64,000 bases of DNA, taken from positions 2,914,001-2,978,000 of the forward strand of contig NZ_CP021874.1 in assembly GCF_002197645.1 (NCBI RefSeq). The letters run 5' to 3'. The position numbers and the translations under genes are program-made. Source of the DNA: Enterococcus wangshanyuanii (lineage in GTDB: Bacteria; Bacillota; Bacilli; Lactobacillales; Enterococcaceae). This document shows positions 1-64,000 of this stretch, piece after piece; positions within the stretch are counted from its first letter, which is position 1, and each line of letters starts with the position of its first letter. Below the pieces are notes generated by a model. It ran no database searches. It saw nothing but the letters and a program-made list of their open reading frames with translations, and was not told the DNA's origin.

Positions 1-1
1 C

Positions 2-526
2 AACGGATCAGGACCAGTCAATGCGCTGTTGCAAAATTGGGGGTTGATCGATCAGCCGATTCCGTTTTTAACAGATGGATTGTTAGCGAAAGTTACTGTT
101 ATTTTTGTGAATATGTGGGTAGGGATTCCGGTGACGATGTTAGTAGCGACAGGGATCATCACTAATTTACCAGATGACCAAATCGAAGCTGCTGAAATAG
201 ATGGCGCAAATAAATTCCAGATTTTTAAAAACATTACGTTCCCTCAAATTTTATTTGTGATGGCACCGAGCTTGATCCAGCAGTTTATTGGAAATATCAA
301 TAACTTCAATGTGATTTTCTTGCTGACTGGTGGACAACCTGCTAATAGCAATTATCATTCAGCGGGGGAAACAGATTTGCTGGTTACGTGGTTGTATAAA
401 CTGACAGTCACTGCGGCGGATTATAATTTGGCTTCCGTAATCGGGATCATCATCTTTGTTCTATCAGCGGTCTTCTCTTTGATTGCTTATACACGAAGCA
501 GCTCATTTAAAACAGAAGGGGCGTAA
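2..526 (+). CDS. Maltodextrin-type ABC transporter permease, MalF/MdxF-like (5' truncated by window edge)
   Basis: C-terminal part of a binding-protein-dependent sugar ABC permease; the frame is open to the left edge, so the true start lies outside the window. The visible part has several hydrophobic segments and the cytoplasmic EAA loop (EAAEIDGANKFQIFKNITFP), which contacts the ATPase subunit. The next gene starts 5 bp after the stop and encodes the partner permease, so the two form a heterodimeric channel in one operon. Their position beside the maltose genes suggests a maltodextrin or maltose substrate, but the binding protein is not visible. MalF/MdxF is the best family match; the substrate is inferred from context. 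Confidence 0.85.
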   Translation, partial: NGSGPVNALLQNWGLIDQPIPFLTDGLLAKVTVIFVNMWVGIPVTMLVATGIITNLPDDQIEAAEIDGANKFQIFKNITFPQILFVMAPSLIQQFIGNINNFNVIFLLTGGQPANSNYHSAGETDLLVTWLYKLTVTAADYNLASVIGIIIFVLSAVFSLIAYTRSSSFKTEGA

Positions 527-531
527 CGCAT

Positions 532-1371
532 ATGAAATCGAAAAAAAGAAAAATGTTGTTCGTTCACTATACATTGTTGACGATTTTGTCGATCGTCTGG
601 ATTTTTCCGATCGTTTGGATCGTGTTGACAAGCTTTCGTAGTGAAGGCGGGGCATTTGTAACGTACTTTATTCCAAAGCAATTTACTTTTGAAAATTATA
701 AAATGCTTCTGACAAGCTCGACGTATCCGTTTGTACAATGGTTTTTAAATACGCTGTTTGTTGCAGTCTGCAGTTGTATTTTATCTACGCTGATCACGAT
801 TGCGATGGCTTATTCGCTTAGTCGTCTGAGATTTAGAGCGAGAAAACCGTTTTTGAAGCTAGCGCTTGTTTTGAATATGTTTCCAGGTTTTATGAGTATG
901 ATCGCTGTGTACTATATTTTAAAAGCGATGAATTTGACAGGAAGTTTATTGGCGTTGATTTTAGTCTATTCTTCTGGTGCGGCATTGAGCTTTTATATAG
1001 CAAAAGGGTTCTTTGATACGATTCCGATGGCATTGGATGAATCAGCAATGATCGATGGGGCGAGTAAATTTGAGATTTTTACTAAGATCACCCTTCCGTT
1101 AAGTAAGCCGATCATTGTTTATACGGCACTGATGGCATTTATGGCACCGTGGATGGATTTTATCTTCGCGAAAATTATTTTAGGGGATAATGTGAATAAG
1201 TATACCGTTGCGATCGGGTTGTTTACGATGCAGACGAGAGACAAGATCGATCAGTATTTTATGGCCTTTACAGCCGGTTGTGTATTGATTGCTGTGCCAA
1301 TCACGCTGCTGTTTATCTTTATGCAAAAATACTATGTAGAGGGAATAACAAGTGGTTCTGTCAAAGGGTAG
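532..1371 (+). CDS. Maltodextrin-type ABC transporter permease, MalG/MdxG-like
   Basis: 279-residue inner permease subunit with about six transmembrane segments. The first lies at about residues 10-30, after a Lys/Arg-rich start. The EAA-type loop ESAMIDGASKFEIFTKITLP lies about two thirds along. Length and topology fit the MalG family. It follows the MalF-like gene after 5 bp and is the last gene of the operon; downstream is a repeat-type bidirectional terminator. In E. faecalis a maltodextrin ABC system is known to give slow maltose uptake alongside the PTS, which matches its proximity to malT here. Substrate specificity is inferred. Confidence 0.85.
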   Translation: MKSKKRKMLFVHYTLLTILSIVWIFPIVWIVLTSFRSEGGAFVTYFIPKQFTFENYKMLLTSSTYPFVQWFLNTLFVAVCSCILSTLITIAMAYSLSRLRFRARKPFLKLALVLNMFPGFMSMIAVYYILKAMNLTGSLLALILVYSSGAALSFYIAKGFFDTIPMALDESAMIDGASKFEIFTKITLPLSKPIIVYTALMAFMAPWMDFIFAKIILGDNVNKYTVAIGLFTMQTRDKIDQYFMAFTAGCVLIAVPITLLFIFMQKYYVEGITSGSVKG

Positions 1372-1378
1372 TGAAAAA

Positions 1379-1587
1379 GAGGCTGGGACAGAAGTGTTCA
1401 ACTCCGAGAACCAAGTAGGTACTATGCAACACTGTTTATCTGCGACGAGTCTTTGACGAGAAAGCATCAATGCATTCTTCGTTGTGTTTTACAGCAATAA
1501 GAAGGAGTTACTACTGCTTCTACCATTTATTCATTTTAAAGAGGACTGGGTCGTAACTCGTAGAGTTATGTCCCGGTCCCTTTTTTT
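1379..1587. repeat. Intergenic repeat copy R1, between convergent genes
   Basis: First of four related intergenic elements. The head reads GAGGCTGGGACAGAAGTGTT; an internal CCATTTATT matches the CCGTTTATT of the other copies; the tail is a terminator hairpin. The head GGGACAGAA can also pair with the tail TTATGTCCC, closing the whole element. It fills the gap between the ABC permease operon and the convergent SDR-like gene. Confidence 0.75.
1537..1587. terminator. Terminator hairpin in repeat R1
   Basis: Imperfect stem with apical AACTC-GTA-GAGTT and a GGACTGGG arm pairing with CCCGGTCC, ending in seven T. The A-rich 5' flank lets it work for both converging transcripts. Confidence 0.75.
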
Positions 1588-1588
1588 G

Positions 1589-2221
1589 CTAGCGTCGTTC
1601 TGTTAAAAAAGATCGTTTGCCTTCGACTAGATTGGTGATTTCCATCGCTAATTGTTCTCTAGTGATGGGATCATATTCTCTTACGAAGTACTTAAAGATA
1701 GGCAATTTCTTGAAGCACAAGATCGTTTTGCCGCCAATGACGGAAGTTGGACGCTGTTTATCCATGATTAAGCTAGGATAAATGATCGTATACGGAAAAC
1801 CCTGCTCGTGAATCACTTGTTCTGCTTTGTGCTTCGCTGACATATATTTTTTTAAAGGAAAGGGTGCAGCATTGGCAGATAGGAATAAAAAGTTCGCTGG
1901 TTGCACTTGTGCAGTTAAAAAAGTTGAGATTCGTTGAACAGGTTCAACGATAAAGCGTTCGTAAGTAATCCCTTTATTTGGTTTTTCCGTCAGTATGCCG
2001 ATAGCATCGATCACCCAATCCGCATTGATGACCGCTGATTGCCAAATGGTATCGTTTAAAATATCGGAATGTACCCAATGTACGTCATTTGCCCATTCCT
2101 CTGTAAGGGTGTTGGGACGTCCATGACGGGAAATGCTCGTTACAGTATGCTTGTGCTGGATGAGTTCTTTGCATAATGCGGTTCCGATGAAGCCGCTGCC
2201 GCCGAAAATAACGATATTCAT
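1589..2221 (-). CDS. NAD(P)-binding SDR-like protein (atypical epimerase family)
   Basis: 210-residue Rossmann-fold protein. The N-terminus MNIVIFGGSGFIG carries the GxxGxxG dinucleotide-binding motif, followed by SRHGRP (a typical adenosine-phosphate contact region) and VIDAIGIL. It resembles the atypical SDR group (NDUFA9-like/YwnB-type NAD(P)H-binding proteins) rather than classical SDRs, because no clear YxxxK was found. The ATG at 2221 is preferred over an upstream in-frame GTG at 2230 because GGTGAT lies at good spacing before it. It is monocistronic and convergent with the ABC permeases. The substrate is unknown. Confidence 0.7.
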   Translation of the reverse strand: MNIVIFGGSGFIGTALCKELIQHKHTVTSISRHGRPNTLTEEWANDVHWVHSDILNDTIWQSAVINADWVIDAIGILTEKPNKGITYERFIVEPVQRISTFLTAQVQPANFLFLSANAAPFPLKKYMSAKHKAEQVIHEQGFPYTIIYPSLIMDKQRPTSVIGGKTILCFKKLPIFKYFVREYDPITREQLAMEITNLVEGKRSFLTERR

Positions 2222-2282
2222 TAAAATCACCGCTTTCTTCTTTTCACAAGTGTAACGTAATCAGACTGTTTTATACAAAGAA

Positions 2283-2325
2283 AGAGAATGACATCGGACT
2301 AGAAAATAGTCTTGTGTCACTCTCT
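2283..2325 (-). terminator. Terminator downstream of mapP
   Basis: Interrupted stem on the minus strand: GAGA/TCTC, TGACA/TGTCA and GACTA/TAGTC around a short loop, followed in the minus direction by TTTCTTTG. It would end the malT-mapP transcript before the SDR-like gene. Confidence 0.55.
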
Positions 2326-2353
2326 ATATATAATTTTCATGTGGGTTCAATGT

Positions 2354-3172
2354 TTAATCGACCGTAACAGCTATGCCAAAGTGATCGCTGATGATCGGGG
2401 TTTGTTTACCATCGAATAAAACATGATAATGGTTGATAGTCAATTCTGGAGAAGTAAAAATGTAGTCGATCCTAAGTTTTTCTTGATTTTCGCCCCAGCC
2501 GTCGATTGCTTTTTCTACGGTAAATTCACCAGTCGTTTCTTTGGCAGATGAAAAGCTATCCTGTAAGTCTAGCTCGCTATTGCATACAAGTTGATAACCA
2601 GTTTTTGCAGCAGCAGGATTGTTGAAGTCGCCCATGATTATCAATGGTAAAGGGTAGTGTTTTAAAGTAGCTTCTGTTTGCTGCCATTCATAAGCGAAGC
2701 CGTCTGTTTCTGTCCACCAAGAATAGTGGCAGCTTGCTGCAGTGATCGGCAGTTCGCCGACGGATGTCTGACCGAGCAGTACAACTCTTCTGCGGTAATC
2801 GGTCGGATTTTGTTCTTTTGAGACAAGTACTGCTTCTGGTTTGATCGGCTGCTTTGATAATAGTGCGACACCTTCGTGATAAAGATCGTAGCCAATGTGG
2901 TTGTAAGCCCAGCTCCAATGATAGATGGCATGTTGTTCTGCTAGTTGTTGAACCAGTAGATAAGCGAAATTATCTTCGTGGACAGCGAATTGATCATTCG
3001 TAGGGTGAAAATTAGGGGGATCGATAACCGATCGGCTGTCGATCCGTTGATTGACTTCTTGCAAAGCAATCAAATCATAGTCGTCTTCTAAAATTTGCTT
3101 TACGAGTTGCTGTAATTTTTCTAGAGGTTGTTCTTCCATCCAGCTATGTGTGTTTAACGTCAATAGTTTCAT
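2354..3172 (-). CDS. mapP: Maltose 6'-phosphate phosphatase MapP (EEP family)
   Basis: 272-residue endonuclease/exonuclease/phosphatase-family protein. Motifs in order: LNTHSW near the start, IALQEVNQ (metal-binding Glu), IMGDFNNP (catalytic Asp/Asn), and a C-terminal SDHFGI with the catalytic His. In E. faecalis the gene downstream of malT encodes MapP, which removes phosphate from the maltose 6'-phosphate made by the PTS so that maltose phosphorylase can act. This gene occupies the same place, same strand, after malT. The GAGGTAGAAA ribosome site supports the ATG. The family is certain; the exact substrate rests on this synteny. Confidence 0.85.
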   Translation of the reverse strand: MKLLTLNTHSWMEEQPLEKLQQLVKQILEDDYDLIALQEVNQRIDSRSVIDPPNFHPTNDQFAVHEDNFAYLLVQQLAEQHAIYHWSWAYNHIGYDLYHEGVALLSKQPIKPEAVLVSKEQNPTDYRRRVVLLGQTSVGELPITAASCHYSWWTETDGFAYEWQQTEATLKHYPLPLIIMGDFNNPAAAKTGYQLVCNSELDLQDSFSSAKETTGEFTVEKAIDGWGENQEKLRIDYIFTSPELTINHYHVLFDGKQTPIISDHFGIAVTVD

Positions 3173-3190
3173 TTTCTACCTCTTTCTATA

Positions 3191-3225
3191 GAAAAACAGG
3201 ATTAGGAAACTGCCTAATCCTGTTT
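3191..3225 (-). terminator. Terminator after malT
   Basis: Perfect 13-bp stem AAACAGGATTAGG/CCTAATCCTGTTT with a 6-nt loop, followed on the minus strand by TTTTC. It lies between malT and mapP, so mapP expression would depend on read-through or its own promoter. Confidence 0.8.
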
Positions 3226-3235
3226 GGTGATGTCA

Positions 3236-5419
3236 TTAGATTTCTAATTTTCCAATGGTTGTTCCAGGTGCTTGTTTTCCTTTTTTATCTAATATAAATT
3301 GTTTGATTTTTTCTCCGTTCGTGAAGACGACGATCATCGTTGTTTGTTTGCCGGCTGCTTCGATTTTGGCTAAATCAGCTGTAGCGACAACATCTCCTGC
3401 AGTTACTTTTTGTCCTTCTGTGACAGAAATCGTAAAGGCAGAATCCTTCATTTCTACTGTATCCAATCCCATGTGGACTAGAACTTCGATCCCTTCGTTT
3501 GTTTGGATCCCTAAAGCATGTTTTGATGGGAAAATACTGCTGATTACCCCCTCTATTGGTGCGTAGATCGTCTCGTTTTCTGGGATGACAGCAAAGCCAT
3601 CGCCCATCATTTTTTGTGAGAAGACAGGATCGTCTACTTCGTCAATTGCGATCACAGTTCCGTCAGCGACTGGAACCAGTGTTTTAGTGATACCAAGATA
3701 ATTGGTAGTATCTGCAGCAGTTGTTGTTTCGGCTTGTGTTTGTTGAATTGAAGGAATTACAGCGCCGGAATCCAGTAAGTCTTGGATGTCTGATTTTAAC
3801 ACATCTGCTTTAGGACCGTAAACTGCTTGTACACCATTGTCTTTGACGATCAGTCCCATAGCGCCTGCTTTTTTCCATGACTCTTCATTTCCAACCTTGT
3901 CTTTGTCATGTACGCTGACCCGTAGGCGAGTCATACAAGCATCGACATCGACGATATTTTCTTTTCCACCAAGTAGATGGATCACCTCGATGATTTGAGG
4001 GTCGATTCCATCGATCGTTGTTGTTCCGCTTGTAGCTGCCGAATCGCTTGAAGTGTCGTTGCTATCATAGTTTCCGTTTCTACCAGGAGTAGCAAAGTTG
4101 AATTTTTTGATCATAAAGTTTGCGATGAAATAAGTCAATACACCGAACCCAATCGTGCAAAGAACGAAATTCAGTAAATCCATTCCTAAACCAGCTTTGA
4201 GTGCAAGTGGTGTTCGCGTCAATAATTCGATATTTCCGAAAGAGTGAACACGTAGCGAAACAATATCTGCCATCGCAAAAGCAGCCCCTTGGATCACTGC
4301 ATATACAACATAAAGTGGTACAGCAGCAAACATGAACATAAACTCTAATGGCTCAGTTACCCCTGTTAAAAAGACAGCCAATGCTGCAGAAAGGTACATT
4401 GATTTGTAATTTGAACGTTTGTCAGGATCGACATTACGATACATCGCGACAGTCATTCCCATTAAAATACCAGAAGCGCCGATCATTTGTCCGACTTTGA
4501 AGCGGGCAGGCGTCCAATTGTTTAGAACGAAATCATACTGAGACATATCGCCAGCGCCTTTTAAGTTGACCAAATCAGTCGCCCAAGCTAGCCATAATGG
4601 ATCTTGTCCAAATACTTGAGTTCCTGCTTGTGCACCGGAAAGGATTTCGTACGTTCCACCTAATTGTGTATAGTTGATCGGAATCGTCAGCATATGATGT
4701 AGGCCGAATGGTAAAAGCAGTCGCTCCAATGTTCCATACAAGAACGGTGCTAGGATCGGAGCGGTATCTTGTGATTGGGCGATCCATAAACCGAAGTTAT
4801 TGATTCCAGCTTGGATCGATGGCCAAATAATTGCTAAAAGGATAGAAACGATCGTTGACCAGAAGATAACAACGAACGGGACAAAACGTTTTCCATTGAA
4901 AAATGACAAAGCGTCAGGTAATTTCCGGAAGTTGTAGTATTTATTAAAGGCCATAGCACCAACAAAACCAGCGATGATCCCGACGAACACTCCCATATTC
5001 AAAGCAGGAGCTTCTAAGACACTGGTGAAGAACCCTTTGACCATGATCTTAGTGCCGAATAAAGTGTGGGTGAAGGCTTGCTCGTCTGCCAGCATCTCAC
5101 TTGTGACACCGAAAATCGAACCAGTGATTCGATTGATCAAGATGAACGAAAGCCCGGCAGCAAATGCCCCGCCCGCTCGTTCTTTTGCCCAGCTTCCGCC
5201 GATCGCTAATGCGAACAGTAAATGAAGATTGCCGATGACAGCCCAACCGATATTTTCGATCACGCCTCCTGTTGTTGCTAAAGCAGTCCAATCAGGATTG
5301 ATCAGCGGGATCGTTTTACCGATACTGATCATCAAACCTGCGGCAGGCATCACGGCAATGACGACCATCAACGCTTTTCCAAATTTTTGCCAAAACTCAA
5401 AACTTAGTAACTTTTTCAT
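3236..5419 (-). CDS. malT: Maltose-specific PTS permease, EIICBA
   Basis: 727-residue membrane protein that imports maltose and phosphorylates it to maltose 6'-phosphate. Domains in order: EIIC of the glucose/maltose family (about 1-420, many membrane segments); EIIB with the phosphorylated Cys in VDACMTRLRV; and EIIA with the active His in VLVHMGLDTV near residue 649. The frame stays open to 5560, but the ATG at 5419 has a strong AAAGGGGAG site and starts the conserved MKKLLSFEFWQKFGKAL region. It is transcribed divergently from malP, from a promoter at 5468-5496 that touches a LacI-type operator. MapP and MalP complete the route. Confidence 0.93.
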   Translation of the reverse strand: MKKLLSFEFWQKFGKALMVVIAVMPAAGLMISIGKTIPLINPDWTALATTGGVIENIGWAVIGNLHLLFALAIGGSWAKERAGGAFAAGLSFILINRITGSIFGVTSEMLADEQAFTHTLFGTKIMVKGFFTSVLEAPALNMGVFVGIIAGFVGAMAFNKYYNFRKLPDALSFFNGKRFVPFVVIFWSTIVSILLAIIWPSIQAGINNFGLWIAQSQDTAPILAPFLYGTLERLLLPFGLHHMLTIPINYTQLGGTYEILSGAQAGTQVFGQDPLWLAWATDLVNLKGAGDMSQYDFVLNNWTPARFKVGQMIGASGILMGMTVAMYRNVDPDKRSNYKSMYLSAALAVFLTGVTEPLEFMFMFAAVPLYVVYAVIQGAAFAMADIVSLRVHSFGNIELLTRTPLALKAGLGMDLLNFVLCTIGFGVLTYFIANFMIKKFNFATPGRNGNYDSNDTSSDSAATSGTTTIDGIDPQIIEVIHLLGGKENIVDVDACMTRLRVSVHDKDKVGNEESWKKAGAMGLIVKDNGVQAVYGPKADVLKSDIQDLLDSGAVIPSIQQTQAETTTAADTTNYLGITKTLVPVADGTVIAIDEVDDPVFSQKMMGDGFAVIPENETIYAPIEGVISSIFPSKHALGIQTNEGIEVLVHMGLDTVEMKDSAFTISVTEGQKVTAGDVVATADLAKIEAAGKQTTMIVVFTNGEKIKQFILDKKGKQAPGTTIGKLEI

Positions 5420-5444
5420 TCTTTTTCTCCCCTTTGCAATTTTT

Positions 5445-5460
5445 ACGCAATCGTTTTCGT
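5445..5460. promoter_or_regulatory. LacI/MalR-type operator, malT side
   Basis: ACGCAATCGTTTTCGT with a central CG lies just downstream of the malT -10 box, over the expected transcript start. It shares GCAATCG-TT with the operator in the malP promoter. MalR, encoded at 8739, is the likely ligand. CcpA is an alternative, because the minus-strand reading is a partial cre match. Confidence 0.6.
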
Positions 5461-5467
5461 TGATAAC

Positions 5468-5496
5468 AGTATAAAATAGTTTTTTATTTTTGTAAA
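5468..5496 (-). promoter_or_regulatory. malT promoter
   Basis: Minus strand: TTTACA, 17-nt spacer, TATACT. This is near consensus and points at malT. Confidence 0.75.
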
Positions 5497-5597
5497 CCCT
5501 GAAATGATTTCTGTGTTTCACAAACAACATATAATTAGAATAAATCAACAAAATTAGCATAGTAATAATGAATTCATCTAATTCATTGAATTAATAA

Positions 5598-5626
5598 TTG
5601 ACAATGCAATCGGTTGTGTTTATTAT
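5598..5626 (+). promoter_or_regulatory. malP-pgmB-malR promoter
   Basis: TTGACA, 17-nt spacer, TATTAT: almost consensus. The spacer itself is occupied by the second operator, so a bound LacI-type repressor would block RNA polymerase. Confidence 0.8.
5604..5619. promoter_or_regulatory. LacI/MalR-type operator, malP side
   Basis: ATGCAATCGGTTGTGT fills the -35/-10 spacer of the malP promoter and resembles the malT-side operator. The pair would let MalR co-repress both divergent units. Confidence 0.6.
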
Positions 5627-5664
5627 GGTGTTAAGAAATGAAACAGGTATAGGAGGAAATCAAA

Positions 5665-7944
5665 ATGAATCATCTATTTGAAATAGATCCATGGAAAATT
5701 GCAACACATCAATTAGAACGTAACGAACGCCGTTTGCAGGAGTCTCTTACATCTATAGGAAATGGTTATATGGGCATGCGTGGGAATTTTGAAGAACGTT
5801 ATACGGGGGATCATCATCAAGGAACGTATCTAGCAGGTGTCTGGTATCCAGATAAAACAAGAGTCGGCTGGTGGAAAAATGGTTATCCTGATTATTTTGG
5901 TAAAGTGATCAATGCGCTGAATTTTATTGCAATGGATATTTTTGTGGATGGGGAAGCTATAGATTTAGGGATACAGGAACCGAAAGATTTTTACTTAGAA
6001 TTAGATATGCATAATGGATTATTGACAAGAACATTTATTTTAGAGAGTGACAAGGCAACAGTGAAATTCCGTTTTGAGCGCTTTTTAAGTATTGTTCAGC
6101 AAGAACTGGCTGTTATTCGAGTGACCGCTGAGGTTCTTAAAGGGCGTGCAGATATTCAAATCCTCTCAAAAATCGATGGGGATGTTCGTAATGAAGACAG
6201 TAACTATGATGAAATGTTTTGGGAAGCTCGTGGCTCAGGGTTTACTGATGAAGTTGGTTTTCTAACAACGCGCACGATTCCTAATGCTTTTGGCATTGAA
6301 CAGTTTGCTGTGACAGGTGCTATGAAGCATCACACAACGATGAATAAAGAGACCTCAGAAGCAGAAGCGCTAAAAATACAACAGGTTTTCCAAAAGGAAT
6401 TAGCAGAAAGCGAATCATTGGTAGTGGAAAAACAAGTCATTATCCTAACAAGTCGTGATATTCCTGAAGAAAAGCAACAAGAAAAAGCTATTCAGTTATT
6501 ACAAGAAAATCCAAAACAATTTGATCAACTTCTTCAAGAGCAAAATGAAGCGTGGCAAAAGCGTTGGGCTTTAGCGGATGTGACGATCCAAGGAGACGAT
6601 GCGGCGCAGCAAGGGATTCGGTTTAATTTATTTCAGCTGTTTACGACGTATTATGGTGAAGATGAACGCTTGAATATTGGACCAAAAGGCTTTACGGGCG
6701 AAAAATATGGCGGTGCCACTTATTGGGATACGGAAGCTTATGCAGTGCCATTATACCTTGCATTGGCAAAACCAGAAGTAACAAAAAATTTGTTGAAATA
6801 CCGTTATAATCAGTTAGAACAAGCCAAACATAATGCCCGTCAGCAAGGATTGGCAGGTGCCTTGTATCCAATGGTGACCTTTACAGGAGTGGAATGTCAT
6901 AACGAATGGGAAATCACATTTGAAGAAATCCACAGAAATGGTGCGATCGCCTACGCGATTTACAATTATGTGAACTATACAGGCGATAGTGACTATCTGA
7001 AAAATGAAGGATTACAGGTTTTAACAGAAATTGCTCGTTTCTGGGCAGATCGCGTTCATTACTCTAAACGCAAAGGAAAATACATGATTCATGGTGTCAC
7101 AGGACCAAATGAATATGAAAATAACGTCAACAATAATTGGTACACTAATACTATCGCAACTTGGGTATTACAATATACGTTAGAAAATTATCTTAACTAT
7201 CAAAAAGAAACAACTGTAGAAATATCAGCTGAAGAGCAAGAAAAATGGCAGGATATCATTGAAAACATGTATTATCCGTTTGATGAAGAGCTGTGTGTTT
7301 TTGTCCAGCATGATACATTTTTGGATAAGGATTTGATGCCAAGCAGCAATCTTTCGCCAGAAAATCTACCATTAAACCAAAAATGGTCTTGGGATCGAAT
7401 TCTGCGTTCTTGTTTCATTAAGCAGGCCGATGTACTACAAGGAATTTATTTCTTTGGCGAACGCTTTACTCAAGCTGAAAAAGAGCGTAATTTCTTGTTT
7501 TATGAGCCGATGACGGTGCATGAGTCCTCACTGTCACCAAGTATTCATGCGGTGTTAGCAGCGGAGCTTGGGATGGAAGAAAAAGCGGTAGAAATGTATC
7601 AGCGAACCGCTCGTTTGGATTTAGATAACTATAATAATGATACGGAAGATGGCTTGCATATTACGTCTATGACGGGCAGCTGGTTGGCGATCGTTCAAGG
7701 TTTTGCTCAAATGAAGACAGCAAATGAGACGTTGAGCTTCGCGCCGTTTTTACCAAAAAGCTGGACAAGTTATGCGTTTCATGTGAACTATCGCGGACGT
7801 TTATTGTTTATCGCAGTTGATCAAAACGAGGTTCGTTTAACATTAGTTTCCGGAGATAAATTATCACTTAAGTTATATGGAAACCAAGTAAGTTTAGTCG
7901 ATGAAGTGGTCGTTAAGGTGGAAAAGGTGGCTGAGCATGTTTAA
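5665..7944 (+). CDS. malP: Maltose phosphorylase, GH65
   Basis: 759-residue glycoside hydrolase family 65 enzyme that phosphorolyses cytoplasmic maltose to glucose and beta-glucose 1-phosphate. Visible landmarks are the N-terminal [12 protein letters not shown] region, [11 protein letters not shown], the catalytic acid Glu in [12 protein letters not shown], and the phosphate-site region [12 protein letters not shown]. Length matches the family. A strong AGGAGG site precedes the ATG. It overlaps pgmB by 8 bp, so the two are translationally coupled and deliver glucose 6-phosphate. In E. faecalis MalP acts on maltose, not on maltose 6'-phosphate, which explains the need for mapP nearby. Confidence 0.93.
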
Positions 7945-8611
7945 AGGTGTGTTGTTTGATTTAGATGGAGTGTTGACGGATACAGCGGAGTATCATTATC
8001 AAGCTTGGAAACAACTAGGCAAAGAGATCGGTATTACTATTGACCGTTCATTCAATGAGGAGTTAAAAGGTGTTAGCCGAGAAGATTCCTTAAAATTGAT
8101 GCTGGCTTATGGCGGACGGAGTGATGCGTTTACGCCAGAGCAATTTGCTGAACTGGCGCAGCGGAAAAATGACTACTATGTAGAAATGATTCAAAATATG
8201 AGTCCGACAGATGTTTATCCAGGCATTTTAGCGTTATTGAAACAACTGAAGGCGCAAAATTTCAAGATTTCTTTGGCTTCTGCTAGTAAAAATGGTCCTT
8301 TTTTATTAGAGAAAATGGCTTTGCTCCCTTATTTTGACGGGATCGCAGATCCAGCTAAAGTTGCAAAAGGAAAACCGGATCCAGAGATTTTTCAACTGGC
8401 TGCAAATGAAGTTGGTCTAACAGCGCCGGAATGTCTCGGGATCGAAGACGCCAAAGCTGGGATTCAAGCAATCGTAGCAAGTGGGGCTGTGCCTATCGGT
8501 GTTGGCCGTAAAGAAGACTTAGGGCAAGATGTCGCGTTAGTTTCTTCAACGAAAGAGCTGACACTGGAATATTTAACAAGTGTTTGGAAGACAGAAAGAA
8601 AAGAGAAGTAA
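7937..8611 (+). CDS. pgmB: Beta-phosphoglucomutase, HAD superfamily
   Basis: 224-residue cytoplasmic enzyme converting beta-glucose 1-phosphate to glucose 6-phosphate. The HAD motif [10 protein letters not shown] (nucleophile and acid Asp) is at residues 7-15, followed by GVSREDSL (beta-PGM substrate loop), SASKNG (motif II), GKPDPE (motif III Lys) and GIEDAKAGI (motif IV). The frame extends upstream to 7901, but the ATG at 7937, inside the end of malP, gives the canonical [11 protein letters not shown] start. In E. faecalis a mutarotase gene belongs to this operon; none is present here between pgmB and malR. Confidence 0.92.
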
Positions 8612-8738
8612 GTCCTCAAGTCAAGGAATTTGTACAGTCATAAAATGACGATAGCAACGACCTACTGATCTATGGTATTATTTTCTACGATGGCATGATT
8701 TGTTCTTAAAAACATGAACCTAGAAAGGAGTGAAGCCG

Positions 8739-9755
8739 ATGACGATTACTGTGAAAGATGTTGCGAAAAAAGCGGGTGTTGCGACTTCCACTGTATCAAG
8801 GGTAATCAATGACCACCCTAGTATTTCTGATACAACGAAGAAAAAGGTCTTTAAAGTGATGGAAGAGATGGGCTACGTTCCAAATATTGCTGCGCGTAAT
8901 CTTGGCAAACGATCCTCGGGCGCAGTAGGGGTGATTTTACCTCCGCTGGATTCACGTGAACGAATGGGAAATCCGTTTTATTTAGAGATCATCGAGTCGA
9001 TCAATAGTGAAGCACGTAAGCATGATATGACGACGGCGATTGCAACGGCTCAATCTTTTACTACCTTGCTGGAAAATGTACAGCTGATGCATCGTCAAAA
9101 GCAGGTAGATGGGTTTATTTTGCTCTATTCAGATAAGGATGATCCAGTGATCGATTATTTAGTTGAAAATCAAGTACCCTTTTCTTTGATTGGACAGCCG
9201 TATACAAATGAAGATAAGGTCGTTTATGTAGACAACGATAATCAGCTTTTAGGAAAACATGCGACAGACTTCTTGATCGAGAATGGACACAAAAACATTC
9301 TGTTTATCACAAATACGACGCATGAAAATATTTATTATGAACGCTATTTTGGTTACCAGAAAGCAATGATGGTGGCAGGATTAACGATGCATCCGTCTGT
9401 CGATATGGAAAGTCCAGAAGCCTATGTTGCATTTGAAGAGCTGCTGAAAGAAACTAAAGCAACTGCTGCAGTTGTGATCGATGATATTTTTGCGATGAGA
9501 ATGATCCAGCTGGCTCAGATGTACGGCTATCGAGTGCCGGATGACTTTTCTGTGATCAGTTTCAATAACTCGATTTATTCGACATTGGTTCATCCTTACC
9601 TAACAAGTATTGATATTGATATTGCCGAGCTGGGCAAAATGGGCATGCAAAAGCTGATGGATACACTACAGCAAAAAGAACCAACAGGGGTTCGATTAGT
9701 CATTCCTCATCAGCTGATCAAGCGGGAGACGGTGCTTGATTTGAAAGAACGCTAA
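8739..9755 (+). CDS. malR: LacI-family maltose regulator MalR
   Basis: 338-residue LacI/GalR repressor. The N-terminal helix-turn-helix and hinge are clear (TVKDVAKKAGVATSTVSRVI, then NIAARNLGKR), followed by a periplasmic-binding-protein-like sensor domain. The ATG at 8739 is preferred over a GTG nine bases upstream because AAAGGAG lies just before it. It closes the malP-pgmB-malR unit, though the 127-bp gap after pgmB could hold its own promoter. Likely targets are the two CG-centred operators in the malT/malP intergenic region. The effector is presumably maltose or a derivative. A strong terminator follows. Confidence 0.88.
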   Translation: MTITVKDVAKKAGVATSTVSRVINDHPSISDTTKKKVFKVMEEMGYVPNIAARNLGKRSSGAVGVILPPLDSRERMGNPFYLEIIESINSEARKHDMTTAIATAQSFTTLLENVQLMHRQKQVDGFILLYSDKDDPVIDYLVENQVPFSLIGQPYTNEDKVVYVDNDNQLLGKHATDFLIENGHKNILFITNTTHENIYYERYFGYQKAMMVAGLTMHPSVDMESPEAYVAFEELLKETKATAAVVIDDIFAMRMIQLAQMYGYRVPDDFSVISFNNSIYSTLVHPYLTSIDIDIAELGKMGMQKLMDTLQQKEPTGVRLVIPHQLIKRETVLDLKER

Positions 9756-9772
9756 ATTAATTAAATAATTTT

Positions 9773-9822
9773 AAGGAAACATATACTTTTATTGTTTGTA
9801 TAAAGTATATGTTTCCTTTTTT
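9773..9822 (+). terminator. Terminator after malR
   Basis: Perfect 17-bp stem AAGGAAACATATACTTT/AAAGTATATGTTTCCTT followed by a T tract. It marks the right border of the maltose region. Confidence 0.92.
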
Positions 9823-9991
9823 AATTCATAAGTAAATAAATTGTAACGTTTTGGTAATCGAATTCATCTAAGATGAGATTGGAAAAATGGAAATGGAGGG
9901 AAGATAATTGAATAGTAGTTAAACTAGGAAATGAAAGCGATATATACTATGTATGCGGATGGAGATCTAATTAATAGAGAGGAGAGCTACA

Positions 9992-10789
9992 ATGGGAAGA
10001 AATATAGGCAAAATTTATGAAACAGAGGAATATGATAAGTTTAACTATTTGAAAGGGAATCGGAAGGTAAAAAAGAATTCTAGTTTAGAAAAGTCCATTT
10101 TAAAAAATGGTATGTTAATACCTATTGCTGTGAACGAAAATTTTGAAATTTTAGATGGACAAAGTCGTTTTGAGATTGCAAAAAAATATGGAAAGAAAGT
10201 TTTTTATAGGATTAATAACGGTTTTGGAATGGATGAAGTGATTGATTTAAACAATACCAAAAAGGCTTGGAAGCTTGAAGACTACATAAATAAATATGTA
10301 GTGGATCAAAATCCAGAATATGAAAAATTGCAAACAGTCTTTCAAAAGTATCCTAATATACCTCTATCTGCATTGACGGCTGCAGCTCAAGGGCTATTGG
10401 ATTTGACATCTCAAGCTAGTGTTAATGTAAGAGAAGGGAAGTTTGAGTTTTATAATTATCCGAATTTTTGTGTATTTTTAGAAGACTATTATGAATTTAT
10501 TAAACATATTAATATTAAGGGAACTCTGTACACATTTTTGGCGTATTTCAATCTTTATACAATAAAAAAATTTGATAAAGAACGTTTAATGAAAAATATG
10601 ATGGGTAAACAAGAATTAGTGAATGAGATCATGAGTTTAGATATAGTCATTGAAGTTTTTTTAAAAGCACATAATTATCGTTTAAGAGGACAAGTTTATA
10701 GAGGTAATGCAATTAAATATGAATTATCTAAAAAAGAAAAACCAATAATAATGGAAGAAAGGAATTTTTTATTATATAGAATGGGTTGA
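9992..10789 (+). CDS. ParB/Srx-fold domain protein, intact paralogue
   Basis: 265-residue protein of unknown role. The N-terminal ~100 residues look like a ParB/sulfiredoxin-fold domain: LEKSILKNGMLIPIAV, the box ILDGQSRFEIAKKYG (equivalent to the nucleotide-binding GxxR box of ParB), then DLNNTKKAW and DYINKY. The C-terminal half is alpha-helical-looking with no recognised domain and no clear helix-turn-helix. The ATG has a GAGGAG site. The coding is AT-rich compared with malR and copA, suggesting transfer. A paralogue of nearly equal length follows after 19 bp but is broken by an IS. Similar domains occur in phage and conjugative elements; no partner ParA is present. Confidence 0.75.
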   Translation: MGRNIGKIYETEEYDKFNYLKGNRKVKKNSSLEKSILKNGMLIPIAVNENFEILDGQSRFEIAKKYGKKVFYRINNGFGMDEVIDLNNTKKAWKLEDYINKYVVDQNPEYEKLQTVFQKYPNIPLSALTAAAQGLLDLTSQASVNVREGKFEFYNYPNFCVFLEDYYEFIKHINIKGTLYTFLAYFNLYTIKKFDKERLMKNMMGKQELVNEIMSLDIVIEVFLKAHNYRLRGQVYRGNAIKYELSKKEKPIIMEERNFLLYRMG

Positions 10790-11324
10790 AGGAGATGTTA
10801 GATAAAAGATGGATAAGGTAATCAGTGATATTTATATAACTAATGAATATAACCAATTTAAATTGGTAAGTGGTAATAGGAAGATTAGGACAAATAGAAA
10901 GTTAGAAAAATCTATTTTAGAAAAAGGGATATTAACCCCTATAGCTGTCAACAGCACTCTTGAAATTTTAGATGGGCAACATCGTTTTTGTATTGCTCGG
11001 AAAAATGGAATAGAGTTACCATACTATGTAACTGTCTCTAAAAATATAGATGATATTATCGAGTTAAACAATACAGCTCATAACTGGGGTGTACAAGATT
11101 TTATTAACAAGTATGTTGATGAAGAAGTAAGTGATTATGGCTCCTATGTCAATACTCCGAACAAAAAAAGGCGAAAGAATTGCTTAATGCTCATTAAAAA
11201 TAATAAATAAAAGAGACGTGTGAACCAATGCCTCTAAATTAGACGGCACATTTCTCTACTGATCAAAAGAAGACGCACTTAAATAACCCCTTCAATCGTC
11301 TTTTTTTGAAAAAAGGGGACGTTA

Positions 11325-12146
11325 CTAAGCAACAAGAGAAATTCGATCTGTATTGTACCAACGAATGTAACTGTCAATGCCAACGATGGCTTCCTCAAGT
11401 GTTTTAAAGGATTGGAAATTCACATATTCGCGTTTCAAAATAGAGTGGAAGCTCTCTATTCTTGCGTTGTCCCCTGGACAACCTTTTCTTGAATAAGAAT
11501 GCTTTATTTTTTTATTCGTTAATGTCTGATTAAATAAGTCGCTTGTGTATTGGCTTCCCATGTCGCTGTGTACTATTTCTATTCCTTGTGCCTGTAAATT
11601 TACTTTTTCTAGCACGCTTGTTGCTAATTCTTTCGTCATGTGGGCACCAACTTTATGAGCAATAACCCGACGGGTTTCTGGATGATAGAGACTGGCTAAA
11701 TACGCCCACTTTCCTCTCACTGGAATATACGTGATATCCGTTAAAAGAACCTTAGACCAATCACTCTTTTTTCTGATTAGATTAGGTAATTGAGCGACTT
11801 CAGTATAAGATTTAGGTTTTTTCATTTTCTTTATCATCCGAGAGTGAATCCCTAATTCACGCATTAAACGATAAATTAGGTAACGACTGACAGGGATATT
11901 CAGTTCTTCTTTAAAATATTTTGTCATTCTTGGATATCCATACATCGGATAGGCTAACCAGGATTTCAATACCTTTTCTTTTATCTGTTGGCGTCTGCGC
12001 ATTCGATCGCTAGGCATCCAGTTTAAATACGCATAATAGGTGGTTCTTGGGATTTTAAGAACCCTTAAAATACGAGTAATGCGGTGCTTTGCTTCTAAAT
12101 TGACACGAACGACTCGTAAGACAGTCGCTCGTCCTTTGGCCATCAA
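11325..12146 (-). CDS. IS3-family transposase OrfB (DDE catalytic subunit)
   Basis: 273-residue integrase-core protein. The DDE triad is visible as the Asp in LLTDITYIP, the Asp in VHSDMGSQY and the Glu in ARIESFHSILKRE, the usual IS3 spacing. The N-terminal HTH_21-like region (YPMYGYPRM) is present. It lies one frame back (-1) from orfA across a short overlap, so the active OrfAB transposase is presumably made by -1 frameshifting, as in other IS3 members; an A-AAG stretch near the overlap is a candidate slip site. It inserts, and here has inserted, into the second ParB-like gene. Confidence 0.9.
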   Translation of the reverse strand: MMAKGRATVLRVVRVNLEAKHRITRILRVLKIPRTTYYAYLNWMPSDRMRRRQQIKEKVLKSWLAYPMYGYPRMTKYFKEELNIPVSRYLIYRLMRELGIHSRMIKKMKKPKSYTEVAQLPNLIRKKSDWSKVLLTDITYIPVRGKWAYLASLYHPETRRVIAHKVGAHMTKELATSVLEKVNLQAQGIEIVHSDMGSQYTSDLFNQTLTNKKIKHSYSRKGCPGDNARIESFHSILKREYVNFQSFKTLEEAIVGIDSYIRWYNTDRISLVA

Positions 12147-12409
12147 CTCTTTGCCAAAAGCACCGCCGCTCGCTTTAAAATAGCATTTTCTTCTTTCAAG
12201 CGTTTATTTTCTTTTAGCAATTCTTGCTCTTTTATTGAAAGAACATTTCGATCCAATGGATCTGCCTGCCGTATCCATTTCGTAAGTGTAGAGACACTTA
12301 CATTGTATTCTTTCGATAGTGAGTTCGCAGACCGACCGGTCTGACTTAATGAAATCATGGATTCTCTAAACTCTTTTGAATATCTTGTAGCTGTGTTTTT
12401 TGTCTGCAT
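12143..12409 (-). CDS. IS3-family transposase OrfA (helix-turn-helix subunit)
   Basis: 88-residue protein with the HTH_Tnp_1 domain (RYSKEFRESMISLSQTG...VSVSTLTKWIRQ), which binds the IS ends. A C-terminal leucine-rich coiled coil (EQELLKENKRLKEENAILKRAA) is used for multimerisation. An AAAGGAG site precedes the ATG, 61 bp inside the right end of the element. Its end overlaps the start of orfB by a few bases in the frame arrangement expected for programmed frameshifting. Length is normal for the family. Confidence 0.9.
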   Translation of the reverse strand: MQTKNTATRYSKEFRESMISLSQTGRSANSLSKEYNVSVSTLTKWIRQADPLDRNVLSIKEQELLKENKRLKEENAILKRAAVLLAKS

Positions 12410-12984
12410 AATAAAAACTCCTTTAATAGATTATAGCGAACAACTTGTCCGTATTTCTAGTATAGGAGCCTATATTGAATTGAATAACGTCATAAACAGA
12501 TTTAAATCAATACCGTTAGGTGACATTATTTCAGCAGCATTAGGTAACTTAAATAAAAGTACGAAAGATATCGATATAGTGAAAGAAGGGAGCTTTGTTT
12601 TTGTGAATAAAGAAGGTTTTGAGTCGATATTAATAAATTTTACGGAATTTATATATAAAACCGGGATAAAACCTGTTTCAGGTTTATTTATTGCCTTTTT
12701 TAACATAAGCACTATAAGGAAATTTGAGTTGGGATCATTTATAGAAAAAATTAATGATCAAGATTTAAAAAATAAAATCCTTGGAATTAGAAGTGGTGAG
12801 AAACTTTTTAAAATGTTCATTCGAGCATATAATTATGGATTGCAGGAGACATCTCATAAATATATTGAGTACAAAGTTAGAAAAAATCGGACAATTATTA
12901 TTCTAGAAGAGCGAATTCCTAGTTTAATAAATCTATAATTTATGCTGTATAATAACTGGAAACAACGAAAGTTGCATAAATAAT

Positions 12985-13019
12985 AAAAAATAGCTTAATT
13001 TTTTTAAGCTATTTTTTTA
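12985..13019 (+). terminator. Terminator after the broken ParB-like gene
   Basis: Stem AAAATAGCTTAA/TTAAGCTATTTT with a short T loop and a T tract. It separates the acquired patch from copA. Confidence 0.85.
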
Positions 13020-13048
13020 TTGACATAGCGGTTTCTATAGATTACTAT
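13020..13048 (+). promoter_or_regulatory. copA promoter
   Basis: TTGACA, 17-nt spacer, TACTAT, about 80 bp before the copA start. The first T of the -35 box abuts the preceding terminator. Confidence 0.7.
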
Positions 13049-13064
13049 AAAGAAGAAACGGAAC

Positions 13065-13080
13065 GACTACATTTATAGTC
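13065..13080. promoter_or_regulatory. Possible cop-box-like operator
   Basis: GACTACATTTATAGTC is an inverted repeat (GACTA/TAGTC) and contains TACATTTATA, one base off the CopY cop box TACANNTGTA. It lies between promoter and start codon. No copY gene is nearby, so the regulator is uncertain. Confidence 0.35.
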
Positions 13081-13128
13081 GATTCAAGAACAATAAAAAA
13101 GTACATACAAAAAGAAGGAGTGGGAAGA

Positions 13129-15594
13129 GTGGAATCTAAAACATTTGATATAGAAGGGATGACGTGTGCATCTTGTGCACAAACAGTCGAAAAGGCAACG
13201 GCCAAACTAGCTGGTATGTCAAAAGCATCAGTCAATCTTGCAACTGAAAAGTTGAACGTGGAATATGACGAAGCCACCTTATCGGAAAAAGACATCCAAA
13301 AAGCGGTAGCGGATGCTGGCTATGAAGCCTTGAGCAATACTCAGCAACGAACATTTGACATCGAAGGGATGACCTGTGCATCTTGTGCGCAAGTCATCGA
13401 AAAGGCGGTCAATAAATTAAGTGGTGTACAGACTGCTGCTGTAAACTTGGCGACAGAAAAAATGACGGTCGATTTTGATCCGGCTGTTCTTAATGTTTCA
13501 GATATCACGAAAACGGTTGTTGATGCTGGCTACGGTGCTGTCGAACAAATCGATTCAGCTGATACGATAGACAGAGACCGTGAGAAAAAGCAAAAACATA
13601 TCAAAGAAGTATGGCAACGTTTTTGGTTGTCTGCAGTGTTCACCGTTCCGCTATTTTATATTGCAATGGGACATATGGTCGGGTTACCATTACCGGGATT
13701 TTTAGATCCGATGCTGCACGCGACAACTTTTGCGACCGTTCAGTTGATTTTGACGATTCCTGTGCTGTATTTTGGCCGGAGCTTTTTCATAATTGGATTT
13801 AAAGCATTAGCTAAAGGGCATCCCAATATGGATTCTCTCGTCGCTTTAGGAACGAGTGCTGCTTTCGTTTATAGCTTATATGGTACGTTCATGATTTATG
13901 CAGGTGACACACATTTTGCGATGGCACTGTATTATGAATCAGCAGGTGTGATTTTAACCTTGATCACGTTAGGGAAATATTTTGAAGCTGTCTCAAAAGG
14001 GAAAACCTCAGAAGCGATCAAGAAATTAATGGGCTTGGCACCAAAAAATGCACGTGTTTTACGGAACGATGAAGAAATTGAAATTCCAGTAGATACTGTA
14101 CAATTAGGTGATATTATCATCGTTCGACCAGGAGAAAAAATCCCTGTTGACGGACTTGTTGTCGAAGGCTCTAGTGCCATTGATGAATCGATGCTGACAG
14201 GGGAAAGTATGCCGGTTGAGAAAAAAACTGGCGATAATGTGATTGGTGCAAGTATCAACAAAAACGGCAGTTTCCGATTTAAAGCGACAAAAGTTGGAAA
14301 AGATACGGCTCTTTCGCAAATCATTAAATTAGTCGAAGATGCCCAAGGATCAAAAGCGCCGATCGCTAAAATGGCGGATAAAATCTCAGGTGTATTTGTA
14401 CCGATCGTCATTGTTTTAGCGATTTTAGCTGGCTTGGCTTGGTATTTCTTAGGACAGGAATCTTGGATTTTTGCATTGACGATCACGATTTCTGTTTTAG
14501 TGATTGCTTGTCCGTGTGCGTTAGGCTTAGCAACACCAACTGCGATTATGGTCGGTACCGGAAAAGGTGCTGAAAATGGTGTGTTGATCAAAAGTGGTGA
14601 TGCGCTAGAAACTACTCATAAGATCCAAACGATCGTTTTTGATAAAACGGGAACTATCACAGAAGGAAAACCGAAAGTGACAGATATCGTTGTAGCAAAC
14701 GATTTAGCAGAAAATGAACTGCTGCGTTTAGCAGCATCAGCCGAGAAAGGCTCTGAACACCCTCTAGGTGAAGCAATCGTCAACGATGCAGTAGAAAAAA
14801 ATCTTCCTTTTGCCCAAACAGAAGACTTTGCTGCGATTCCAGGTCATGGAATTGAAGTAACGATTGAAGGTAGCCGTTTCTTGTTAGGGAACAAAAAATT
14901 GATGGAGGATCGTCAAATTTCTTTAGGCAACTTAAGTGCGACATCCGATCAATTAGCAGAACAAGGCAAAACGCCAATGTATATTGCTCAAGATAATGAA
15001 CTTGCAGGAATTATTGCAGTGGCTGATACGATCAAAGAAACAAGTATTCCGGCAATCAAAAAGCTGCATCAAATGGGCATTGAAGTTGCGATGATCACTG
15101 GTGACAACACACGAACAGCTCAAGCAATTGCAAAACAAGTTGGGATCGATCGTGTACTAAGTGAGGTTTTACCAGAAGATAAAGCAAATGAAGTCCAAAA
15201 GCTTCAAAAAGAAGGCAAGAAGGTTGCTATGGTGGGTGATGGCATCAATGATGCACCTGCATTAGCTCAAGCGGATATCGGGATAGCGATTGGTTCTGGT
15301 ACAGACGTTGCGATGGAGTCAGCAGATATCGTTTTGATGAGAAGTGACTTGATGGATGTGCCGACAGCAGTAGAATTAAGTAAAGCAACCATCAAAAATA
15401 TCAAAGAAAATCTATTCTGGGCGTTTGCCTACAACACATTAGGAATCCCTGTTGCGATGGGCGCTTTGTATCTATTCGGCGGCCCATTGCTGAATCCAAT
15501 GATCGCAGGTGCTGCGATGAGCTTTAGTTCTGTGTCGGTATTGCTGAATGCTTTGCGGTTGAAGGGATTTAAACCATCTAAAGTAAAAAAATAA
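13129..15594 (+). CDS. copA: Cu+-exporting P1B-type ATPase
   Basis: 821-residue copper pump. Two N-terminal heavy-metal domains, each with GMTCASC, place Cys pairs at 13/16 and 83/86. Then come the transmembrane helices, the TGES actuator motif (MLTGESMPV), the metal-site CPC in [13 protein letters not shown], the phosphorylated Asp in FDKTGT, HP in SEHPLGEA, and [10 protein letters not shown]. The C-terminal YN and MSFSS membrane motifs are those of Cu+ (subgroup IB-1) pumps. The GTG at 13129 is chosen over an earlier GTG at 13120 because AAGGAG precedes it by 8 bases. It stands alone, without copY or copZ beside it. Confidence 0.92.
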
Positions 15595-15620
15595 ATTTAC
15601 TAATTACTAGATAGTATAGA

Positions 15621-15820
15621 GAGGGTGGACAGAAGTGTTCAACTCTTAGTGCTTTAGCACTTAGAATTTTGCTAGTTTCACTTGGTTCTTTGAACAATAG
15701 TGAACTTATGTATTAGCTGATGTGATCGAAGCTTAGTAGTTACTTTTGTTTTCACCGTTTATTTGTTTTAAAAAGTACTGAGACATAACTCGTAGAGTTA
15801 TGTCTCAGTACTTTTTTAGT
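15621..15820. repeat. Intergenic repeat copy R2, between convergent genes
   Basis: Head GAGGGTGGACAGAAGTGTT, internal CCGTTTATT, and a tail hairpin with the same apical AACTC-GTA-GAGTT as R1. It fills the gap between copA and the convergent DUF6056-like gene. Confidence 0.75.
15770..15820. terminator. Bidirectional terminator in repeat R2
   Basis: Perfect 22-bp stem (15770-15791 with 15795-15816) and a GTA loop, A-rich on one side and T-rich on the other. It should stop both copA and DUF6056-like transcripts. Confidence 0.9.
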
Positions 15821-15879
15821 GTTTTTTAGTCTATAGATCAATGGTAAGAGTTCAAAGATTTCTGAATTGGAGAAAAATG

Positions 15880-17610
15880 TTATCTTTTATCCATTGGAAT
15901 ATTGGTTTCTATAAGATTCTTTTTTGCTGCGGTATCATAAATCCCTATGTCAACACTTGTTATGTCTTGAGGTCGTATATCTTCGATAGGGGAAGAGAAG
16001 ATGTATTTTCCATCAACGAATAGCTGATTGTTTAAGGATGTATCAGCATTGAACATCGTCGATTTTGAAGTAGAGTCTCTCTTCCAATTGACATGGATAA
16101 ACAATGTGGTGTTATCAGCAGAATAAACATCCAGCAAGCTACTATCAAAAGTTAAGTTGATACTGTAATTATTCAGTGTTCGCGTATCTTTAAAAACGTT
16201 CAGTGCTTTTAAATGAACATTGCCGCCAAAAGAGGTATTTAATGGTATCTGCTCAGCGTTTACGAGTCTTTTACTACTATAATCAAAGCTAAAATCCTTA
16301 GTAAACTGAGCGATCGAAACAGGTTTTTTTACGTCATAGTACATGTCAAGACCAGCCTGATATAAGTCGATGCTGTCAGATTCATTATAGAGCTTACCAA
16401 CATTATAATTTGGAATATAGATGGTTGCTAAGTTATTTTTTTTACCAGAAAGAATAGCTTCCTGTCTTATGTTGAATTGTCCATGTAAAGAGATGACACT
16501 TTTAGTTGCATAGAAATAACCAAAGAAAAATGGGACACAAAGTAAAGCGATGATATAGGAGGTACTCTTTTTATGGACAGGAATCTTATCGTAAAGTAAA
16601 TCGTCTAAAATAAACGCAATCGAAATCAGAAATAGAACCAAAGCGCCATTTAATGATCGAATAGCTACCGGAAAGACATAAGAGCCGCCAAAAGCAGCAT
16701 TGGCAATAACAGCAGAAAAAAAGAATATTAGACTGTAGACAACATTTCTTTTTTTAGGGAATTGTCTTCTAAGAAGATAAATAAATCCAATCAAAATAAA
16801 GACAACAAAAACCAGCAAGAAGCTTTTGAACGTGTCGATAAATAACGAGGTTGAAAAATAATTCCAGAGTCGCTGGAAAATCGATTGCTCACGAGCTATT
16901 TGAAAGGTTGGGTTCAACAACCTTGCGTGTTGACCGGGAGAGAGAAGCAGCGTCAATGTTCCAATGATCGTAAAAGGTAGTCCGAGTAAAAAAGTTTGAT
17001 TGTTTTTCTCTATTAGTAGAAAAAATAGTGTCAATAAAATAACGACAATCGATGTGTTTTCATTTGAGTTTCCAGCTAATAAGCCTAAGATCGGGATTGC
17101 AATAAAGTGCCAGGATCTTAGTTTTTCATCTTTAAGATAAAAGACTAGTGCAAAATACGCTACAATGAAAAAATTAGTGAGAAGATAATTCGCAAAACCT
17201 ACTGTCCAGAAGGAGGTTTGACCTAAATTAGGGTTAGCGACCCAGTAAAGTAAAAATAGGATAACGAAATTTCTGATTTCCCACGTATGTTTCTTATTTA
17301 AAAGCGATGGCAAATAGGAGATCAATAAGAGTAAGCCTATCCAAATAATTGCTTTTAGAAATTTATATATGAATGAAGGAAGCTGTAACAAAATCAATGA
17401 AAAAGAATCAGCCACAATTCGGCCGGACCAATGTAAATAGCGCCATCCTAAATTTGACCACTTCGTATTATTCGTCACGTAAATAAAATCATCACTAGAA
17501 ATTGGCGTAAAAGCTAAAGGAATCAGAACCAAAATAACGGCAATACCTAAACATAAAAGAATCATCTTTTTTCTATTATTTTTGATAGAACTTATATTTA
17601 ATCGATTCAA
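15880..17610 (-). CDS. Large multi-pass membrane protein, DUF6056-like
   Basis: 576-residue protein with about ten hydrophobic helices, then a soluble C-terminal region of about 190 residues. The segment after the first helix reads PISSDDFIYVTNNT and is followed by YLHWSGRIVADS. An acidic DD there, plus WSGR, recalls DUF6056 and the GT-C glycosyltransferase fold, where such Asp residues sit at the active site. A role in adding sugars from lipid carriers to surface polymers is possible but not shown. It starts at TTG with CAGGAG nine bases upstream. It is monocistronic, and its transcript ends at the R2 hairpin. Confidence 0.65.
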   Translation of the reverse strand: MNRLNISSIKNNRKKMILLCLGIAVILVLIPLAFTPISSDDFIYVTNNTKWSNLGWRYLHWSGRIVADSFSLILLQLPSFIYKFLKAIIWIGLLLLISYLPSLLNKKHTWEIRNFVILFLLYWVANPNLGQTSFWTVGFANYLLTNFFIVAYFALVFYLKDEKLRSWHFIAIPILGLLAGNSNENTSIVVILLTLFFLLIEKNNQTFLLGLPFTIIGTLTLLLSPGQHARLLNPTFQIAREQSIFQRLWNYFSTSLFIDTFKSFLLVFVVFILIGFIYLLRRQFPKKRNVVYSLIFFFSAVIANAAFGGSYVFPVAIRSLNGALVLFLISIAFILDDLLYDKIPVHKKSTSYIIALLCVPFFFGYFYATKSVISLHGQFNIRQEAILSGKKNNLATIYIPNYNVGKLYNESDSIDLYQAGLDMYYDVKKPVSIAQFTKDFSFDYSSKRLVNAEQIPLNTSFGGNVHLKALNVFKDTRTLNNYSINLTFDSSLLDVYSADNTTLFIHVNWKRDSTSKSTMFNADTSLNNQLFVDGKYIFSSPIEDIRPQDITSVDIGIYDTAAKKNLIETNIPMDKR

Positions 17611-17866
17611 AGCAAACTCTCCTGCATCTAAAATATTCTATTTTGCAAAGTAAACAAAATAGTACGCTATAAGTAAAGCTACCAAAAATAGCCTAGTTTA
17701 GCAACTCTTTTTTAGCAGTGGAAGCCATTCTTGATTTAAATTGAGGTCATTTTGAGCGATCGGGAAATTTTGTGAATGCTTAGCAATATGGAAAGGTTCT
17801 ATAACGCTTATTGATAGCATTTAGTTATTTTGGGAGTATAGAAAATGGACTATTAAAATGATCAGA

Positions 17867-17895
17867 TTGGAAAAAACAAGGATCTATGCTACTAT
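17867..17895 (+). promoter_or_regulatory. Promoter of the MFS leader transcript
   Basis: TTGGAA, 17-nt spacer ending in TGC, TACTAT (extended -10). It would give a 5' leader of about 200 nt before the MFS gene. Confidence 0.6.
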
Positions 17896-17948
17896 GGTGG
17901 AGCAATCATTAAGTTGAATGAAAGATAGTAAAGGATGTGAGCGAGTAG

Positions 17949-18023
17949 ATGGATACCTATAAATTAATAGTGATCATGCTCCCGCCGCTTCCCGGAGAAA
18001 GATGTTTTTTTTCATCCCTTTAA
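17949..18023 (+). CDS. Putative 24-residue leader peptide upstream of MFS exporter
   Basis: Small ORF starting MDTYKLIVIMLPPLPGERCF, with a Pro-Pro-x-Pro stretch at residues 12-15. It lies between a promoter (17867-17895) and the MFS gene. AAGGA is upstream, but 13 nt away, so the ribosome site is weak. Inside the ORF, CTCC(C)G can pair with CGGAG, and a run of eight T follows seven bases later, which resembles an intrinsic terminator inside the coding leader. This arrangement fits translation-dependent attenuation of a drug exporter. The peptide is not recognised, and the function is inferred from layout only. Confidence 0.45.
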   Translation: MDTYKLIVIMLPPLPGERCFFSSL

Positions 18024-18038
18024 ATTAATTTTCTAGCT

Positions 18039-18077
18039 GAACAGGTCATTCTTGTAACAAGCTGGATCGACCTGTTC
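18039..18077 (+). promoter_or_regulatory. Leader hairpin before MFS ribosome site
   Basis: GAACAGGTC pairs with GACCTGTTC; a smaller CTTG-TAA-CAAG hairpin is nested inside. It lies 13 bp before the GGAGGA site of the MFS gene. There is no T tract, so it is more likely part of a switch than a simple terminator. Confidence 0.55.
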
Positions 18078-18102
18078 TGTTATAGATTCAGGAGGAATTT
18101 TT

Positions 18103-19302
18103 TTGAAAAAAAGCATCAAAACTCAAACACCATCTTTATTATTATTGATCGTTTTGGTAGGATTTCCGCAAATCAGTGAAACGATTTTCACCCCATCATT
18201 ACCAGATATTGCGACGGACTTGCAAACGTCGATGGCGACAGTTCAGCTAACATTGAGCATCTATTTTCTGTCATTTGCGCTCGGAGTCTTTTTTTGGGGC
18301 TGGCTGTCAGATCTAAGTGGTCGTCGAAAAGCAATGCTTTATGGCTTGTTTGTCTATGGTATCGGCAGTTTTCTATGTTTCAGGGCCTACTCGATCAATG
18401 GTCTGCTCTTTGCCCGTTTTATTCAAGCGTTCGGTGCTAGTACAGGTTCTGTTGTGACACAAACGATTTTAAGAGAAAGTTATGCAGGCAATCATCGGCA
18501 TGCGCTGTTTGCTCAAATTTCAGCAGCTTTGGCATTTACGCCGGCGATAGGACCTTTGATCGGCGGGCTTGTTGATCAGTATTTAGGCTTTAGAGCCGTT
18601 TTTCTTGTGTTAGTTTGTATGAGTATCGTCATTTTCTGCTATGCATTTTTATGTCTGCCAGAAACGTACCAAGTGGAAAAACGAGTACAGGTAAAGCTGT
18701 TACCAGTGATCAAGCGTTTGTTGACTGATTCAAAGGTGATGAGCTATGGCTTTTTGATCGGTGCAATCAATGGGATACTATTTAGTTATTACGCTGAAGC
18801 GCCATTTATTTTTATCGAACATTTTGGCTTATCTACAGCAGTCTATGGTTTTCTAGGGATTGGGGTCGCTGGGGCTTCGATTTTAGGCTCGTTGTTGTCT
18901 AAAAGGCTATTATCGATTTACCGACCAGAAAAAATCATTTATATCGGTATTTGCTGTCTGTTACTTGGCAGTTTAGGCCTTCTTTTGACTGTATTGACTG
19001 TATTTTTACCAAGTACATTTCAGATGTGGTTCGTTTTGATCAGTATTTTTGTTGTATTGACAGGTACTGGAATGGCGCTGCCTAACTGTTTAAGTCTGGC
19101 GTTGGTTGGGTATCAAGAGATGATAGGTTCTGCAGGGGCATTTTTTAGCCTGGGCTATTATTTATTGGTTAGCCTTTTCACCTTCGGTATGAGTGTGCTT
19201 CATAATGGAACATTGATCGTCATGCCGTTGTATTTTCTTGTGATCGGACTATCTATGTTTGTTTTTGTCCGCAAATTTTTGTACCAGAAGAATTTGCGTT
19301 AG
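18103..19302 (+). CDS. MFS multidrug exporter, Bcr/CflA (DHA1) type
   Basis: 399-residue transporter with twelve predicted membrane helices. The first helix contains the family-typical IFTPSLPDIATDL. Motif A is seen as WGWLSDLSGRRKAMLYG between helices 2 and 3, and the motif C region as AFTPAIGPLIGG. These point to proton-driven drug efflux of the Bcr/CflA group. Translation starts at TTG, with CAGGAGGA six bases upstream. The gene has a long structured leader with a small upstream ORF, which suggests induction by translation inhibitors, though no substrate can be named. It ends in a hairpin shared with the convergent gene. Confidence 0.85.
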   Translation: MKKSIKTQTPSLLLLIVLVGFPQISETIFTPSLPDIATDLQTSMATVQLTLSIYFLSFALGVFFWGWLSDLSGRRKAMLYGLFVYGIGSFLCFRAYSINGLLFARFIQAFGASTGSVVTQTILRESYAGNHRHALFAQISAALAFTPAIGPLIGGLVDQYLGFRAVFLVLVCMSIVIFCYAFLCLPETYQVEKRVQVKLLPVIKRLLTDSKVMSYGFLIGAINGILFSYYAEAPFIFIEHFGLSTAVYGFLGIGVAGASILGSLLSKRLLSIYRPEKIIYIGICCLLLGSLGLLLTVLTVFLPSTFQMWFVLISIFVVLTGTGMALPNCLSLALVGYQEMIGSAGAFFSLGYYLLVSLFTFGMSVLHNGTLIVMPLYFLVIGLSMFVFVRKFLYQKNLR

Positions 19303-19310
19303 ATTTAGTA

Positions 19311-19362
19311 AAAAAAGAGGAATGCACAGTGCTTATTTGAAGCAGTGCATTCTTCTTTTTTA
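19311..19362. terminator. Bidirectional terminator between MFS and membrane protein genes
   Basis: GAATGCAC/GTGCATTC stem extended by AAAAAGA/TCTTTTT, with an inner AGTGCTT/AAGCA. It overlaps the stop codon of the minus-strand gene. Confidence 0.88.
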
Positions 19363-19776
19363 ATGTTGAGTTGCTGAGAAGGGAAAAGGCAGTCGTTTTT
19401 GTTTAATTAAAAGATATCCACCTAGAAATTGGAGTAGTCCTAGGAGGAAGAAAATAAGGTGAAGGGCAACAATAGTCCATAGCAGCAGACATTGAATCAT
19501 GATCCAGATGCATAGAATAAGACCAATCAAACACTCAAAATAAGGAAATGTGCGCGCTTGTCTAACGTTAGCTAAACCGGTGACAAGGTTACCGCAACCG
19601 ATCACAAATAACAAAAACAATCCGGGAATCAAAAAAGTCGTAAATGGCGAGTGTTGTAGCATAGCTTCTGATAGTCCGAAACTTGAATGGACACTGCTTG
19701 ATAAGGCCAGTACACCGCCTGCAATACCACCAAAGCCGATAAATAAGTTACTGCCCAGTAAGAGTTTTTTTTTCAT
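19360..19776 (-). CDS. Small four-helix membrane protein, unknown
   Basis: 138-residue hydrophobic protein with four likely membrane segments and no recognised motif. The ATG at 19776 (MKKKLLLGSNLFIG) is chosen over the upstream frame extension to 19833 because it begins with a Lys-rich start and has AAGGAC upstream. That ribosome site lies in an inverted repeat AAGGAC/GTCCTT which could partly mask it. The gene is convergent with the MFS exporter and divergent from the AEC-type permease. I do not recognise its family, and nothing in the neighbourhood defines its function. Confidence 0.6.
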   Translation of the reverse strand: MKKKLLLGSNLFIGFGGIAGGVLALSSSVHSSFGLSEAMLQHSPFTTFLIPGLFLLFVIGCGNLVTGLANVRQARTFPYFECLIGLILCIWIMIQCLLLWTIVALHLIFFLLGLLQFLGGYLLIKQKRLPFPFSATQH

Positions 19777-19898
19777 AAAAAGGACCGTCCTTGTGGTTTT
19801 CTTTAATTGTAGCATATATAAACAGGCGGACAATTGATTTAAGTGAGTTGACCTTTCTTTTTTTTGTTATACTCTATTTGAGAGAGTCAAGTAAAGAG

Positions 19899-20822
19899 AT
19901 GAGGGTGAAGAGGTTGAAGGAGATTTTGTTACAGGCAGCTAGTTTTTGTGTTGTCATCATTTTGGGGTATTTGATGAAACGTATTGGTTTATTGAGTAAA
20001 GCGGACGGAGGGACCTTATCTGTAATCATAGTTAATATCACACTTCCGGCGACAGTCATTGTTAGTTTGGCAAATGTGACCGTTTCGGGAACATTATTTT
20101 TTTTATTAGCAATGGGAATTTTATTGAATGTCATCGTGATTTTAGCAGGAAGTCTGTTGTCCAAAAAACGTTCGACGTTGGAACGGACATTTCAAATGTA
20201 TTCGATGTCAGGGTATAATATTGGTAATTTTACATTGCCGTTTATTCAGGGATTTTATCCGTTAGCAATCCCGTTTTTGCTAATGTTTGATATAGGAAAT
20301 AGTGTCATGCTGACAGGCGGCAGTACGCTATTGATCGATAAAATGGTTGGTTCTAAAGAAGAAACGACGTTAAAAAAAATTCTATCGACATTGTTTAAGT
20401 CTGTTCCTTTTACGGCCTATATGATCATGCTGCTGCTGCGCGCAGTTCAAGTTGGATTGCCAGTGGAATTGATTCAAATACTAGAGCTAGTTGCAAAAGC
20501 GAATGGTTTTTTATCGATGTTCATGATTGGGTTATATCTTGAATTACGTTTGCCTAAACAAGCACTGAAATTAGTTAGAGAAGTCTTATTTTGGCGATAT
20601 GTGTGCGGGTTGGTTTTTGCATTGATATTTGCCTTTGTTATTCCGTTGGAGCCATTATTGAGAATCGTGTTAGTTGTCTTAAGTTTAGCACCGATGCCGA
20701 CATTTTCTGTGATCAATAGTGTGAAAGCTGGAGTAAAGGAAGAGACAGTTGGTTTTACTTCCTCCATGAGTATTTTGATTAGTTTAATACTGATGACATT
20801 GGTGATGCTATGGATGGTATGA
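19899..20822 (+). CDS. AEC-family (auxin efflux carrier-like) permease
   Basis: About 307 residues with ten hydrophobic segments arranged as two sets of five. The N-terminal FCVVIILGYLMKRIGLLSK is typical of bacterial AEC/YfdV/MleP-type carriers, which move organic acids. The GYNIGNFTLPFIQGF region matches the conserved pore segment with N and P residues. The start is uncertain: ATG 19899, or a TTG at 19914 that has a GAGG at better spacing. No metabolic gene lies next to it, so the substrate is unknown. The next gene begins 75 bp later with its own ribosome site. Confidence 0.78.
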   Translation: MRVKRLKEILLQAASFCVVIILGYLMKRIGLLSKADGGTLSVIIVNITLPATVIVSLANVTVSGTLFFLLAMGILLNVIVILAGSLLSKKRSTLERTFQMYSMSGYNIGNFTLPFIQGFYPLAIPFLLMFDIGNSVMLTGGSTLLIDKMVGSKEETTLKKILSTLFKSVPFTAYMIMLLLRAVQVGLPVELIQILELVAKANGFLSMFMIGLYLELRLPKQALKLVREVLFWRYVCGLVFALIFAFVIPLEPLLRIVLVVLSLAPMPTFSVINSVKAGVKEETVGFTSSMSILISLILMTLVMLWMV

Positions 20823-20897
20823 TTTTCCTGAATTATGACAAGCTGTTGTCATCTATTGCATGCTAAAGTAACGGCATACAATAAAGGAGATGATACG

Positions 20898-21416
20898 ATG
20901 GATTTTCACATTCAACAAAAGCCAAAATTCAATCTGGTCGGCTATCAAAAAACACTGAATAGGATCGATCACTTTGAAGATTACCAAGGAATATCAGCAT
21001 TTTGGGCTAAATTAACAGAGGCCAAGATCAATCAGCTGTTATCTGAAACTAAAGAAAAAATGGGCGGATTTTATGGGGTTTCTGATAGCAATCGTCAGAT
21101 ATCTTCAACGTTTGATTATATGATTAGTGTAAAAGCTCAAGAGAAAAAAGAAATAGCCGAAGAATTAATGAGCATTCAAGTAGTCCAATCTTCTTGGGCA
21201 GTCTTTACTTGTCAGGGGGCGATCGCAAATGCGGTTTCTACTATTAGCGAAAATGAGCCTAATCATTTAATGCAATTAAAAAATCAGTTGGCAGCTCCAT
21301 GGAGAGGTGATTCGTTAGAAGAAAATCAACAGCTACCGCGGATAGAGTATTATCCTATAGGGGACATGATGTCTGATGAGTATCGTTGTGAGTTGTGGAT
21401 TCCACTCAAAAATTGA
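20898..21416 (+). CDS. GyrI-like/AraC effector-binding-domain protein
   Basis: 172-residue soluble protein without a DNA-binding domain. The pattern (PKFNLVGYQKTL at the N-terminus, a central FYGVSDS...FDYMISVKA, and a C-terminal IEYYPIGDMMSDEYRCELWIPLKN) matches the stand-alone GyrI-like small-molecule-binding fold. In that fold the final strand pair with a conserved Glu lines the ligand pocket. The ATG at 20898 has AAAGGAGATGATACG upstream. It is followed after 11 bp by a DUF1801 gene, probably co-transcribed; such pairs are common in Firmicutes, but the ligand is unknown. Confidence 0.75.
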   Translation: MDFHIQQKPKFNLVGYQKTLNRIDHFEDYQGISAFWAKLTEAKINQLLSETKEKMGGFYGVSDSNRQISSTFDYMISVKAQEKKEIAEELMSIQVVQSSWAVFTCQGAIANAVSTISENEPNHLMQLKNQLAAPWRGDSLEENQQLPRIEYYPIGDMMSDEYRCELWIPLKN

Positions 21417-21427
21417 GGTGAGCTAAA

Positions 21428-21826
21428 ATGAAAGAAATCAAAAATGAACAGGTTGCAGCTGTTTTTAAACAATACCCGGAGAGTATTCGCGGGTCATTGC
21501 TGAAGCTTAGGGCGTTGATCTTCGAGGTTGGCGAAGCAACTTCCGGTGTTGGTGAAATTGAAGAAAGTTTAAAATGGCATCAGCCAACTTACTCCACTAT
21601 TCAAACAAAATCTGGGACACCTATTCGACTTGATCGCTTTGGCGAAACCAAGATCGCCCTTTTCTTTCATTGTCAAACGACCGTGATCGAAGAATTTCGG
21701 GCGTTGTTTTCCAAGGAACTTGAATTTTCTAAGAATCGCGCCATCATTCTTGATCCTGCAAAGAAATTACCTCTAGACGAATTAGCTTTTTGTATCCAGC
21801 GAGCACTGACCTATCATCAAAAGTAA
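21428..21826 (+). CDS. DUF1801 domain protein
   Basis: 132-residue cytoplasmic protein of the DUF1801/YdhG-like family. The conserved pattern is visible: a helical N-terminus (YPESIRGSLLKLRALIFE), ESLKWHQPTYST, then KIALFFHC and a C-terminal helix. The function of the family is not established. It lies 11 bp behind the GyrI-like gene with a GAGGTGAG site. A 9-bp inverted repeat (CTGACCTAT/ATAGGTCAG) spans its stop codon and runs into repeat R3. Confidence 0.75.
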   Translation: MKEIKNEQVAAVFKQYPESIRGSLLKLRALIFEVGEATSGVGEIEESLKWHQPTYSTIQTKSGTPIRLDRFGETKIALFFHCQTTVIEEFRALFSKELEFSKNRAIILDPAKKLPLDELAFCIQRALTYHQK

Positions 21827-21830
21827 ACAT

Positions 21831-21945
21831 AGGTCAGAACAGAAGTGTTTGATCCGAAGAAATAAGAGGACATTTGACCACCGTTTATTAAGAAGTAGGG
21901 TCCAGAACAAAGCTATTTTTAGTTTTGTGCTGGACTCTCGTTTTA
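21831..21945. repeat. Intergenic repeat copy R3 (short form), between convergent genes
   Basis: Head AGGTCAGAACAGAAGTGTTT, internal CCGTTTATT, and a tail with a terminator hairpin. At about 115 bp it is the shortest of the four copies. It lies between the DUF1801 gene and convergent murE. Confidence 0.7.
21897..21945. terminator. Terminator in repeat R3
   Basis: GTCCAG/CTGGAC stem continuing into ACAAA/TTTGT, followed by TCGTTTT. It serves the convergent DUF1801 and murE transcripts. Confidence 0.7.
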
Positions 21946-21955
21946 GTTGTGTATT

Positions 21956-23470
21956 CTAACGGTTGATCAAACGCTCTGCAATGGCAAAGTCACCTTCATA
22001 GGGTGTATCTACGCCATTGACCTTTTGATATAAATCCGCTCCTTTGCCTGCCAAAATAACGGCATCTTTCGGATTGCTCAATGAGAGTGCTTTTTCTATT
22101 GCGGCACTGCGATCGATGATCGTTTCGACCTGGATCGGTGCAGTTATATATTCTGCGATCTCTTTACAAATTGCAGCAGGTTCTTCATCAGCAGGGTCAT
22201 CTGTGGTTAAAATCGCGACATCTGCAAGTTCAGTTAACACCCTGCCGAAATCTTTACGGCGGGAAATCGCTTTGTTTCCCGTACTGCCGATCACTACAAT
22301 CAAACGGCCTTCTGGATGTTCTTCTTTTATAAAAGTCAGAAGGTTTTTCAAGCTATCATAATTATGGGCATAATCAACATAGACTTTTGCCCCATTTGTG
22401 TTTGTTAAAAGCTCCATTCGTCCTGGGACAGTCGCTTCTTGAATGCCTTGGATACATGAATCATGAGTAGCACCGACCAAAGAAGCAGCGATCATTGCAC
22501 TGAGTGCATTTCCTTTATTGAAGTCGCCGCCTAAGCGTAAATGATAGTCGCCAACAAGTCCAAGTGTGTCCTTTTTAGCTGTAACAGAAAAGGCTAATGA
22601 GTCTTCTGGATCGGTTTGATAAGCATAATCTGTATCTGCCCGCTGGCTGCCATAAATGATGTACGGTATTTGGTGAAGCTCTGCTGTTTCCTTCAATAAT
22701 TTGAAATAATCAGAATCATGGTTTAAAATGATTGTTTTAGAATGTGAGATCAATTGCCTTTTACAATAAAAATAATCATCGAAGGTCGGATGTTCGATCG
22801 GGCTGATATGGTCAGGTGTGATATTTAGAAAAATCCCTACATCAAAAAATAGACCATACACTCGATTCGTTTTATAAGCCTGTGAAGAAACCTCCATGAT
22901 AAAATGGGTCATCTGATTATCGACCGCTTCTGCCATCATACGATAAAGATCTAATGATTCAGGTGTTGTCAGCTGTGATTTGAAAAAAGTTTGCCCATCC
23001 AAGGTCGAGTTCATAGTAGATAACATCGCTGTTTTTTTATTTGTCGCATGATCTAAAATGAATTTTGTGAAATAAGCGGCAGTTGTCTTTCCTTTTGTAC
23101 CTGTAAAGCCAACTAATTTCAGTTTATTCTGCGGATAATCATAGAACGCCATGCTTAAAACAGCCATCGCTTTTTTGATATCCGTGACGATGATTCCTAG
23201 AGCCCCTTCAACCTCATAAGGCTGTTCTGCCACATAAACTTCAAGTCCGGCTGCAATTGCCTTTGTTAAATAGTCTTCTTTAAAATTCAAGCCTTTACAG
23301 AAAAAAAGTGTGTCACTATTTACGGTACGGGAATCATAAGAAAGAGCATCGAATTGTTTATTTTCTAATGAAATTGGTGATGTTAAGCTCCAGCTTTCAG
23401 CTGAAGTAAATTCTTTTAAAAGGTGTTCTTTGAGTAAACACTCCCGGATTTTTTCTAAAGAAATAATCAT
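21956..23470 (-). CDS. murE: UDP-MurNAc-tripeptide synthetase (L-lysine-adding type)
   Basis: 504-residue Mur ligase that adds the third amino acid to UDP-MurNAc-L-Ala-D-Glu in the cytoplasm. Seen: the P-loop GFTGTKGKTTAAYF, the TTPESLDLYRMM substrate loop, MEVSSQAY, the carbamylated-Lys region FYCKRQLI, and C-terminal TDDPADEEP. The last lacks the DNPR of the diaminopimelate enzymes, so an L-lysine-adding enzyme is expected, as usual in enterococci. The ATG has a GGAGG site. It is transcribed divergently from the YtgP/MurJ gene, an arrangement also known in streptococci. Confidence 0.9.
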   Translation of the reverse strand: MIISLEKIRECLLKEHLLKEFTSAESWSLTSPISLENKQFDALSYDSRTVNSDTLFFCKGLNFKEDYLTKAIAAGLEVYVAEQPYEVEGALGIIVTDIKKAMAVLSMAFYDYPQNKLKLVGFTGTKGKTTAAYFTKFILDHATNKKTAMLSTMNSTLDGQTFFKSQLTTPESLDLYRMMAEAVDNQMTHFIMEVSSQAYKTNRVYGLFFDVGIFLNITPDHISPIEHPTFDDYFYCKRQLISHSKTIILNHDSDYFKLLKETAELHQIPYIIYGSQRADTDYAYQTDPEDSLAFSVTAKKDTLGLVGDYHLRLGGDFNKGNALSAMIAASLVGATHDSCIQGIQEATVPGRMELLTNTNGAKVYVDYAHNYDSLKNLLTFIKEEHPEGRLIVVIGSTGNKAISRRKDFGRVLTELADVAILTTDDPADEEPAAICKEIAEYITAPIQVETIIDRSAAIEKALSLSNPKDAVILAGKGADLYQKVNGVDTPYEGDFAIAERLINR

Positions 23471-23847
23471 TATTCGGCCTCCAAGTACTGATTAAAATCT
23501 GAATATCAGGTTTTATCGGTATACCTATACTAGTTTAGAATTTCATCATACAATTTAAACAGTAAAACTTCAAGATGTGTGCTATTTTATTATATAAGTA
23601 GAAAGAAATGGAGAAGAATTTTTTTGTATAACTTCAGGAAATTTGACTGTACATAAGAAGAACAATTGGTTAATAATAGATAAAAAAACCATGATTATTT
23701 GCTCTTTATTTTGGTTATTTTAAATTAATTTATTTAAAAGATGACGAAGTGATAGTTTGATCGATAATTATAAAAATAGGTTTCTGAGTGTTTTTCAAAA
23801 TTTTATATAGGGAAACAATAAATAAGTGAAATTATTCGAGAAATTCG
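23471..23847. other. Intergenic region between murE and ytgP
   Basis: AT-rich sequence with no ORF of useful length. It must contain the murE promoter (TATAGG/TATACC-like boxes lie near 23515), but no convincing -35 was found. Nothing else is recognised. Confidence 0.4.
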
Positions 23848-23876
23848 TTGCATATACTTGATTTAACAATTAAAAT
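23848..23876 (+). promoter_or_regulatory. ytgP promoter
   Basis: TTGCAT, 17-nt spacer, TAAAAT, about 36 bp before the ytgP start. Confidence 0.55.
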
Positions 23877-23912
23877 AAAGAAAGCATGTTTGAAGAAAGT
23901 TGGAGGAGTTAA

Positions 23913-25562
23913 ATGATCAATCAATCAAATCCTGCTGATCAACCAGTCTTGACGAACCAGGAAAAAATGGTCAAAGGTTCGGCGTGGATGACAGCTAGTA
24001 ATATAATTTCTCGGTTGTTGGGTGCAGTATATATCATTCCTTGGTATGCATGGATGGGTGAACACGCCAATGAAGCGAATAGTTTGTCTTCAATGGGGTA
24101 TACTGTTTACGCACTTTTTTTATTAATTTCTACAGCAGGGATTCCTGCAGCGATCGCTAAACAAACCTCGTATTACAATTCTCTTAATGAGTATAAGGTG
24201 AGCCGACAGCTCTTTTATAAAGCTCTCCAATTGATGGCTATTTTAGGAGCGATTTTTGCTATCGTCATGTATCTGGCCTCGCCTTTGTTGGCTAAGTGGT
24301 CAGGAGGCGGTGAAGATTTGATTCCAACGATGCGGTCACTGAGCTTGGCAGTCTTGATCTTCCCTTGTATGAGTGTTGTTCGTGGTTACTTCCAAGGAAA
24401 TCAGGATATGATGCCGTATGCCTTGTCACAGATCGTTGAACAAGTTGCTCGTGTCTTCTATATGTTACTGACAGCATTCATTATCATGAAAGTTTTCAAG
24501 GGGAATTATGTTGATGCGGTAACACAATCTACCTTGGCAGCAGCAATCGGAATGTTAGCTAGCTTTGTTGTACTATTTTTCTATATTCGTAAACAAAAGC
24601 CAATGTTCGATTACTTGGAAGCCCACAGTGCGAATGAGCACGAAGCATCTACTCGTGATTTATTGACAGAAACATTAAAAGAAGCGATTCCATTTATCAT
24701 TGTAGGCTCAGGCGTTACTGTGTTTAAATTGGTCGATCAATTTACATTTTCAAATTTCATGAATACTTTTACGACATATTCAGGCAGTCAGTTGCGTACA
24801 TTTTTCGCTATTTTTAATGCGAACCCTGACAAATTAACGATGGTTGTCATTGCTTTAGCAACATCGATTTCTGCAACGGGATTGCCATTGATCACCGAAG
24901 CGATCACATTGAAAAATTACCGTGATCTTTCAAAGCTGATCAGCAATAATTTACAATTATTTATGTTTGTGATGTTGCCGGCGACGTTTGGAATGATCGT
25001 ATTAGCGAAACCGTTATATACAATGTTTTATGCACCAGATAATCTAGGAGTCTCAGTCTTGGTACAGGCGTGTTTTGCTGGCTTGTTTATGGGGCTATAT
25101 ATGTTGTCTTCAACAATGTTGATGGGGATGTATGAAAATAAAGCGGCCATCAAGTATTTTGGCTTAGGCTTAGCCTTGAAACTGATCGTTCAATATCCAG
25201 CCATTCGATTATTTGAAGTCTATGGACCAGCGATTGCTACGATGATCGGTTTTGCTTTTGCATGTACGTTGATTTTGAGAAAAATCAAAAAAGTCAGCCG
25301 TTTTAATTTTAGCTTGACCTTGCGCCGAGGATTATTGATCTTTTTGATCACGTTAGTGATGGTCGTTGCGACTGTTATTATGCGTCAGTTCTTATATTTA
25401 TTCTTAGACCCAACACGTAAGTTCCAGTCATTTATGATCATTATCATCGTGGCAGCTTTTGGCGGAGCTGTATATGGTTATATTACGTTGAAATTGAGAC
25501 TAGCAGATAAATTATTAGGGAGCAGCGTGAATAAAATTCGCCGCAAACTAAAAATAAGATAA
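23913..25562 (+). CDS. ytgP: Lipid II flippase, YtgP/MurJ-type (MOP superfamily)
   Basis: 549-residue polytopic protein with about fourteen membrane segments. The N-terminal GSAWMTASNIISRLLGAVYIIPW and the internal VVRGYFQGNQDMMPYALSQIVEQ are characteristic of YtgP/SpoVB-like exporters. In B. subtilis and streptococci YtgP serves as a MurJ-type lipid II flippase, moving the peptidoglycan precursor outward. Divergence from murE supports a cell-wall role. GGAGGAG precedes the ATG. An RsuA-type pseudouridine synthase follows, the same order as ytgP-ytzG in Bacillus. Confidence 0.87.
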   Translation: MINQSNPADQPVLTNQEKMVKGSAWMTASNIISRLLGAVYIIPWYAWMGEHANEANSLSSMGYTVYALFLLISTAGIPAAIAKQTSYYNSLNEYKVSRQLFYKALQLMAILGAIFAIVMYLASPLLAKWSGGGEDLIPTMRSLSLAVLIFPCMSVVRGYFQGNQDMMPYALSQIVEQVARVFYMLLTAFIIMKVFKGNYVDAVTQSTLAAAIGMLASFVVLFFYIRKQKPMFDYLEAHSANEHEASTRDLLTETLKEAIPFIIVGSGVTVFKLVDQFTFSNFMNTFTTYSGSQLRTFFAIFNANPDKLTMVVIALATSISATGLPLITEAITLKNYRDLSKLISNNLQLFMFVMLPATFGMIVLAKPLYTMFYAPDNLGVSVLVQACFAGLFMGLYMLSSTMLMGMYENKAAIKYFGLGLALKLIVQYPAIRLFEVYGPAIATMIGFAFACTLILRKIKKVSRFNFSLTLRRGLLIFLITLVMVVATVIMRQFLYLFLDPTRKFQSFMIIIIVAAFGGAVYGYITLKLRLADKLLGSSVNKIRRKLKIR

Positions 25563-25592
25563 GAGCATTCGCTCATGATGGATTTAAATTTA

Positions 25593-25637
25593 GAGTGTGC
25601 AGCAGAAGTAGTGATACTTTTGCTCACACTTATTTTC
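25593..25637 (+). terminator. Weak terminator between ytgP and the pseudouridine synthase gene
   Basis: AGTGTG(C)AGCA pairs with TGCTCACACT around an inner hairpin, followed by TTATTTTCTT. The bulged stem may allow read-through into the next gene. Confidence 0.5.
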
Positions 25638-25659
25638 TTATAAAAGGAGACTCGATTGA

Positions 25660-26379
25660 ATGCGTTTAGATAAATTTCTTGCCGAAGCAGGAGTTGGCAG
25701 TAGGAAGGAAGTCAAACAATTACTGAAAAAAAATCTCGTAACGGTAAATGAACAACCTGTAAAAGATGGCAAGCTGCATATCGATGAATATCAGGACATC
25801 GTTTTATTTGCAGGAGAACGAGTGATCTATCAAAAATTTTATTATTATCTATTACATAAACCGCAAGGAGTTGTGTCCGCAACGGAAGATGCAAGGGATC
25901 AAACGGTGATCGATTTACTGAAAGAGGAAGATTATCGTACCGATTTATTTCCTGTTGGGCGTTTAGACAAGGATACGGAAGGGTTATTACTTTTAACGAA
26001 TGACGGCCAATTGGCGCATCGACTATTGTCACCTAAGAAGCATGTAGATAAAGAATATCTTGCTGAAATCGAAGGGCTAGTGACAGAAGAAGATGTGCAG
26101 ATATTCGCTTCTGGCTTTGCTCTAACGAACGGTGAACAGGTAAAACCAAGCAAGCTTTTGATCGACTCGATCAATGAAACAGATCAAGCATCACAGATCC
26201 GTTTGATCATTCAAGAAGGAAAGTTTCATCAAGTGAAACGAATGTTTGAAGCGGTCGATAAAAAAGTTGTTTATCTGAAACGTTTACGTATGGGCAGTTT
26301 AGTATTAGATGAGCAGCTGCCTTTGGGAGCCTATCGTTCATTGACAGAGGTGGAACTTCAAGAGCTGCAAGATAGTTAA
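25660..26379 (+). CDS. 16S rRNA pseudouridine synthase, RsuA/YtzG family
   Basis: 239-residue RNA-modifying enzyme. An N-terminal S4 RNA-binding domain (MRLDKFLAEAGVGSRKEVKQLL) is followed by a catalytic domain with the invariant Asp in FPVGRLDKDTEGLLLLTNDG. The C-terminal EGKFHQVKRMFEAV motif is typical of RsuA/RluB/RluE. Length and the S4 domain favour RsuA (16S position 516) over RluE. AAAGGAG lies before the ATG. A strong terminator follows. Its place after ytgP matches ytzG in Bacillus. Confidence 0.85.
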   Translation: MRLDKFLAEAGVGSRKEVKQLLKKNLVTVNEQPVKDGKLHIDEYQDIVLFAGERVIYQKFYYYLLHKPQGVVSATEDARDQTVIDLLKEEDYRTDLFPVGRLDKDTEGLLLLTNDGQLAHRLLSPKKHVDKEYLAEIEGLVTEEDVQIFASGFALTNGEQVKPSKLLIDSINETDQASQIRLIIQEGKFHQVKRMFEAVDKKVVYLKRLRMGSLVLDEQLPLGAYRSLTEVELQELQDS

Positions 26380-26391
26380 GGGATACTATGT

Positions 26392-26442
26392 AGAGGATAA
26401 AACAACTAGGCTTTGGTCGTGGCTGTTTTACTCTCTTTTTTT
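26392..26442 (+). terminator. Terminator after the pseudouridine synthase gene
   Basis: AGAG-GATAAAACA pairs with TGTTTTACTCTCT around an inner hairpin, followed by a run of T that merges into the next promoter. Confidence 0.8.
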
Positions 26443-26469
26443 GACGAACAGTTGCCTTAGGTATATACT
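26441..26469 (+). promoter_or_regulatory. Promoter of the ABC exporter-TetR operon
   Basis: TTGACG, 17-nt spacer, TATACT; near consensus. Confidence 0.75.
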
Positions 26470-26473
26470 TCAA

Positions 26474-26489
26474 TTGACTGATGAGTCAA
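26474..26489. promoter_or_regulatory. TetR-type operator
   Basis: TTGACTGATGAGTCAA is a perfect inverted repeat (6-bp arms, 4-bp centre) placed over the expected transcript start. The TetR protein at the end of the operon (28212) is the likely binder, giving autoregulation. Confidence 0.65.
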
Positions 26490-26506
26490 CAAGGAGGAGT
26501 GATGAG

Positions 26507-27394
26507 ATGAAAGCCATTGAATTAAAGGGATTAACCAAGTTGTATAAAAAGAAACCGGCGATCAATCAAGTAGATCTAACTGTAGAAAAAGGAGAAATTT
26601 ATGGCTTTATTGGGCCAAATGGTTCTGGAAAATCAACAACGATCAAATCGATGCTGAATTTTATTTATCCAGATCACGGAACTGCGACGATTCTTGGCTT
26701 GGACAGTGTCAAAAACGCCAAAGAAATTCGTAAACGTACAGGATATGTCTCAAGTGATGTACGTTTTTATCCAGCCATGACAACATTAGATATTCTAAAT
26801 TATGTGGCTGAGTTTCACCAACTTAAAAATAGTAAAGAACAAATCCAGTATTTTATTGAGCGATTTGATATTGACGGGAAGAAAAAAATGTCTGAACTGT
26901 CACTGGGAAATAAAAAGAAAATTGCGATCATCGCTGGTATTTTGCCTAATCCAGAATTATTGATTTTAGATGAGCCCACGAATGGCTTAGACCCATTGAT
27001 GCAGCATCGATTATTTGAAGAACTGGAAAAATATAATAAAAATGGCATGACTATTTTTTTATCTAGCCATGATCTAAATGAAATCCAACAGCATGCACAT
27101 CGAGCGGCATTTATTCGTCAAGGTGAGATCATTACGGTGCAGGATATTTCTAAAGAAAAATCATTAGGAAAAGTCATTACCTTGATCGGAGATCATATTC
27201 CGCTCTCTTTATTTGAAAAAATCGGTGCAGCGATCTTAAAACATCAAGGAAATGAAACACGTTTATTCTATGAAGGAAATTTACAAGAAGTATTGCCGTT
27301 ATTGAGCGATCCATCGATCCAGGATTTTACCATCACCAATCCAGAACTCGAAGATCAATTTATGGCACTGTACGAAGGAGGGGAAACAAAATGA
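26507..27394 (+). CDS. ABC exporter ATP-binding protein
   Basis: 295-residue ATPase of an ABC-2-type exporter. Walker A is GPNGSGKST, the signature is LSLGNKKK, Walker B is LLILDEPT, and the switch His is in SSHDLNEI. The C-terminal extension of about 80 residues is typical of drug or bacteriocin exporter ATPases (BcrA/CcmA-like). The ATG at 26507 with AAGGAGGAG is chosen over an upstream extension of the frame to 26441. It overlaps the permease gene by 4 bp. The operon has a TetR-type operator at its promoter, which suggests induction by the exported compound. Confidence 0.87.
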   Translation: MKAIELKGLTKLYKKKPAINQVDLTVEKGEIYGFIGPNGSGKSTTIKSMLNFIYPDHGTATILGLDSVKNAKEIRKRTGYVSSDVRFYPAMTTLDILNYVAEFHQLKNSKEQIQYFIERFDIDGKKKMSELSLGNKKKIAIIAGILPNPELLILDEPTNGLDPLMQHRLFEELEKYNKNGMTIFLSSHDLNEIQQHAHRAAFIRQGEIITVQDISKEKSLGKVITLIGDHIPLSLFEKIGAAILKHQGNETRLFYEGNLQEVLPLLSDPSIQDFTITNPELEDQFMALYEGGETK

Positions 27395-28212
27395 TCACAG
27401 CAAAAATCGAAACGCGTTCATTGGTCAAAGGGATGCTGATCTGGATCATCTTATTTTCGGTCATCATTTTTGGATTCAGTGCTGTTTATCCGCAAATGCA
27501 TAGCTCTGCGATGAAAGATTTGCTGGATGCCAAATTGACAGGACTTTCGCCGTCCCTATTAAAAACGTTCAATATCAGTGTAGAAGGACAAGCTAGCTTC
27601 TTAGTAGCAACAGGCTTTTTTGCTTACTATTTTCAATATATGTTTTTAGCTTCTTCCATTTATGCGATGATGTTAGGCAGTCAGACCCTGATCAAGGAAG
27701 AGACGGATGGAACGATAGAATTTCTTTACGCGCAGCCAGTGACCCGCAAAGGAATCGTGACGAGTAAATTAGTAAGTAATATGCTTGTTTTGGGTGTTTT
27801 TTGGCTGATCTCTTACGGTGTTTCTTTAGGATCGACATTGCTTTATCGTCAATCAACGGACTCAACTGCAACGATCGTAAAGGAAATCAGTAAGATTTTT
27901 ATTCAAGAAAGTTTGATCCTTTTGTTTTTCCTAGCGCTGGGATTTTTGATCTCGACCTTTTTAAAATCAAGTAAACAAAGCACCAGTATATCACTGGGTG
28001 TCGTATTTGCTTTCTACTTGATCGGGATTTTTGCTGATTTAAATGACTCGTTTAGTTGGGCAAAAAATATGTCGCCGACTCATATGGGCATTCCGAGCAA
28101 CTTGCTAGATAAAGGGTTGTCGGCTGGTCACGCTGGATTTCTGGTAATCTTGATCATATTATTTTTAGCGGGGACCTATGTGCTTTACCAACGAAAGGAT
28201 CTGAAGATTTAG
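27391..28212 (+). CDS. ABC-2-type exporter permease
   Basis: 273-residue membrane subunit with six predicted helices. The segment IKEETDGTIEFLYAQPVTRKGIVTSK between helices 2 and 3 is the conserved ABC-2 cytoplasmic motif. It starts within the last codons of the ATPase gene (ATGA overlap) and its stop overlaps the start of the tetR-like gene, so all three are tightly coupled. Together with the ATPase it should form a dimeric exporter. The exported compound is unknown; antimicrobial resistance or self-protection is a guess. Confidence 0.85.
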   Translation: MITAKIETRSLVKGMLIWIILFSVIIFGFSAVYPQMHSSAMKDLLDAKLTGLSPSLLKTFNISVEGQASFLVATGFFAYYFQYMFLASSIYAMMLGSQTLIKEETDGTIEFLYAQPVTRKGIVTSKLVSNMLVLGVFWLISYGVSLGSTLLYRQSTDSTATIVKEISKIFIQESLILLFFLALGFLISTFLKSSKQSTSISLGVVFAFYLIGIFADLNDSFSWAKNMSPTHMGIPSNLLDKGLSAGHAGFLVILIILFLAGTYVLYQRKDLKI

Positions 28213-28847
28213 TGGCAGAAATCAACATCGATCCAAAAAAATATGAACGGATAATACAAGCTGCTTTAAAGCAATTTGCTAAACAGGGTTATCAACGCGC
28301 AAACACAGAAGATATTGCTATAGCGGCGGGTGTTTCCAAAGGATTGGTTTTTCATTATTTTGGAAATAAGCAAAAGCTGTATGAACGCACGATCAGCGAT
28401 GTGATCGACTGTTTAAATGAACAGTCAAAAGATGTGTTTGAAAAAGAGTATGCGGATCTAGTTGAAGTGGTAGTAGCTTCTACACAGCACAAGCTAAATT
28501 TAGAACGGACTTTTCCTGACCATATCCATTTGCTGATTGCTTCATATGCACAGAAAAAAATGCTTCCTGATAAAATACAAGTAAAATTGGATCACTATCT
28601 GGCTGAAAATATGGCTATTGCACAGCAGCTTCTAACGAAGATCATCAACAAGCTTCCGCTCAAAAAAAACATCTCTAGAGAAGATGTGGTTCGTTTAGTA
28701 CTAGGTGTTTTCAATCAGATTTATTTAGAGAGTCTGACTTTTTTAGAAGAAAACCAACAGGTGACGGAGATTCATCAAATGCAATTTTTAGTTGAACGTT
28801 CACAAAGCTATATGAACATTCTGCAGGCTGGTTTTTTAGAACAATGA
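28212..28847 (+). CDS. TetR-family regulator of the ABC exporter operon
   Basis: 211-residue repressor with an N-terminal TetR helix-turn-helix (IIQAALKQFAKQGYQRANTEDIAIAAGVSKGLVFHYFGNKQKLYE) and a helical ligand domain of the TetR_C group. It starts at GTG, sharing one base with the stop of the permease gene. As the last gene of the operon, it is placed to repress its own promoter through the inverted repeat at 26474-26489. The ligand is probably the exporter's substrate. The gene is followed by repeat R4 and a convergent gene. Confidence 0.87.
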   Translation: MAEINIDPKKYERIIQAALKQFAKQGYQRANTEDIAIAAGVSKGLVFHYFGNKQKLYERTISDVIDCLNEQSKDVFEKEYADLVEVVVASTQHKLNLERTFPDHIHLLIASYAQKKMLPDKIQVKLDHYLAENMAIAQQLLTKIINKLPLKKNISREDVVRLVLGVFNQIYLESLTFLEENQQVTEIHQMQFLVERSQSYMNILQAGFLEQ

Positions 28848-28852
28848 GTAGA

Positions 28853-28998
28853 GAGGCTGAGACAAAAGTGTTTAGCTCCGAGAAATAAGAAGGAATTCAC
28901 GAAAATTGCTCTTCAAATTTTTGTGAGTTTCGGCTTATTTCCGAAGGAGTTGCTTTTGTCTCGCCGTTTATTCGGAAGTAAAGTCCGAATGGTCTTCC
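28853..28998. repeat. Intergenic repeat copy R4, between convergent genes
   Basis: Head GAGGCTGAGACAAAAGTGTT, then AGCTCCGAG, internal CCGTTTATT. Several nested inverted repeats are present: GAAATAAG/CTTATTTC, CAC-AAAATTG/CAAATTTTTGTG, and ATTCGGA/TCCGAAT near the end. It lies between the tetR-like gene and convergent nnrD and reaches to the nnrD stop codon. Confidence 0.72.
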
Positions 28999-29826
28999 TC
29001 ATTGTTCAAAACGTTTCATGTAATAAGGAATTTGCTTGCTGATTTCTGTTGGTAAGACGACATAATGATCTTGTCCGAGAACATCGCCAATCAAGCTATG
29101 GAGGTAAACAGCAGCGCACAGGGCATCTTTTTTAGCATCAAATTGAGCTAAAAAACCAGTGATCATTCCAGCAAGTGTGTCCCCCATTCCGCCAGTTGCC
29201 ATGCCTGGATTTCCAAGAGGATTGACAAAATAGTCGTTAAAAGTATAAATCGTCGTACGATGACTTTTCAACACTAAATGACTGTCTAATGTTTTTTGAG
29301 CAGTTTGATTATTTTTTACAGTTTGATTTGGAATAGTCAGTCCACTTAAACGTTGCCATTCCATTTGATGAGGGGTAAAAACAGCTTGCTGAGGATAAGC
29401 TAGCTGATAGTGATATTTAGCAAACAAAGTAATGCCAGAACCGTCGATAACTAGCCAGTGTTTTGCCTGCTGCTCCTGGATCACTAATTGTAATAACGTA
29501 TGACTATGTTCGCTTAAACCAAGTCCAGGACCGATCAAAATAACATCAGCTTCTGCTAAAACAGCTTGAATATCTTGTATCTGAAGCCAATCGATGACCA
29601 TTACCTCAGGCAAGCGAGCATGCAGCGGAGCGTGATTTTTTTCTGCTGTAACGACAGTGATTAGCCCAGCGCCAGAGTTGACAGCAGCTTCAGCACTCAT
29701 GATGATCGCACCGCCGTATCTTTCATTGCCGCCAATCAGCACGACTCGCCCGAAAGTCCCCTTGTGGGAAAGCTCAGGGCGTTTTTTGATCACGCTATGT
29801 AGTAGTTCTTCGGACAATTCGTTCAT
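28999..29826 (-). CDS. nnrD: ADP-dependent NAD(P)H-hydrate dehydratase
   Basis: 275-residue ribokinase-fold repair enzyme (YxkO/NnrD/CARKD family) that restores hydrated NAD(P)H. Seen: GGNERYGGAIIMSAEAAVNSGAGL at the N-terminus, the GPGLG phosphate loop, FTPHQMEW, and C-terminal NPGMATGGMGDTLAG with the catalytic Asp. It has only the dehydratase domain, without the NnrE epimerase domain found in fused versions. AAGGAG precedes the ATG. It is monocistronic on the minus strand, divergent from pepV. Confidence 0.9.
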   Translation of the reverse strand: MNELSEELLHSVIKKRPELSHKGTFGRVVLIGGNERYGGAIIMSAEAAVNSGAGLITVVTAEKNHAPLHARLPEVMVIDWLQIQDIQAVLAEADVILIGPGLGLSEHSHTLLQLVIQEQQAKHWLVIDGSGITLFAKYHYQLAYPQQAVFTPHQMEWQRLSGLTIPNQTVKNNQTAQKTLDSHLVLKSHRTTIYTFNDYFVNPLGNPGMATGGMGDTLAGMITGFLAQFDAKKDALCAAVYLHSLIGDVLGQDHYVVLPTEISKQIPYYMKRFEQ

Positions 29827-29976
29827 TTGAAGGCACTCCTTTCACTCTTACTATTAGTATAAAGCTCTTTAGGACGAAGGGCAAAATATTATAGAAAAAA
29901 CTTGTCCCGCCTTTTTCTTTTAGCCAAGTTAGTGGTATGATGAGAAGGTAGAATAATGAATTGGAGTGACTAAAAA

Positions 29977-31392
29977 ATGACAATTGATTGGCAAAAAGAA
30001 GTAGATGCCCGCAAAGAGGCACTATTAGAAGATTTACAGAATTTATTACGCATCAATAGTGAGCGTGACGATGCAAAAGCAACACCAGAAGCGCCTTTTG
30101 GCCCAGGACCTGTGGCTGGTTTGAAACATATGCTTTCTTACGGCGAACGTGATGGCTTTGTCGTAAAAAATGTGGATAACTATGCAGGACATATCGAATA
30201 TGGTGAAGGTGATGAAACGTTAGGTATCTTCGGCCATATGGACGTGGTTCCTGCAGGTGATGGCTGGGACACTGATCCATACGAACCAGTGATCAAAGAC
30301 AGGAAAATTTTCGCTCGCGGCTCAAGCGATGATAAAGGACCAAGTATGGCCGCTTATTATGCATTGAAAATCATCAAAGATCTAGGTGTACCATTATCAA
30401 AGAAAGTTCGTTTTGTAGTCGGTAGTGACGAAGAAAGCGGCTGGGGCGATATGGAGTATTACTTCAAACATGAAGAAACACCTGATTTTGGTTTTTCTCC
30501 AGATGCTGAGTTTCCGATCATCAACGGGGAGAAGGGAAACGTTTCACTATATGCACGCTTTAGCGGCTCAAGTGAAGGTGAATATGACTTAGAGAGCTTC
30601 AATGCTGGTTTACGTGAAAACATGGTTCCTGGTACAGCAACAGCAGTGATCACTGTTCCTTCTGAAGAAGCTGCTGAAAAAGTGCAAGGGGCATTCAGTG
30701 TGTTTGTTGATGAAGAACCAATTTCTGGTACTTTAGAAGCAGAAGGTACAACTGTTACGATCAAAGTTGTCGGAAAAGGCGCTCACGGTGCTAGCCCGCA
30801 ATCAGGGATCAATGCAGCGACATTCTTGGCTGTTTTCCTAAATAGCTATAGCTTTGGCGGCGCGGCAAAAGAATTTATCGAAGTGGCTGCAACATTAGTG
30901 CATGAAGATTTCTACGGTGAAAAATTAGGCGTAGCTTTTGAAGATACTAAAATGGGCAAACTAACAATGAATGCGGGTCTGTTCGTATTTGAAAAAGATA
31001 AAGAAGAAGGCAACTTTATGAGCTTGAACTTCCGTTATCCTAAAGGGACATCGGCAGAACAATTAGAAGCAGGTGTTAAAGCAACAGCTGGCAAGATCGG
31101 TGCAGAAATCGTTCAAGGCGGCCGCAATCAAGAACCGCATTACGTACCAGCAGATGATCCATTGGTAGAAACATTACTGCAAGTGTATGAAGATCACACT
31201 GGACAAAAAGGCCACGAACAAATCATCGGCGGTGGAACTTACGGACGTTTATTAAAACGCGGTGTGGCTTATGGTGCGATGTTCCCAGGCTATACAGATA
31301 CAATGCATCAAGCAAACGAATTTATGGCATTGGATGATTTATTCCGTGCAACAGCTATTTATGCGGATGCGATTTATCGTTTGGCGAAATAA
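29977..31392 (+). CDS. pepV: Dipeptidase PepV, M20 family
   Basis: 471-residue zinc aminodipeptidase. Metal-ligand motifs are seen in order: GHMDVVPAGDGW (His and Asp), GSSDDKGP (bridging Asp), GSDEESGWGD (catalytic Glu and ligand Glu), SPDAEFP, and the C-terminal GGGTYGR plus MHQANEF with the last His. The internal lid domain is typical of lactic-acid-bacterial PepV, and the length matches. It hydrolyses dipeptides in the cytoplasm for amino-acid supply. TTGGAGTG lies before the ATG. A perfect terminator follows, so it is monocistronic. Confidence 0.92.
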   Translation: MTIDWQKEVDARKEALLEDLQNLLRINSERDDAKATPEAPFGPGPVAGLKHMLSYGERDGFVVKNVDNYAGHIEYGEGDETLGIFGHMDVVPAGDGWDTDPYEPVIKDRKIFARGSSDDKGPSMAAYYALKIIKDLGVPLSKKVRFVVGSDEESGWGDMEYYFKHEETPDFGFSPDAEFPIINGEKGNVSLYARFSGSSEGEYDLESFNAGLRENMVPGTATAVITVPSEEAAEKVQGAFSVFVDEEPISGTLEAEGTTVTIKVVGKGAHGASPQSGINAATFLAVFLNSYSFGGAAKEFIEVAATLVHEDFYGEKLGVAFEDTKMGKLTMNAGLFVFEKDKEEGNFMSLNFRYPKGTSAEQLEAGVKATAGKIGAEIVQGGRNQEPHYVPADDPLVETLLQVYEDHTGQKGHEQIIGGGTYGRLLKRGVAYGAMFPGYTDTMHQANEFMALDDLFRATAIYADAIYRLAK

Positions 31393-31414
31393 ACATAAAA
31401 ATAAATATCATCTC

Positions 31415-31449
31415 AATAAACCTGACAGACAGTTGTCAGGTTTATTTTT
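31415..31449 (+). terminator. Terminator after pepV
   Basis: Perfect 13-bp stem AATAAACCTGACA/TGTCAGGTTTATT with a 6-nt loop and T tract. Confidence 0.9.
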
Positions 31450-31468
31450 GTATAATGAAAACAAGTCG

Positions 31469-31498
31469 TTAGAAACAAATGACAATTTCCAGTATACT
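31469..31498 (+). promoter_or_regulatory. Candidate promoter of the OpuC-like operon
   Basis: TTAGAA, 18-nt spacer, TATACT, 45 bp before the ATPase start. The -10 box is good and the -35 box weak. Confidence 0.4.
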
Positions 31499-31542
31499 TA
31501 ATAACATATCTACCCAGCTTTAAATAAAAATGAGGTGAATAC

Positions 31543-32496
31543 ATGATTCGGTTTCAACAGGTTTCCAAAAAATATAATAATCAGGCAGTTTTAGAAGATT
31601 TTGATATAGCGATCGAAGATGGTGAGTTTTTTGTATTGGTCGGTCCCAGCGGCAGTGGAAAAACGACAACACTGAAAATGATCAATCGATTGATCGAGCC
31701 GACAGATGGGGATATCTATTTTAATGATCAGCGTTTGATCGAGTATGACTTAAAAGAACTTCGATTGACGATCGGTTATGTTCTTCAACAAATTGCTCTT
31801 TTTCCTAATCTGACTGTGGCTGAAAATATCGAATTGATTCCAGAAATGAAACGCTGGAACAAAACGCAGCGAAGAGAAAGAACGGAGGAGCTATTACGAA
31901 AAGTCAATTTGCCGCCAGAGGAATATTTACACCGTAAACCGGCAGAATTATCAGGTGGTGAACAGCAGCGGATCGGTATTTTAAGAGCGATCGCAGCAAA
32001 ACCAGATATCATTTTGATGGATGAACCCTTTAGTGCATTAGACCCTATTTCAAGAGGTCAGCTGCAATTATTGATCAAAGATTTGCATAAAGAAATGGCG
32101 AGTACAGTCGTTTTCGTCACACATGATATGAACGAAGCATTACTATTAGGCGATCGAATTTGTGTGATGAAAGAGGGGAAAATCGTACAGACGGATACTC
32201 CGGAAGAAATCCGCAGCCATCCGGCGAATGAGTTTGTGGCGCAGTTTTTCCAACAAGATCATTCGAACTTGGAAAATTACTGTGCAGAAGATTTACTGAA
32301 AATAGATTCGTTAGCTCCAGCCCAAATGACAGGAGAAGTGAACGTAGCACTAGATACGACATTACCAGTGATTATTCGTGCACTCATAGAAGGAAAGCGT
32401 GTCACACTGGTTGAAGAAGAAAAAGTTCATGGAGAAATCACAGATCGGGCAATCCTAAGATTCTTAGAGACAAAGATGGAAAAAGGTGATCAATAA
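31543..32496 (+). CDS. Quaternary-amine (OpuC/OpuB-type) ABC transporter ATPase
   Basis: 317-residue ATPase. Walker A is [10 protein letters not shown]-loop LQQIALF, signature [15 protein letters not shown], Walker [14 protein letters not shown], and switch VTHDMNEAL. Beyond residue 240 a partial CBS-like region (AILRFLE end) remains, shorter than the double CBS domain of OpuCA. The family imports glycine betaine, carnitine or choline for osmoprotection. One base separates it from the fused permease/binding protein gene, so the two are co-expressed. Substrate is inferred from the partner. Confidence 0.87.
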
Positions 32497-32497
32497 T

Positions 32498-34015
32498 ATG
32501 GGGAAACTGATAGAAACGTTAGCAGCACGGAAAGAAGAGTTTATTCAAGCTGTGGTCGAGCATATCCAATTATCATTGTTATCTTTGTTGATTGCGATTC
32601 TTTTAGCAATTCCACTGGCGATTTTACTTACAAATTATAAAAAAGTAGCAGAAGCAGTATTACAAATCACAGGGATTTTTCAAACGATTCCGTCCTTAGC
32701 TTTATTAGGCTTGTTGATACCGATCATCGGAATCGGAACGCCGCCGGCAGTAGTAGCGTTAGTGATTTACGCGTTATTTCCGATCTTGCAAAATACGTAT
32801 ACTGGGCTGACGGAAATCGATCCTTCCTTAGAAGAAGCAGCTGAAGCTTTTGGGATGACGAAACGGGAAAAATTAGTCAAATTTGAGTTACAATTAGCGT
32901 TGCCGTATATCATTTCCGGTATTCGCACTGCAACGGTAATGATCATTGGTACGGCAACCTTAGCTGCTTTGATCGGTGCAGGCGGATTGGGTTCATTTAT
33001 CTTGCTCGGGATCGATCGAAATAATGTCTATTTGATTTTGATTGGTGCGATTTCCTCTGCTGTACTGGCTGTGCTGTTTAATTACGGTATTCATCTATTG
33101 GAAAAAGCCACAGTCAAACGAATCGTTACAGCTTTTATGGTATTACTAGCATTATTGATTGGGTCATTTGTTTATACACACCAAGAAGCAGAACAAAAAG
33201 AAATCACGATTGCGGGAAAATTAGGCGCAGAACCAGATATCATCATCAATATGTATAAAGAATTGATCGAGAACAATAGTGACATCCATGTAAATTTAAA
33301 AACAAATTTTGGAAAAACCAGCTTTTTATTTAATGCTTTAAAATCGGGTGAGATCGATGTTTATCCAGAATTTACGGGGACAGTTCTTGAAACCTTCCTA
33401 AAAGATAATAAGAATACATCTAATGATCCGCGGGAAGTTTACGAATATGCACGTGACCAAATCAAACAACAGGAAAATATGGATTATTTAGAGCCAATGC
33501 GTTATCAAAATACCTATGCAGTAGCAGTCAAACGTTCTTTTGCAGAAGAAAACGGACTGAAAACCATCGAAGATTTGAAAAAAGTCGAAAGTCAGCTAAA
33601 AGCTGGATTTACGCTTGAATTTATCGATCGTGATGATGGCTATAAAGGTTTACAAAAATTGTATGGACTCAATGTAGAGGTCAAATCAATGGAACCGTCT
33701 TTACGCTACCAGGCAATCAATAACGGTGATGTGAATGTTGTAGATGCTTATTCTACAGATAGTGAACTTAAGCAGTATGATCTCGTCATTTTGAAAGACA
33801 ATAAACAACTATTCCCACCATATCAGGGCGCACCATTATTAAAAGCAGAAACACTGAAAAAATATCCGGAACTGAAAGACTTATTAGAACCTCTAGTCGG
33901 AAAAATCACTGAAGAAGAAATGAGTGATATGAACTATCAGGTCAATGTGGAACAAAAAGATCCGGCGACAGTGGCTCACGATTATTTAGTGAAGCATAAG
34001 CTGTTGGAAGAATAA
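32498..34015 (+). CDS. OpuC-like fused permease and substrate-binding protein
   Basis: 505-residue fusion. Residues 1-215 form the permease with five or six helices and the EAA loop ([25 protein letters not shown]). After a final membrane helix at about 210-230, residues 235-505 form an extracellular OpuAC-type binding domain ([33 protein letters not shown] [13 protein letters not shown]). Such fusions are usual in lactic acid bacteria and let two binding domains sit on the dimer. The ATG at 32498 with AAAGGTGAT is preferred to a GTG at 32486. Likely substrate is choline, betaine or carnitine. Confidence 0.88.
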
Positions 34016-34136
34016 AGGTTAATAAGCAAAAAGACAACGATTATCAGTTTTTTTAATTAATTTATAAGGGATAAGAAATGAGAAAGTAATCACGTGTAAG
34101 TGCAATTACAAAAAAGCTCAAAGGTGTATTATATCG

Positions 34137-34177
34137 CCACTATTTTACTTTAGCAGGTAAGATAGTGGTCTTTTTTT
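34137..34177 (+). terminator. Terminator after the OpuC-like operon
   Basis: CCACTATTTTAC pairs with GTAAGATAGTGG (one G-T wobble), followed by a long T tract. Confidence 0.85.
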
Positions 34178-34214
34178 GTCTAGCATCACGAACGAATCCT
34201 ATCGATAAATAGCT

Positions 34215-34257
34215 AAAGTCACACAAAGATGAAGCGCATCTTTGTGTGACTTTTCTA
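34215..34257. terminator. Second strong hairpin, probable terminator
   Basis: Perfect 17-bp stem AAAGTCACACAAAGATG/CATCTTTGTGTGACTTT with a 5-nt loop and a short T tail. It sits 38 bp past the first terminator with no gene between, so it may be a second brake or a small RNA end. The rest of 34258-34457 shows only AT-rich promoter-like sequence. Confidence 0.65.
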
Positions 34258-34457
34258 ATTTGCTTAAGGATTAAACGAATTTATCCGACTTTTCTATATC
34301 AAAAACTGTATAGATTTAGCAAACTTATTATTTTTTACATTAAGGTTAAATCGAATGTTGAATATATAAATGTTACATGATATTATTTTATTAACACTTT
34401 TTGGTTATTTTATTCGAGTTTGTTGGTCATTTTTATAATTTAATATGGAGGAGCGAA

Positions 34458-35027
34458 ATGAAAAAGAAAAATTTTTATGTGTTGTTTGGATTGTTGTTGT
34501 TACTTAGTTTTACTATGAAGTCGGAAGCTGCAAAACCACCTAGATTTAAAGGAGTTTTATCTCAAGGTGTTAGGAACATCAAGTATTATATTGCCCCAAG
34601 TGCATCCGGAGTAGCGGGGCATATTGACAATGCTAAACATAATTGGATGTATACTGGTTGGGCAAATCCAATCTATATGTATAAGCAAAATCATAATTGG
34701 TTATCCAATATTGACGCCCACGGTTACACAAGTTCTGGTAGCAAAACTGGAGGGTATGTAGAGTTTTACGATAATACTGATAGAGCGATTGCCACTGGAG
34801 GAAATGCACCAAATAGAAACTACTTCTACGCAATCATTCGTTTCAATATGCATTATAAAAATAATAGTTATATGAGAGATCGAATTCCAAAACATGAAAT
34901 GGGCCATGCCTTAGGTTTAGCTCATATAAATGATAAGACGAGTATCATGCATCCAAGTGTAGAAGGTGGTCCTCGTAAAGTGGATAGAGATGCAAGCAAT
35001 AAAATTACAGATATTTACGGATGGTGA
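34458..35027 (+). CDS. Secreted metzincin-type zinc metalloprotease
   Basis: 189 residues. A signal peptide (KKK start, LLLLLSFTM core, cleavage near SEA-A) is followed by a small catalytic domain. HEMGHALGLAH at residues 146-156 is the full HExxHxxGxxH zinc motif of metzincins, and SIMHPS supplies the Met-turn at residue 164. This layout is closest to matrixin/M10-like or small bacterial metzincins. There is no propeptide with a Cys switch and no cell-wall anchor. GGAGGAG precedes the ATG; the frame extends to 34401 without need. A lipoprotein gene follows after 5 bp, suggesting a functional pair. The substrate is unknown. Confidence 0.82.
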   Translation: MKKKNFYVLFGLLLLLSFTMKSEAAKPPRFKGVLSQGVRNIKYYIAPSASGVAGHIDNAKHNWMYTGWANPIYMYKQNHNWLSNIDAHGYTSSGSKTGGYVEFYDNTDRAIATGGNAPNRNYFYAIIRFNMHYKNNSYMRDRIPKHEMGHALGLAHINDKTSIMHPSVEGGPRKVDRDASNKITDIYGW

Positions 35028-35032
35028 TAAGA

Positions 35033-35860
35033 ATGAAAAAACTAACAATAATAACTATTCTGTGCGTCAGTATTTTCTTAAACGGTTGTAGCAACACTTT
35101 TTCTAAAAACGCTAAAGTCAAAGAAATACCTACAGAAAAAAGTAATTCAACATCAACTACTAAAGAGCAAGTATCAGAGGTCAAAAAAGAAGACTACTAC
35201 TCTTATCTCGACAACGTTGATCGTACGAATGTACAATCATCAACAGTCGAATCATTTTTGATGTACGATAATACCAATCCAAAAAGTCTTCAGAATAATA
35301 CCAATAATATATTTCTAGCGCGTGTCATCTCTATAGATAAAGCAGATGTTGATGCCAATATTCCTGAAACAGATAGTAATAGTATTTTACCTGACACTTA
35401 TGGAAGATTAGAAGTATTGAAACAAATCGAAGGCACAACACCTGATCAAGTATCCTTTATCAGATCAGGTGGTATTATCAAAGAAAAAGATCGTTTCAGA
35501 AACGCAGAAAAAGAAGAGGTGGACAAACATAACCGCTTACGAACTGAAGCTGGACGTCCGCCGATCACTCAAAGTGATGATTGGGTTGAAGTCAGAGAAG
35601 CTGGTGATATTGAACTTCAAACAGGTGAAGTATATTTATTTTTTGCAACATTCAGTGAAGAAAGAGAGGCATATATTTTAGAAGGCTATCAATATGGGGC
35701 TTTGCTATTAGAAGATGAGGAACAACCGATTTCAAGAACTCGTTCGCTTCCAAATCAGATCGGAAAAACGTGGAAAATAAAAAATGCTGCTTCTGGTGAG
35801 GAACAAGATTTAGGTGACTATCTAAAAATTGAGTTAGGAATCGAAATGCAAGAAAACTAA
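35033..35860 (+). CDS. Putative lipoprotein paired with the metzincin
   Basis: 275-residue protein with a lipoprotein signal: MKKLTIITILCVSIFLNGC, lipobox LNGC with the lipidated Cys at residue 19. A Lys/Ser/Thr-rich linker follows, then a soluble domain with strand-rich patterns (NIFLARVISID, YGRLEVLKQIEG, GEVYLFFATF). I do not recognise the domain. It starts 5 bp after the metzincin stop and is followed by a terminator, so the two form a bicistronic unit. It could be a surface partner, chaperone or inhibitor of the protease, but nothing in the sequence decides this. Confidence 0.7.
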   Translation: MKKLTIITILCVSIFLNGCSNTFSKNAKVKEIPTEKSNSTSTTKEQVSEVKKEDYYSYLDNVDRTNVQSSTVESFLMYDNTNPKSLQNNTNNIFLARVISIDKADVDANIPETDSNSILPDTYGRLEVLKQIEGTTPDQVSFIRSGGIIKEKDRFRNAEKEEVDKHNRLRTEAGRPPITQSDDWVEVREAGDIELQTGEVYLFFATFSEEREAYILEGYQYGALLLEDEEQPISRTRSLPNQIGKTWKIKNAASGEEQDLGDYLKIELGIEMQEN

Positions 35861-35872
35861 ACGAATAGAGTT

Positions 35873-35915
35873 AAAACTTCAAGTTCTTTTATCATAAAGC
35901 ACTTGAAGTTTTTTA
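35873..35915 (+). terminator. Terminator after the metzincin-lipoprotein pair
   Basis: AAAACTTCAAGT/ACTTGAAGTTTT stem (12 bp) with T tract. Confidence 0.85.
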
Positions 35916-36024
35916 TAGTTCTCCTACGTTTTTCTCATAATAAAGTACTTTCTACCAAAAAGAAATGCAATTTTTCCAGACTTTCGCTATAATAAAGAAA
36001 ACAATAAAAACAGGAAGTGTAAAC

Positions 36025-36480
36025 ATGAAAAAAGCAGATCGTCAACGCTTGATCAAACAATTGATCACTGAAAAAGAAATAGAAACTCAGGATGAGTTGA
36101 TCGCACTTCTTGAACAATCAGGAGTTAAAGCAACTCAGGCAACCGTTTCAAGAGATGTTCGTGAAATGAGTATCGTAAAAACGCATGGCTCAGATGGCCG
36201 TGTGAAATATGCGATTTTTTCTCAAAGCCAACCATCCAGCAGCGAAGAAAAACTAAAGGAATCGGTCAAAGACTCTGTGATCCGGATGGAACGTGTGCAG
36301 TTTATGGTTATCGTCCACACGGATATGGGCGCGGCGGATGTTGTCACTAATTTTCTTGACGAAGTAAAGTATGATGAGATTGCAGGAACAGTCGCAGGTG
36401 TAGATACGATTATTATCATCGCACGTTCAGAAGCAGATGCTAAAGCAGTTGTTGAACGTTTTGAAAACATGATGAATTAA
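36025..36480 (+). CDS. ArgR/AhrC-family arginine repressor homologue
   Basis: 151 residues. The N-terminal winged helix (QDELIALLEQSGVKATQATVSRDVREMSIVK) carries the SR recognition motif, and the C-terminal domain forms the hexamer (GAADVVTNFLDEV, GTVAGVDTIIIIA). The usual arginine-contact sequence GTIAGDDT is GTVAGVDT here, so the first of two Asp residues is Val. Enterococci have several ArgR paralogues. The ATG at 36025 with GGAAG is preferred over an upstream extension. No arginine gene is adjacent; the phosphohexomutase gene follows after 37 bp. Confidence 0.85.
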   Translation: MKKADRQRLIKQLITEKEIETQDELIALLEQSGVKATQATVSRDVREMSIVKTHGSDGRVKYAIFSQSQPSSSEEKLKESVKDSVIRMERVQFMVIVHTDMGAADVVTNFLDEVKYDEIAGTVAGVDTIIIIARSEADAKAVVERFENMMN

Positions 36481-36517
36481 TATTGACCAATGAAAAAATG
36501 AAGGGAGATTTGGTTAC

Positions 36518-38038
36518 ATGGAATTGAAAGCGTTACAAAATGGTTCAGACATTAGAGGGATTGCCGTCGATTATGAGAATAAGAAAGCGAATTTGACGCC
36601 TGAACAGGTTGGGAAAATCGCTGTTGGAATCGTTCGATGGCTGTGTGAAGAGAAGCGGTTAGCGGAAAAGCATCAAGCTGGCGCTTTAAAAATCGGGATC
36701 GGCCATGATAGTCGAGTTTCAGCAGATAGCTTGAAGCAGGCGCTGATCGATAGTTTTCTAAACCAGCAGGTTGATGTCTTGGACTTTGGTTTAGCGACGA
36801 CACCAGCAATGTTTATGACGACACAATTTCCTCAATATGATTGTGATGCTGCTATCATGATTACAGCGAGCCATTTGCCTTATTATTTCAATGGTTTAAA
36901 GTTATTTACCAAATCAGGTGGAGCTGAAAAAACGGACATAGCCTATATCCTCTCACACACTGAACCCTTAGAGACGACCGGAAAAGGAAACGTGATGAAA
37001 GCAGATATCATCGATGATTATTCTGCAGATTTAACTGAGAAGATTCGTAAGGGAATGAAAACAGAAGCTGAGAAACCATTGGCGGGTTTTCAGATCATTG
37101 TAGATGCTGGAAATGGGGCAGGTGGTTTCTTTGCGGAAAAAGTACTTCAAGCGTTGGGAGCGGATACGACAGGTTCACAATTTTTAGAACCTGACGGTAT
37201 GTTTCCAAATCACATCCCAAATCCTGACAATAAAGAAGCAATGGCAAGTATTCAGCAAGCGGTACTTCAAAATAAAGCTGATCTAGGGGTGATTTTTGAT
37301 ACAGATGTCGATCGCTCAGCGTTAGTAGATGCCTCTGGTGAGGTGATCAACCGAAATAATTTGATTGCTGTTTTGGCGACCATTGTATTAGAGGAATCTC
37401 CAGGAAGTAGTATCGTCACTAATTCACCTACTTCTAGCCATTTGAAAGATTTCATTGAGGCAAAAGGCGGAAAACAAGTTCGTTATATTTCAGGTTATCG
37501 AAATGTGATCAATAAAATGATTGAACTGAATGATGAAGGAATTGAAACACCATTGGCCATAGAGACGAGCGGTCATGCAGCATTCAAGGAAAATTATTTT
37601 CTTGATGATGGTGCCTACGTTATTGCCAAAATCTTGATGCTTTTACCGAAATTACAAGCACAAAATGAAACATTGGGTGAATTGATCGAATCATTAAAAC
37701 AACCGCTAGAAACCCAAGAATTACGCTTTGAAATTTTAGCGGATGATGTAAGAAAGTACGGGAATCAAGTCATTCAAGAGCTGAACGAATTTGTTGCTAC
37801 TCATGCAGGAATGGACGTTGATCCTGAAAATGAAGAGGGAATTCGCGTAAATCTCTTTGACCGTTATGGTTCCGGCTGGTTTTTACTTCGAATGAGCCTG
37901 CATGAACCTTTACTAGTGCTTCAAGTCGAAAATGATGTTCGCGGGATGAATCAAACAACCTTTGCTATATTAACAGAGTTTTTTGGAAAATATGCTGAAT
38001 TAGATGTTAGCCAGTTAAGCCAGCTAATGAAGAATTAA
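36518..38038 (+). CDS. Phosphohexomutase (phosphomanno-/phosphoglucomutase family)
   Basis: 506-residue alpha-D-phosphohexomutase. Domain 1 has the phosphoserine loop TASHLPYYFNGLK, domain 2 the Mg loop DTDVDRSA, domain 3 the sugar loop ETSGHAAFKENYFLDDG, and domain 4 the phosphate loop region RYGSGWFLLRMS. It differs from PgcA-type phosphoglucomutases in length and loop sequence and is nearer the ManB-like proteins. GGGAGATTTGG lies before the ATG. It may supply mannose 1-phosphate or glucose 1-phosphate for surface sugars; specificity cannot be read from sequence. It ends in a bidirectional terminator. Confidence 0.85.
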   Translation: MELKALQNGSDIRGIAVDYENKKANLTPEQVGKIAVGIVRWLCEEKRLAEKHQAGALKIGIGHDSRVSADSLKQALIDSFLNQQVDVLDFGLATTPAMFMTTQFPQYDCDAAIMITASHLPYYFNGLKLFTKSGGAEKTDIAYILSHTEPLETTGKGNVMKADIIDDYSADLTEKIRKGMKTEAEKPLAGFQIIVDAGNGAGGFFAEKVLQALGADTTGSQFLEPDGMFPNHIPNPDNKEAMASIQQAVLQNKADLGVIFDTDVDRSALVDASGEVINRNNLIAVLATIVLEESPGSSIVTNSPTSSHLKDFIEAKGGKQVRYISGYRNVINKMIELNDEGIETPLAIETSGHAAFKENYFLDDGAYVIAKILMLLPKLQAQNETLGELIESLKQPLETQELRFEILADDVRKYGNQVIQELNEFVATHAGMDVDPENEEGIRVNLFDRYGSGWFLLRMSLHEPLLVLQVENDVRGMNQTTFAILTEFFGKYAELDVSQLSQLMKN

Positions 38039-38040
38039 AA

Positions 38041-38087
38041 AAATAGTCTGGAAAGAGAGAGCATTCTTTTTCCGGACTATTTTTATT
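38041..38087. terminator. Bidirectional terminator between phosphohexomutase and RluA-family genes
   Basis: AAATAGTCTGGAAA pairs with TTTCCGGACTATTT (one wobble) and ends in a T tract, just before the stop of the convergent gene. Confidence 0.85.
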
Positions 38088-38097
38088 CATGAGTGGA

Positions 38098-38967
38098 TCA
38101 TACTAAATCAATACCCGGTTCAGCTGTAGCAATAATCGTTTCACCACTAAAGGGATGGACAAGATGAAGCTCATAAGCATGAAGCATCAAGCGACCTTTC
38201 GGCCTTGGATGATAGAGTGGATCGCCGATGATAGGATGCCCGATACTCTGTAAATGAACTCTGATTTGATGGGTGCGGCCGGTTTCTAAGACGCAATAAA
38301 TCAAAGTTTGATTTTTTTCTTTTGAGTAGGAAACAGCTTCTACATGAGTGATCGCTATATCTCCTTTGTGCTCATCGATCACTCGTTTTCGTCGATCGTG
38401 TCGATTTCGGCCGATTTTTTTACGAATAGTGAAGGATGTTTCTTTAAGAGCACCAGAAACGATAGCTTGATAACGACGATAAATTTCTTTTTTTTCTAGT
38501 AAACGTCCTAAGATAGGCAGCACAAATGGATTCTTTGCAAAGAGAATCGCCCCGCTAGTTTCTTTATCTAAACGATGAACAACATATGGAACTTGATTTT
38601 TGGGTGCTAGATAAGCTGCTAAATGATTTAAAAGCGTGTCCTGTTCATCAGGCTGATTGGGATGTGTTTTCATTCCGACAGGCTTATTCAAAATAATCAG
38701 ATGCTCATCTTCAAAAAGGACACTTACTTTAGTAGGATCACCAAGCAAAAGTTTAGGGGCAGGATAGTCATCTGCTTCAAAGGTCAATGTGATCTGATCG
38801 CCAGCTTTGGCTGTAAAATGAAATAATGCAGGCTCACCATTGATCGATACATTCTTTCTAATACGTAGAAAATGGCGCACTTTTCGCGGAACTAGCCATT
38901 CTTGTTCAAGTAGTTCTCTTATGGTTTGCTCTTTGAATGTTTCAGGTAACAGGATAGACAATTCCAT
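38098..38967 (-). CDS. RluA/RluD-family pseudouridine synthase
   Basis: 289-residue enzyme. The invariant catalytic Asp is in VHRLDKETSGAILFAKN; GRTHQIRVHLQSIGHPIIGDPLY closes the active site. An S4-like N-terminal region (RHFLRIRKNVSINGEP) is present. This matches the RluA subfamily that modifies 23S rRNA or tRNA, such as the Firmicute paralogues YjbO/YlyB; the exact target cannot be told. The ribosome site is AAGGCGG. It is monocistronic and convergent with the phosphohexomutase gene. Confidence 0.87.
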   Translation of the reverse strand: MELSILLPETFKEQTIRELLEQEWLVPRKVRHFLRIRKNVSINGEPALFHFTAKAGDQITLTFEADDYPAPKLLLGDPTKVSVLFEDEHLIILNKPVGMKTHPNQPDEQDTLLNHLAAYLAPKNQVPYVVHRLDKETSGAILFAKNPFVLPILGRLLEKKEIYRRYQAIVSGALKETSFTIRKKIGRNRHDRRKRVIDEHKGDIAITHVEAVSYSKEKNQTLIYCVLETGRTHQIRVHLQSIGHPIIGDPLYHPRPKGRLMLHAYELHLVHPFSGETIIATAEPGIDLV

Positions 38968-39120
38968 ATTTTTTCCGCCTTTTCACTAGAGTCTATCCTA
39001 GTTTAACAAAAGCGGGCAGAAGTTCAAGCAGTTATTCTATTTTTGAGTGAATGATCAGATTTAATCTAGTTCAGAATCTAGTGAAAATAGAGATAGAATC
39101 GATCGATAAGGAGAATTTAG

Positions 39121-39277
39121 AGTAAAAAAGACCCGCCTTTTGGGGAAAGGCGGGAAAGGAGTTAAAAATGAAAAAGTGTTTTGTTAGGGTTGTTTGTTGG
39201 TATGTGTATATAATACAAAGCAAATATGAATTTTTTGTGTGCTAAATTATTTAAAACTGTAAACTTTTTCTAAAGTA
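39121..39277. repeat. Direct repeat copy 1 flanking the GH18 gene
   Basis: About 150 bp homologous to 40402-40552 in the same orientation: a GC hairpin, AAAGGAGTTAAAAATG, an identical run GTTAGGGTTGTTTGTTGGTA, TATATAA, and ATATGAATTTTT. It lies just past the end of the GH18 gene. Confidence 0.85.
39123..39200 (-). ncRNA. Putative small RNA, copy 1 (minus strand)
   Basis: Read on the minus strand, this would be a roughly 80-nt RNA. It has a CA-rich 5' part, the segment CATTTTTAACTCCTTT (exact complement of a ribosome site plus start codon), and a CCCGCCTTT/AAAGGCGGG terminator hairpin with a C-rich loop followed by T6. It recalls streptococcal csRNAs, which pair with ribosome sites. On the plus strand a 25-codon ORF (39168-39245, starting MKKCFVRVVCWY) is the competing reading. 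The hairpin may also simply end the GH18 transcript. Confidence 0.45.
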
Positions 39278-39298
39278 GTCTTTAAATGTTGAACAGAA

Positions 39299-40246
39299 TT
39301 AGTTTTTCATCGTATTGATCAAACGTTTTGTCCAGCTAAAATCAGTTTTGGTGATCGTATCATCTCCAAATTGTTTGCCATCACGGTCGATCGCATAAAC
39401 AAACATTCCACCTTTTTGACCGTCCTTAGGATTCCAAACAGCATAAGAATAGGCACGGCTCGTTTCATAAGGATCGATAGTATCATTCCAGCGATTTCGG
39501 TCTTGTTCTTCTGGGAAAGAAATACCAGGTAAAAATTGTTGCGTACTAATAGAGGTTTTATACGTATCCCAAGTGCGATCTAAAGAAGTTGTTGACCGAC
39601 CGTAAGCTTGAAGAAATAAGTAATCACAATAAGGAGCTACTTTTTTAAATAGAGAATGATTGTCTTTATTTGTATCATAAATCAATAATTTTCCAGTAGT
39701 TGAGGCAGGCCCTAATTTTTTCGACAAAGCTTTAAAAGTACCTGTTGCCAGCTCTTCTTGTGTGGCAGTCAAGGTTGATTCCATGTCAACGTCCAATCCA
39801 TCCAAATTCCAAGGTGTAAGATAAGTAGCGATCAATTGCTGCGCATAGGCATCATATTCAGCAGTCGTTGGCTTAGTTCCTACATGAGGAACATTCCATA
39901 GCTCTCGAATATCGATCGTGCGAATAACACGAGTTCCTCTAGCATGAAGTGTAGGGACATACGTGTTCTTTAGTGTATCCCAAAATTTCTGTTGATCCGT
40001 TCCCGGATTAACATAGTGAAAGACAGAAACAATATCGACATCTTCAGGAATATCGGTCATTGCAGTGACATTTTCATCGGGTAAATTAGAATTGGCATCA
40101 TGAGGCATGGTGACATCCCGCCATGTGCGGTAATAAGCCATCATGATAGGATCAGATTGTGTCTGTGCATTAGCTGGATCGGGAAATAAATTAGCTCCTA
40201 ATAAGAGCAACGTGGCAACAAATAAAACCTTGAATGATTTAGACAT
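39299..40246 (-). CDS. Secreted GH18 endo-beta-N-acetylglucosaminidase (EndoH-like)
   Basis: 315 residues. A signal peptide (KVLFVATLLLLGANLF, cleavage near ANA-Q) is followed by one GH18 barrel with the catalytic DGLDVDME motif (DxxDxDxE; Glu is the proton donor). It resembles E. faecalis EfEndo18A/EndoH-type enzymes, which trim high-mannose N-glycans from host glycoproteins, more than chitinases: it is short and has no chitin-binding domain. A cre-like site lies between promoter and start, implying CcpA repression by preferred sugars. Both sides carry copies of the same small-RNA-like element, so the gene sits on a possible recombination cassette. Confidence 0.87.
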   Translation of the reverse strand: MSKSFKVLFVATLLLLGANLFPDPANAQTQSDPIMMAYYRTWRDVTMPHDANSNLPDENVTAMTDIPEDVDIVSVFHYVNPGTDQQKFWDTLKNTYVPTLHARGTRVIRTIDIRELWNVPHVGTKPTTAEYDAYAQQLIATYLTPWNLDGLDVDMESTLTATQEELATGTFKALSKKLGPASTTGKLLIYDTNKDNHSLFKKVAPYCDYLFLQAYGRSTTSLDRTWDTYKTSISTQQFLPGISFPEEQDRNRWNDTIDPYETSRAYSYAVWNPKDGQKGGMFVYAIDRDGKQFGDDTITKTDFSWTKRLINTMKN

Positions 40247-40271
40247 AAAGACATCTCCTCTTTCTTTTTTT

Positions 40272-40285
40272 GGTAAGCGCTTTCT
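40272..40285 (-). promoter_or_regulatory. CcpA cre-like site upstream of the GH18 gene
   Basis: GGTAAGCGCTTTCT matches cre consensus TGWAARCGYWWWCW at 13 of 14 positions. An extended -10 (TGCTACAAT on the minus strand, at 40311-40316) lies just upstream, so CcpA bound here would block elongation or initiation. Confidence 0.65.
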
Positions 40286-40401
40286 TTTTAAGGCGCTTTA
40301 ATACAAAAAAATTGTAGCATAAACAGTAAAGATACCATAGTAGAACGGGTTAAAATAAGTGAACTAGCAAGTATTTTCATTTAAGATAGAACTGTTTTGA
40401 A

Positions 40402-40552
40402 AAAAATAAAAAAAGACCTGCCTTTGGGGAAGGCAGGAAAAGGAGTTAAAAAATGAAAAAAGTGTTTGTTAGGGTTGTTTGTTGGTATACTTATATAATA
40501 AAGGTAAAATATGAATTTTTATTGCACAATATTTTCTAAAAGTAAGAACTTT
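40402..40552. repeat. Direct repeat copy 2 flanking the GH18 gene
   Basis: Second copy of the element at 39121-39277, upstream of the GH18 start. The far end has a perfect palindrome CTAAAAGT-AAGA-ACTTTTAG at 40535-40554. Confidence 0.85.
40405..40484 (-). ncRNA. Putative small RNA, copy 2 (minus strand)
   Basis: Same layout as copy 1. The hairpin is CCTGCCTT/AAGGCAGG: relative to copy 1 one C-G pair has become T-A on both arms, a compensatory change, while the TGGGG loop (CCCCA in the minus RNA) is unchanged. A T7 tract follows on the minus strand. The CATTTTTTAACTCCTTTT segment is again complementary to a ribosome site plus ATG. The competing plus-strand ORF is 40453-40539 (28 codons, starting MKKVFVRVVCWY). 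The -10 is TATATA-like with no good -35. Confidence 0.45.
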
Positions 40553-40680
40553 TAGTGATAAATGATAGAACCGTGCATAGTTGGGGCCAAAATAAGGATT
40601 TCTTGATGGATTCTTAAACTTTTCTACATAGTTTCAGAAGAAAAGCGTGGTAAAATAGGCAGAACGAAATTTGTATACCG

Positions 40681-40707
40681 TTATTCATGCTAAAGCCGTA
40701 TGAATAA
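40681..40707. promoter_or_regulatory. Inverted repeat upstream of the class A PBP gene
   Basis: TTATTCAT and ATGAATAA, 11 bp apart, lie just upstream of a TGTTAAAAT extended -10. It could be an operator for cell-wall-stress control; no regulator is evident. The remaining sequence from 40560 to 40762 shows no gene. Confidence 0.3.
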
Positions 40708-40762
40708 ATGCATCTTTCTATGTTAAAATGGCTTAGAAACTTTTATATAAAGAGGGAGTACT

Positions 40763-42916
40763 ATGGATTTTAAAACAATTATGGCAAAAATTGCGGCAGG
40801 GTTCAAACGTTTTTGGACCTGGATCAAACCGTACCTCAGTCGTTTTCATCATTGGCGTAAACGAATTTGGAAAAAATACCAGATCAATAAAATTATCTTA
40901 CTGTTAGGCTTAGTCGTTGTATTAGTGACTAGTATCTATTTGTTTACTCTAGCCAAATCAGCGAATGTCGGGGCTTTGAAAAAAGGGCTGGAAGAATCCA
41001 CAGTGATCTACGATAAGAATAACAATGAAGCAGGTAAGCTTTTCGGTCAAAAAGGAACGTTTGTCACGATCGATCAAATTTCTCCTTATGTCAAAGATGC
41101 GTTGATCTCAACTGAAGATCGCAATTTTGAAACGCATCATGGCTATGATATTAAAGGTCTTTTACGTGCAGTCGTCGGAAAATTAAGCTTTGGTAAAATC
41201 GGCGGAGGCGGTGGAGGAAGTACCATCACTCAGCAATTAGCCAAAAATGCTTACCTGACCCAAGAACAAACGATGACTCGTAAAGCAAGAGAACTTTTCT
41301 TAGCGATCGAGATCGAAAAAAAATATGATAAGCAGCAAATCTTAGAAATGTATCTGAACAATTCGTACTTCGGAAACGGGGTATGGGGAATCGAGGATGC
41401 GTCTCACCGATATTTTGGGGTCAGTGCCAGTGAATTGAGTGTTGGCCAAGCAGCGACACTTGTTGGGATGTTGAAAGGACCAGGAATCTACAATCCAATC
41501 GACTATATGGAAAATGCAGTCAATCGCCGAAATACTGTTTTACAATTGATGGTTGATAATGGCAAACTATCCCAAGGTGAAGCAGATGCGCAGGAAAATA
41601 CGGAAATCGTACTGATCGATAATTACTCCGATGTAAATTCAGATTATCGTTATCCGTACTATTTTGATGCAGTTATTGACGAAGCAGTCAATAAGTATGG
41701 GCTAAAAGAAGAAGATTTGTTAAACAGAGGCTACCAAATCTACACAGCTCTAGATCAGAATTACCAAGAAGCGATGCAGCAAACCTATGCAAATGATGCG
41801 CTATTTCCGCCAAATGCAGAGGATGGTGCAATGGTTCAAAGCGGATCAGTCGCATTAGATCCAAAAACAGGCGGCGTACAAGGAGTTGTCGGCGGCCGGG
41901 GCGAGCATGTCTATCGCGGCTTCAACTTTGCTACTCAAACAAAACGTTCGCCAGGCTCTTCATTAAAACCTATTTCAGTATATACACCCGCATTAGAATC
42001 CGGAATGAAGCCGAATGCGATTTTAGAGGATAAACCACAGGACTACTATCCAGCAGAAAATTATAGCCGGACGTTTAGCGGCGAAGTACCTATGTATCAG
42101 GCGCTTGGCGAAAGTTTAAATTTACCTGCTGTATGGACACTGCATAAAATCGGGTTAGATAAAGGCTATGAAAAAACAGAAAAATTCGGGATTCCTTTAG
42201 CCAAAGAAGATAAGTATTATGGCCTTGCATTAGGCGGTCTGAAAACAGGGGTTTCACCATTAACGATGGCTAATGCATATAGTGCCTTTGCCAATGAAGG
42301 TGTTCAGCATGAAGCCCACTTGATCACCAAAATCATTGATTCTACGGGTGCGGTGATCGTGGACAACACAAGTACGAAATCAAAACAAATCATCACTAAA
42401 GATATCGCGAATCAAATGACGAGTATGCTTTTGGGTGTATTTAGCTCTGGAACCGGGATCAATGCCGATCCAGCAGGCTACGTAATGGCTGGTAAAACAG
42501 GAACGACCGAAACAAACTTCGATACGAATAAAACGAATGACCAATGGGTCGTTGGCTATACGTCTGATGTTGTGATCGCCACATGGCTAGGCTTCGAACA
42601 AACAAGTGAAAGTCATTATCTAGAAGGTAGCAGCGCCACCCACGCCTCGACAGTGTTCAGTAGTCAGGCACAAGGGATTTTACCTTACACGGCGCAAACA
42701 CCGTTTACTATCGCGGATGCCTATGCAACTGGCGGAGTCATGCAGGCAGCCGGAGAAGTTCCCGCGGTAAATCAAGAGGACTGGCAGGATAGTGTCAAAG
42801 AAATCGGTGGACAAGTCAAAGAAGGCGCCAAGGATGTTGGCGGCAAAATCAAAGAAGGCTGGGAGAAAGCGAAGACTGGTTTGAAAGATTTATTTGGCGG
42901 TTTAACAGGAGAATAA
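40763..42916 (+). CDS. Class A penicillin-binding protein (bifunctional)
   Basis: 717-residue peptidoglycan synthase. It has a basic cytoplasmic N-terminus, one membrane helix near residues 45-65, and a GT51 glycosyltransferase domain (STEDRNFETHHGYD, GGSTITQQLAKN, KARELFLAIEIEKKY). The transpeptidase domain has the nucleophile Ser in SPGSSLKP, the SLN triad in ESLNLP, and KTGTT. The C-terminus has Gly/Lys amphipathic repeats (GGQVKEGAKDVGGKIKEGWEKAK). Of the three enterococcal class A PBPs its context (before yheA) fits the PbpZ/Pbp2A type. GGGAG precedes the ATG. Confidence 0.9.
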   Translation: MDFKTIMAKIAAGFKRFWTWIKPYLSRFHHWRKRIWKKYQINKIILLLGLVVVLVTSIYLFTLAKSANVGALKKGLEESTVIYDKNNNEAGKLFGQKGTFVTIDQISPYVKDALISTEDRNFETHHGYDIKGLLRAVVGKLSFGKIGGGGGGSTITQQLAKNAYLTQEQTMTRKARELFLAIEIEKKYDKQQILEMYLNNSYFGNGVWGIEDASHRYFGVSASELSVGQAATLVGMLKGPGIYNPIDYMENAVNRRNTVLQLMVDNGKLSQGEADAQENTEIVLIDNYSDVNSDYRYPYYFDAVIDEAVNKYGLKEEDLLNRGYQIYTALDQNYQEAMQQTYANDALFPPNAEDGAMVQSGSVALDPKTGGVQGVVGGRGEHVYRGFNFATQTKRSPGSSLKPISVYTPALESGMKPNAILEDKPQDYYPAENYSRTFSGEVPMYQALGESLNLPAVWTLHKIGLDKGYEKTEKFGIPLAKEDKYYGLALGGLKTGVSPLTMANAYSAFANEGVQHEAHLITKIIDSTGAVIVDNTSTKSKQIITKDIANQMTSMLLGVFSSGTGINADPAGYVMAGKTGTTETNFDTNKTNDQWVVGYTSDVVIATWLGFEQTSESHYLEGSSATHASTVFSSQAQGILPYTAQTPFTIADAYATGGVMQAAGEVPAVNQEDWQDSVKEIGGQVKEGAKDVGGKIKEGWEKAKTGLKDLFGGLTGE

Positions 42917-42920
42917 TCGG

Positions 42921-42949
42921 TTTCAAAACGAAACAAACAATGGTACAAT
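42921..42949 (+). promoter_or_regulatory. yheA promoter
   Basis: TTTCAA, 17-nt spacer ending TGG, TACAAT (extended -10). Confidence 0.6.
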
Positions 42950-42985
42950 CAAAGAGAAGAATTTTGTAGAAATGAGGGAACGTAC

Positions 42986-43327
42986 ATGAGCAATATTTAT
43001 GATACAGCCAATCAAGTAGAACGCGAAATCCGTGAGTTAGCAGAATTTAAAGCATTAGAAGGAGCCTATGATGCTGTAAAAGCAGATGAAGTAGCTTACA
43101 CATTATTCAAAGAATTCCAAACTTTCCAGCAAGGCTTACAAGAAAAACAAATGCGTGGAGAAGAATTCACAGATGAAGATGCAGAAAAAGCACAAGCTTT
43201 AGCAACAGAAGTTCAAAAAGCTGAAGTAATCAATGAATTGATGCAAAAAGAACAAGCATTCAGCTTGATCGTGAATGATTTGAACCGCATCATCATGACA
43301 CCGATTCGTGATTTGTATAACGATTAA
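42986..43327 (+). CDS. yheA: YlbF/YmcA-family protein, YheA-like
   Basis: 113-residue all-helical protein of the YlbF/YmcA/YheA family (DUF964). N-terminal [13 protein letters not shown], central [20 protein letters not shown] and C-terminal [17 protein letters not shown] are the conserved heptad-like helices. YlbF and YmcA form the Y-complex that helps RNase Y in Bacillus; YheA's own role is less clear. GAGGGAACGTAC precedes the ATG. It is followed by two terminators, after which the AT-rich WxL locus begins. Confidence 0.85.
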
Positions 43328-43341
43328 TAGAGGTTGATACT

Positions 43342-43388
43342 AAACTTTAAAGAAACAGATTCTTGTTTTCTTTAAAGTTTTTTTATTT
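43342..43388 (+). terminator. Terminator after yheA
   Basis: Perfect 14-bp stem AAACTTTAAAGAAA/TTTCTTTAAAGTTT with T tract. Confidence 0.88.
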
Positions 43389-43409
43389 TAAATAAACGAA
43401 GCATACGGC

Positions 43410-43442
43410 AGAAACCCATAAAATATAGGGTTTCTTTTTTTT
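43410..43442 (+). terminator. Second terminator before the WxL locus
   Basis: AGAAACCC/GGGTTTCT stem with a 9-nt loop and ten T. It insulates the accessory locus from yheA. Confidence 0.8.
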
Positions 43443-43602
43443 TGCAAAAAATATGATAGGTAAAAAAGATTTTAAGCAAATATAAAATAATATAATGAGT
43501 GAAGTTTTTCAATAATATCTTTTTGGAGTGAAAAACGAGAAATATAAAAGAAACATAAAAGTATATCATTAGATTATAAGTGGAAAGAAATGAGGTGAAA
43601 GA

Positions 43603-45108
43603 GTGAGATTGTTCCTGGATGAAATATATGATCGAAGATTAAAAGTACTAAATGTTATTAACAATAGTGGTGAAATAAAAAGTATAAAGGAAATAGCGAG
43701 AGTTACAAAATTAGCAAATCGAACAGTCTCAATGATCATTAAGCAGTTTGAACAAGAACTTGACGTTCCAGAAAGGGTATTCAAAGTTGAGTACGTGAAT
43801 AAAACAATCAAAAGTGTTTCGGCAAATAATCTTGATTTGAACAGTATCGGAAGAAGTTACTTGTTGCAATCCACAATGTATAAAGTAATCAAGCATATTT
43901 TTCTACATGACAAATTAGATGTAAATAAATTTTGCAAAGTTGAATTTATTAGTGCACCTACTTTTTCTAGGAATAGAAAACGATTAAAAAAGATTTTGCA
44001 GGAATGCGGATTAGATTTGTCACGGGAAAACAGCATCATTGGAGATGAGTTTAAAATTAGAAACTTCTATTTTCTTTTTTTTTCTAATGCATCTAATGTT
44101 TGGGAATTTTCTACCCAAGAATATCTGGAAATTGAGCAATATTTTTCGGTCCATCTTACTCAGTGGAAAGATATGGATAGTTTGAAACAACTAAAATTTA
44201 TTTTAATTGTTTATATAAGTGTGACTCGTTCAAGAAAAAAACACTTTGCAAAAAATGAAGTGTTATCTAGTTCGTTAAAGAAACATGAAAATTTAGAAAG
44301 CAGTATGTATCTATTGAACTATTTTAAATTAGGCAGAAATAAGACAATTGAGCAGATAAGAGGAGAGACGAGTGCGACGTTATTCTTTTTTTATAAAGAA
44401 CAAATGATTTTTGAAGAGATAGAGCTGTCTAGTTACGAAGAATATTTTTCCTTGGATTCTTTTCCCTTCATTTCATTGAGTAGTAAATTAGCAGAGAGAA
44501 TTGTGGACGAATTCTTTGATGGAAGTAAGAACAAAGAATTATATTTACGAGTTAAAAGAGAAGTGGATCTATTTTATTTAGTTTTAGATATTTGTTTCAT
44601 TGACTATAAAATTTTCTATTATGTATATGATTCAAAGAAATTTTATCATGCAGACTCTATAGAGAAAAAAATGAAAGAGAAACTTGCAGAAATTTTTCAT
44701 CAGTTAGCCATTTTTGCTAACAAGGATTTGAAAAAGTTTAAAGAGGAAGATCTCCTTGATTATATGTACCTAGCTATCTATTCATTACAAACGCAATTTA
44801 AGGTGACATCTTATGAGCCGGTAACAGTTTTTATTCAAAATACAAAAAAATTTGTTCGAGAAATCATTAAAGAAAAGATAAGTCCGTTTTTTGGAGATAG
44901 AATCGAATGTGTTGAGCTGCTGACATCACAGGTTGATATTGTCGTAACAGATGTCAAATTACCAAATGAAAGTAACTTATCTAATCAAGTTTATGTAGCA
45001 ACCTTCTCTGATTATGATGATATTACGTTTTTGATTGAACAAATACAGAATAAACTATTAGAAAACTATAATAAAAGAAAGATGCATTTGCATAGATTGG
45101 AAAGCTAA
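43603..45108 (+). CDS. Mga-like transcriptional regulator 1
   Basis: 501-residue Mga/AtxA-family regulator. N-terminal winged helices (EIKSIKEIARVTKLANRTVSMII) are followed by a long helical PRD-like middle and a C-terminal EIIB-like domain (DIVVTDVKLP near residue 450). It starts at GTG with GAGGTG upstream. The gene is AT-rich. It converges on a second Mga-like gene, 19 bp apart, which opens the WxL locus. Such regulators typically control surface-protein genes, so control of the WxL genes is likely. I cannot tell whether it responds to PTS phosphorylation. Confidence 0.78.
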   Translation: MRLFLDEIYDRRLKVLNVINNSGEIKSIKEIARVTKLANRTVSMIIKQFEQELDVPERVFKVEYVNKTIKSVSANNLDLNSIGRSYLLQSTMYKVIKHIFLHDKLDVNKFCKVEFISAPTFSRNRKRLKKILQECGLDLSRENSIIGDEFKIRNFYFLFFSNASNVWEFSTQEYLEIEQYFSVHLTQWKDMDSLKQLKFILIVYISVTRSRKKHFAKNEVLSSSLKKHENLESSMYLLNYFKLGRNKTIEQIRGETSATLFFFYKEQMIFEEIELSSYEEYFSLDSFPFISLSSKLAERIVDEFFDGSKNKELYLRVKREVDLFYLVLDICFIDYKIFYYVYDSKKFYHADSIEKKMKEKLAEIFHQLAIFANKDLKKFKEEDLLDYMYLAIYSLQTQFKVTSYEPVTVFIQNTKKFVREIIKEKISPFFGDRIECVELLTSQVDIVVTDVKLPNESNLSNQVYVATFSDYDDITFLIEQIQNKLLENYNKRKMHLHRLES

Positions 45109-45127
45109 TTTTGAACCTGCGTGTAAT

Positions 45128-46651
45128 TCACAATAACTTTGAACAAATTTGTTGGCTAATTATTTTGATCAAACTTTGCCAAACTATTTGATCATAAGGA
45201 TATTCAAAATAAAAAAATAGTGGCTTCTTTGAGCTAGTTATCTGTAATTGCTCAAAACAATCAGAGATAACTATATCAGCGTCTTTAATAGTACTAGTAA
45301 ATTCAAGAATAGTTGTTCCAAAAATTATAGATAGTTTATTTTTAATAAGATCATATCCGTAAATTGTTTTGGAATATTGAATGAGAATATGCAATTTTGG
45401 TTGATTTACGGCGCTTTTTAAAGCTAGATAAAGAATTTTTGCAAAGTATTCAACTAAGCTAGAATTTTTAGACAATGAGGGGAAAAGTTGTTTACTAAGA
45501 TTTTCGTATGCGTATGTTATTAAATTTTCTTTATGTTCATCAAACAGGTCCATGTTAACTTCTTTATACGGAAAAATTTCATCGATCGATTGAGTAAAAG
45601 GAACTTTTGTACCGAAAAATTGAATGTAAAGTAAATTGAACATAATTTGATAATAGATCAAGTCATAATTTTCTTCTGATAGGCTCAGCATGAACTGGTT
45701 TAAGAACTGGTCTAGAAAAAGCGTTGCAAAATCAGTTAGTGGAAGACTGGAGTTTCTTAAGCGTTGTACAATTAGATGCTTATCTTCAAGGGAATCGATA
45801 TTGGCGATATAAAAACGTGCAAGGAATCCAAAGTATACCTCTTCATTATGAATAATCTGTTTGGTGACTCTATTTTTATGTAGCAGATCTAGAATAGTTT
45901 GTGGAAAGCAAACCGGTGATACGTGTTCAAATATTTCCAAATACGTTAAAAATTCTGGTGTCAAGCATACATAGGATCTTTTATAGATTATTTGCCAGTA
46001 TGTAAACGTTTGAAAATAGATTAGTCTGCTTTTCTGTGAGGGAGAAAGAGAGGTGCTCTTAATAGGAACGGGAAGTTCCGAAAAATATTTAGGAGTACGA
46101 GAAAATGGATTTTCCAAACCTTTGTAAATCGCCCAATAAATATAAAGCATTGTAATGCGTACATCTTTTTCATCACCAATCATATTTTTATATGTATTAG
46201 TATCGGGGAAAGTTATAGAGATATTAAAAGGTTCAAAAGACTTATTTATTCTTTTTAAAATTTTATAGGTATGAGAGAGGCTTAAGTTTATTTCTTGTGC
46301 TAGGGCTTCTGCGCTTGAATAGCGTTTATAAAACAATTCTTTTGAAAGGCAAAATTGTTGTGATGTTTTTATGTAATATAAACTCATTTTATCAATAACA
46401 TAACTAATACTTAGTGATTCATCAATAAAAAGCTTGCAAATGTTATTTACTTTGAATAATGAAACTTTATCTTTATCAAAAAAGATACTTAATCCTTCAC
46501 CTAACTGTTTTTCGCAGCGATAAGCAGTATGTATAGAGATATGTAGATAATTTGCAATTTCTTGAATTGTAAGTCCATTTGAATTACGTATTAACTGTTT
46601 TAATAGTTCAAATTGCTGCCGTTCTGCCCGTTTCATTAGTAGTGTCTGCAT
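45128..46651 (-). CDS. Mga-like transcriptional regulator 2
   Basis: 507-residue regulator of the same family but clearly diverged from its neighbour. HTH regions are seen in NGLTIQEIANYLHISIHTAYRCEK and SSAEALAQEINLSLSHTYKILKRI; a helical PRD-like centre and an EIIB-like C-terminus (KDADIVISDCF) follow. The ATG at 46651 with AGGGAG is preferred over a GTG at 46660. It is divergent from the winged-helix gene, and its promoter region is a perfect 16-bp palindrome with its -10 box at the centre, suggesting autoregulation. It probably controls the WxL operon. Confidence 0.78.
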   Translation of the reverse strand: MQTLLMKRAERQQFELLKQLIRNSNGLTIQEIANYLHISIHTAYRCEKQLGEGLSIFFDKDKVSLFKVNNICKLFIDESLSISYVIDKMSLYYIKTSQQFCLSKELFYKRYSSAEALAQEINLSLSHTYKILKRINKSFEPFNISITFPDTNTYKNMIGDEKDVRITMLYIYWAIYKGLENPFSRTPKYFSELPVPIKSTSLSPSQKSRLIYFQTFTYWQIIYKRSYVCLTPEFLTYLEIFEHVSPVCFPQTILDLLHKNRVTKQIIHNEEVYFGFLARFYIANIDSLEDKHLIVQRLRNSSLPLTDFATLFLDQFLNQFMLSLSEENYDLIYYQIMFNLLYIQFFGTKVPFTQSIDEIFPYKEVNMDLFDEHKENLITYAYENLSKQLFPSLSKNSSLVEYFAKILYLALKSAVNQPKLHILIQYSKTIYGYDLIKNKLSIIFGTTILEFTSTIKDADIVISDCFEQLQITSSKKPLFFYFEYPYDQIVWQSLIKIISQQICSKLL

Positions 46652-46688
46652 ATTTTGCACTCCCTGTGATGAGAAAAGAATTTTGGTT

Positions 46689-46726
46689 TTTTCATCAAAG
46701 TCATTATACGATGACTTTGATGAAAA
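46689..46726. promoter_or_regulatory. Long perfect palindrome in the regulator divergent promoter
   Basis: TTTTCATCAAAGTCAT, 6-nt centre TATACG, ATGACTTTGATGAAAA. It lies between two divergent regulator genes. On the minus strand, TATAAT spans the centre as a -10 box for the Mga-like gene. It is probably an operator for a dimeric regulator. A hairpin in either transcript is the alternative. Confidence 0.7.
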
Positions 46727-46778
46727 TGAAATAGCAGAAAAATATATATAATAAAAAAAGACAAGTAGGAGAAGACAT

Positions 46779-47486
46779 ATGTTTAATATTGGAATATTGA
46801 AATTAAGAAAAAATGAAATAATAAATAATTATGTGCGGAAAAATGAAGAGAAAAACAATTTGTGTTATTTAGAAGAAAAGAATATAAATGGAAATACCTT
46901 GAATAGCATACATGCCATTGTTGCGTTTGAAAGTAATTTAGAAGAAACAACTAAATTGTGTGAACTGTTTCTAAAAATAAAGGACGACTATGATGGACAT
47001 ATTTTTGTTATTTCAATGGATACACAAACGTTAGGAAAGATCGTTTACCTAAGATTAGGAGTTGATTACGTTTTTAATATAAATCAAGGACATGAAGAAA
47101 TTCAGTTAGTTATTGACAATGCTTTAGTCCGAACACGAAAAAGAAAAAAAGTACAATTCGATAGAAAGAAACATCAAGAAAATGAATCACCTTTGGTATT
47201 AGTACGTAATAATTTTAGTGTACTAGTTCATGGAGTAAATGAAGTTTCTTTAACAAAGAAAGAGTATCAAATTCTTGATTTTCTATTTGAAACACCGAAC
47301 TCAGCACGTTCATATCAAGAAATTTATAAAGAACTTTACAATGATTCTACATATGTAGATGGAGGCGTTAAGAATTATAGAGTGGCTAATATCATATTTC
47401 ATTTAAGAAAAAAGATTGAAAAGTTTACAGATAGCAACCAATACATTAAAACTGTTCGTTCTATAGGATATATGCTGGCTATTTAA
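46779..47486 (+). CDS. Orphan OmpR-type winged-helix regulator with degenerate receiver
   Basis: 235 residues. The C-terminal Trans_reg_C winged helix is clear (VSLTKKEYQILDFLFETPN, VANIIFHLRKKIEK, IKTVRSIGYML). The N-terminal ~110 residues have receiver-like patterning, but the phosphoacceptor position (IHAIVAFES) and the acidic pocket are not conserved, so phosphorylation is unlikely. No histidine kinase is adjacent. It heads the WxL operon, with GTAGGAG upstream, and is divergent from Mga-like regulator 2 across the 16-bp palindrome. A direct role in WxL operon control is inferred. Confidence 0.75.
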   Translation: MFNIGILKLRKNEIINNYVRKNEEKNNLCYLEEKNINGNTLNSIHAIVAFESNLEETTKLCELFLKIKDDYDGHIFVISMDTQTLGKIVYLRLGVDYVFNINQGHEEIQLVIDNALVRTRKRKKVQFDRKKHQENESPLVLVRNNFSVLVHGVNEVSLTKKEYQILDFLFETPNSARSYQEIYKELYNDSTYVDGGVKNYRVANIIFHLRKKIEKFTDSNQYIKTVRSIGYMLAI

Positions 47487-47534
47487 CTTTCTGTAATTGT
47501 TAATGAAAAATAAAGAACGGTGGTAACTTGGAGT

Positions 47535-48200
47535 ATGCAAAGGAGTTTAAGTAATTTGGGCAAGTATAAAACATATTATATTTTTGAAGGGATTTGTTTA
47601 ATTAGCTGGGTAGTATATTTGGGGCTATTCTTACAATTATATAAAGAAGCGATATTTTATGTGGATTCTAATGCTGCATTTATTATTCAACTGTTGTTTT
47701 TAGTGGAGTATTATTTCAGCAGCTTATTCACTTATTTTATTATAGGTTTTCTTCTAATAACATCAAATTTATATGTACTGCTATTTTTCCATATAAAAAG
47801 CAAACAAAATAGAGAATTCAATTTAATTAGGTATTCACTGATTATTTTCTTAGTCATCTTCTTGATCAGTGTTGGAATACTGTTGCAGACGAAGCTGTGG
47901 CCGATCTTCTTGTTATTAGTAGTTTTGGCAGCGACTATTGTCTTTATTACTTATGCTTTAACGAAGCATCAAGAAGATGAAGTGGCAGATTATGGGGTGA
48001 ATGAAATAGTAAAAGAGCTGGGACCATTTTCTACAGAGGAAATAGCAATGGAAAATACAAATAATTTTTTTGATTATTGGCAGAAGCATTTTGAAAAAAC
48101 AAACTATGTATTGGCTTATGACATGCACAAAAACAATGATAGTGAATATTCTGTCGAGATTTACGTAAAGTCAATTGTAACAGCAGGAGAAACTAATTAA
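47535..48200 (+). CDS. WxL-locus membrane protein, unknown
   Basis: About 221 residues with four hydrophobic segments (YYIFEGICLISWVVYLGLFL; LFTYFIIGFLLITSNLYVLL; SLIIFLVIFLISVGIL; WPIFLLLVVLAATIVFITYAL) and a soluble C-terminal tail of about 70 residues. No family is recognised. The start is uncertain: ATG 47535 with GGTGG ten bases upstream is chosen over GTG 47520. It lies between the winged-helix regulator and the DUF916 protein and is probably co-transcribed; a sensor or assembly role at the membrane is possible. Confidence 0.6.
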   Translation: MQRSLSNLGKYKTYYIFEGICLISWVVYLGLFLQLYKEAIFYVDSNAAFIIQLLFLVEYYFSSLFTYFIIGFLLITSNLYVLLFFHIKSKQNREFNLIRYSLIIFLVIFLISVGILLQTKLWPIFLLLVVLAATIVFITYALTKHQEDEVADYGVNEIVKELGPFSTEEIAMENTNNFFDYWQKHFEKTNYVLAYDMHKNNDSEYSVEIYVKSIVTAGETN

Positions 48201-48219
48201 AGTGAGGAGTATTTTGACT

Positions 48220-49320
48220 TTGATAAAAAAAATATATGCATTAATACTATCCAGTCTGCTTGTATTGAGCATGACTGCTAATTCATCAACTGTATTTGCT
48301 AAAGATGACCAAGAGTTGTTGGGATATGTTGTATCAGCAGTTTTACCAAACACTCAGCTTGATAAGGAAAAAACATATTTTTATGTTCAAACTGTTCCGG
48401 GAGAAGAACAGGATTTGGAGATAAAAGTAAAGAGTACTAGAAAAGAACCTGTTAAGTTGAAAGTGTTTGTTAAAGATGCAGTAACTGGAATGAATGGTGA
48501 GATTGGCTACAAAGAACCAACGGATAAATCGATGAATTACGACAAAACGCTAGAAGATCCAGTAAGTTCAATGATTGAAATAAAAGAGAAGGAGTTAACA
48601 GTTGAAAATTTTGAGGAAAAAACAATCCATTTGAAAATGACTCCTCCTAATGAACACTATTCAGGCGTTAAGCTTGGAGCAATTGGCATTGGTTTGGCTG
48701 AAGAAGAGAAAGGTTCTAAAGGAGTTAGTACAGGTTTTGCCTATGAAATTGGTGTCATTTTTTCTGAAACTGGAGAAGAATTTAATAACTCTGCTAGTTT
48801 GAATTTAATAGATGTTAAAGCTGCTTTGCATAATGGAAAAAAGATGGTTTTAGCTAATTTACAGAATCCGGAACCAAAGGTATTAGAAAATTTGAATATT
48901 AGCGCAACTATGAAAGACAAAGATGGAAAGGTTGTGAAAGAAAGCAAGGTTCAAGGCTACTCAATGGCACCTAATACTAATTTTGACTATGGGATGGATT
49001 GGGGAATTGCTGAAATGCCTTCTGGAGTATATATTTTAGAACTTGAAGTGAAGAATGATTTTAACAATTGGTCGTTTAAAAAAGAATTTACAATTACAAA
49101 CAAACAAGCAAGTGAAATGAACAAAGCAAGTTTATTCCGCGTCATTACCCCAACAATTATCAAAGTATTAGCCAGCATTTTAGGTGCACTTACAGTAATT
49201 ATTCTATTTATCATTGTGATAAGAAGGAAAAAATGGGAAAAAGAATGGAAGAAAATCAGAATTATGAAGAAGAAAAGAAAACGAAATAACGGACGGATAC
49301 AAAGAACGAAAAGTAGGTGA
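48220..49320 (+). CDS. DUF916/DUF3324 WxL-interacting protein (CscA-type)
   Basis: About 366 residues. A signal peptide ends near STVFA-K. The DUF916 domain (peptidoglycan-binding; YFYVQTVPGEEQDLEIKV start) and DUF3324 domain (host-binding; from about residue 165, IGVIFSE) follow. Then come a membrane helix and a Lys/Arg-rich cytoplasmic tail. This is the WxLIP/CscA architecture that holds WxL proteins at the cell surface. The start is uncertain: TTG 48220, nine bases after GGAG, is preferred over a GTG at 48202. It overlaps none of its neighbours but is tightly spaced in the operon. Confidence 0.85.
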   Translation: MIKKIYALILSSLLVLSMTANSSTVFAKDDQELLGYVVSAVLPNTQLDKEKTYFYVQTVPGEEQDLEIKVKSTRKEPVKLKVFVKDAVTGMNGEIGYKEPTDKSMNYDKTLEDPVSSMIEIKEKELTVENFEEKTIHLKMTPPNEHYSGVKLGAIGIGLAEEEKGSKGVSTGFAYEIGVIFSETGEEFNNSASLNLIDVKAALHNGKKMVLANLQNPEPKVLENLNISATMKDKDGKVVKESKVQGYSMAPNTNFDYGMDWGIAEMPSGVYILELEVKNDFNNWSFKKEFTITNKQASEMNKASLFRVITPTIIKVLASILGALTVIILFIIVIRRKKWEKEWKKIRIMKKKRKRNNGRIQRTKSR

Positions 49321-49326
49321 AAGTAA

Positions 49327-49674
49327 ATGAAAAAGAAAATAAGGATGGCGTTACTTTTTTTAGGAATAGTGTCGATAATCTGTCCGGGAATAAAGGGAAA
49401 CGCTGAGGTAAAAGACAATGGGATTTGGCAAGATGGATCAAAGGCAGAAGTTGAAATCAAGTTTAAAGAAGCTGAGGTACCAATTGTACCTGAGCCCCCC
49501 ATCTATGAACCGCCGTACTCAATAATTCCACCTCAAAAACCAAAAGGGATTTTACCCCATACGGGGGAATTGCTCACCTCGTTTATCATCATGTTAACAG
49601 GCCTGTCTATATTAATTATTTTGATTGGCATCAGTAATTTGAAAAGAGTTTACTACACAGAAATATTGGAGTGA
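49327..49674 (+). CDS. Small LPxTG-anchored surface protein (CscD-type)
   Basis: 115 residues. It has a signal peptide (ALLFLGIVSIICPGIKGNAE), a short Pro-rich middle (VPEPPIYEPPYSIIPPQ), then LPHTGE, a membrane helix and a short basic tail, i.e. a sortase A substrate. Small LPxTG proteins of this size are a regular part of csc/WxL loci (CscD). With almost no folded domain, its job may be to present a Pro-rich segment to partners. The stop is 4 bp before the next gene. The ribosome site is GTAGGTGAAAG. Confidence 0.85.
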   Translation: MKKKIRMALLFLGIVSIICPGIKGNAEVKDNGIWQDGSKAEVEIKFKEAEVPIVPEPPIYEPPYSIIPPQKPKGILPHTGELLTSFIIMLTGLSILIILIGISNLKRVYYTEILE

Positions 49675-49679
49675 AAAAA

Positions 49680-49903
49680 TGAAAGAGTATTTATGGGTTT
49701 ATATATTAGGTGCGGTTGCAGCACTATCGTTTTTAGCTTTTCTTTTAACATTATCGAGGGATATTTTTTTAGTAAAACGTTTGAAATTGGCTAAAATCAA
49801 CTTTAGCTTAAATTTTACGTTACTGCTGATCTCATTGACAAGCATAATTTTGATTATTTATCTATTTGCGTTACTAAAAGACCAAATTCGGATACTAGGA
49901 TAA
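49680..49903 (+). CDS. Small two-helix membrane protein of the WxL locus
   Basis: Roughly 74 residues with two membrane segments (VYILGAVAALSFLAFLLTL and FTLLLISLTSIILIIYLFAL) and a basic loop between them. No family is recognised. It follows the LPxTG gene by a few bases with GGAGTG upstream and is likely co-translated. A role in assembly of the surface complex is only a guess from position. A short GACAG/CTGTC hairpin lies between it and the WxL gene. Confidence 0.6.
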
Positions 49904-49994
49904 ACTGAAATTTTGAGTGAACAATTTAAGACAGTAACTGTCATCAACTTTATCTTTTTTCTATCTACAATAAAATAAAAGGATGATAAAGAAT

Positions 49995-50777
49995 ATGAAA
50001 AAATTACTTTTAACAACAGTGTTGGTATCTTCAGCTGTTTTAGGATTTACAGGAAATGTACATGCAAATGAGCAAAATAAAATAACTGAAACTCCAGAAA
50101 AAACAGATGTAGGAATTAATTTTAAAACAGATGGCGGATCAACGATCGGTCAAGGACCATTTTCAGACCACTTGGCTATTGTATTTAAACCAACTAAATT
50201 TGATTTTGGTACAGAACAAGAAGCAATTCCATTTAAAAAAGTATATACAGAAAAAGTTGATGCATCAAATATCAAGAAAAATAAATATTTGATTGTCAAT
50301 GATGATAGAAAAACAGCTGGATCAGCTGTAGCTGGTTCACCTTGGCATGTCACAGCAACTTATTCGGGGTTATCAGAAAAAGGGAATGCATCGAACACAT
50401 TAGAGTCAGCGCTTAAAATTAAGTTAGAGCCAGTACAAAAATATACCATTGGTACGGATAAAGATCCTATAACTCAGGATATTAAACCTAATGATCCTAA
50501 TGACCCTGCTTCTAATGCTATTACAGACTTTTCAGGTGCTGAGCATGGTGAATTCCGTTTAGGCGCTGATTTAGCAGCTAATGCCTCAGCAGAAGTTGAG
50601 CTATCAAACACTGCGACAACAGTATTTGGTAGAAAAGAAGCAGCTACAGCTATTGGTACTGAAGGGGTTGCCACTAGAATTTCTGAAACGAATCTAACTA
50701 TTGAAGATGGAACTGGTGCTGATGGCAAAACATTTGTAGGTTCTGTAACTTGGCAATTAGCAGATACTTATAAATAA
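49995..50777 (+). CDS. WxL-domain surface protein (CscB-type)
   Basis: 260 residues. A signal peptide is cleaved near NVHA-N. The WxL domain carries both Trp motifs: a first WHVTATYSGL with Trp at about 117, and the C-terminal VTWQLADTYK with Trp at about 253. The C-terminal position of the second motif is diagnostic. Such proteins attach non-covalently to peptidoglycan and to DUF916/DUF3324 partners such as the one at 48220. The ATG at 49995 has AAAGGATG upstream. It is the only clear WxL protein in this locus. Confidence 0.9.
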   Translation: MKKLLLTTVLVSSAVLGFTGNVHANEQNKITETPEKTDVGINFKTDGGSTIGQGPFSDHLAIVFKPTKFDFGTEQEAIPFKKVYTEKVDASNIKKNKYLIVNDDRKTAGSAVAGSPWHVTATYSGLSEKGNASNTLESALKIKLEPVQKYTIGTDKDPITQDIKPNDPNDPASNAITDFSGAEHGEFRLGADLAANASAEVELSNTATTVFGRKEAATAIGTEGVATRISETNLTIEDGTGADGKTFVGSVTWQLADTYK

Positions 50778-50936
50778 ACACATCGAGTAAAAAAGAATAG
50801 ATAAAATAATTTTGTAGATAGAAAAAAATAAAGTGATTGAGAGTTATTGTCTTAGATTGTTCACTCGTTAAATGAGTGAAGTTATGTTGTTTCGGTTGTT
50901 GGTTATTTTAAGTTATATAGAATAGAGGTGTTACGA

Positions 50937-51458
50937 TTGAAAAGAAAATATTCAGGAATCGCAGTATTAGTATTTTCTCTGCAGTTCTTTTTTCCAACAG
51001 CACAAGCCTTAGCTAAAAGTGAAAGTGTCACAGTATACTATTATAATACGAAAGATATTGCAGATCCAGACAAGCCAACGAATCCGGAATATGTGATATC
51101 TGTCCCCTCAGAGTTGAATTTTACAAAAGAAAAACGTCGTATTGATGCGACTGTTTCAATGAATAACTTAAAGGGAGGGCGATATACAGGTACGAAAACA
51201 GCAAAGGTCACAGTTACATCAAAAAACAAATATGCACTGGCGCACACAGATAATTTTGCTGAAATTTCTTATAGTTTGATTAAGTATGACGCATCAAATG
51301 TTGGAAGTACAATAACAACAACTCAGTCAGAGATAGGGGTTTTTGATAAGACAAATCCTATCGTTAAGTCAGAAGCAATATTAGGGGCTACAACTGTAGC
51401 TAAGAAAAATATGGGGACCTATACAGATGTTTTAACCTACACAGTCAAAAACTTATAA
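50937..51458 (+). CDS. Secreted beta-rich protein of the WxL locus
   Basis: 173 residues with a signal peptide (cleavage near AQALA-K). The mature part alternates polar and hydrophobic residues in short strands (EYVISVPSELNFT, TAKVTVTSKNKYAL) and ends GTYTDVLTYTV, a pattern common in immunoglobulin-like or pilin-like beta-sandwich surface proteins. It has no WxL, LPxTG or lipobox, so retention must come from partners. It starts at TTG with GAGGTG seven bases upstream. A 7-bp hairpin (TTCACTC/GAGTGAA) lies in the 150-bp gap before it. Confidence 0.65.
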   Translation: MKRKYSGIAVLVFSLQFFFPTAQALAKSESVTVYYYNTKDIADPDKPTNPEYVISVPSELNFTKEKRRIDATVSMNNLKGGRYTGTKTAKVTVTSKNKYALAHTDNFAEISYSLIKYDASNVGSTITTTQSEIGVFDKTNPIVKSEAILGATTVAKKNMGTYTDVLTYTVKNL

Positions 51459-51476
51459 AGTTATTGGAGATAGTAA

Positions 51477-52007
51477 ATGAAAAAAATAAAGAAAAATAGA
51501 AAAAGGACGAAACGACAATCGTCAGTTGATAAATATAAGATTTACGGTAGTATTGTTGCATTCTTGCTTTGTATAGGAGTACTTTTATTTTTCTTTCTAT
51601 CACAAAAAAGTGAGGAAACTTATGCGATTGATGGTTCAGCGGTTGATTATAAGACAACTATTGAGAAACCAGCTGATTTAGGAACAAATATGATTACTTT
51701 TCCAGCCTATGGAGAAATGAGCCTTCATCAAGGGACAGATCAGTTGCCGATAGCATTGGTAAACCCCGAGTTTAATAAGGCGTTGATCCAGTTTATTGTG
51801 ATCTTGGACGATCGTGAAGTTCCATTACTAACGACTGGATTAGTTGAATCGGGTAAAGCTGTTTTAGGTGTACCATTACCAGAAAATCTGAAAGCAGGCA
51901 AACATGAGATTCATTTGGAGATGCTTGGGTATACAAAGTCAAAAACACCGACACGCTTATCTGGGACTAAGACATCATTTACCCTAATGATTGTTGAAAA
52001 GGAGTAG
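51477..52007 (+). CDS. Membrane-anchored extracellular protein of the WxL locus
   Basis: 176 residues. A very basic cytoplasmic start (KKIKKNRKRTKRQ) is followed by one membrane helix (YGSIVAFLLCIGVLLFFFL) and an extracellular domain of about 130 residues with strand-rich patterning (NMITFPAYGEMSLHQGTDQ, IQFIVILDDREVPLLTTGLV). This is type II orientation, so the domain faces the wall. No family is recognised. It lies 18 bp after the beta-rich protein and 6 bp before the 888-residue protein, so it probably acts with them. Confidence 0.65.
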   Translation: MKKIKKNRKRTKRQSSVDKYKIYGSIVAFLLCIGVLLFFFLSQKSEETYAIDGSAVDYKTTIEKPADLGTNMITFPAYGEMSLHQGTDQLPIALVNPEFNKALIQFIVILDDREVPLLTTGLVESGKAVLGVPLPENLKAGKHEIHLEMLGYTKSKTPTRLSGTKTSFTLMIVEKE

Positions 52008-52013
52008 GTTACT

Positions 52014-54680
52014 TTGAAAAGGATTGGAAAAAAGTTAAAGAAAAGAAAAGCAACGATAATTGCTGTACTTCTTACTCTTGGACTTAGCTGGATTTTACCT
52101 CAGGTAAGTGAAGGGAAAGCTGAAGCAGCTGTTGAAAATAAATCATCTGTCAATCTTGGAATAGACGAAGAAAAAAAGCAGTTTGTAATGACAGCCACTC
52201 AAAGACTTGGTGTAACAGAGACAAGCGAAATCTCTGAACCAGTCAAACTTACTCTGTCATTTAATGGTTATGAGCCAAAAGATGTTAAGTCTTTTGAAGA
52301 AAAGCTTAAAATTATGAACCAAAAAGACCAAGAGTATCCAATAGGTAAAGGAATCAGCAAAAAAGTAGCTGGTCCTGAATCAATAGAAGTAACTCTTGAA
52401 AAAATTTTTTTAGAGTCAATTGTTTATTCAAAGGAACAAGCGATTAAATTCGCTTTGACAGATGACTTGACAAATCGAGTAAGTGAGGCAGAGAACATTT
52501 CTGTTCAAATCGATAATTCACTTACAAAAGAACAAAGTAGAGCAACAACTAATATTCCTCAGGTGCAAGAGGAACCGCAGAAAAGAATAATTGGCCCTAT
52601 GCCGCATGCTGCTGATTTGGGAGACATGCATTGGTTTGCAGATCGTTATGGGACAGGAACGAACACGGCAGTTCCCAAAGCACTAGTAGTAACGGAAGAT
52701 GGAGATATTGATACTGATTGGCCTGAATCTGACGTTGTATTACCTACAGTTAGAGACAAAATGGCTACGCTGTCTACTTCTGCAGGTAAAGGTGCTAATG
52801 TTATGATAAACTATGTTAAAGTATCCTACGACGGTGGAAAGACATTTGTAAAGCCAGAGCTAGAGGGCTTTTTTCAAATGGCATATCTTTGGCGAAAAGT
52901 GGGAGATACTCCTCCCATTGTGATAGTTGAAAATGTAGGGATGTTTGAAGGGAAAGAGGTTATTGCAAAAATGACCTATCCTAAATTGCCGCTTGTTGAT
53001 ACGGATTTGTATATATACGCTACTAATGCTAGTGAAGTGTTGAAGGTGGGATCAAGCCAAGGTAAAGGGAGCCCGGATTATAAAATGAGGTTCGACTTTT
53101 TTACACGTAATCAGACAGTAGAAGACAATCCTAACAATCCTGAAAAGTGGAAGATGGATTCTTTGCCAGCGGATGCAAAATTATTGCTTCCAGTAAAATT
53201 CCCTAGATTAGGGATTCAGTATCCCCCGGGGTCTAATCCTTTGACACAAGATACGCTACAACTTGAAGTGGGGGATCAGTCAGATAGTATGTTCCAGGGA
53301 CTGATAACATCTTTTAATTATACAGATTATTACGGTCAGACACCTACAAAAAAAGATTTTTATATACGAACTTTCCCGACAGATCCAAATGGCTATCAAG
53401 TAGATTTGCGACATTATAGTGGGAAACCCAGTGATGGGAAAAAAGAAGCCCAGTTTAATCTAATCTATCAAGGATCAAGTATAGAATTTTCAAAAGGTAG
53501 GAATGAAACAGACCATGTAGAATTTTATTTTTTCAATCGGGATGCAAGAATTTTTATTGAGCGAGGAGTTCCAGCACCAAATGTTAATGAAATTACGGAT
53601 AGGACTGGTTTTGGCGTATTAAGTACGATTACGCAAACACTACCTGTTCAGCCCGTATCTAATTTATACAAGGATGTTGCCATTAATTTTACGGTCAACG
53701 GGCTTGAAAGAGCGCTGGAGAGAGACGATATTAAATTGATGGATGAAGATGGTGTTGAAGTAAGCGCTACTAGAGCAGAAGTGACCTTTACTTATAAGGG
53801 AAACAACAATTATGAAGTGAAATTGACGGATAAATTTATTAAGAAAATCGTAAAGGCTTCTGGCGATAAAGATTACAATTTTGTTATTGGTTTTAATAAA
53901 AGAAATATAAAAATGACGACTGCTAGTGAAGCAGAAATGATGAACTATTTCAATCACACTACAAAACGGTTTGAATTACCCTTTACAGAGGTATATAATA
54001 TTGCCTCCCCTGGATCAGAGTCTAAAGTTGGTTTAGAAGAAATTAAATCTGAAAGTAGCAACGGTGTTAGTCCGATCCAAGTTAATCCGCCGACAGGTAA
54101 GGCTAAGGTAGGAATGACTATTTCCAAAGGCAAAGAGGTTACTGACATAGTAGCAAGCGACTTTGTTACTAATATAGCGCTAGGGACACCGTTAGCTTTT
54201 GATTCAGTAGATGCTGTGATAGAAGATGATCCTAGCCTGGACTTTGAGACCTTAGGACCTAAAAGTTTTAATGTTATTCTAAAAAGTCATAAAACAGGTG
54301 TTGAAAGTAAGCCAATCAAAGTAAATGTAACGGTTGTATACAATCCCATAGAGTTTGTTGGTGTTACCAAAGAAATCAAAATGAAAAGGACAAATAACGT
54401 GGTTAGTGGGGAGGGGGAAGTTTACTATTCTGGCTCAGAATCAACAAGAATCAAAGTTGAGACAGCCCCTATCTTTGAATTGTATAGTGAGGAAACGGCT
54501 GAACCTGTAACGTTAAGGGTCTATAAAAAAGGGGATAAGGCTTTGGGAGCGGATGGCGTATTAACCATTCTAAGTGATACTGATTTTTTAGATGTGTTTA
54601 GTGTGAAGGCCCCCCAAGATAAATTTGAAAAAGTGGATATTTACAAAGGGAGTATGAACTTTGTGTTTACAGTTCAGTAA
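52014..54680 (+). CDS. Large secreted surface protein of the WxL locus
   Basis: 888 residues with a signal peptide (Lys/Arg-rich start; cleavage near AEA-A). There is no C-terminal anchor or clear WxL motif. The middle holds beta-rich segments with many Asp/Asn-Pro turns (FPTDPNGYQVDLRHYSGKPS). A later domain (from about 660) has NPPTGKAKVGMTISKG and bacterial Ig-like patterning. It starts at TTG with AAGGAG upstream. It occupies the position of the large CscC protein of csc clusters but lacks the paired WxL motifs, so partner proteins may hold it. It ends the operon. No function is assigned. Confidence 0.7.
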   Translation: MKRIGKKLKKRKATIIAVLLTLGLSWILPQVSEGKAEAAVENKSSVNLGIDEEKKQFVMTATQRLGVTETSEISEPVKLTLSFNGYEPKDVKSFEEKLKIMNQKDQEYPIGKGISKKVAGPESIEVTLEKIFLESIVYSKEQAIKFALTDDLTNRVSEAENISVQIDNSLTKEQSRATTNIPQVQEEPQKRIIGPMPHAADLGDMHWFADRYGTGTNTAVPKALVVTEDGDIDTDWPESDVVLPTVRDKMATLSTSAGKGANVMINYVKVSYDGGKTFVKPELEGFFQMAYLWRKVGDTPPIVIVENVGMFEGKEVIAKMTYPKLPLVDTDLYIYATNASEVLKVGSSQGKGSPDYKMRFDFFTRNQTVEDNPNNPEKWKMDSLPADAKLLLPVKFPRLGIQYPPGSNPLTQDTLQLEVGDQSDSMFQGLITSFNYTDYYGQTPTKKDFYIRTFPTDPNGYQVDLRHYSGKPSDGKKEAQFNLIYQGSSIEFSKGRNETDHVEFYFFNRDARIFIERGVPAPNVNEITDRTGFGVLSTITQTLPVQPVSNLYKDVAINFTVNGLERALERDDIKLMDEDGVEVSATRAEVTFTYKGNNNYEVKLTDKFIKKIVKASGDKDYNFVIGFNKRNIKMTTASEAEMMNYFNHTTKRFELPFTEVYNIASPGSESKVGLEEIKSESSNGVSPIQVNPPTGKAKVGMTISKGKEVTDIVASDFVTNIALGTPLAFDSVDAVIEDDPSLDFETLGPKSFNVILKSHKTGVESKPIKVNVTVVYNPIEFVGVTKEIKMKRTNNVVSGEGEVYYSGSESTRIKVETAPIFELYSEETAEPVTLRVYKKGDKALGADGVLTILSDTDFLDVFSVKAPQDKFEKVDIYKGSMNFVFTVQ

Positions 54681-55010
54681 TAAGCAACATTTTTGTGGAA
54701 AATAAGCTGTTACAGCTAAAACAATTTGTGAACAGGGAGAAAATAAGTTTAATAAATATTTCTGGAATTACAAAGTTAAGTTAATCCAATTTTTGTTGAT
54801 TGTTCTAATCTGAAATATAGTTATATTGATGGTACCCATAGATGCTCAAATCATGAAAACGAGACTGTACCTGTTCCTGTCATTTATTTGGTTATGAAGA
54901 GTCATGTCCCAAGCTTGTACTTTTTATTGTGATAGTAGGAAAGAATTAGACAGATTAGATATGACCTGAGAGAATTAAAAGTGATGAAATGACTAATTGA
55001 ATAAATTAAG
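54681..55010. other. Intergenic region after the WxL operon
   Basis: AT-rich, no ORF of useful size. A small AGCTGT/ACAGCT hairpin lies near 54705, and a stretch near 54880-54930 (CATTTATT then CATGTCCC) faintly resembles the tail of repeat R1. Nothing firm is recognised. Confidence 0.35.
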
Positions 55011-55060
55011 ACAAAGAAACTGAAAGTTAGCTTTACTGTTAACTTTCAGTTTCTTTGTTT
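55011..55060. terminator. Terminator at the right border of the WxL locus
   Basis: Perfect 19-bp stem (ACAAAGAAACTGAAAGTTA with its complement at 55040-55058) and a 10-nt loop, T-rich afterward. It insulates yhaO. Confidence 0.88.
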
Positions 55061-55170
55061 TGCAAAATGGAAAAATGAAAAACGAACAAATTTTCGTATG
55101 TTTTTACTGACCGATTCTTGATAAAATGATATGATGAAAGAAATGACTTTAGAAGAAGGAGGAGAAGCAA

Positions 55171-56403
55171 ATGAAAGTCTTACATACAGCAGATTTGCAT
55201 CTGGATCGATCTTTTGAAGGATTAAGAAATATACCCAAATCACTCGCTGAAAGTCTGCAAAAGGCCAACCAAGAGGCTGTGACGTCGATTGTTGATATAG
55301 CAATCAAAAATCAAGTTGATTTAGTGATTTTCGCTGGAGATACATTTCATCAAAGTCGGACATCGATCCGTACACAAGCCTTTTTTATAGACGAAATGAA
55401 ACGGCTGGAACAAGCAAAGATACCTGTTGTCTTATCATTTGGTAATCATGATTACTATGTTTCTGAACGCTACTGGTTTGAATTTCCTGATAATCTGCTT
55501 CTTTTTCAAAAAGAGCAAGTCGAGACCCATTATTTAATGACAAAAGATCAAGAGAAGGTTGCAATTTCTGGTTTTAGCTATCAACATTCATGGATCAATG
55601 AACATAAATTATCTGAATTCCCTACAAAAGATGTCAATGCTGATCTTCATATCGGTATTTATCACGGGGATATACAGAGCAATGGTCAGCAAAGCTATGC
55701 ACCATTTTCATTTAGTGAAATGAAAGCAAAAGGCTATGACTATTGGGCGTTAGGCCATATTCATCAGCCGCAAGTGGTCAGTGCAGACCCTTTGATCGTC
55801 TACCCAGGAACACCACAAGGACATACAAAAAAAGAGCGGAACTTACAAGGGGTCGCCATTATTTCCATAGCTTCTGGACATGCAACGGTGCGTTTTGAAC
55901 CTGTCGCACAAGTAGTTTGGCAAGTAGAATCTTATTCCTTAAAGCAGGTAGCGAGTCTGCAAGAAGCATTGACTGTCATCACGGATCATCTTGTAAACGG
56001 CAATAAGGAACAAGGACAGCTATTATTAAAAGAGCTTCAATTGACGGACACGGAGCATCTCGGAGATGAATTTCAACGTTCTTATGCAAATGGCGAATTA
56101 CTCTCTTACCTGCAAACCACAGTGATGAGCCAAACTACCCAAGAAACATTTCTATTTCAGATCAAACTTGTAAAGAATAGTGATGAGCAAAAAACATTGA
56201 TCACAGCCGATCCACAACTACTAGAGCAGCTGGAAAAAAACTATTTGCAAACTGAGATCTTTTCAAATACTTTACAGGAACTACTCAAAAATCCATTATT
56301 CACTTCTGTTGTTACAACTGATAGTGAATGGCGTGAACGCAGCATTGAACAAGCTGATCAGCGGATCAAAGAAGATTTTGTTATTCAGGAGGATCAGTCA
56401 TGA
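55171..56403 (+). CDS. yhaO: YhaO-type DNA exonuclease/metallophosphoesterase
   Basis: 410-residue SbcD-like calcineurin phosphoesterase. Metal-binding motifs in order: TADLHLD, FAGDTFHQ, FGNHDYY, YHGDI and GHIHQPQ. The C-terminal third is a helical partner-binding region. Like SbcD with SbcC or Mre11 with Rad50, it should work with the overlapping yhaN ATPase in DNA end processing. AAGGAGGAG precedes the ATG. It resumes the yheA-yhaO block interrupted by the WxL locus. Confidence 0.88.
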   Translation: MKVLHTADLHLDRSFEGLRNIPKSLAESLQKANQEAVTSIVDIAIKNQVDLVIFAGDTFHQSRTSIRTQAFFIDEMKRLEQAKIPVVLSFGNHDYYVSERYWFEFPDNLLLFQKEQVETHYLMTKDQEKVAISGFSYQHSWINEHKLSEFPTKDVNADLHIGIYHGDIQSNGQQSYAPFSFSEMKAKGYDYWALGHIHQPQVVSADPLIVYPGTPQGHTKKERNLQGVAIISIASGHATVRFEPVAQVVWQVESYSLKQVASLQEALTVITDHLVNGNKEQGQLLLKELQLTDTEHLGDEFQRSYANGELLSYLQTTVMSQTTQETFLFQIKLVKNSDEQKTLITADPQLLEQLEKNYLQTEIFSNTLQELLKNPLFTSVVTTDSEWRERSIEQADQRIKEDFVIQEDQS

Positions 56404-59096
56404 AACTCATTGCAATAGAAATTGTCGGATTTGGCAAATGGCAGCAACAAAAAATTGAATTTTTACCTAATAATCAACTACTCTTTGGAGCGAATGAAGC
56501 AGGAAAGTCAACCATCTATCAATTCATTCAAGCGATGCTGTTTGGTTTTCCACCTAAAGGAAAACGTAAAAAGGATTATCAGCCTAAGAATGGTGGAGCA
56601 TATGGCGGACGTCTCTGGTTTTCTCATCCAGTTCATGGAGAAGTACAGGTAGAACGTTTTAAAGGTCAAAATAAAGGACAAGCGAAAGTCTATTTCAATG
56701 ATCGAATGGGTGATGAAGCTGTCTTAAAAAAGTTGCTTCACCCGTTAAGCAAAGAATTATTTCAGTCTGTCTTTTCTATTCAGCAAGAGCAGTTGGGACA
56801 GCTGGATAAACTTACGGAAGAAGAGTTGCAGACATCGTTGTTATCTTTAGGTTTGTCGGGTAGTCAACAACTCCTAGTTCGCAGAGATGAATATTTTAAA
56901 ATGTCTCAAACGGTCTATAAAGGAAAAGGCAGTCAGCCTCCGTTGAATCAAAAGCTTATGCAGTATCAAGAATTACAGCAAAGAATCAACGATAAGGAGC
57001 AGCAGGAACGACCGTTTCAAGAAATAGTCACATCATTAGCTAACACTGAACAACAAATTTCAGAACAATATTTATTGATTCAGCAAATAAAAGATGAATT
57101 GACCTTAGTGGAAAAGCAGGTCATGAATTTACCTTTGTATGAAGAATTGCAATCGATCGATGAGTTAAGTGAAGCGCCCGTTATTAATCTGGAAGATCAA
57201 GAAAAGTTGTTATCACTATATCAGCAGCATCGTTTTTTATATGAAGAATTGATTCGTTTAAATCAAAACCTAGCTGTTCAAAGTGATCACGGAGACCAGC
57301 AAGAAGAATACCAGTTTTATCTTGAAGAAGAAGAAAATATCAAGCGATTGTTGAATCAACGCTATGCGATCGACAAGTTGCTTTCTGAAATTCAGTGGAT
57401 GACTCAAAACTTGGAACAAAATCAAAAAGAAATGCAGCCTTTAGAAAGACAGTGGGGTTGGTCCAAACAAAATCCGCCTCAGTTTGCCCTAGACGAGCAA
57501 GAAGTCAACGAATTGCGGGAATCGATCGTTGAACGAACGGTCAAACTACAGAATACTCAGACCGATTTACACTTATTAGAAGAAGAGATTGCTACGCGGG
57601 AAGAAAACCTAAGTACTTTTGAAACAGTCAATAAGAATATGTTTCAAAAAGGAAGGCAAAGCAAAGGCAAAAGTGTCAATCTAGCCTTTTGTCTTCTTGG
57701 GGCAGCTCTTTTGATCCTTAGTTTCTTTTTTTCAGCACCGCTTAGATATGTAGGTGTGGGAATCAGCGTTGTAGCTATACTTATCGGTGTGGCACCGCTT
57801 TTTTATCAGCCAACAGAGGCCTATAAAAATGAAAAACGGCAGTGGCAAGAAAAACTTTCCCAACTAGACTATTTAAATGATCAGCTATTAAAACTGAAAG
57901 CTGATATGAAAAAAATACACGAAGAAGAACGTGAACTAGCAAATTTCATTGCAGAAAAAGTAGAAGAAAATCATTTAGGTCGAATGGATCAAGTAGAATT
58001 TTGGCTGAATCATCGGAGTGATATCACGCGGTACTTGATTTTGATCAATACAAACGAAGAATTGGAACAGCAGTTATTGGAAGATCAAAAGCGTATGGCA
58101 GAAATCGCCCAAGAAACTGAACGTTTTACAGCAAGATTGCCGATTTCAGGAACGCCATTAGCACAACGTATCCAAATCATCAGTCGATTTGTTGATCAAA
58201 TGGAAAAAATCCGTTTTGAACAAGAGTATCAAGCAGATGCATACACAAGACAGACGATCCGTGAGGTCAAAGAAAAACAGCAGCAAATCGATGAACAGCT
58301 TACACCATTGCTGCATCGTTTTCAAATTGATTCGATCAATCGAATACCCGATAAGTTGAAAAGCTATCAAAATACGACGACAAATAAAAAAAGAAAAAAA
58401 GAGTTGCAATCAATGTTGGCAGGTTTATATACTGACACAACAGTGATAAAAGAACTTCCAGTAAGTAGGCAGAATTTAGCTAAAAAAGTAAAAGAGGCTG
58501 AAGAACAGCTGTTACAATTGCAAAAAATAGAGCAAAAGTTACTTTATCAACGAAAACAAATGCTGTCAGACGGCACTTTAGATGAATTGTATCAAGAACA
58601 AGCAGCTTTGAAAGCAGAAGTTGAGGAACTCGCATTAGAATGGTCAGGCTATCAGTTAGCAGGTCAATTATTGATGGATCTGTTAACAGAATTATCAGAA
58701 AAACAATTACCCAATTTATTGAATAAAATCGCAGAGTATATTCAACTTTTGACAGAACAGGCCTACCAGTCGATTCAATTAGAAGCAGAGCAATTGATCG
58801 TGATTCGCCAAGATCATCAGCGATTTTTACTGCATGAATTATCGACGGGAACAAAGGATCAGGTGATCATGGCGGTTCGCTTTGCTTTCTTATACTTACA
58901 AAAGCATCGAAGTTTGTGCCCGATAATGATCGATGACGGTTGGCTGCATTACGACAGTCAACGGAAAAAACAGTTGGCGGAACTTTTTGCGCTTTTTTCT
59001 GAACAACAGCAGGTCATCTGTTTTTCTTCCGATAAAGAAATGGTAAGCTATTACCAAGAGTTAAAACAACCGATTATTGAACTAAAAGGAGTGTAA
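56400..59096 (+). CDS. yhaN: YhaN-type AAA ATPase (SbcC/Rad50-like)
   Basis: 898-residue ATPase. N-terminal P-loop FGANEAGKST, long coiled coils either side of a central hydrophobic hairpin (about residues 425-465: NLAFCLLGAALLILSFFF and GVGISVVAILIGVAPLF), and a C-terminal signature/Walker B region (LSTGTKDQVIMAVRFAFL, PIMIDDGWLH). The central membrane-like segments replace the zinc hook of SbcC and are typical of YhaN. It overlaps yhaO by 4 bp (ATGA) and precedes yhaM by 2 bp. It likely couples ATP use to YhaO nuclease action. Confidence 0.88.
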   Translation: MKLIAIEIVGFGKWQQQKIEFLPNNQLLFGANEAGKSTIYQFIQAMLFGFPPKGKRKKDYQPKNGGAYGGRLWFSHPVHGEVQVERFKGQNKGQAKVYFNDRMGDEAVLKKLLHPLSKELFQSVFSIQQEQLGQLDKLTEEELQTSLLSLGLSGSQQLLVRRDEYFKMSQTVYKGKGSQPPLNQKLMQYQELQQRINDKEQQERPFQEIVTSLANTEQQISEQYLLIQQIKDELTLVEKQVMNLPLYEELQSIDELSEAPVINLEDQEKLLSLYQQHRFLYEELIRLNQNLAVQSDHGDQQEEYQFYLEEEENIKRLLNQRYAIDKLLSEIQWMTQNLEQNQKEMQPLERQWGWSKQNPPQFALDEQEVNELRESIVERTVKLQNTQTDLHLLEEEIATREENLSTFETVNKNMFQKGRQSKGKSVNLAFCLLGAALLILSFFFSAPLRYVGVGISVVAILIGVAPLFYQPTEAYKNEKRQWQEKLSQLDYLNDQLLKLKADMKKIHEEERELANFIAEKVEENHLGRMDQVEFWLNHRSDITRYLILINTNEELEQQLLEDQKRMAEIAQETERFTARLPISGTPLAQRIQIISRFVDQMEKIRFEQEYQADAYTRQTIREVKEKQQQIDEQLTPLLHRFQIDSINRIPDKLKSYQNTTTNKKRKKELQSMLAGLYTDTTVIKELPVSRQNLAKKVKEAEEQLLQLQKIEQKLLYQRKQMLSDGTLDELYQEQAALKAEVEELALEWSGYQLAGQLLMDLLTELSEKQLPNLLNKIAEYIQLLTEQAYQSIQLEAEQLIVIRQDHQRFLLHELSTGTKDQVIMAVRFAFLYLQKHRSLCPIMIDDGWLHYDSQRKKQLAELFALFSEQQQVICFSSDKEMVSYYQELKQPIIELKGV

Positions 59097-59098
59097 GT

Positions 59099-60043
59099 AT
59101 GAAAAAAATTCGCGAATTAACTGTAGATGAAACATTTGAATTATTTTTGTTGATCAAAAATGCAGATGTCCGTATGGCTAAGAATGGAAAAAAATTTATT
59201 GCGTTCACTTTCCAAGATACTTCAGGTACGATCGATGGAAAATATTGGGATGCTTCTGAGGAAGAAATCAGTCGCTATACTGCTGGACATGTGGTTCTTT
59301 TGAACGGTAAAAGAGAAGTTTACCAAGGCAATCCTCAAGTAAAAATCATTCATATGCGCTTAGCGCGTCCGGAAGAACCAAATGAACCGACTTTATATAT
59401 GGAAAGAGCCCCCTTAAAACGTGAAGATATGGTAGAGGAGATCAATCAAACGATTTTTGAAATCACCAATGCTCATTGGCAGCGGATCGTTCGTTATCTG
59501 TTGACGCAATACCAAAAAGAATTTTTTGATTTTCCAGCTGCCAAACGAAATCATCATGCATTTGCCAATGGCTTGGCTTATCACACAGTCTCTATGTTGC
59601 GATTAGGAAAAGCGATTTGTAAGGAGTATAACGAATTGAATGCCGCTTTACTTTATTCTGGGATCATCTTACATGATCTTGGTAAAGTAAAAGAATTATC
59701 TGGCGCGATGGCGACTGAATACACGATTGCCGGCAATTTGATCGGACATTTGGTTTTAGTTGATGAAGAAATCACAAAGGCATGTATTGCACTGAAGATC
59801 GATGAAAATGATGAAGATGTGATCGTGTTACGTCATATGGTTTTAGCACATCACGGCTTATTAGAGTATGGTTCACCAGTCAGACCGCGCATCATGGAAG
59901 CAGAAGTTTTGCATCAAATCGACAATATCGATGCATCGATTCAAATGATGTTAGGCTCGATTCGCCAAACGGAGCCTGGGGAATATACCGATCGGATTTT
60001 TGGTTTAGATAACCGTAGTTTCTATGTACCTAAAAATATATAA
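59099..60043 (+). CDS. yhaM: 3'-5' exoribonuclease YhaM
   Basis: 314 residues. An N-terminal OB-fold (KKFIAFTFQDTSGTIDGKYWDAS) binds nucleic acid; the HD phosphohydrolase domain follows, with ANGLAYHTVSM, ILHDLGKVKEL and MVLAHHG metal ligands. YhaM is a Mn-dependent 3'-5' exoribonuclease that trims short RNA ends in Firmicutes. It follows yhaN after 2 bp with AAAGGAG upstream, as in Bacillus. The ASCH gene starts 20 bp after its stop and may be co-transcribed. Confidence 0.9.
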   Translation: MKKIRELTVDETFELFLLIKNADVRMAKNGKKFIAFTFQDTSGTIDGKYWDASEEEISRYTAGHVVLLNGKREVYQGNPQVKIIHMRLARPEEPNEPTLYMERAPLKREDMVEEINQTIFEITNAHWQRIVRYLLTQYQKEFFDFPAAKRNHHAFANGLAYHTVSMLRLGKAICKEYNELNAALLYSGIILHDLGKVKELSGAMATEYTIAGNLIGHLVLVDEEITKACIALKIDENDEDVIVLRHMVLAHHGLLEYGSPVRPRIMEAEVLHQIDNIDASIQMMLGSIRQTEPGEYTDRIFGLDNRSFYVPKNI

Positions 60044-60063
60044 GTAAAGTGAGTGAGAAAAAA

Positions 60064-60525
60064 ATGAATCGATCAGCACTTGACTTGTGGACACAATTTA
60101 AAGAAGATCACAAGATTTCACATGATCATTATGATGTCTGGGCCTTTGGCAATTCTCCCCAGATGGCAGATGAACTGTTGACGCTTGTTCTTCAAGGTGA
60201 GAAAACGGGGACTTCTTCTTTGAAATTATTATATGAGTTGGAACCGGAAGGAGAACAAATACCAGAAGTTGGCTGTTATAGCGTGCTTCTTGATGGAAAG
60301 GATCAAGCACAGGCTATTATCTGTACAAAAGTTGTTGACGTGCTTCCTTTTTCACAGATAACCGAGGTACATGGCTATTTGGAAGGAGAAGGCGAGCGGA
60401 ATCTGAGCTATTGGCGCAAGGTTCACAGACCCTTTTTTGAGCAGGAACTAAATGAGCGTGACTTGCCGTTTTCAGAAGACTTGTTGATTGTTTATGAGCT
60501 TTTTGAAGTGGTGTATAAGAGATAA
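60064..60525 (+). CDS. ASCH-domain protein
   Basis: 153-residue protein of the ASCH family (PUA-like fold). Typical sequence: YDVWAFGNSPQMADELLTLVLQGEKTGTSSL near the start (the GEKTGTSS motif lines the RNA/nucleoside pocket), then ICTKVVDVLPFSQI and EGERNLSYWRKVHRPFF. Related enzymes hydrolyse N4-acetylcytidine; others bind RNA. The ATG at 60064 is preferred over GTG 60049 because the former gives the usual family start. It trails yhaM, so an RNA-linked job is plausible. Confidence 0.8.
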   Translation: MNRSALDLWTQFKEDHKISHDHYDVWAFGNSPQMADELLTLVLQGEKTGTSSLKLLYELEPEGEQIPEVGCYSVLLDGKDQAQAIICTKVVDVLPFSQITEVHGYLEGEGERNLSYWRKVHRPFFEQELNERDLPFSEDLLIVYELFEVVYKR

Positions 60526-60579
60526 ACAAGAATAGATTAGCGCTTCTCTTGGACTAGAGATTAGGAAGGTAGGTATCTC

Positions 60580-61434
60580 ATGGACATAACTGTTTATGTT
60601 GTAAACGGATTTAGTAAGGATCATAAAGGCGGGAATAAGGCAGGAGTCGTACTGATGAAAAAGCCATTGACTACTTATCAAAAAATGGCTATAGCCAAAC
60701 AGCTAGGGTATGCTGAAACTGCATTTATATCCGAATCTGAACGAGCCGATTATAAATTTGAGTATTTTACACCAAAAGAAGAGGTTGATCTATGTGGTCA
60801 TGCCACGATTGGCTCTTTTGCGATATTAAAGTATTTAAATAAAATTTTTAAAAATCGTTATACAATTGAGACGAATAGTGGCGTTCTTGCCATAACTATA
60901 GAGGATGAGACCATATTTATGGAACAAACTAATCCGGTATTTTATGAGACTCTATCATCAGAAGAACTCACTGAGTGTTTTGATATTGACATGTTAGATC
61001 ATGCTTATCCGATTCAAATTGTGTCTACGGGATTAAAAGATATTTTGATTCCTATCAAAAGTGAAGCAGAATTGCATGCGCTACAACCAAATTTTGAAAA
61101 AATCAAAGCACTTAGTGCATCGTATCAAGTTGTTGGGATGCATCTATATGCGTTTAATGATGATCGAATAACATGTAGAAATTTTGCGCCATTGTACGAT
61201 ATCAATGAAGAGGCTGCAACAGGAACGTCAAATGGAGCACTTGCCTGTTATTTGTATACAATGCATGGGTTAAAAAAAGACGTTTATGTATTTGAGCAAG
61301 GCTATTCTTTACATTCACCTTCCGAAATACTAGTTAAACTAAAAACGAATAGTAAGAATGAAATAGAAAAGGTATATGTTGGCGGTAAGGGTGATTACTG
61401 TGAAACGAAGCTTTTAACTGTAGAAAATGACTAA
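60580..61434 (+). CDS. PhzF-family isomerase-like protein
   Basis: 284-residue protein of the PhzF/diaminopimelate-epimerase fold. GYAETAFI holds the conserved catalytic Glu, VDLCGHATIGSF the first phosphate/substrate loop, and NEEAATGTSNGALACYL the second. The two halves are internally similar. Reactions of most PhzF-like proteins are unknown; only the phenazine enzyme is well defined, and there is no phenazine locus here. GGAAGGTAGG lies before the ATG. A strong terminator separates it from convergent prsA. Confidence 0.82.
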   Translation: MDITVYVVNGFSKDHKGGNKAGVVLMKKPLTTYQKMAIAKQLGYAETAFISESERADYKFEYFTPKEEVDLCGHATIGSFAILKYLNKIFKNRYTIETNSGVLAITIEDETIFMEQTNPVFYETLSSEELTECFDIDMLDHAYPIQIVSTGLKDILIPIKSEAELHALQPNFEKIKALSASYQVVGMHLYAFNDDRITCRNFAPLYDINEEAATGTSNGALACYLYTMHGLKKDVYVFEQGYSLHSPSEILVKLKTNSKNEIEKVYVGGKGDYCETKLLTVEND

Positions 61435-61437
61435 TAA

Positions 61438-61470
61438 AAAAAGGAGCGGGATGTTTATCCGCTCCTTTTC
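61438..61470. terminator. Bidirectional terminator between phzF-like and prsA genes
   Basis: AAAAGGAGCGG/CCGCTCCTTTT stem, A-rich before and T-rich after. Confidence 0.9.
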
Positions 61471-61478
61471 TATTTTGA

Positions 61479-62516
61479 TTATTTAGAAGAGTCTTCAGTT
61501 TTGCTTGATGATTCTTCTGTTTTAGATGAATCACTTGATTTAGAATCTTTTTCTTTAGAAGAAGATTCTTTTGCTTCAGATTCTTTTGTAGAAGATTCGC
61601 TTGATTTAGAAGAATCTTCAGTTTGGATCAATCCAGCTAAAATATCTTTGAATGCATCATCTTTGATTTTAACGTTAGCTTCAGTTAAAACATCAGAAGT
61701 TACTTTTTGAACGAATTCTTGATCGTTTTCTTTATTTGTTTCAGCAATTTTCTTCAACTCTTTTTTATAAGGAGCCATGTCGTTGCCTTTTTCTTTGTTT
61801 TTCACCATTTTTACGATGTAGAAAGAGGATTGGTAAGTTGTTGCATCTGTTGTTTGGATCGGTTCAGATACTGTACCATCTTTTAGTTTGAAGGCAGCTT
61901 CTTTTACTTGTTCTGGAACAGTTGCTGATTGTGAATCAAATTTAATTTTTCCACCATCTTCTTTTGTTGCTGTATCTGTTGATTTTTCTTTAGCGATTTT
62001 TGCAAAGTCACCGCCGTCATCTAATTGTTTTTTGATGTCTTTTGCTTCATCTTCAGTAGCTACTTGAATTACTTGTGCTTCTACTTCTGGGTGGAAAGTT
62101 TCCCAAGCTGCTTTTAAATCTTCATCAGTGATCTTGATGTGTGCTTTGATCCCAGCTTGGTAAGCTAAGTTTTGTTTGATTAATTGTTTGTAGCTCTTTT
62201 CTGTGTAGCCAGCTTGTTTTAATTGATCTTCTAAGTTTGCACCTTGATCTTTAGCATTTTTCTTAGCTTCATCATATTTGGCTTGTACTTCTTTGTCAGA
62301 AACGTCTTTGCCATATTTTTCTTCAAAGACTTTGAAGATGATCATGTTACGAACATCTTGTTGACTTTGTTGGCTTGTTTTCACTTGGTTGTAGAAATCA
62401 TCGACAGTGATTGTAGCACCTTTCATTGTAGCGATTTCTTTTGATCCGCCTGAGCATGCTGCTAGTGCAAAAACACTGAACAAGCCCGCTGCGGCTAAAA
62501 TTAATTTTTTCTTCAT
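61479..62516 (-). CDS. prsA: PrsA foldase lipoprotein (parvulin-type)
   Basis: 345-residue lipoprotein that helps exported proteins fold outside the membrane. The signal peptide ends in lipobox LAAC, with the lipidated Cys at residue 21. A helical N-terminal arm is followed by a parvulin-type peptidyl-prolyl isomerase domain (about 145-240; VIQVATEDEAKDIKKQL...GGDFAKIAKEKSTD). A second helical region follows. The C-terminal 45 residues are nearly all Ser, Lys, Glu and Asp, a flexible wall-spanning or charged tail. AGGAGTG precedes the ATG. Confidence 0.92.
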   Translation of the reverse strand: MKKKLILAAAGLFSVFALAACSGGSKEIATMKGATITVDDFYNQVKTSQQSQQDVRNMIIFKVFEEKYGKDVSDKEVQAKYDEAKKNAKDQGANLEDQLKQAGYTEKSYKQLIKQNLAYQAGIKAHIKITDEDLKAAWETFHPEVEAQVIQVATEDEAKDIKKQLDDGGDFAKIAKEKSTDTATKEDGGKIKFDSQSATVPEQVKEAAFKLKDGTVSEPIQTTDATTYQSSFYIVKMVKNKEKGNDMAPYKKELKKIAETNKENDQEFVQKVTSDVLTEANVKIKDDAFKDILAGLIQTEDSSKSSESSTKESEAKESSSKEKDSKSSDSSKTEESSSKTEDSSK

Positions 62517-62579
62517 TTTTCTAGCACTCCTAAGTTTATTTTATTTTTTATTATGTAGAAATTAATTCTCACGGTTATT

Positions 62580-62608
62580 ACTATACCACACTATGTTTCA
62601 TAAAAGAA
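62580..62608 (-). promoter_or_regulatory. prsA promoter
   Basis: Minus strand: TTCTTT, 17-nt spacer ending TGG, TATAGT (extended -10). Confidence 0.55.
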
Positions 62609-62781
62609 ATATTGAATTGTTAGTTTCAAGAAATTTTCGAATTTAAGACACATTTTCCTCGATAAATAGGATTATTTTCGACATTTTAGTGGTTTAAACA
62701 GACGAAAAGAGCAATTGCAAAAAAATGCTAAATCATATAAATAGAAAATGAATCAAAATTAAACGATGATTAAATTAAAGA

Positions 62782-62842
62782 AAAAGAGAATGAAATCAGC
62801 GAGGTTAGAACAAAAGTACCCAGCTCTTTTTCATTCTCTTTT
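62782..62842 (-). terminator. Terminator after yhaH with a repeat head in its loop
   Basis: AAAAGAGAATGAAA/TTTCATTCTCTTTT, a perfect 14-bp stem with a 33-nt loop. It is placed after the yhaH stop on the minus strand. The loop carries a partial copy of the R-repeat head. Confidence 0.75.
62801..62826. repeat. Partial copy of the intergenic repeat head
   Basis: GAGGTTAGAACAAAAGTACC then CAGCTC aligns with the R4 head (GAGGCTGAGACAAAAGTGTT then TAGCTC) at about 18 of 26 positions. Only the head is present. Apart from this and the prsA promoter, 62517-62853 shows no gene. Confidence 0.45.
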
Positions 62843-62853
62843 GATTAATCAAC

Positions 62854-63189
62854 TTATTCAGGAATCTCAGGTAATTCGTCCTGGATTTTTTCGATTTGTT
62901 CTTGAATTTGCTCAATCCGAGGATCTGTTTGGAATTTAAAATTTTCGATATCTTGGTTAATACCTTCAATGAATGGTTCAATATAAATTTCAGCTGTCGC
63001 CTGTAAGGCTTGAGCAGATTCTTTAAATTGATCAAGTTTATCAGAGAAGTCTTCTCTTAAGTCTGACCATTCATCTAATTCATCGACAAATTTTTGGCGG
63101 GTCGCTTTTCCGCTTCGTGGCGCAAAAAGTAAACCGCTGGCAGCACCAACGATGGCACCAAAGAATAACCCTTTAGAAAATTTACTCAT
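62854..63189 (-). CDS. yhaH: YtxH-domain protein, YhaH-like
   Basis: 111-residue protein. A hydrophobic Gly-rich N-terminus (KGLFFGAIVGAASGLLFAPRSGKATR) is the YtxH motif, probably a membrane-inserted hairpin; the rest is a charged helical coil (EDFSDKLDQFKESAQALQ, RIEQIQEQIEKIQDELPE). In Bacillus yhaH lies between prsA and hit, as here. The family is linked to general stress, but its mechanism is unknown. It begins 1 bp after the hit stop, so the two are co-transcribed. Confidence 0.82.
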   Translation of the reverse strand: MSKFSKGLFFGAIVGAASGLLFAPRSGKATRQKFVDELDEWSDLREDFSDKLDQFKESAQALQATAEIYIEPFIEGINQDIENFKFQTDPRIEQIQEQIEKIQDELPEIPE

Positions 63190-63618
63190 TTATGCTTCCT
63201 CCTGTTGTCTGATTTTATCAGCGATTTCCTGCATTTCTTCAGCTGTATACTTTCCTTGATTATTACCAAAGTGAATCGAAAAATCATCTGTTTCTTCATA
63301 ACGTGGAATCAAGTGGATATGGGAATGAAAAACAGATTGATAAGCTAATTCCTTATTATTATTGATAATGTTTAATCCTTGCATCTCAGGAAACGCTTTT
63401 TCGATGGCACGGGCAACGATCGGCACACGGGCAAACACTTCTCCGGCAAGTGTCGGTTCATAGTCGAAAATATCTGTCACATGCTCTTTAGGAACAAGTA
63501 AGGTATGTCCTTTAGTTACTTGGGTAATGTCTAAAAATGCGTAGACTTTGTCGTCCTCATACACTTTATAACTAGGAATTTCCTGATCGATGATCTTGCA
63601 AAAAATACAATCTGTCAT
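63190..63618 (-). CDS. hit: HIT-family nucleotide hydrolase (Hit)
   Basis: 142-residue histidine-triad protein. N-terminal CIFCKIIDQEIPSYKVYEDD has the CxxC zinc-site start usual in the HINT branch; KGHTLLVPKEHV and the catalytic triad HSHIHLIPR follow. It hydrolyses purine nucleotide phosphoramidates or AMP conjugates in the cytoplasm. AGAAGGGA lies before the ATG. It is divergent from ecsA, the classical hit-ecsA arrangement of Bacillus and enterococci. Confidence 0.9.
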   Translation of the reverse strand: MTDCIFCKIIDQEIPSYKVYEDDKVYAFLDITQVTKGHTLLVPKEHVTDIFDYEPTLAGEVFARVPIVARAIEKAFPEMQGLNIINNNKELAYQSVFHSHIHLIPRYEETDDFSIHFGNNQGKYTAEEMQEIADKIRQQEEA

Positions 63619-63753
63619 GGGGTCCCTTCTTTCTTTAAACTCTTTCTTTTACTTTACCACAACTTGAATTTCAATTGGGAGTAAAAGTTCATGAAACCTT
63701 CAAAAAGTTCGTGGTATAATAGATTCACGATAAAATTTAGTTGGAGGTACCAC

Positions 63754-64000
63754 ATGAGTTTAGTAATTGAACACTTAACAGGCGGCTACGGTCATATTCC
63801 TGTTTTAAAAGATATTAATTTTGAAGTAAAGTCTGGTGAAATGGTCGGCTTGATCGGATTGAATGGTGCAGGGAAAAGTACAACGATCAAAAATGTGATC
63901 GGCTTATTGACGCCACAAAAGGGAAAAATTTCGATCGATGGCGAAACGTTGAAACAACAGCCTGAAAGCTATCGTAAAAAAATTGGTTATATTCCAGAAA
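63754..64000 (+). CDS. ecsA: ABC transporter ATPase EcsA (truncated by window edge)
   Basis: First 82 codons of an ABC ATPase: MSLVIEHLTGGYG, Walker A GLNGAGKSTT, then GLLTPQKGKISIDG and IGYIPE, the start of the Q-loop. The gene runs out of the window, so signature and Walker B are not seen. Position divergent from hit identifies it as EcsA, the ATPase of the Ecs exporter known to influence secretion and intramembrane proteolysis in Bacillus. A TTGGAGG site precedes the ATG; an extended -10 TGGTATAAT lies at 63712-63720. Confidence 0.85.
   Translation, partial: MSLVIEHLTGGYGHIPVLKDINFEVKSGEMVGLIGLNGAGKSTTIKNVIGLLTPQKGKISIDGETLKQQPESYRKKIGYIPE

Follow-up and report, generated by a model that had tools for sequence, protein, structure and literature searches.

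Repeats flanking a GH18 gene of Enterococcus wangshanyuanii as members of a dispersed family of predicted anti-translation-start small RNAs

On either side of a GH18 gene of Enterococcus wangshanyuanii lies one copy of a direct repeat, both in the same orientation (approximately 39123-39268 and 40407-40553), which raises the question of whether such copies encode small regulatory RNAs (sRNAs), encode a duplicated microprotein, or form a repeat without RNA function. The window, i.e., the whole stretch of 64,000 nucleotides that was analyzed, corresponds to C1:2914001-2978000 of the 4.16-Mb genome (hereafter the own genome), and in a whole-genome search its two copies match each other with E = 2.5e-28. 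The original prediction had described them as twin elements and left both the sRNA and the microprotein reading open. Both elements are real but do not stand alone, as at least four more copies of the repeat are present in the own genome.

The features initially read from the letters could be retrieved (Table 1). The hairpin stems of the two copies do differ by a paired C-G to T-A change (CCCGCCTTT/AAAGGCGGG vs. CCTGCCTT/AAGGCAGG), plus one pair fewer, and the CCCCA loop is kept. On the minus strand, each copy ends with a hairpin and a T tract, and on the plus strand ORFs of 25 and 28 codons are present. The segment held to be complementary to a ribosome site exists as well, as the complement of AAAGGAG-N5/6-ATG, but is by itself no evidence, because it follows automatically from the plus-strand ribosome site. 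No Rfam family matched anywhere in the window at gathering score.

Table 1. Features of the repeat pair and of the gene between the copies (window coordinates).
Feature	Position	Strand	Basis
sRNA copy A, upstream of GH18 gene, predicted ~80-nt transcript	40409..40489	-	model R1 and Ref84 matches
sRNA copy B, downstream of GH18 gene, predicted ~80-nt transcript	39125..39204	-	model R1 and Ref84 matches
Copy A terminator hairpin, then T tract	40417..40437	-	sequence and predicted fold
Copy B terminator hairpin, then T tract	39132..39154	-	sequence and predicted fold
Copy A anti-Shine-Dalgarno/anti-AUG segment CAUUUUUUAACUCCUUUU	40438..40455	-	sequence; unpaired in predicted fold; conserved in alignment A1
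Copy B anti-Shine-Dalgarno/anti-AUG segment CAUUUUUAACUCCUUU	39155..39170	-	sequence; alignment A1; predicted fold
Copy B putative promoter CACACA-N5-TTCATA-N9-TATTAT, box -37/-26 plus -10 box	39210..39241	-	weight-matrix score 39.9
Copy B extra upstream half-site TTTACA, 22 nt before first repeat	39258..39263	-	upstream regions
Copy A putative promoter TGCAAT-N5-TTCATA-N9-TATTAT, first half-site degenerate	40495..40526	-	weight-matrix score 29.0
GH18 endoglycosidase-like gene between copies, not part of the element	39299..40246	-	Pfam EndoS TIM barrel PF23916
25-codon ORF, judged not coding	39168..39245	+	frame not kept in family
28-codon ORF, judged not coding	40453..40539	+	frame not kept in family

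Sequence comparison indicates that the window pair represents two members of a dispersed multicopy family of predicted minus-strand sRNAs. The further own-genome copies at C1:2498523, 3520873, 3424422, and 201938 were obtained by BLAST (loci L003, L004, L005, and L008) and confirmed by a covariance model, R1, which comprises 36 copies, 74 positions and 5 pairs and matches copy A at 40415-40489 (85.8 bits) and copy B at 39131-39204 (104.4 bits). Alignment A1 took 36 of 52 pattern matches, leaving out near duplicates and the non-family locus L007; it includes L012 and L014 from phage-labelled records without annotation, and phage-labelled matching records are probably host DNA. All 22 genomes of the genus, own included, gave matches. 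The covariance-model search that had been proposed as a check detected R1 matches in 103 of 105 Enterococcaceae genomes and in all 17 genera, with 1-16 matches per genome, some of which may be of the Ref84 type discussed below since R1 also detects such loci. R1 gave no match in G030 and G088; the latter genome is 76% complete and the former does have a Ref84 match. Within an order-wide sample, 75 of 295 genomes matched R1, 45 of them in family f1, 29 in f8 and one in f2. Family f8 is probably the Vagococcus family, because plasmids of V. fluvialis carry copies: these were seen on small plasmids of 4.5 and 6.8 kb (L010:59-141; L011:5001-5080), and a third such record was listed. A search with the exact core pattern returned 54 stretches of named genomes, of which 51 are labelled Enterococcus or Tetragenococcus and three a Lactobacillales bin, and genome G022, assigned to E. 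faecalis by 99% identity with a record of that species over 1710 bases, has four R1 model matches. The window itself holds two weak R1 matches, one at 5386-5460 (+, E 0.05), overlapping the complement of a gene start (5419, minus), the other at 49652-49714 (-, E 0.03), resembling a gene-start complement by sequence, as expected for an anti-start RNA.

Which strand is meaningful was judged from 85 distinct copies (first 75 nt distinct), which were selected by a pattern demanding the core arm and the -10 box and which share ancestry and hence are not independent; an earlier, too strict pattern had yielded 17 copies. Taken modulo 3, the distance from the start codon to the conserved 5' end splits 34/29/22 among these 85, as in a random frame, and in 20 of them the plus-strand ORF is only 4 codons long, which therefore is not the behavior of coding sequence. 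In favor of a duplicated plus-strand microprotein or leader peptide are the ribosome site and ORF of both window copies and the frame kept between them, yet it is the minus strand that carries promoter and T tract, and given the frame across the family we rejected this reading as extremely unlikely. By contrast, promoter, arm, terminator with paired changes and the resemblance to Ref84 make it highly probable that the family members are sRNAs. Thus, of the two options originally offered, that of an sRNA family stood and that of a microprotein fell.

A terminator stem was found on the minus strand in 85/85 copies by a search that demanded perfect pairing and left broken pairs uncounted; at least four T follow within 10 nt past the stem in 84 copies, and the loop holds CCC in 76. 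The covariation expected in homologues is present among the 85 copies: the stems vary by paired changes around a loop that usually retains CCC, up to six kinds of pair, G-T among them, occur at a single stem position, and at position 5, for example, GC (31), CG (24), TA (17), AT (11), and others (2) are found. The predicted folds of both window RNAs consist of an open arm and the terminator hairpin only, and are better than all of 200 shuffles in energy (z -3.63 and -5.30). In alignment A1, ACCC and CUCCUUU are found in the arm in place of UCCC motifs. Each copy probably gives rise to a regulatory RNA of about 80 nt from the minus strand, whose unstructured 5' arm (copy B: CAUACCAACAAACAACCCUAACAAAACACUUUUUCAUUUUUAACUCCUUU) would pair with the Shine-Dalgarno (SD) sequence, the AUG and the first codons of mRNAs beginning AGGAG...AUGAAAAA, a beginning typical of exported proteins. 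Such pairing would block ribosome entry, and the C-rich terminator loop may act as a second anti-SD site.

Upstream of the predicted transcripts, the box CAYA-N5-TTCAHA, with its second half exactly at -26, occurs in 65 of the 85 copies, and in 63 of these 65 the distance to the -10 box is 9 nt, compared with a box frequency of 0.05% in block-shuffled upstream DNA. The strict repeat is missed by 20/85 copies, window copy A among them, whereas copy B passes; the promoter weight matrix was trained on family members with copy B included. The third base of either half-site is a C in 61 of the 64 upstream regions compared, a set that includes the non-family locus L007. Since the copies share ancestry, more weight falls on the occurrence of this box in front of unrelated genes. 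The box was detected upstream of an FtsX-type ABC permease gene in 9/9 orthologues found, two of them with TTCAAA as second half, the search having covered 41 genomes across the order with nine recognizable permeases, eight of which are outside the genus. This permease gene lies between an LtaS-like gene and a PieR/PieS-like pair. Summed over 22 genomes and with sRNA copies included, TTCAYA-N5-TTCAYA-N9-TATNNT with at most one mismatch gave 141 matches vs. 26 for the reversed control. By site sequence, the permease-type site occurs without mismatch in 21 of the 22 genomes and with one mismatch in the remaining one, the gene downstream having been checked in five (own, G003, G007, G008, and G011). 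The same box also precedes an unrelated sRNA-like gene in the own genome, G003, G008, and G012, located before a gene that we take to be polA-like. This second sRNA-like gene (L098:7850-7990, L168:2381, L167:2780 and 2968, L146; a tandem pair in G008) shows a different short sequence after the box and a terminator at its end; in G003 it holds UUUCAUUUGUGUGAACUCCUAAU, corresponding to anti-AUG plus anti-SD, with variants in other genomes. At L098:1712-1820 (G000:C1:444711), a terminator-like hairpin follows a weaker box (score 13.8), possibly marking a further sRNA; the gene before them is presumably aldo/keto-reductase-like.

Given this box, the family is very probably controlled by an OmpR-type response regulator, which would bind at CAYA-N5-TTCAHA just upstream of the -10 box and lead to transcription. 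The most likely candidate would be the PieRS-like system beside the LtaS-like gene, an identity to which gene neighborhood lends slightly better than even chances. A PieS-like kinase lies within the flank in 7/9 permease loci; both regulator and kinase are present in four of five larger permease regions, and the PieR-like regulator of those four is 83-89% identical to the own-genome one. From f8 a single region (8 kb) was examined, in which the permease does not have the regulator next to it. The NCBIfam models of PieR and PieS are the best matches of the own pair but stay below their cut-offs (329.8 vs. 450 and 437.3 vs. 850). The likeness to Listeria extends to an ABC transporter link, as PieRS regulates the transporter pair lmo1505/lmo1506 there, and the part of that report consulted mentions no sRNA for the system (PMC12234432). 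Autoregulation was pursued as a guide to the controller and abandoned: of the 32 Trans_reg_C matches in the own genome, 30 regulator loci were scanned, three of which gave weak box hits (8.5 to 10.8), and no autoregulation points to the controller because none of the 30 reaches the lowest family score (17.5).

The same sRNA family might instead stand under another OmpR-type regulator (PhoP-, LisR/EtaR-, or CiaR-like), which we regard as possible but doubtful. The 32 Trans_reg_C matches of the own genome would provide candidates, among them regulators that we take to be LisR-like (L110) and CiaR-like (L118). The helix of L118 reads VVEVYMSNLRKNM, that of CiaR VVEVYVSKVRKKL (PMC3091779, consulted in part). 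The Listeria LhrC sRNAs are LisR-dependent (PMC4132741). In addition, the TTTACA half-sites at -59 resemble TTTACA/TTAACA repeats by pst genes. For PhoP in particular, the TTWACA-N5-TTTACA pairs by pst genes share the 11-nt spacing, but the third base is T/A there and predominantly C in the family half-sites, so that PhoP was set aside as regulator and kept as a rival. Two such Pho-box-like pairs lie at L097:4145-4181 (minus), with start spacings of 11, 9, and 11. Against another regulator in general, only the PieRS-like pair was seen adjoining a further gene with the box, a neighborhood that is repeated in different genera; against a CiaR-like controller, CiaRH is stated not to be found outside streptococci (PMC8186281). 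The PieRS-like pair hence is our preferred candidate.

The original prediction had likened the elements to streptococcal csRNAs, a likeness that holds for the design but not for membership. The csRNAs of the CiaRH regulon of Streptococcus are likewise multicopy, with unpaired anti-SD and anti-AUG segments and a 6-N5-6 direct repeat close to the -10 box (passages of PMC3091779), i.e., they share a direct-repeat response-regulator box and an anti-translation-start arm with the window-type family. However, they belong to another clade, the CiaR box reads NTTAAG-N5-TTTAAG rather than CAYA-N5-TTCAHA, and csRNAs form two stem-loops whereas the window copies are predicted to fold into the terminator hairpin only. 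LhrC1-5 of Listeria, controlled by LisRK, follow a similar multicopy, two-component-controlled design with CU-rich anti-SD sites that include the terminator loop (the consulted sections of PMC4132741), but possess a stem-loop A that is absent from the predicted folds of the window copies. Membership in LhrC was rejected: the model RF00616 gave no match in the own genome and matched only one of 398 genomes of the class, which belongs to family f46 and not to Enterococcaceae; the single weak match, L276, is without a clear box. The best reading of these comparisons is that the family would work like csRNAs or LhrC and is a member of neither.

A closer relative appears to be Ref84 (RF02846, 'Enterococcus sRNA 84'), which has the same 5' start UACCAAC, an anti-SD segment ACUCCUUUUCC before the terminator, and the same length class. 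Both window copies align with the full-length model (1-87 of 87), copy A at 40409-40487 and copy B at 39125-39202, with scores of 29.6 and 28.7 bits that are below the gathering score of 52 (E 0.28 and 0.42, 4227 families searched). In the reverse direction, R1 finds 12 fetched Ref84-type loci with E 3.8e-7 to 0.013 in a 135-kb search. In contrast to the window copies, where the corresponding segments are non-pairing or unpaired, the Ref84 model contains an extra internal hairpin (UUACuC...GaGUAA). The TTCAYA direct repeat is absent from all 12 Ref84-type loci inspected, two of which show loose repeats of a different form. Of the 105 Enterococcaceae genomes, 90 have Ref84 matches at E <= 0.01 and 70 have matches above the gathering score; the two types of loci coexist in the same genomes, and four own-genome Ref84 matches, among those listed, sit elsewhere than the R1-family copies. 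The window-type family is thus probably a sister branch of Ref84, as judged from these alignments, and the comparison suggests a larger family, missed by the Rfam model at its threshold, of which Ref84 would be one branch. Tandem Ref84-type copies at L261:429-511 and 653-736 (G000:C1:902922 and 903146) have a common upstream GAGGGTTATTAGTTG motif, which suggests yet another promoter input. Whether there is a superfamily in which one anti-translation-start RNA stands behind several promoter types, a PieR-like box for some and others for Ref84, we consider an even bet. The E. faecalis sRNA_109 and its counterpart sRNA_093 were described as similar to Enterococcus sRNA_084, and E. faecalis sRNA_112 and E. 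faecium sRNA_005 as a conserved pair with the first 50 nt conserved and with lipoproteins and ABC transporters as predicted targets (PMC7724050, in the extracts consulted); the latter pair resembles the window family by description only, in its conserved 5' part and predicted targets. Within the mainly open-access literature, parts of PMC5593968, PMC12870237, PMC3166299, and PMC10117718 included, neither the multicopy nature of the family nor its box was found described.

With regard to targets, the duplex of the arm is stronger at the start than in the gene interior for 45/53 window genes with copy A and 46/53 with copy B, the mean energy for copy A being -14.7 at translation starts vs. -8.6 inside genes. 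Compared with letter-shuffled sRNAs at window starts, the preference of copy A is only modest (median z -0.6; 12/53 below -2), so much of it reflects base composition and specific targets are predictions only. Two own-genome BLAST matches that are not sRNAs, L006 and L007, lie at gene starts, and gene-start matches are expected because of the arm's sequence. The strongest duplex found involves an OmpR-type regulator gene (L006:804-1517, minus), whose ribosome site plus start complements the arm better than any other own-genome site found (copy A, -35.4 kcal/mol; copy B, -26.7 kcal/mol). We take this regulator to be PhoP-like, its NCBIfam models scoring below cut-off. The gene is absent among 12 gene-start matches fetched from other genomes, a chosen subset of weak rows that looked like short gene-start matches; 11 of these 12 overlap an ATG that opens a frame of more than 25 codons, L245 being the exception, and presumably five are pyruvate-carboxylase-like and several lipoprotein-like or secreted.

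The GH18 gene itself is not a likely sRNA target, judging from its weak predicted duplexes with the copies (-9.7 and -9.0 kcal/mol; z 0.35 for copy A). An action of the pair in cis on this gene, e.g., as regulator or attenuator, is for this reason, and in view of the loci without the gene given below, quite unlikely, even though both copies and the gene share the minus strand and the gene lies between two copies at the fetched loci of 15/22 same-genus genomes. Its neighborhood varies: in G018 the GH18 gene is accompanied by a single detected copy, in G008 two copies are separated by 274 nt and the GH18 gene is missing, and in G002 and G016 the copies are interspersed with other genes without a GH18 match in the fetched region (G006, G013, and G017 were assigned to no arrangement). 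Across other species, the number of copies at this locus ranges from 1 to 5, and the GH18 gene may be present or absent. Thus the twin arrangement is one state of a variable sRNA locus, and the flanking of GH18 is incidental and not a defining feature of the element. The gain or loss of the intervening gene through the repeats, as originally suggested, could fit such a locus.

This variable gene content, together with dispersed and tandem copies and with copies on small Vagococcus fluvialis plasmids, might also be expected of a mobile (MITE-like) or recombination repeat without RNA function. However, arm and box are constant whereas stems vary by paired changes, conservation of the RNA extends over 17 genera, copies are conserved at orthologous sites, as seen for the GH18 locus, and a non-systematic look noticed no terminal inverted repeats or target duplications. 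A mere repeat is consequently very unlikely. Taken together, we probably deal with envelope-stress-controlled, multicopy sibling sRNAs that would block translation starts in Enterococcaceae and probably in the Vagococcus family.

Enterococci seem to be without Hfq, CsrA, and ProQ homologues, according to the part of PMC7724050 consulted. If our reading is true, the family would join CiaR-csRNA and LisR-LhrC as a further Firmicutes case in which a two-component system acts via multicopy anti-SD sRNAs, with some copies of the family also located on small plasmids. If the superfamily is real, several envelope or nutrient signals would converge on one pool of interchangeable repressors. Near-universal multicopy sRNAs, a defined promoter box and a candidate envelope-stress regulator, the latter linked by genome position to a lipoteichoic-acid-synthase-like gene, together make up a testable circuit.
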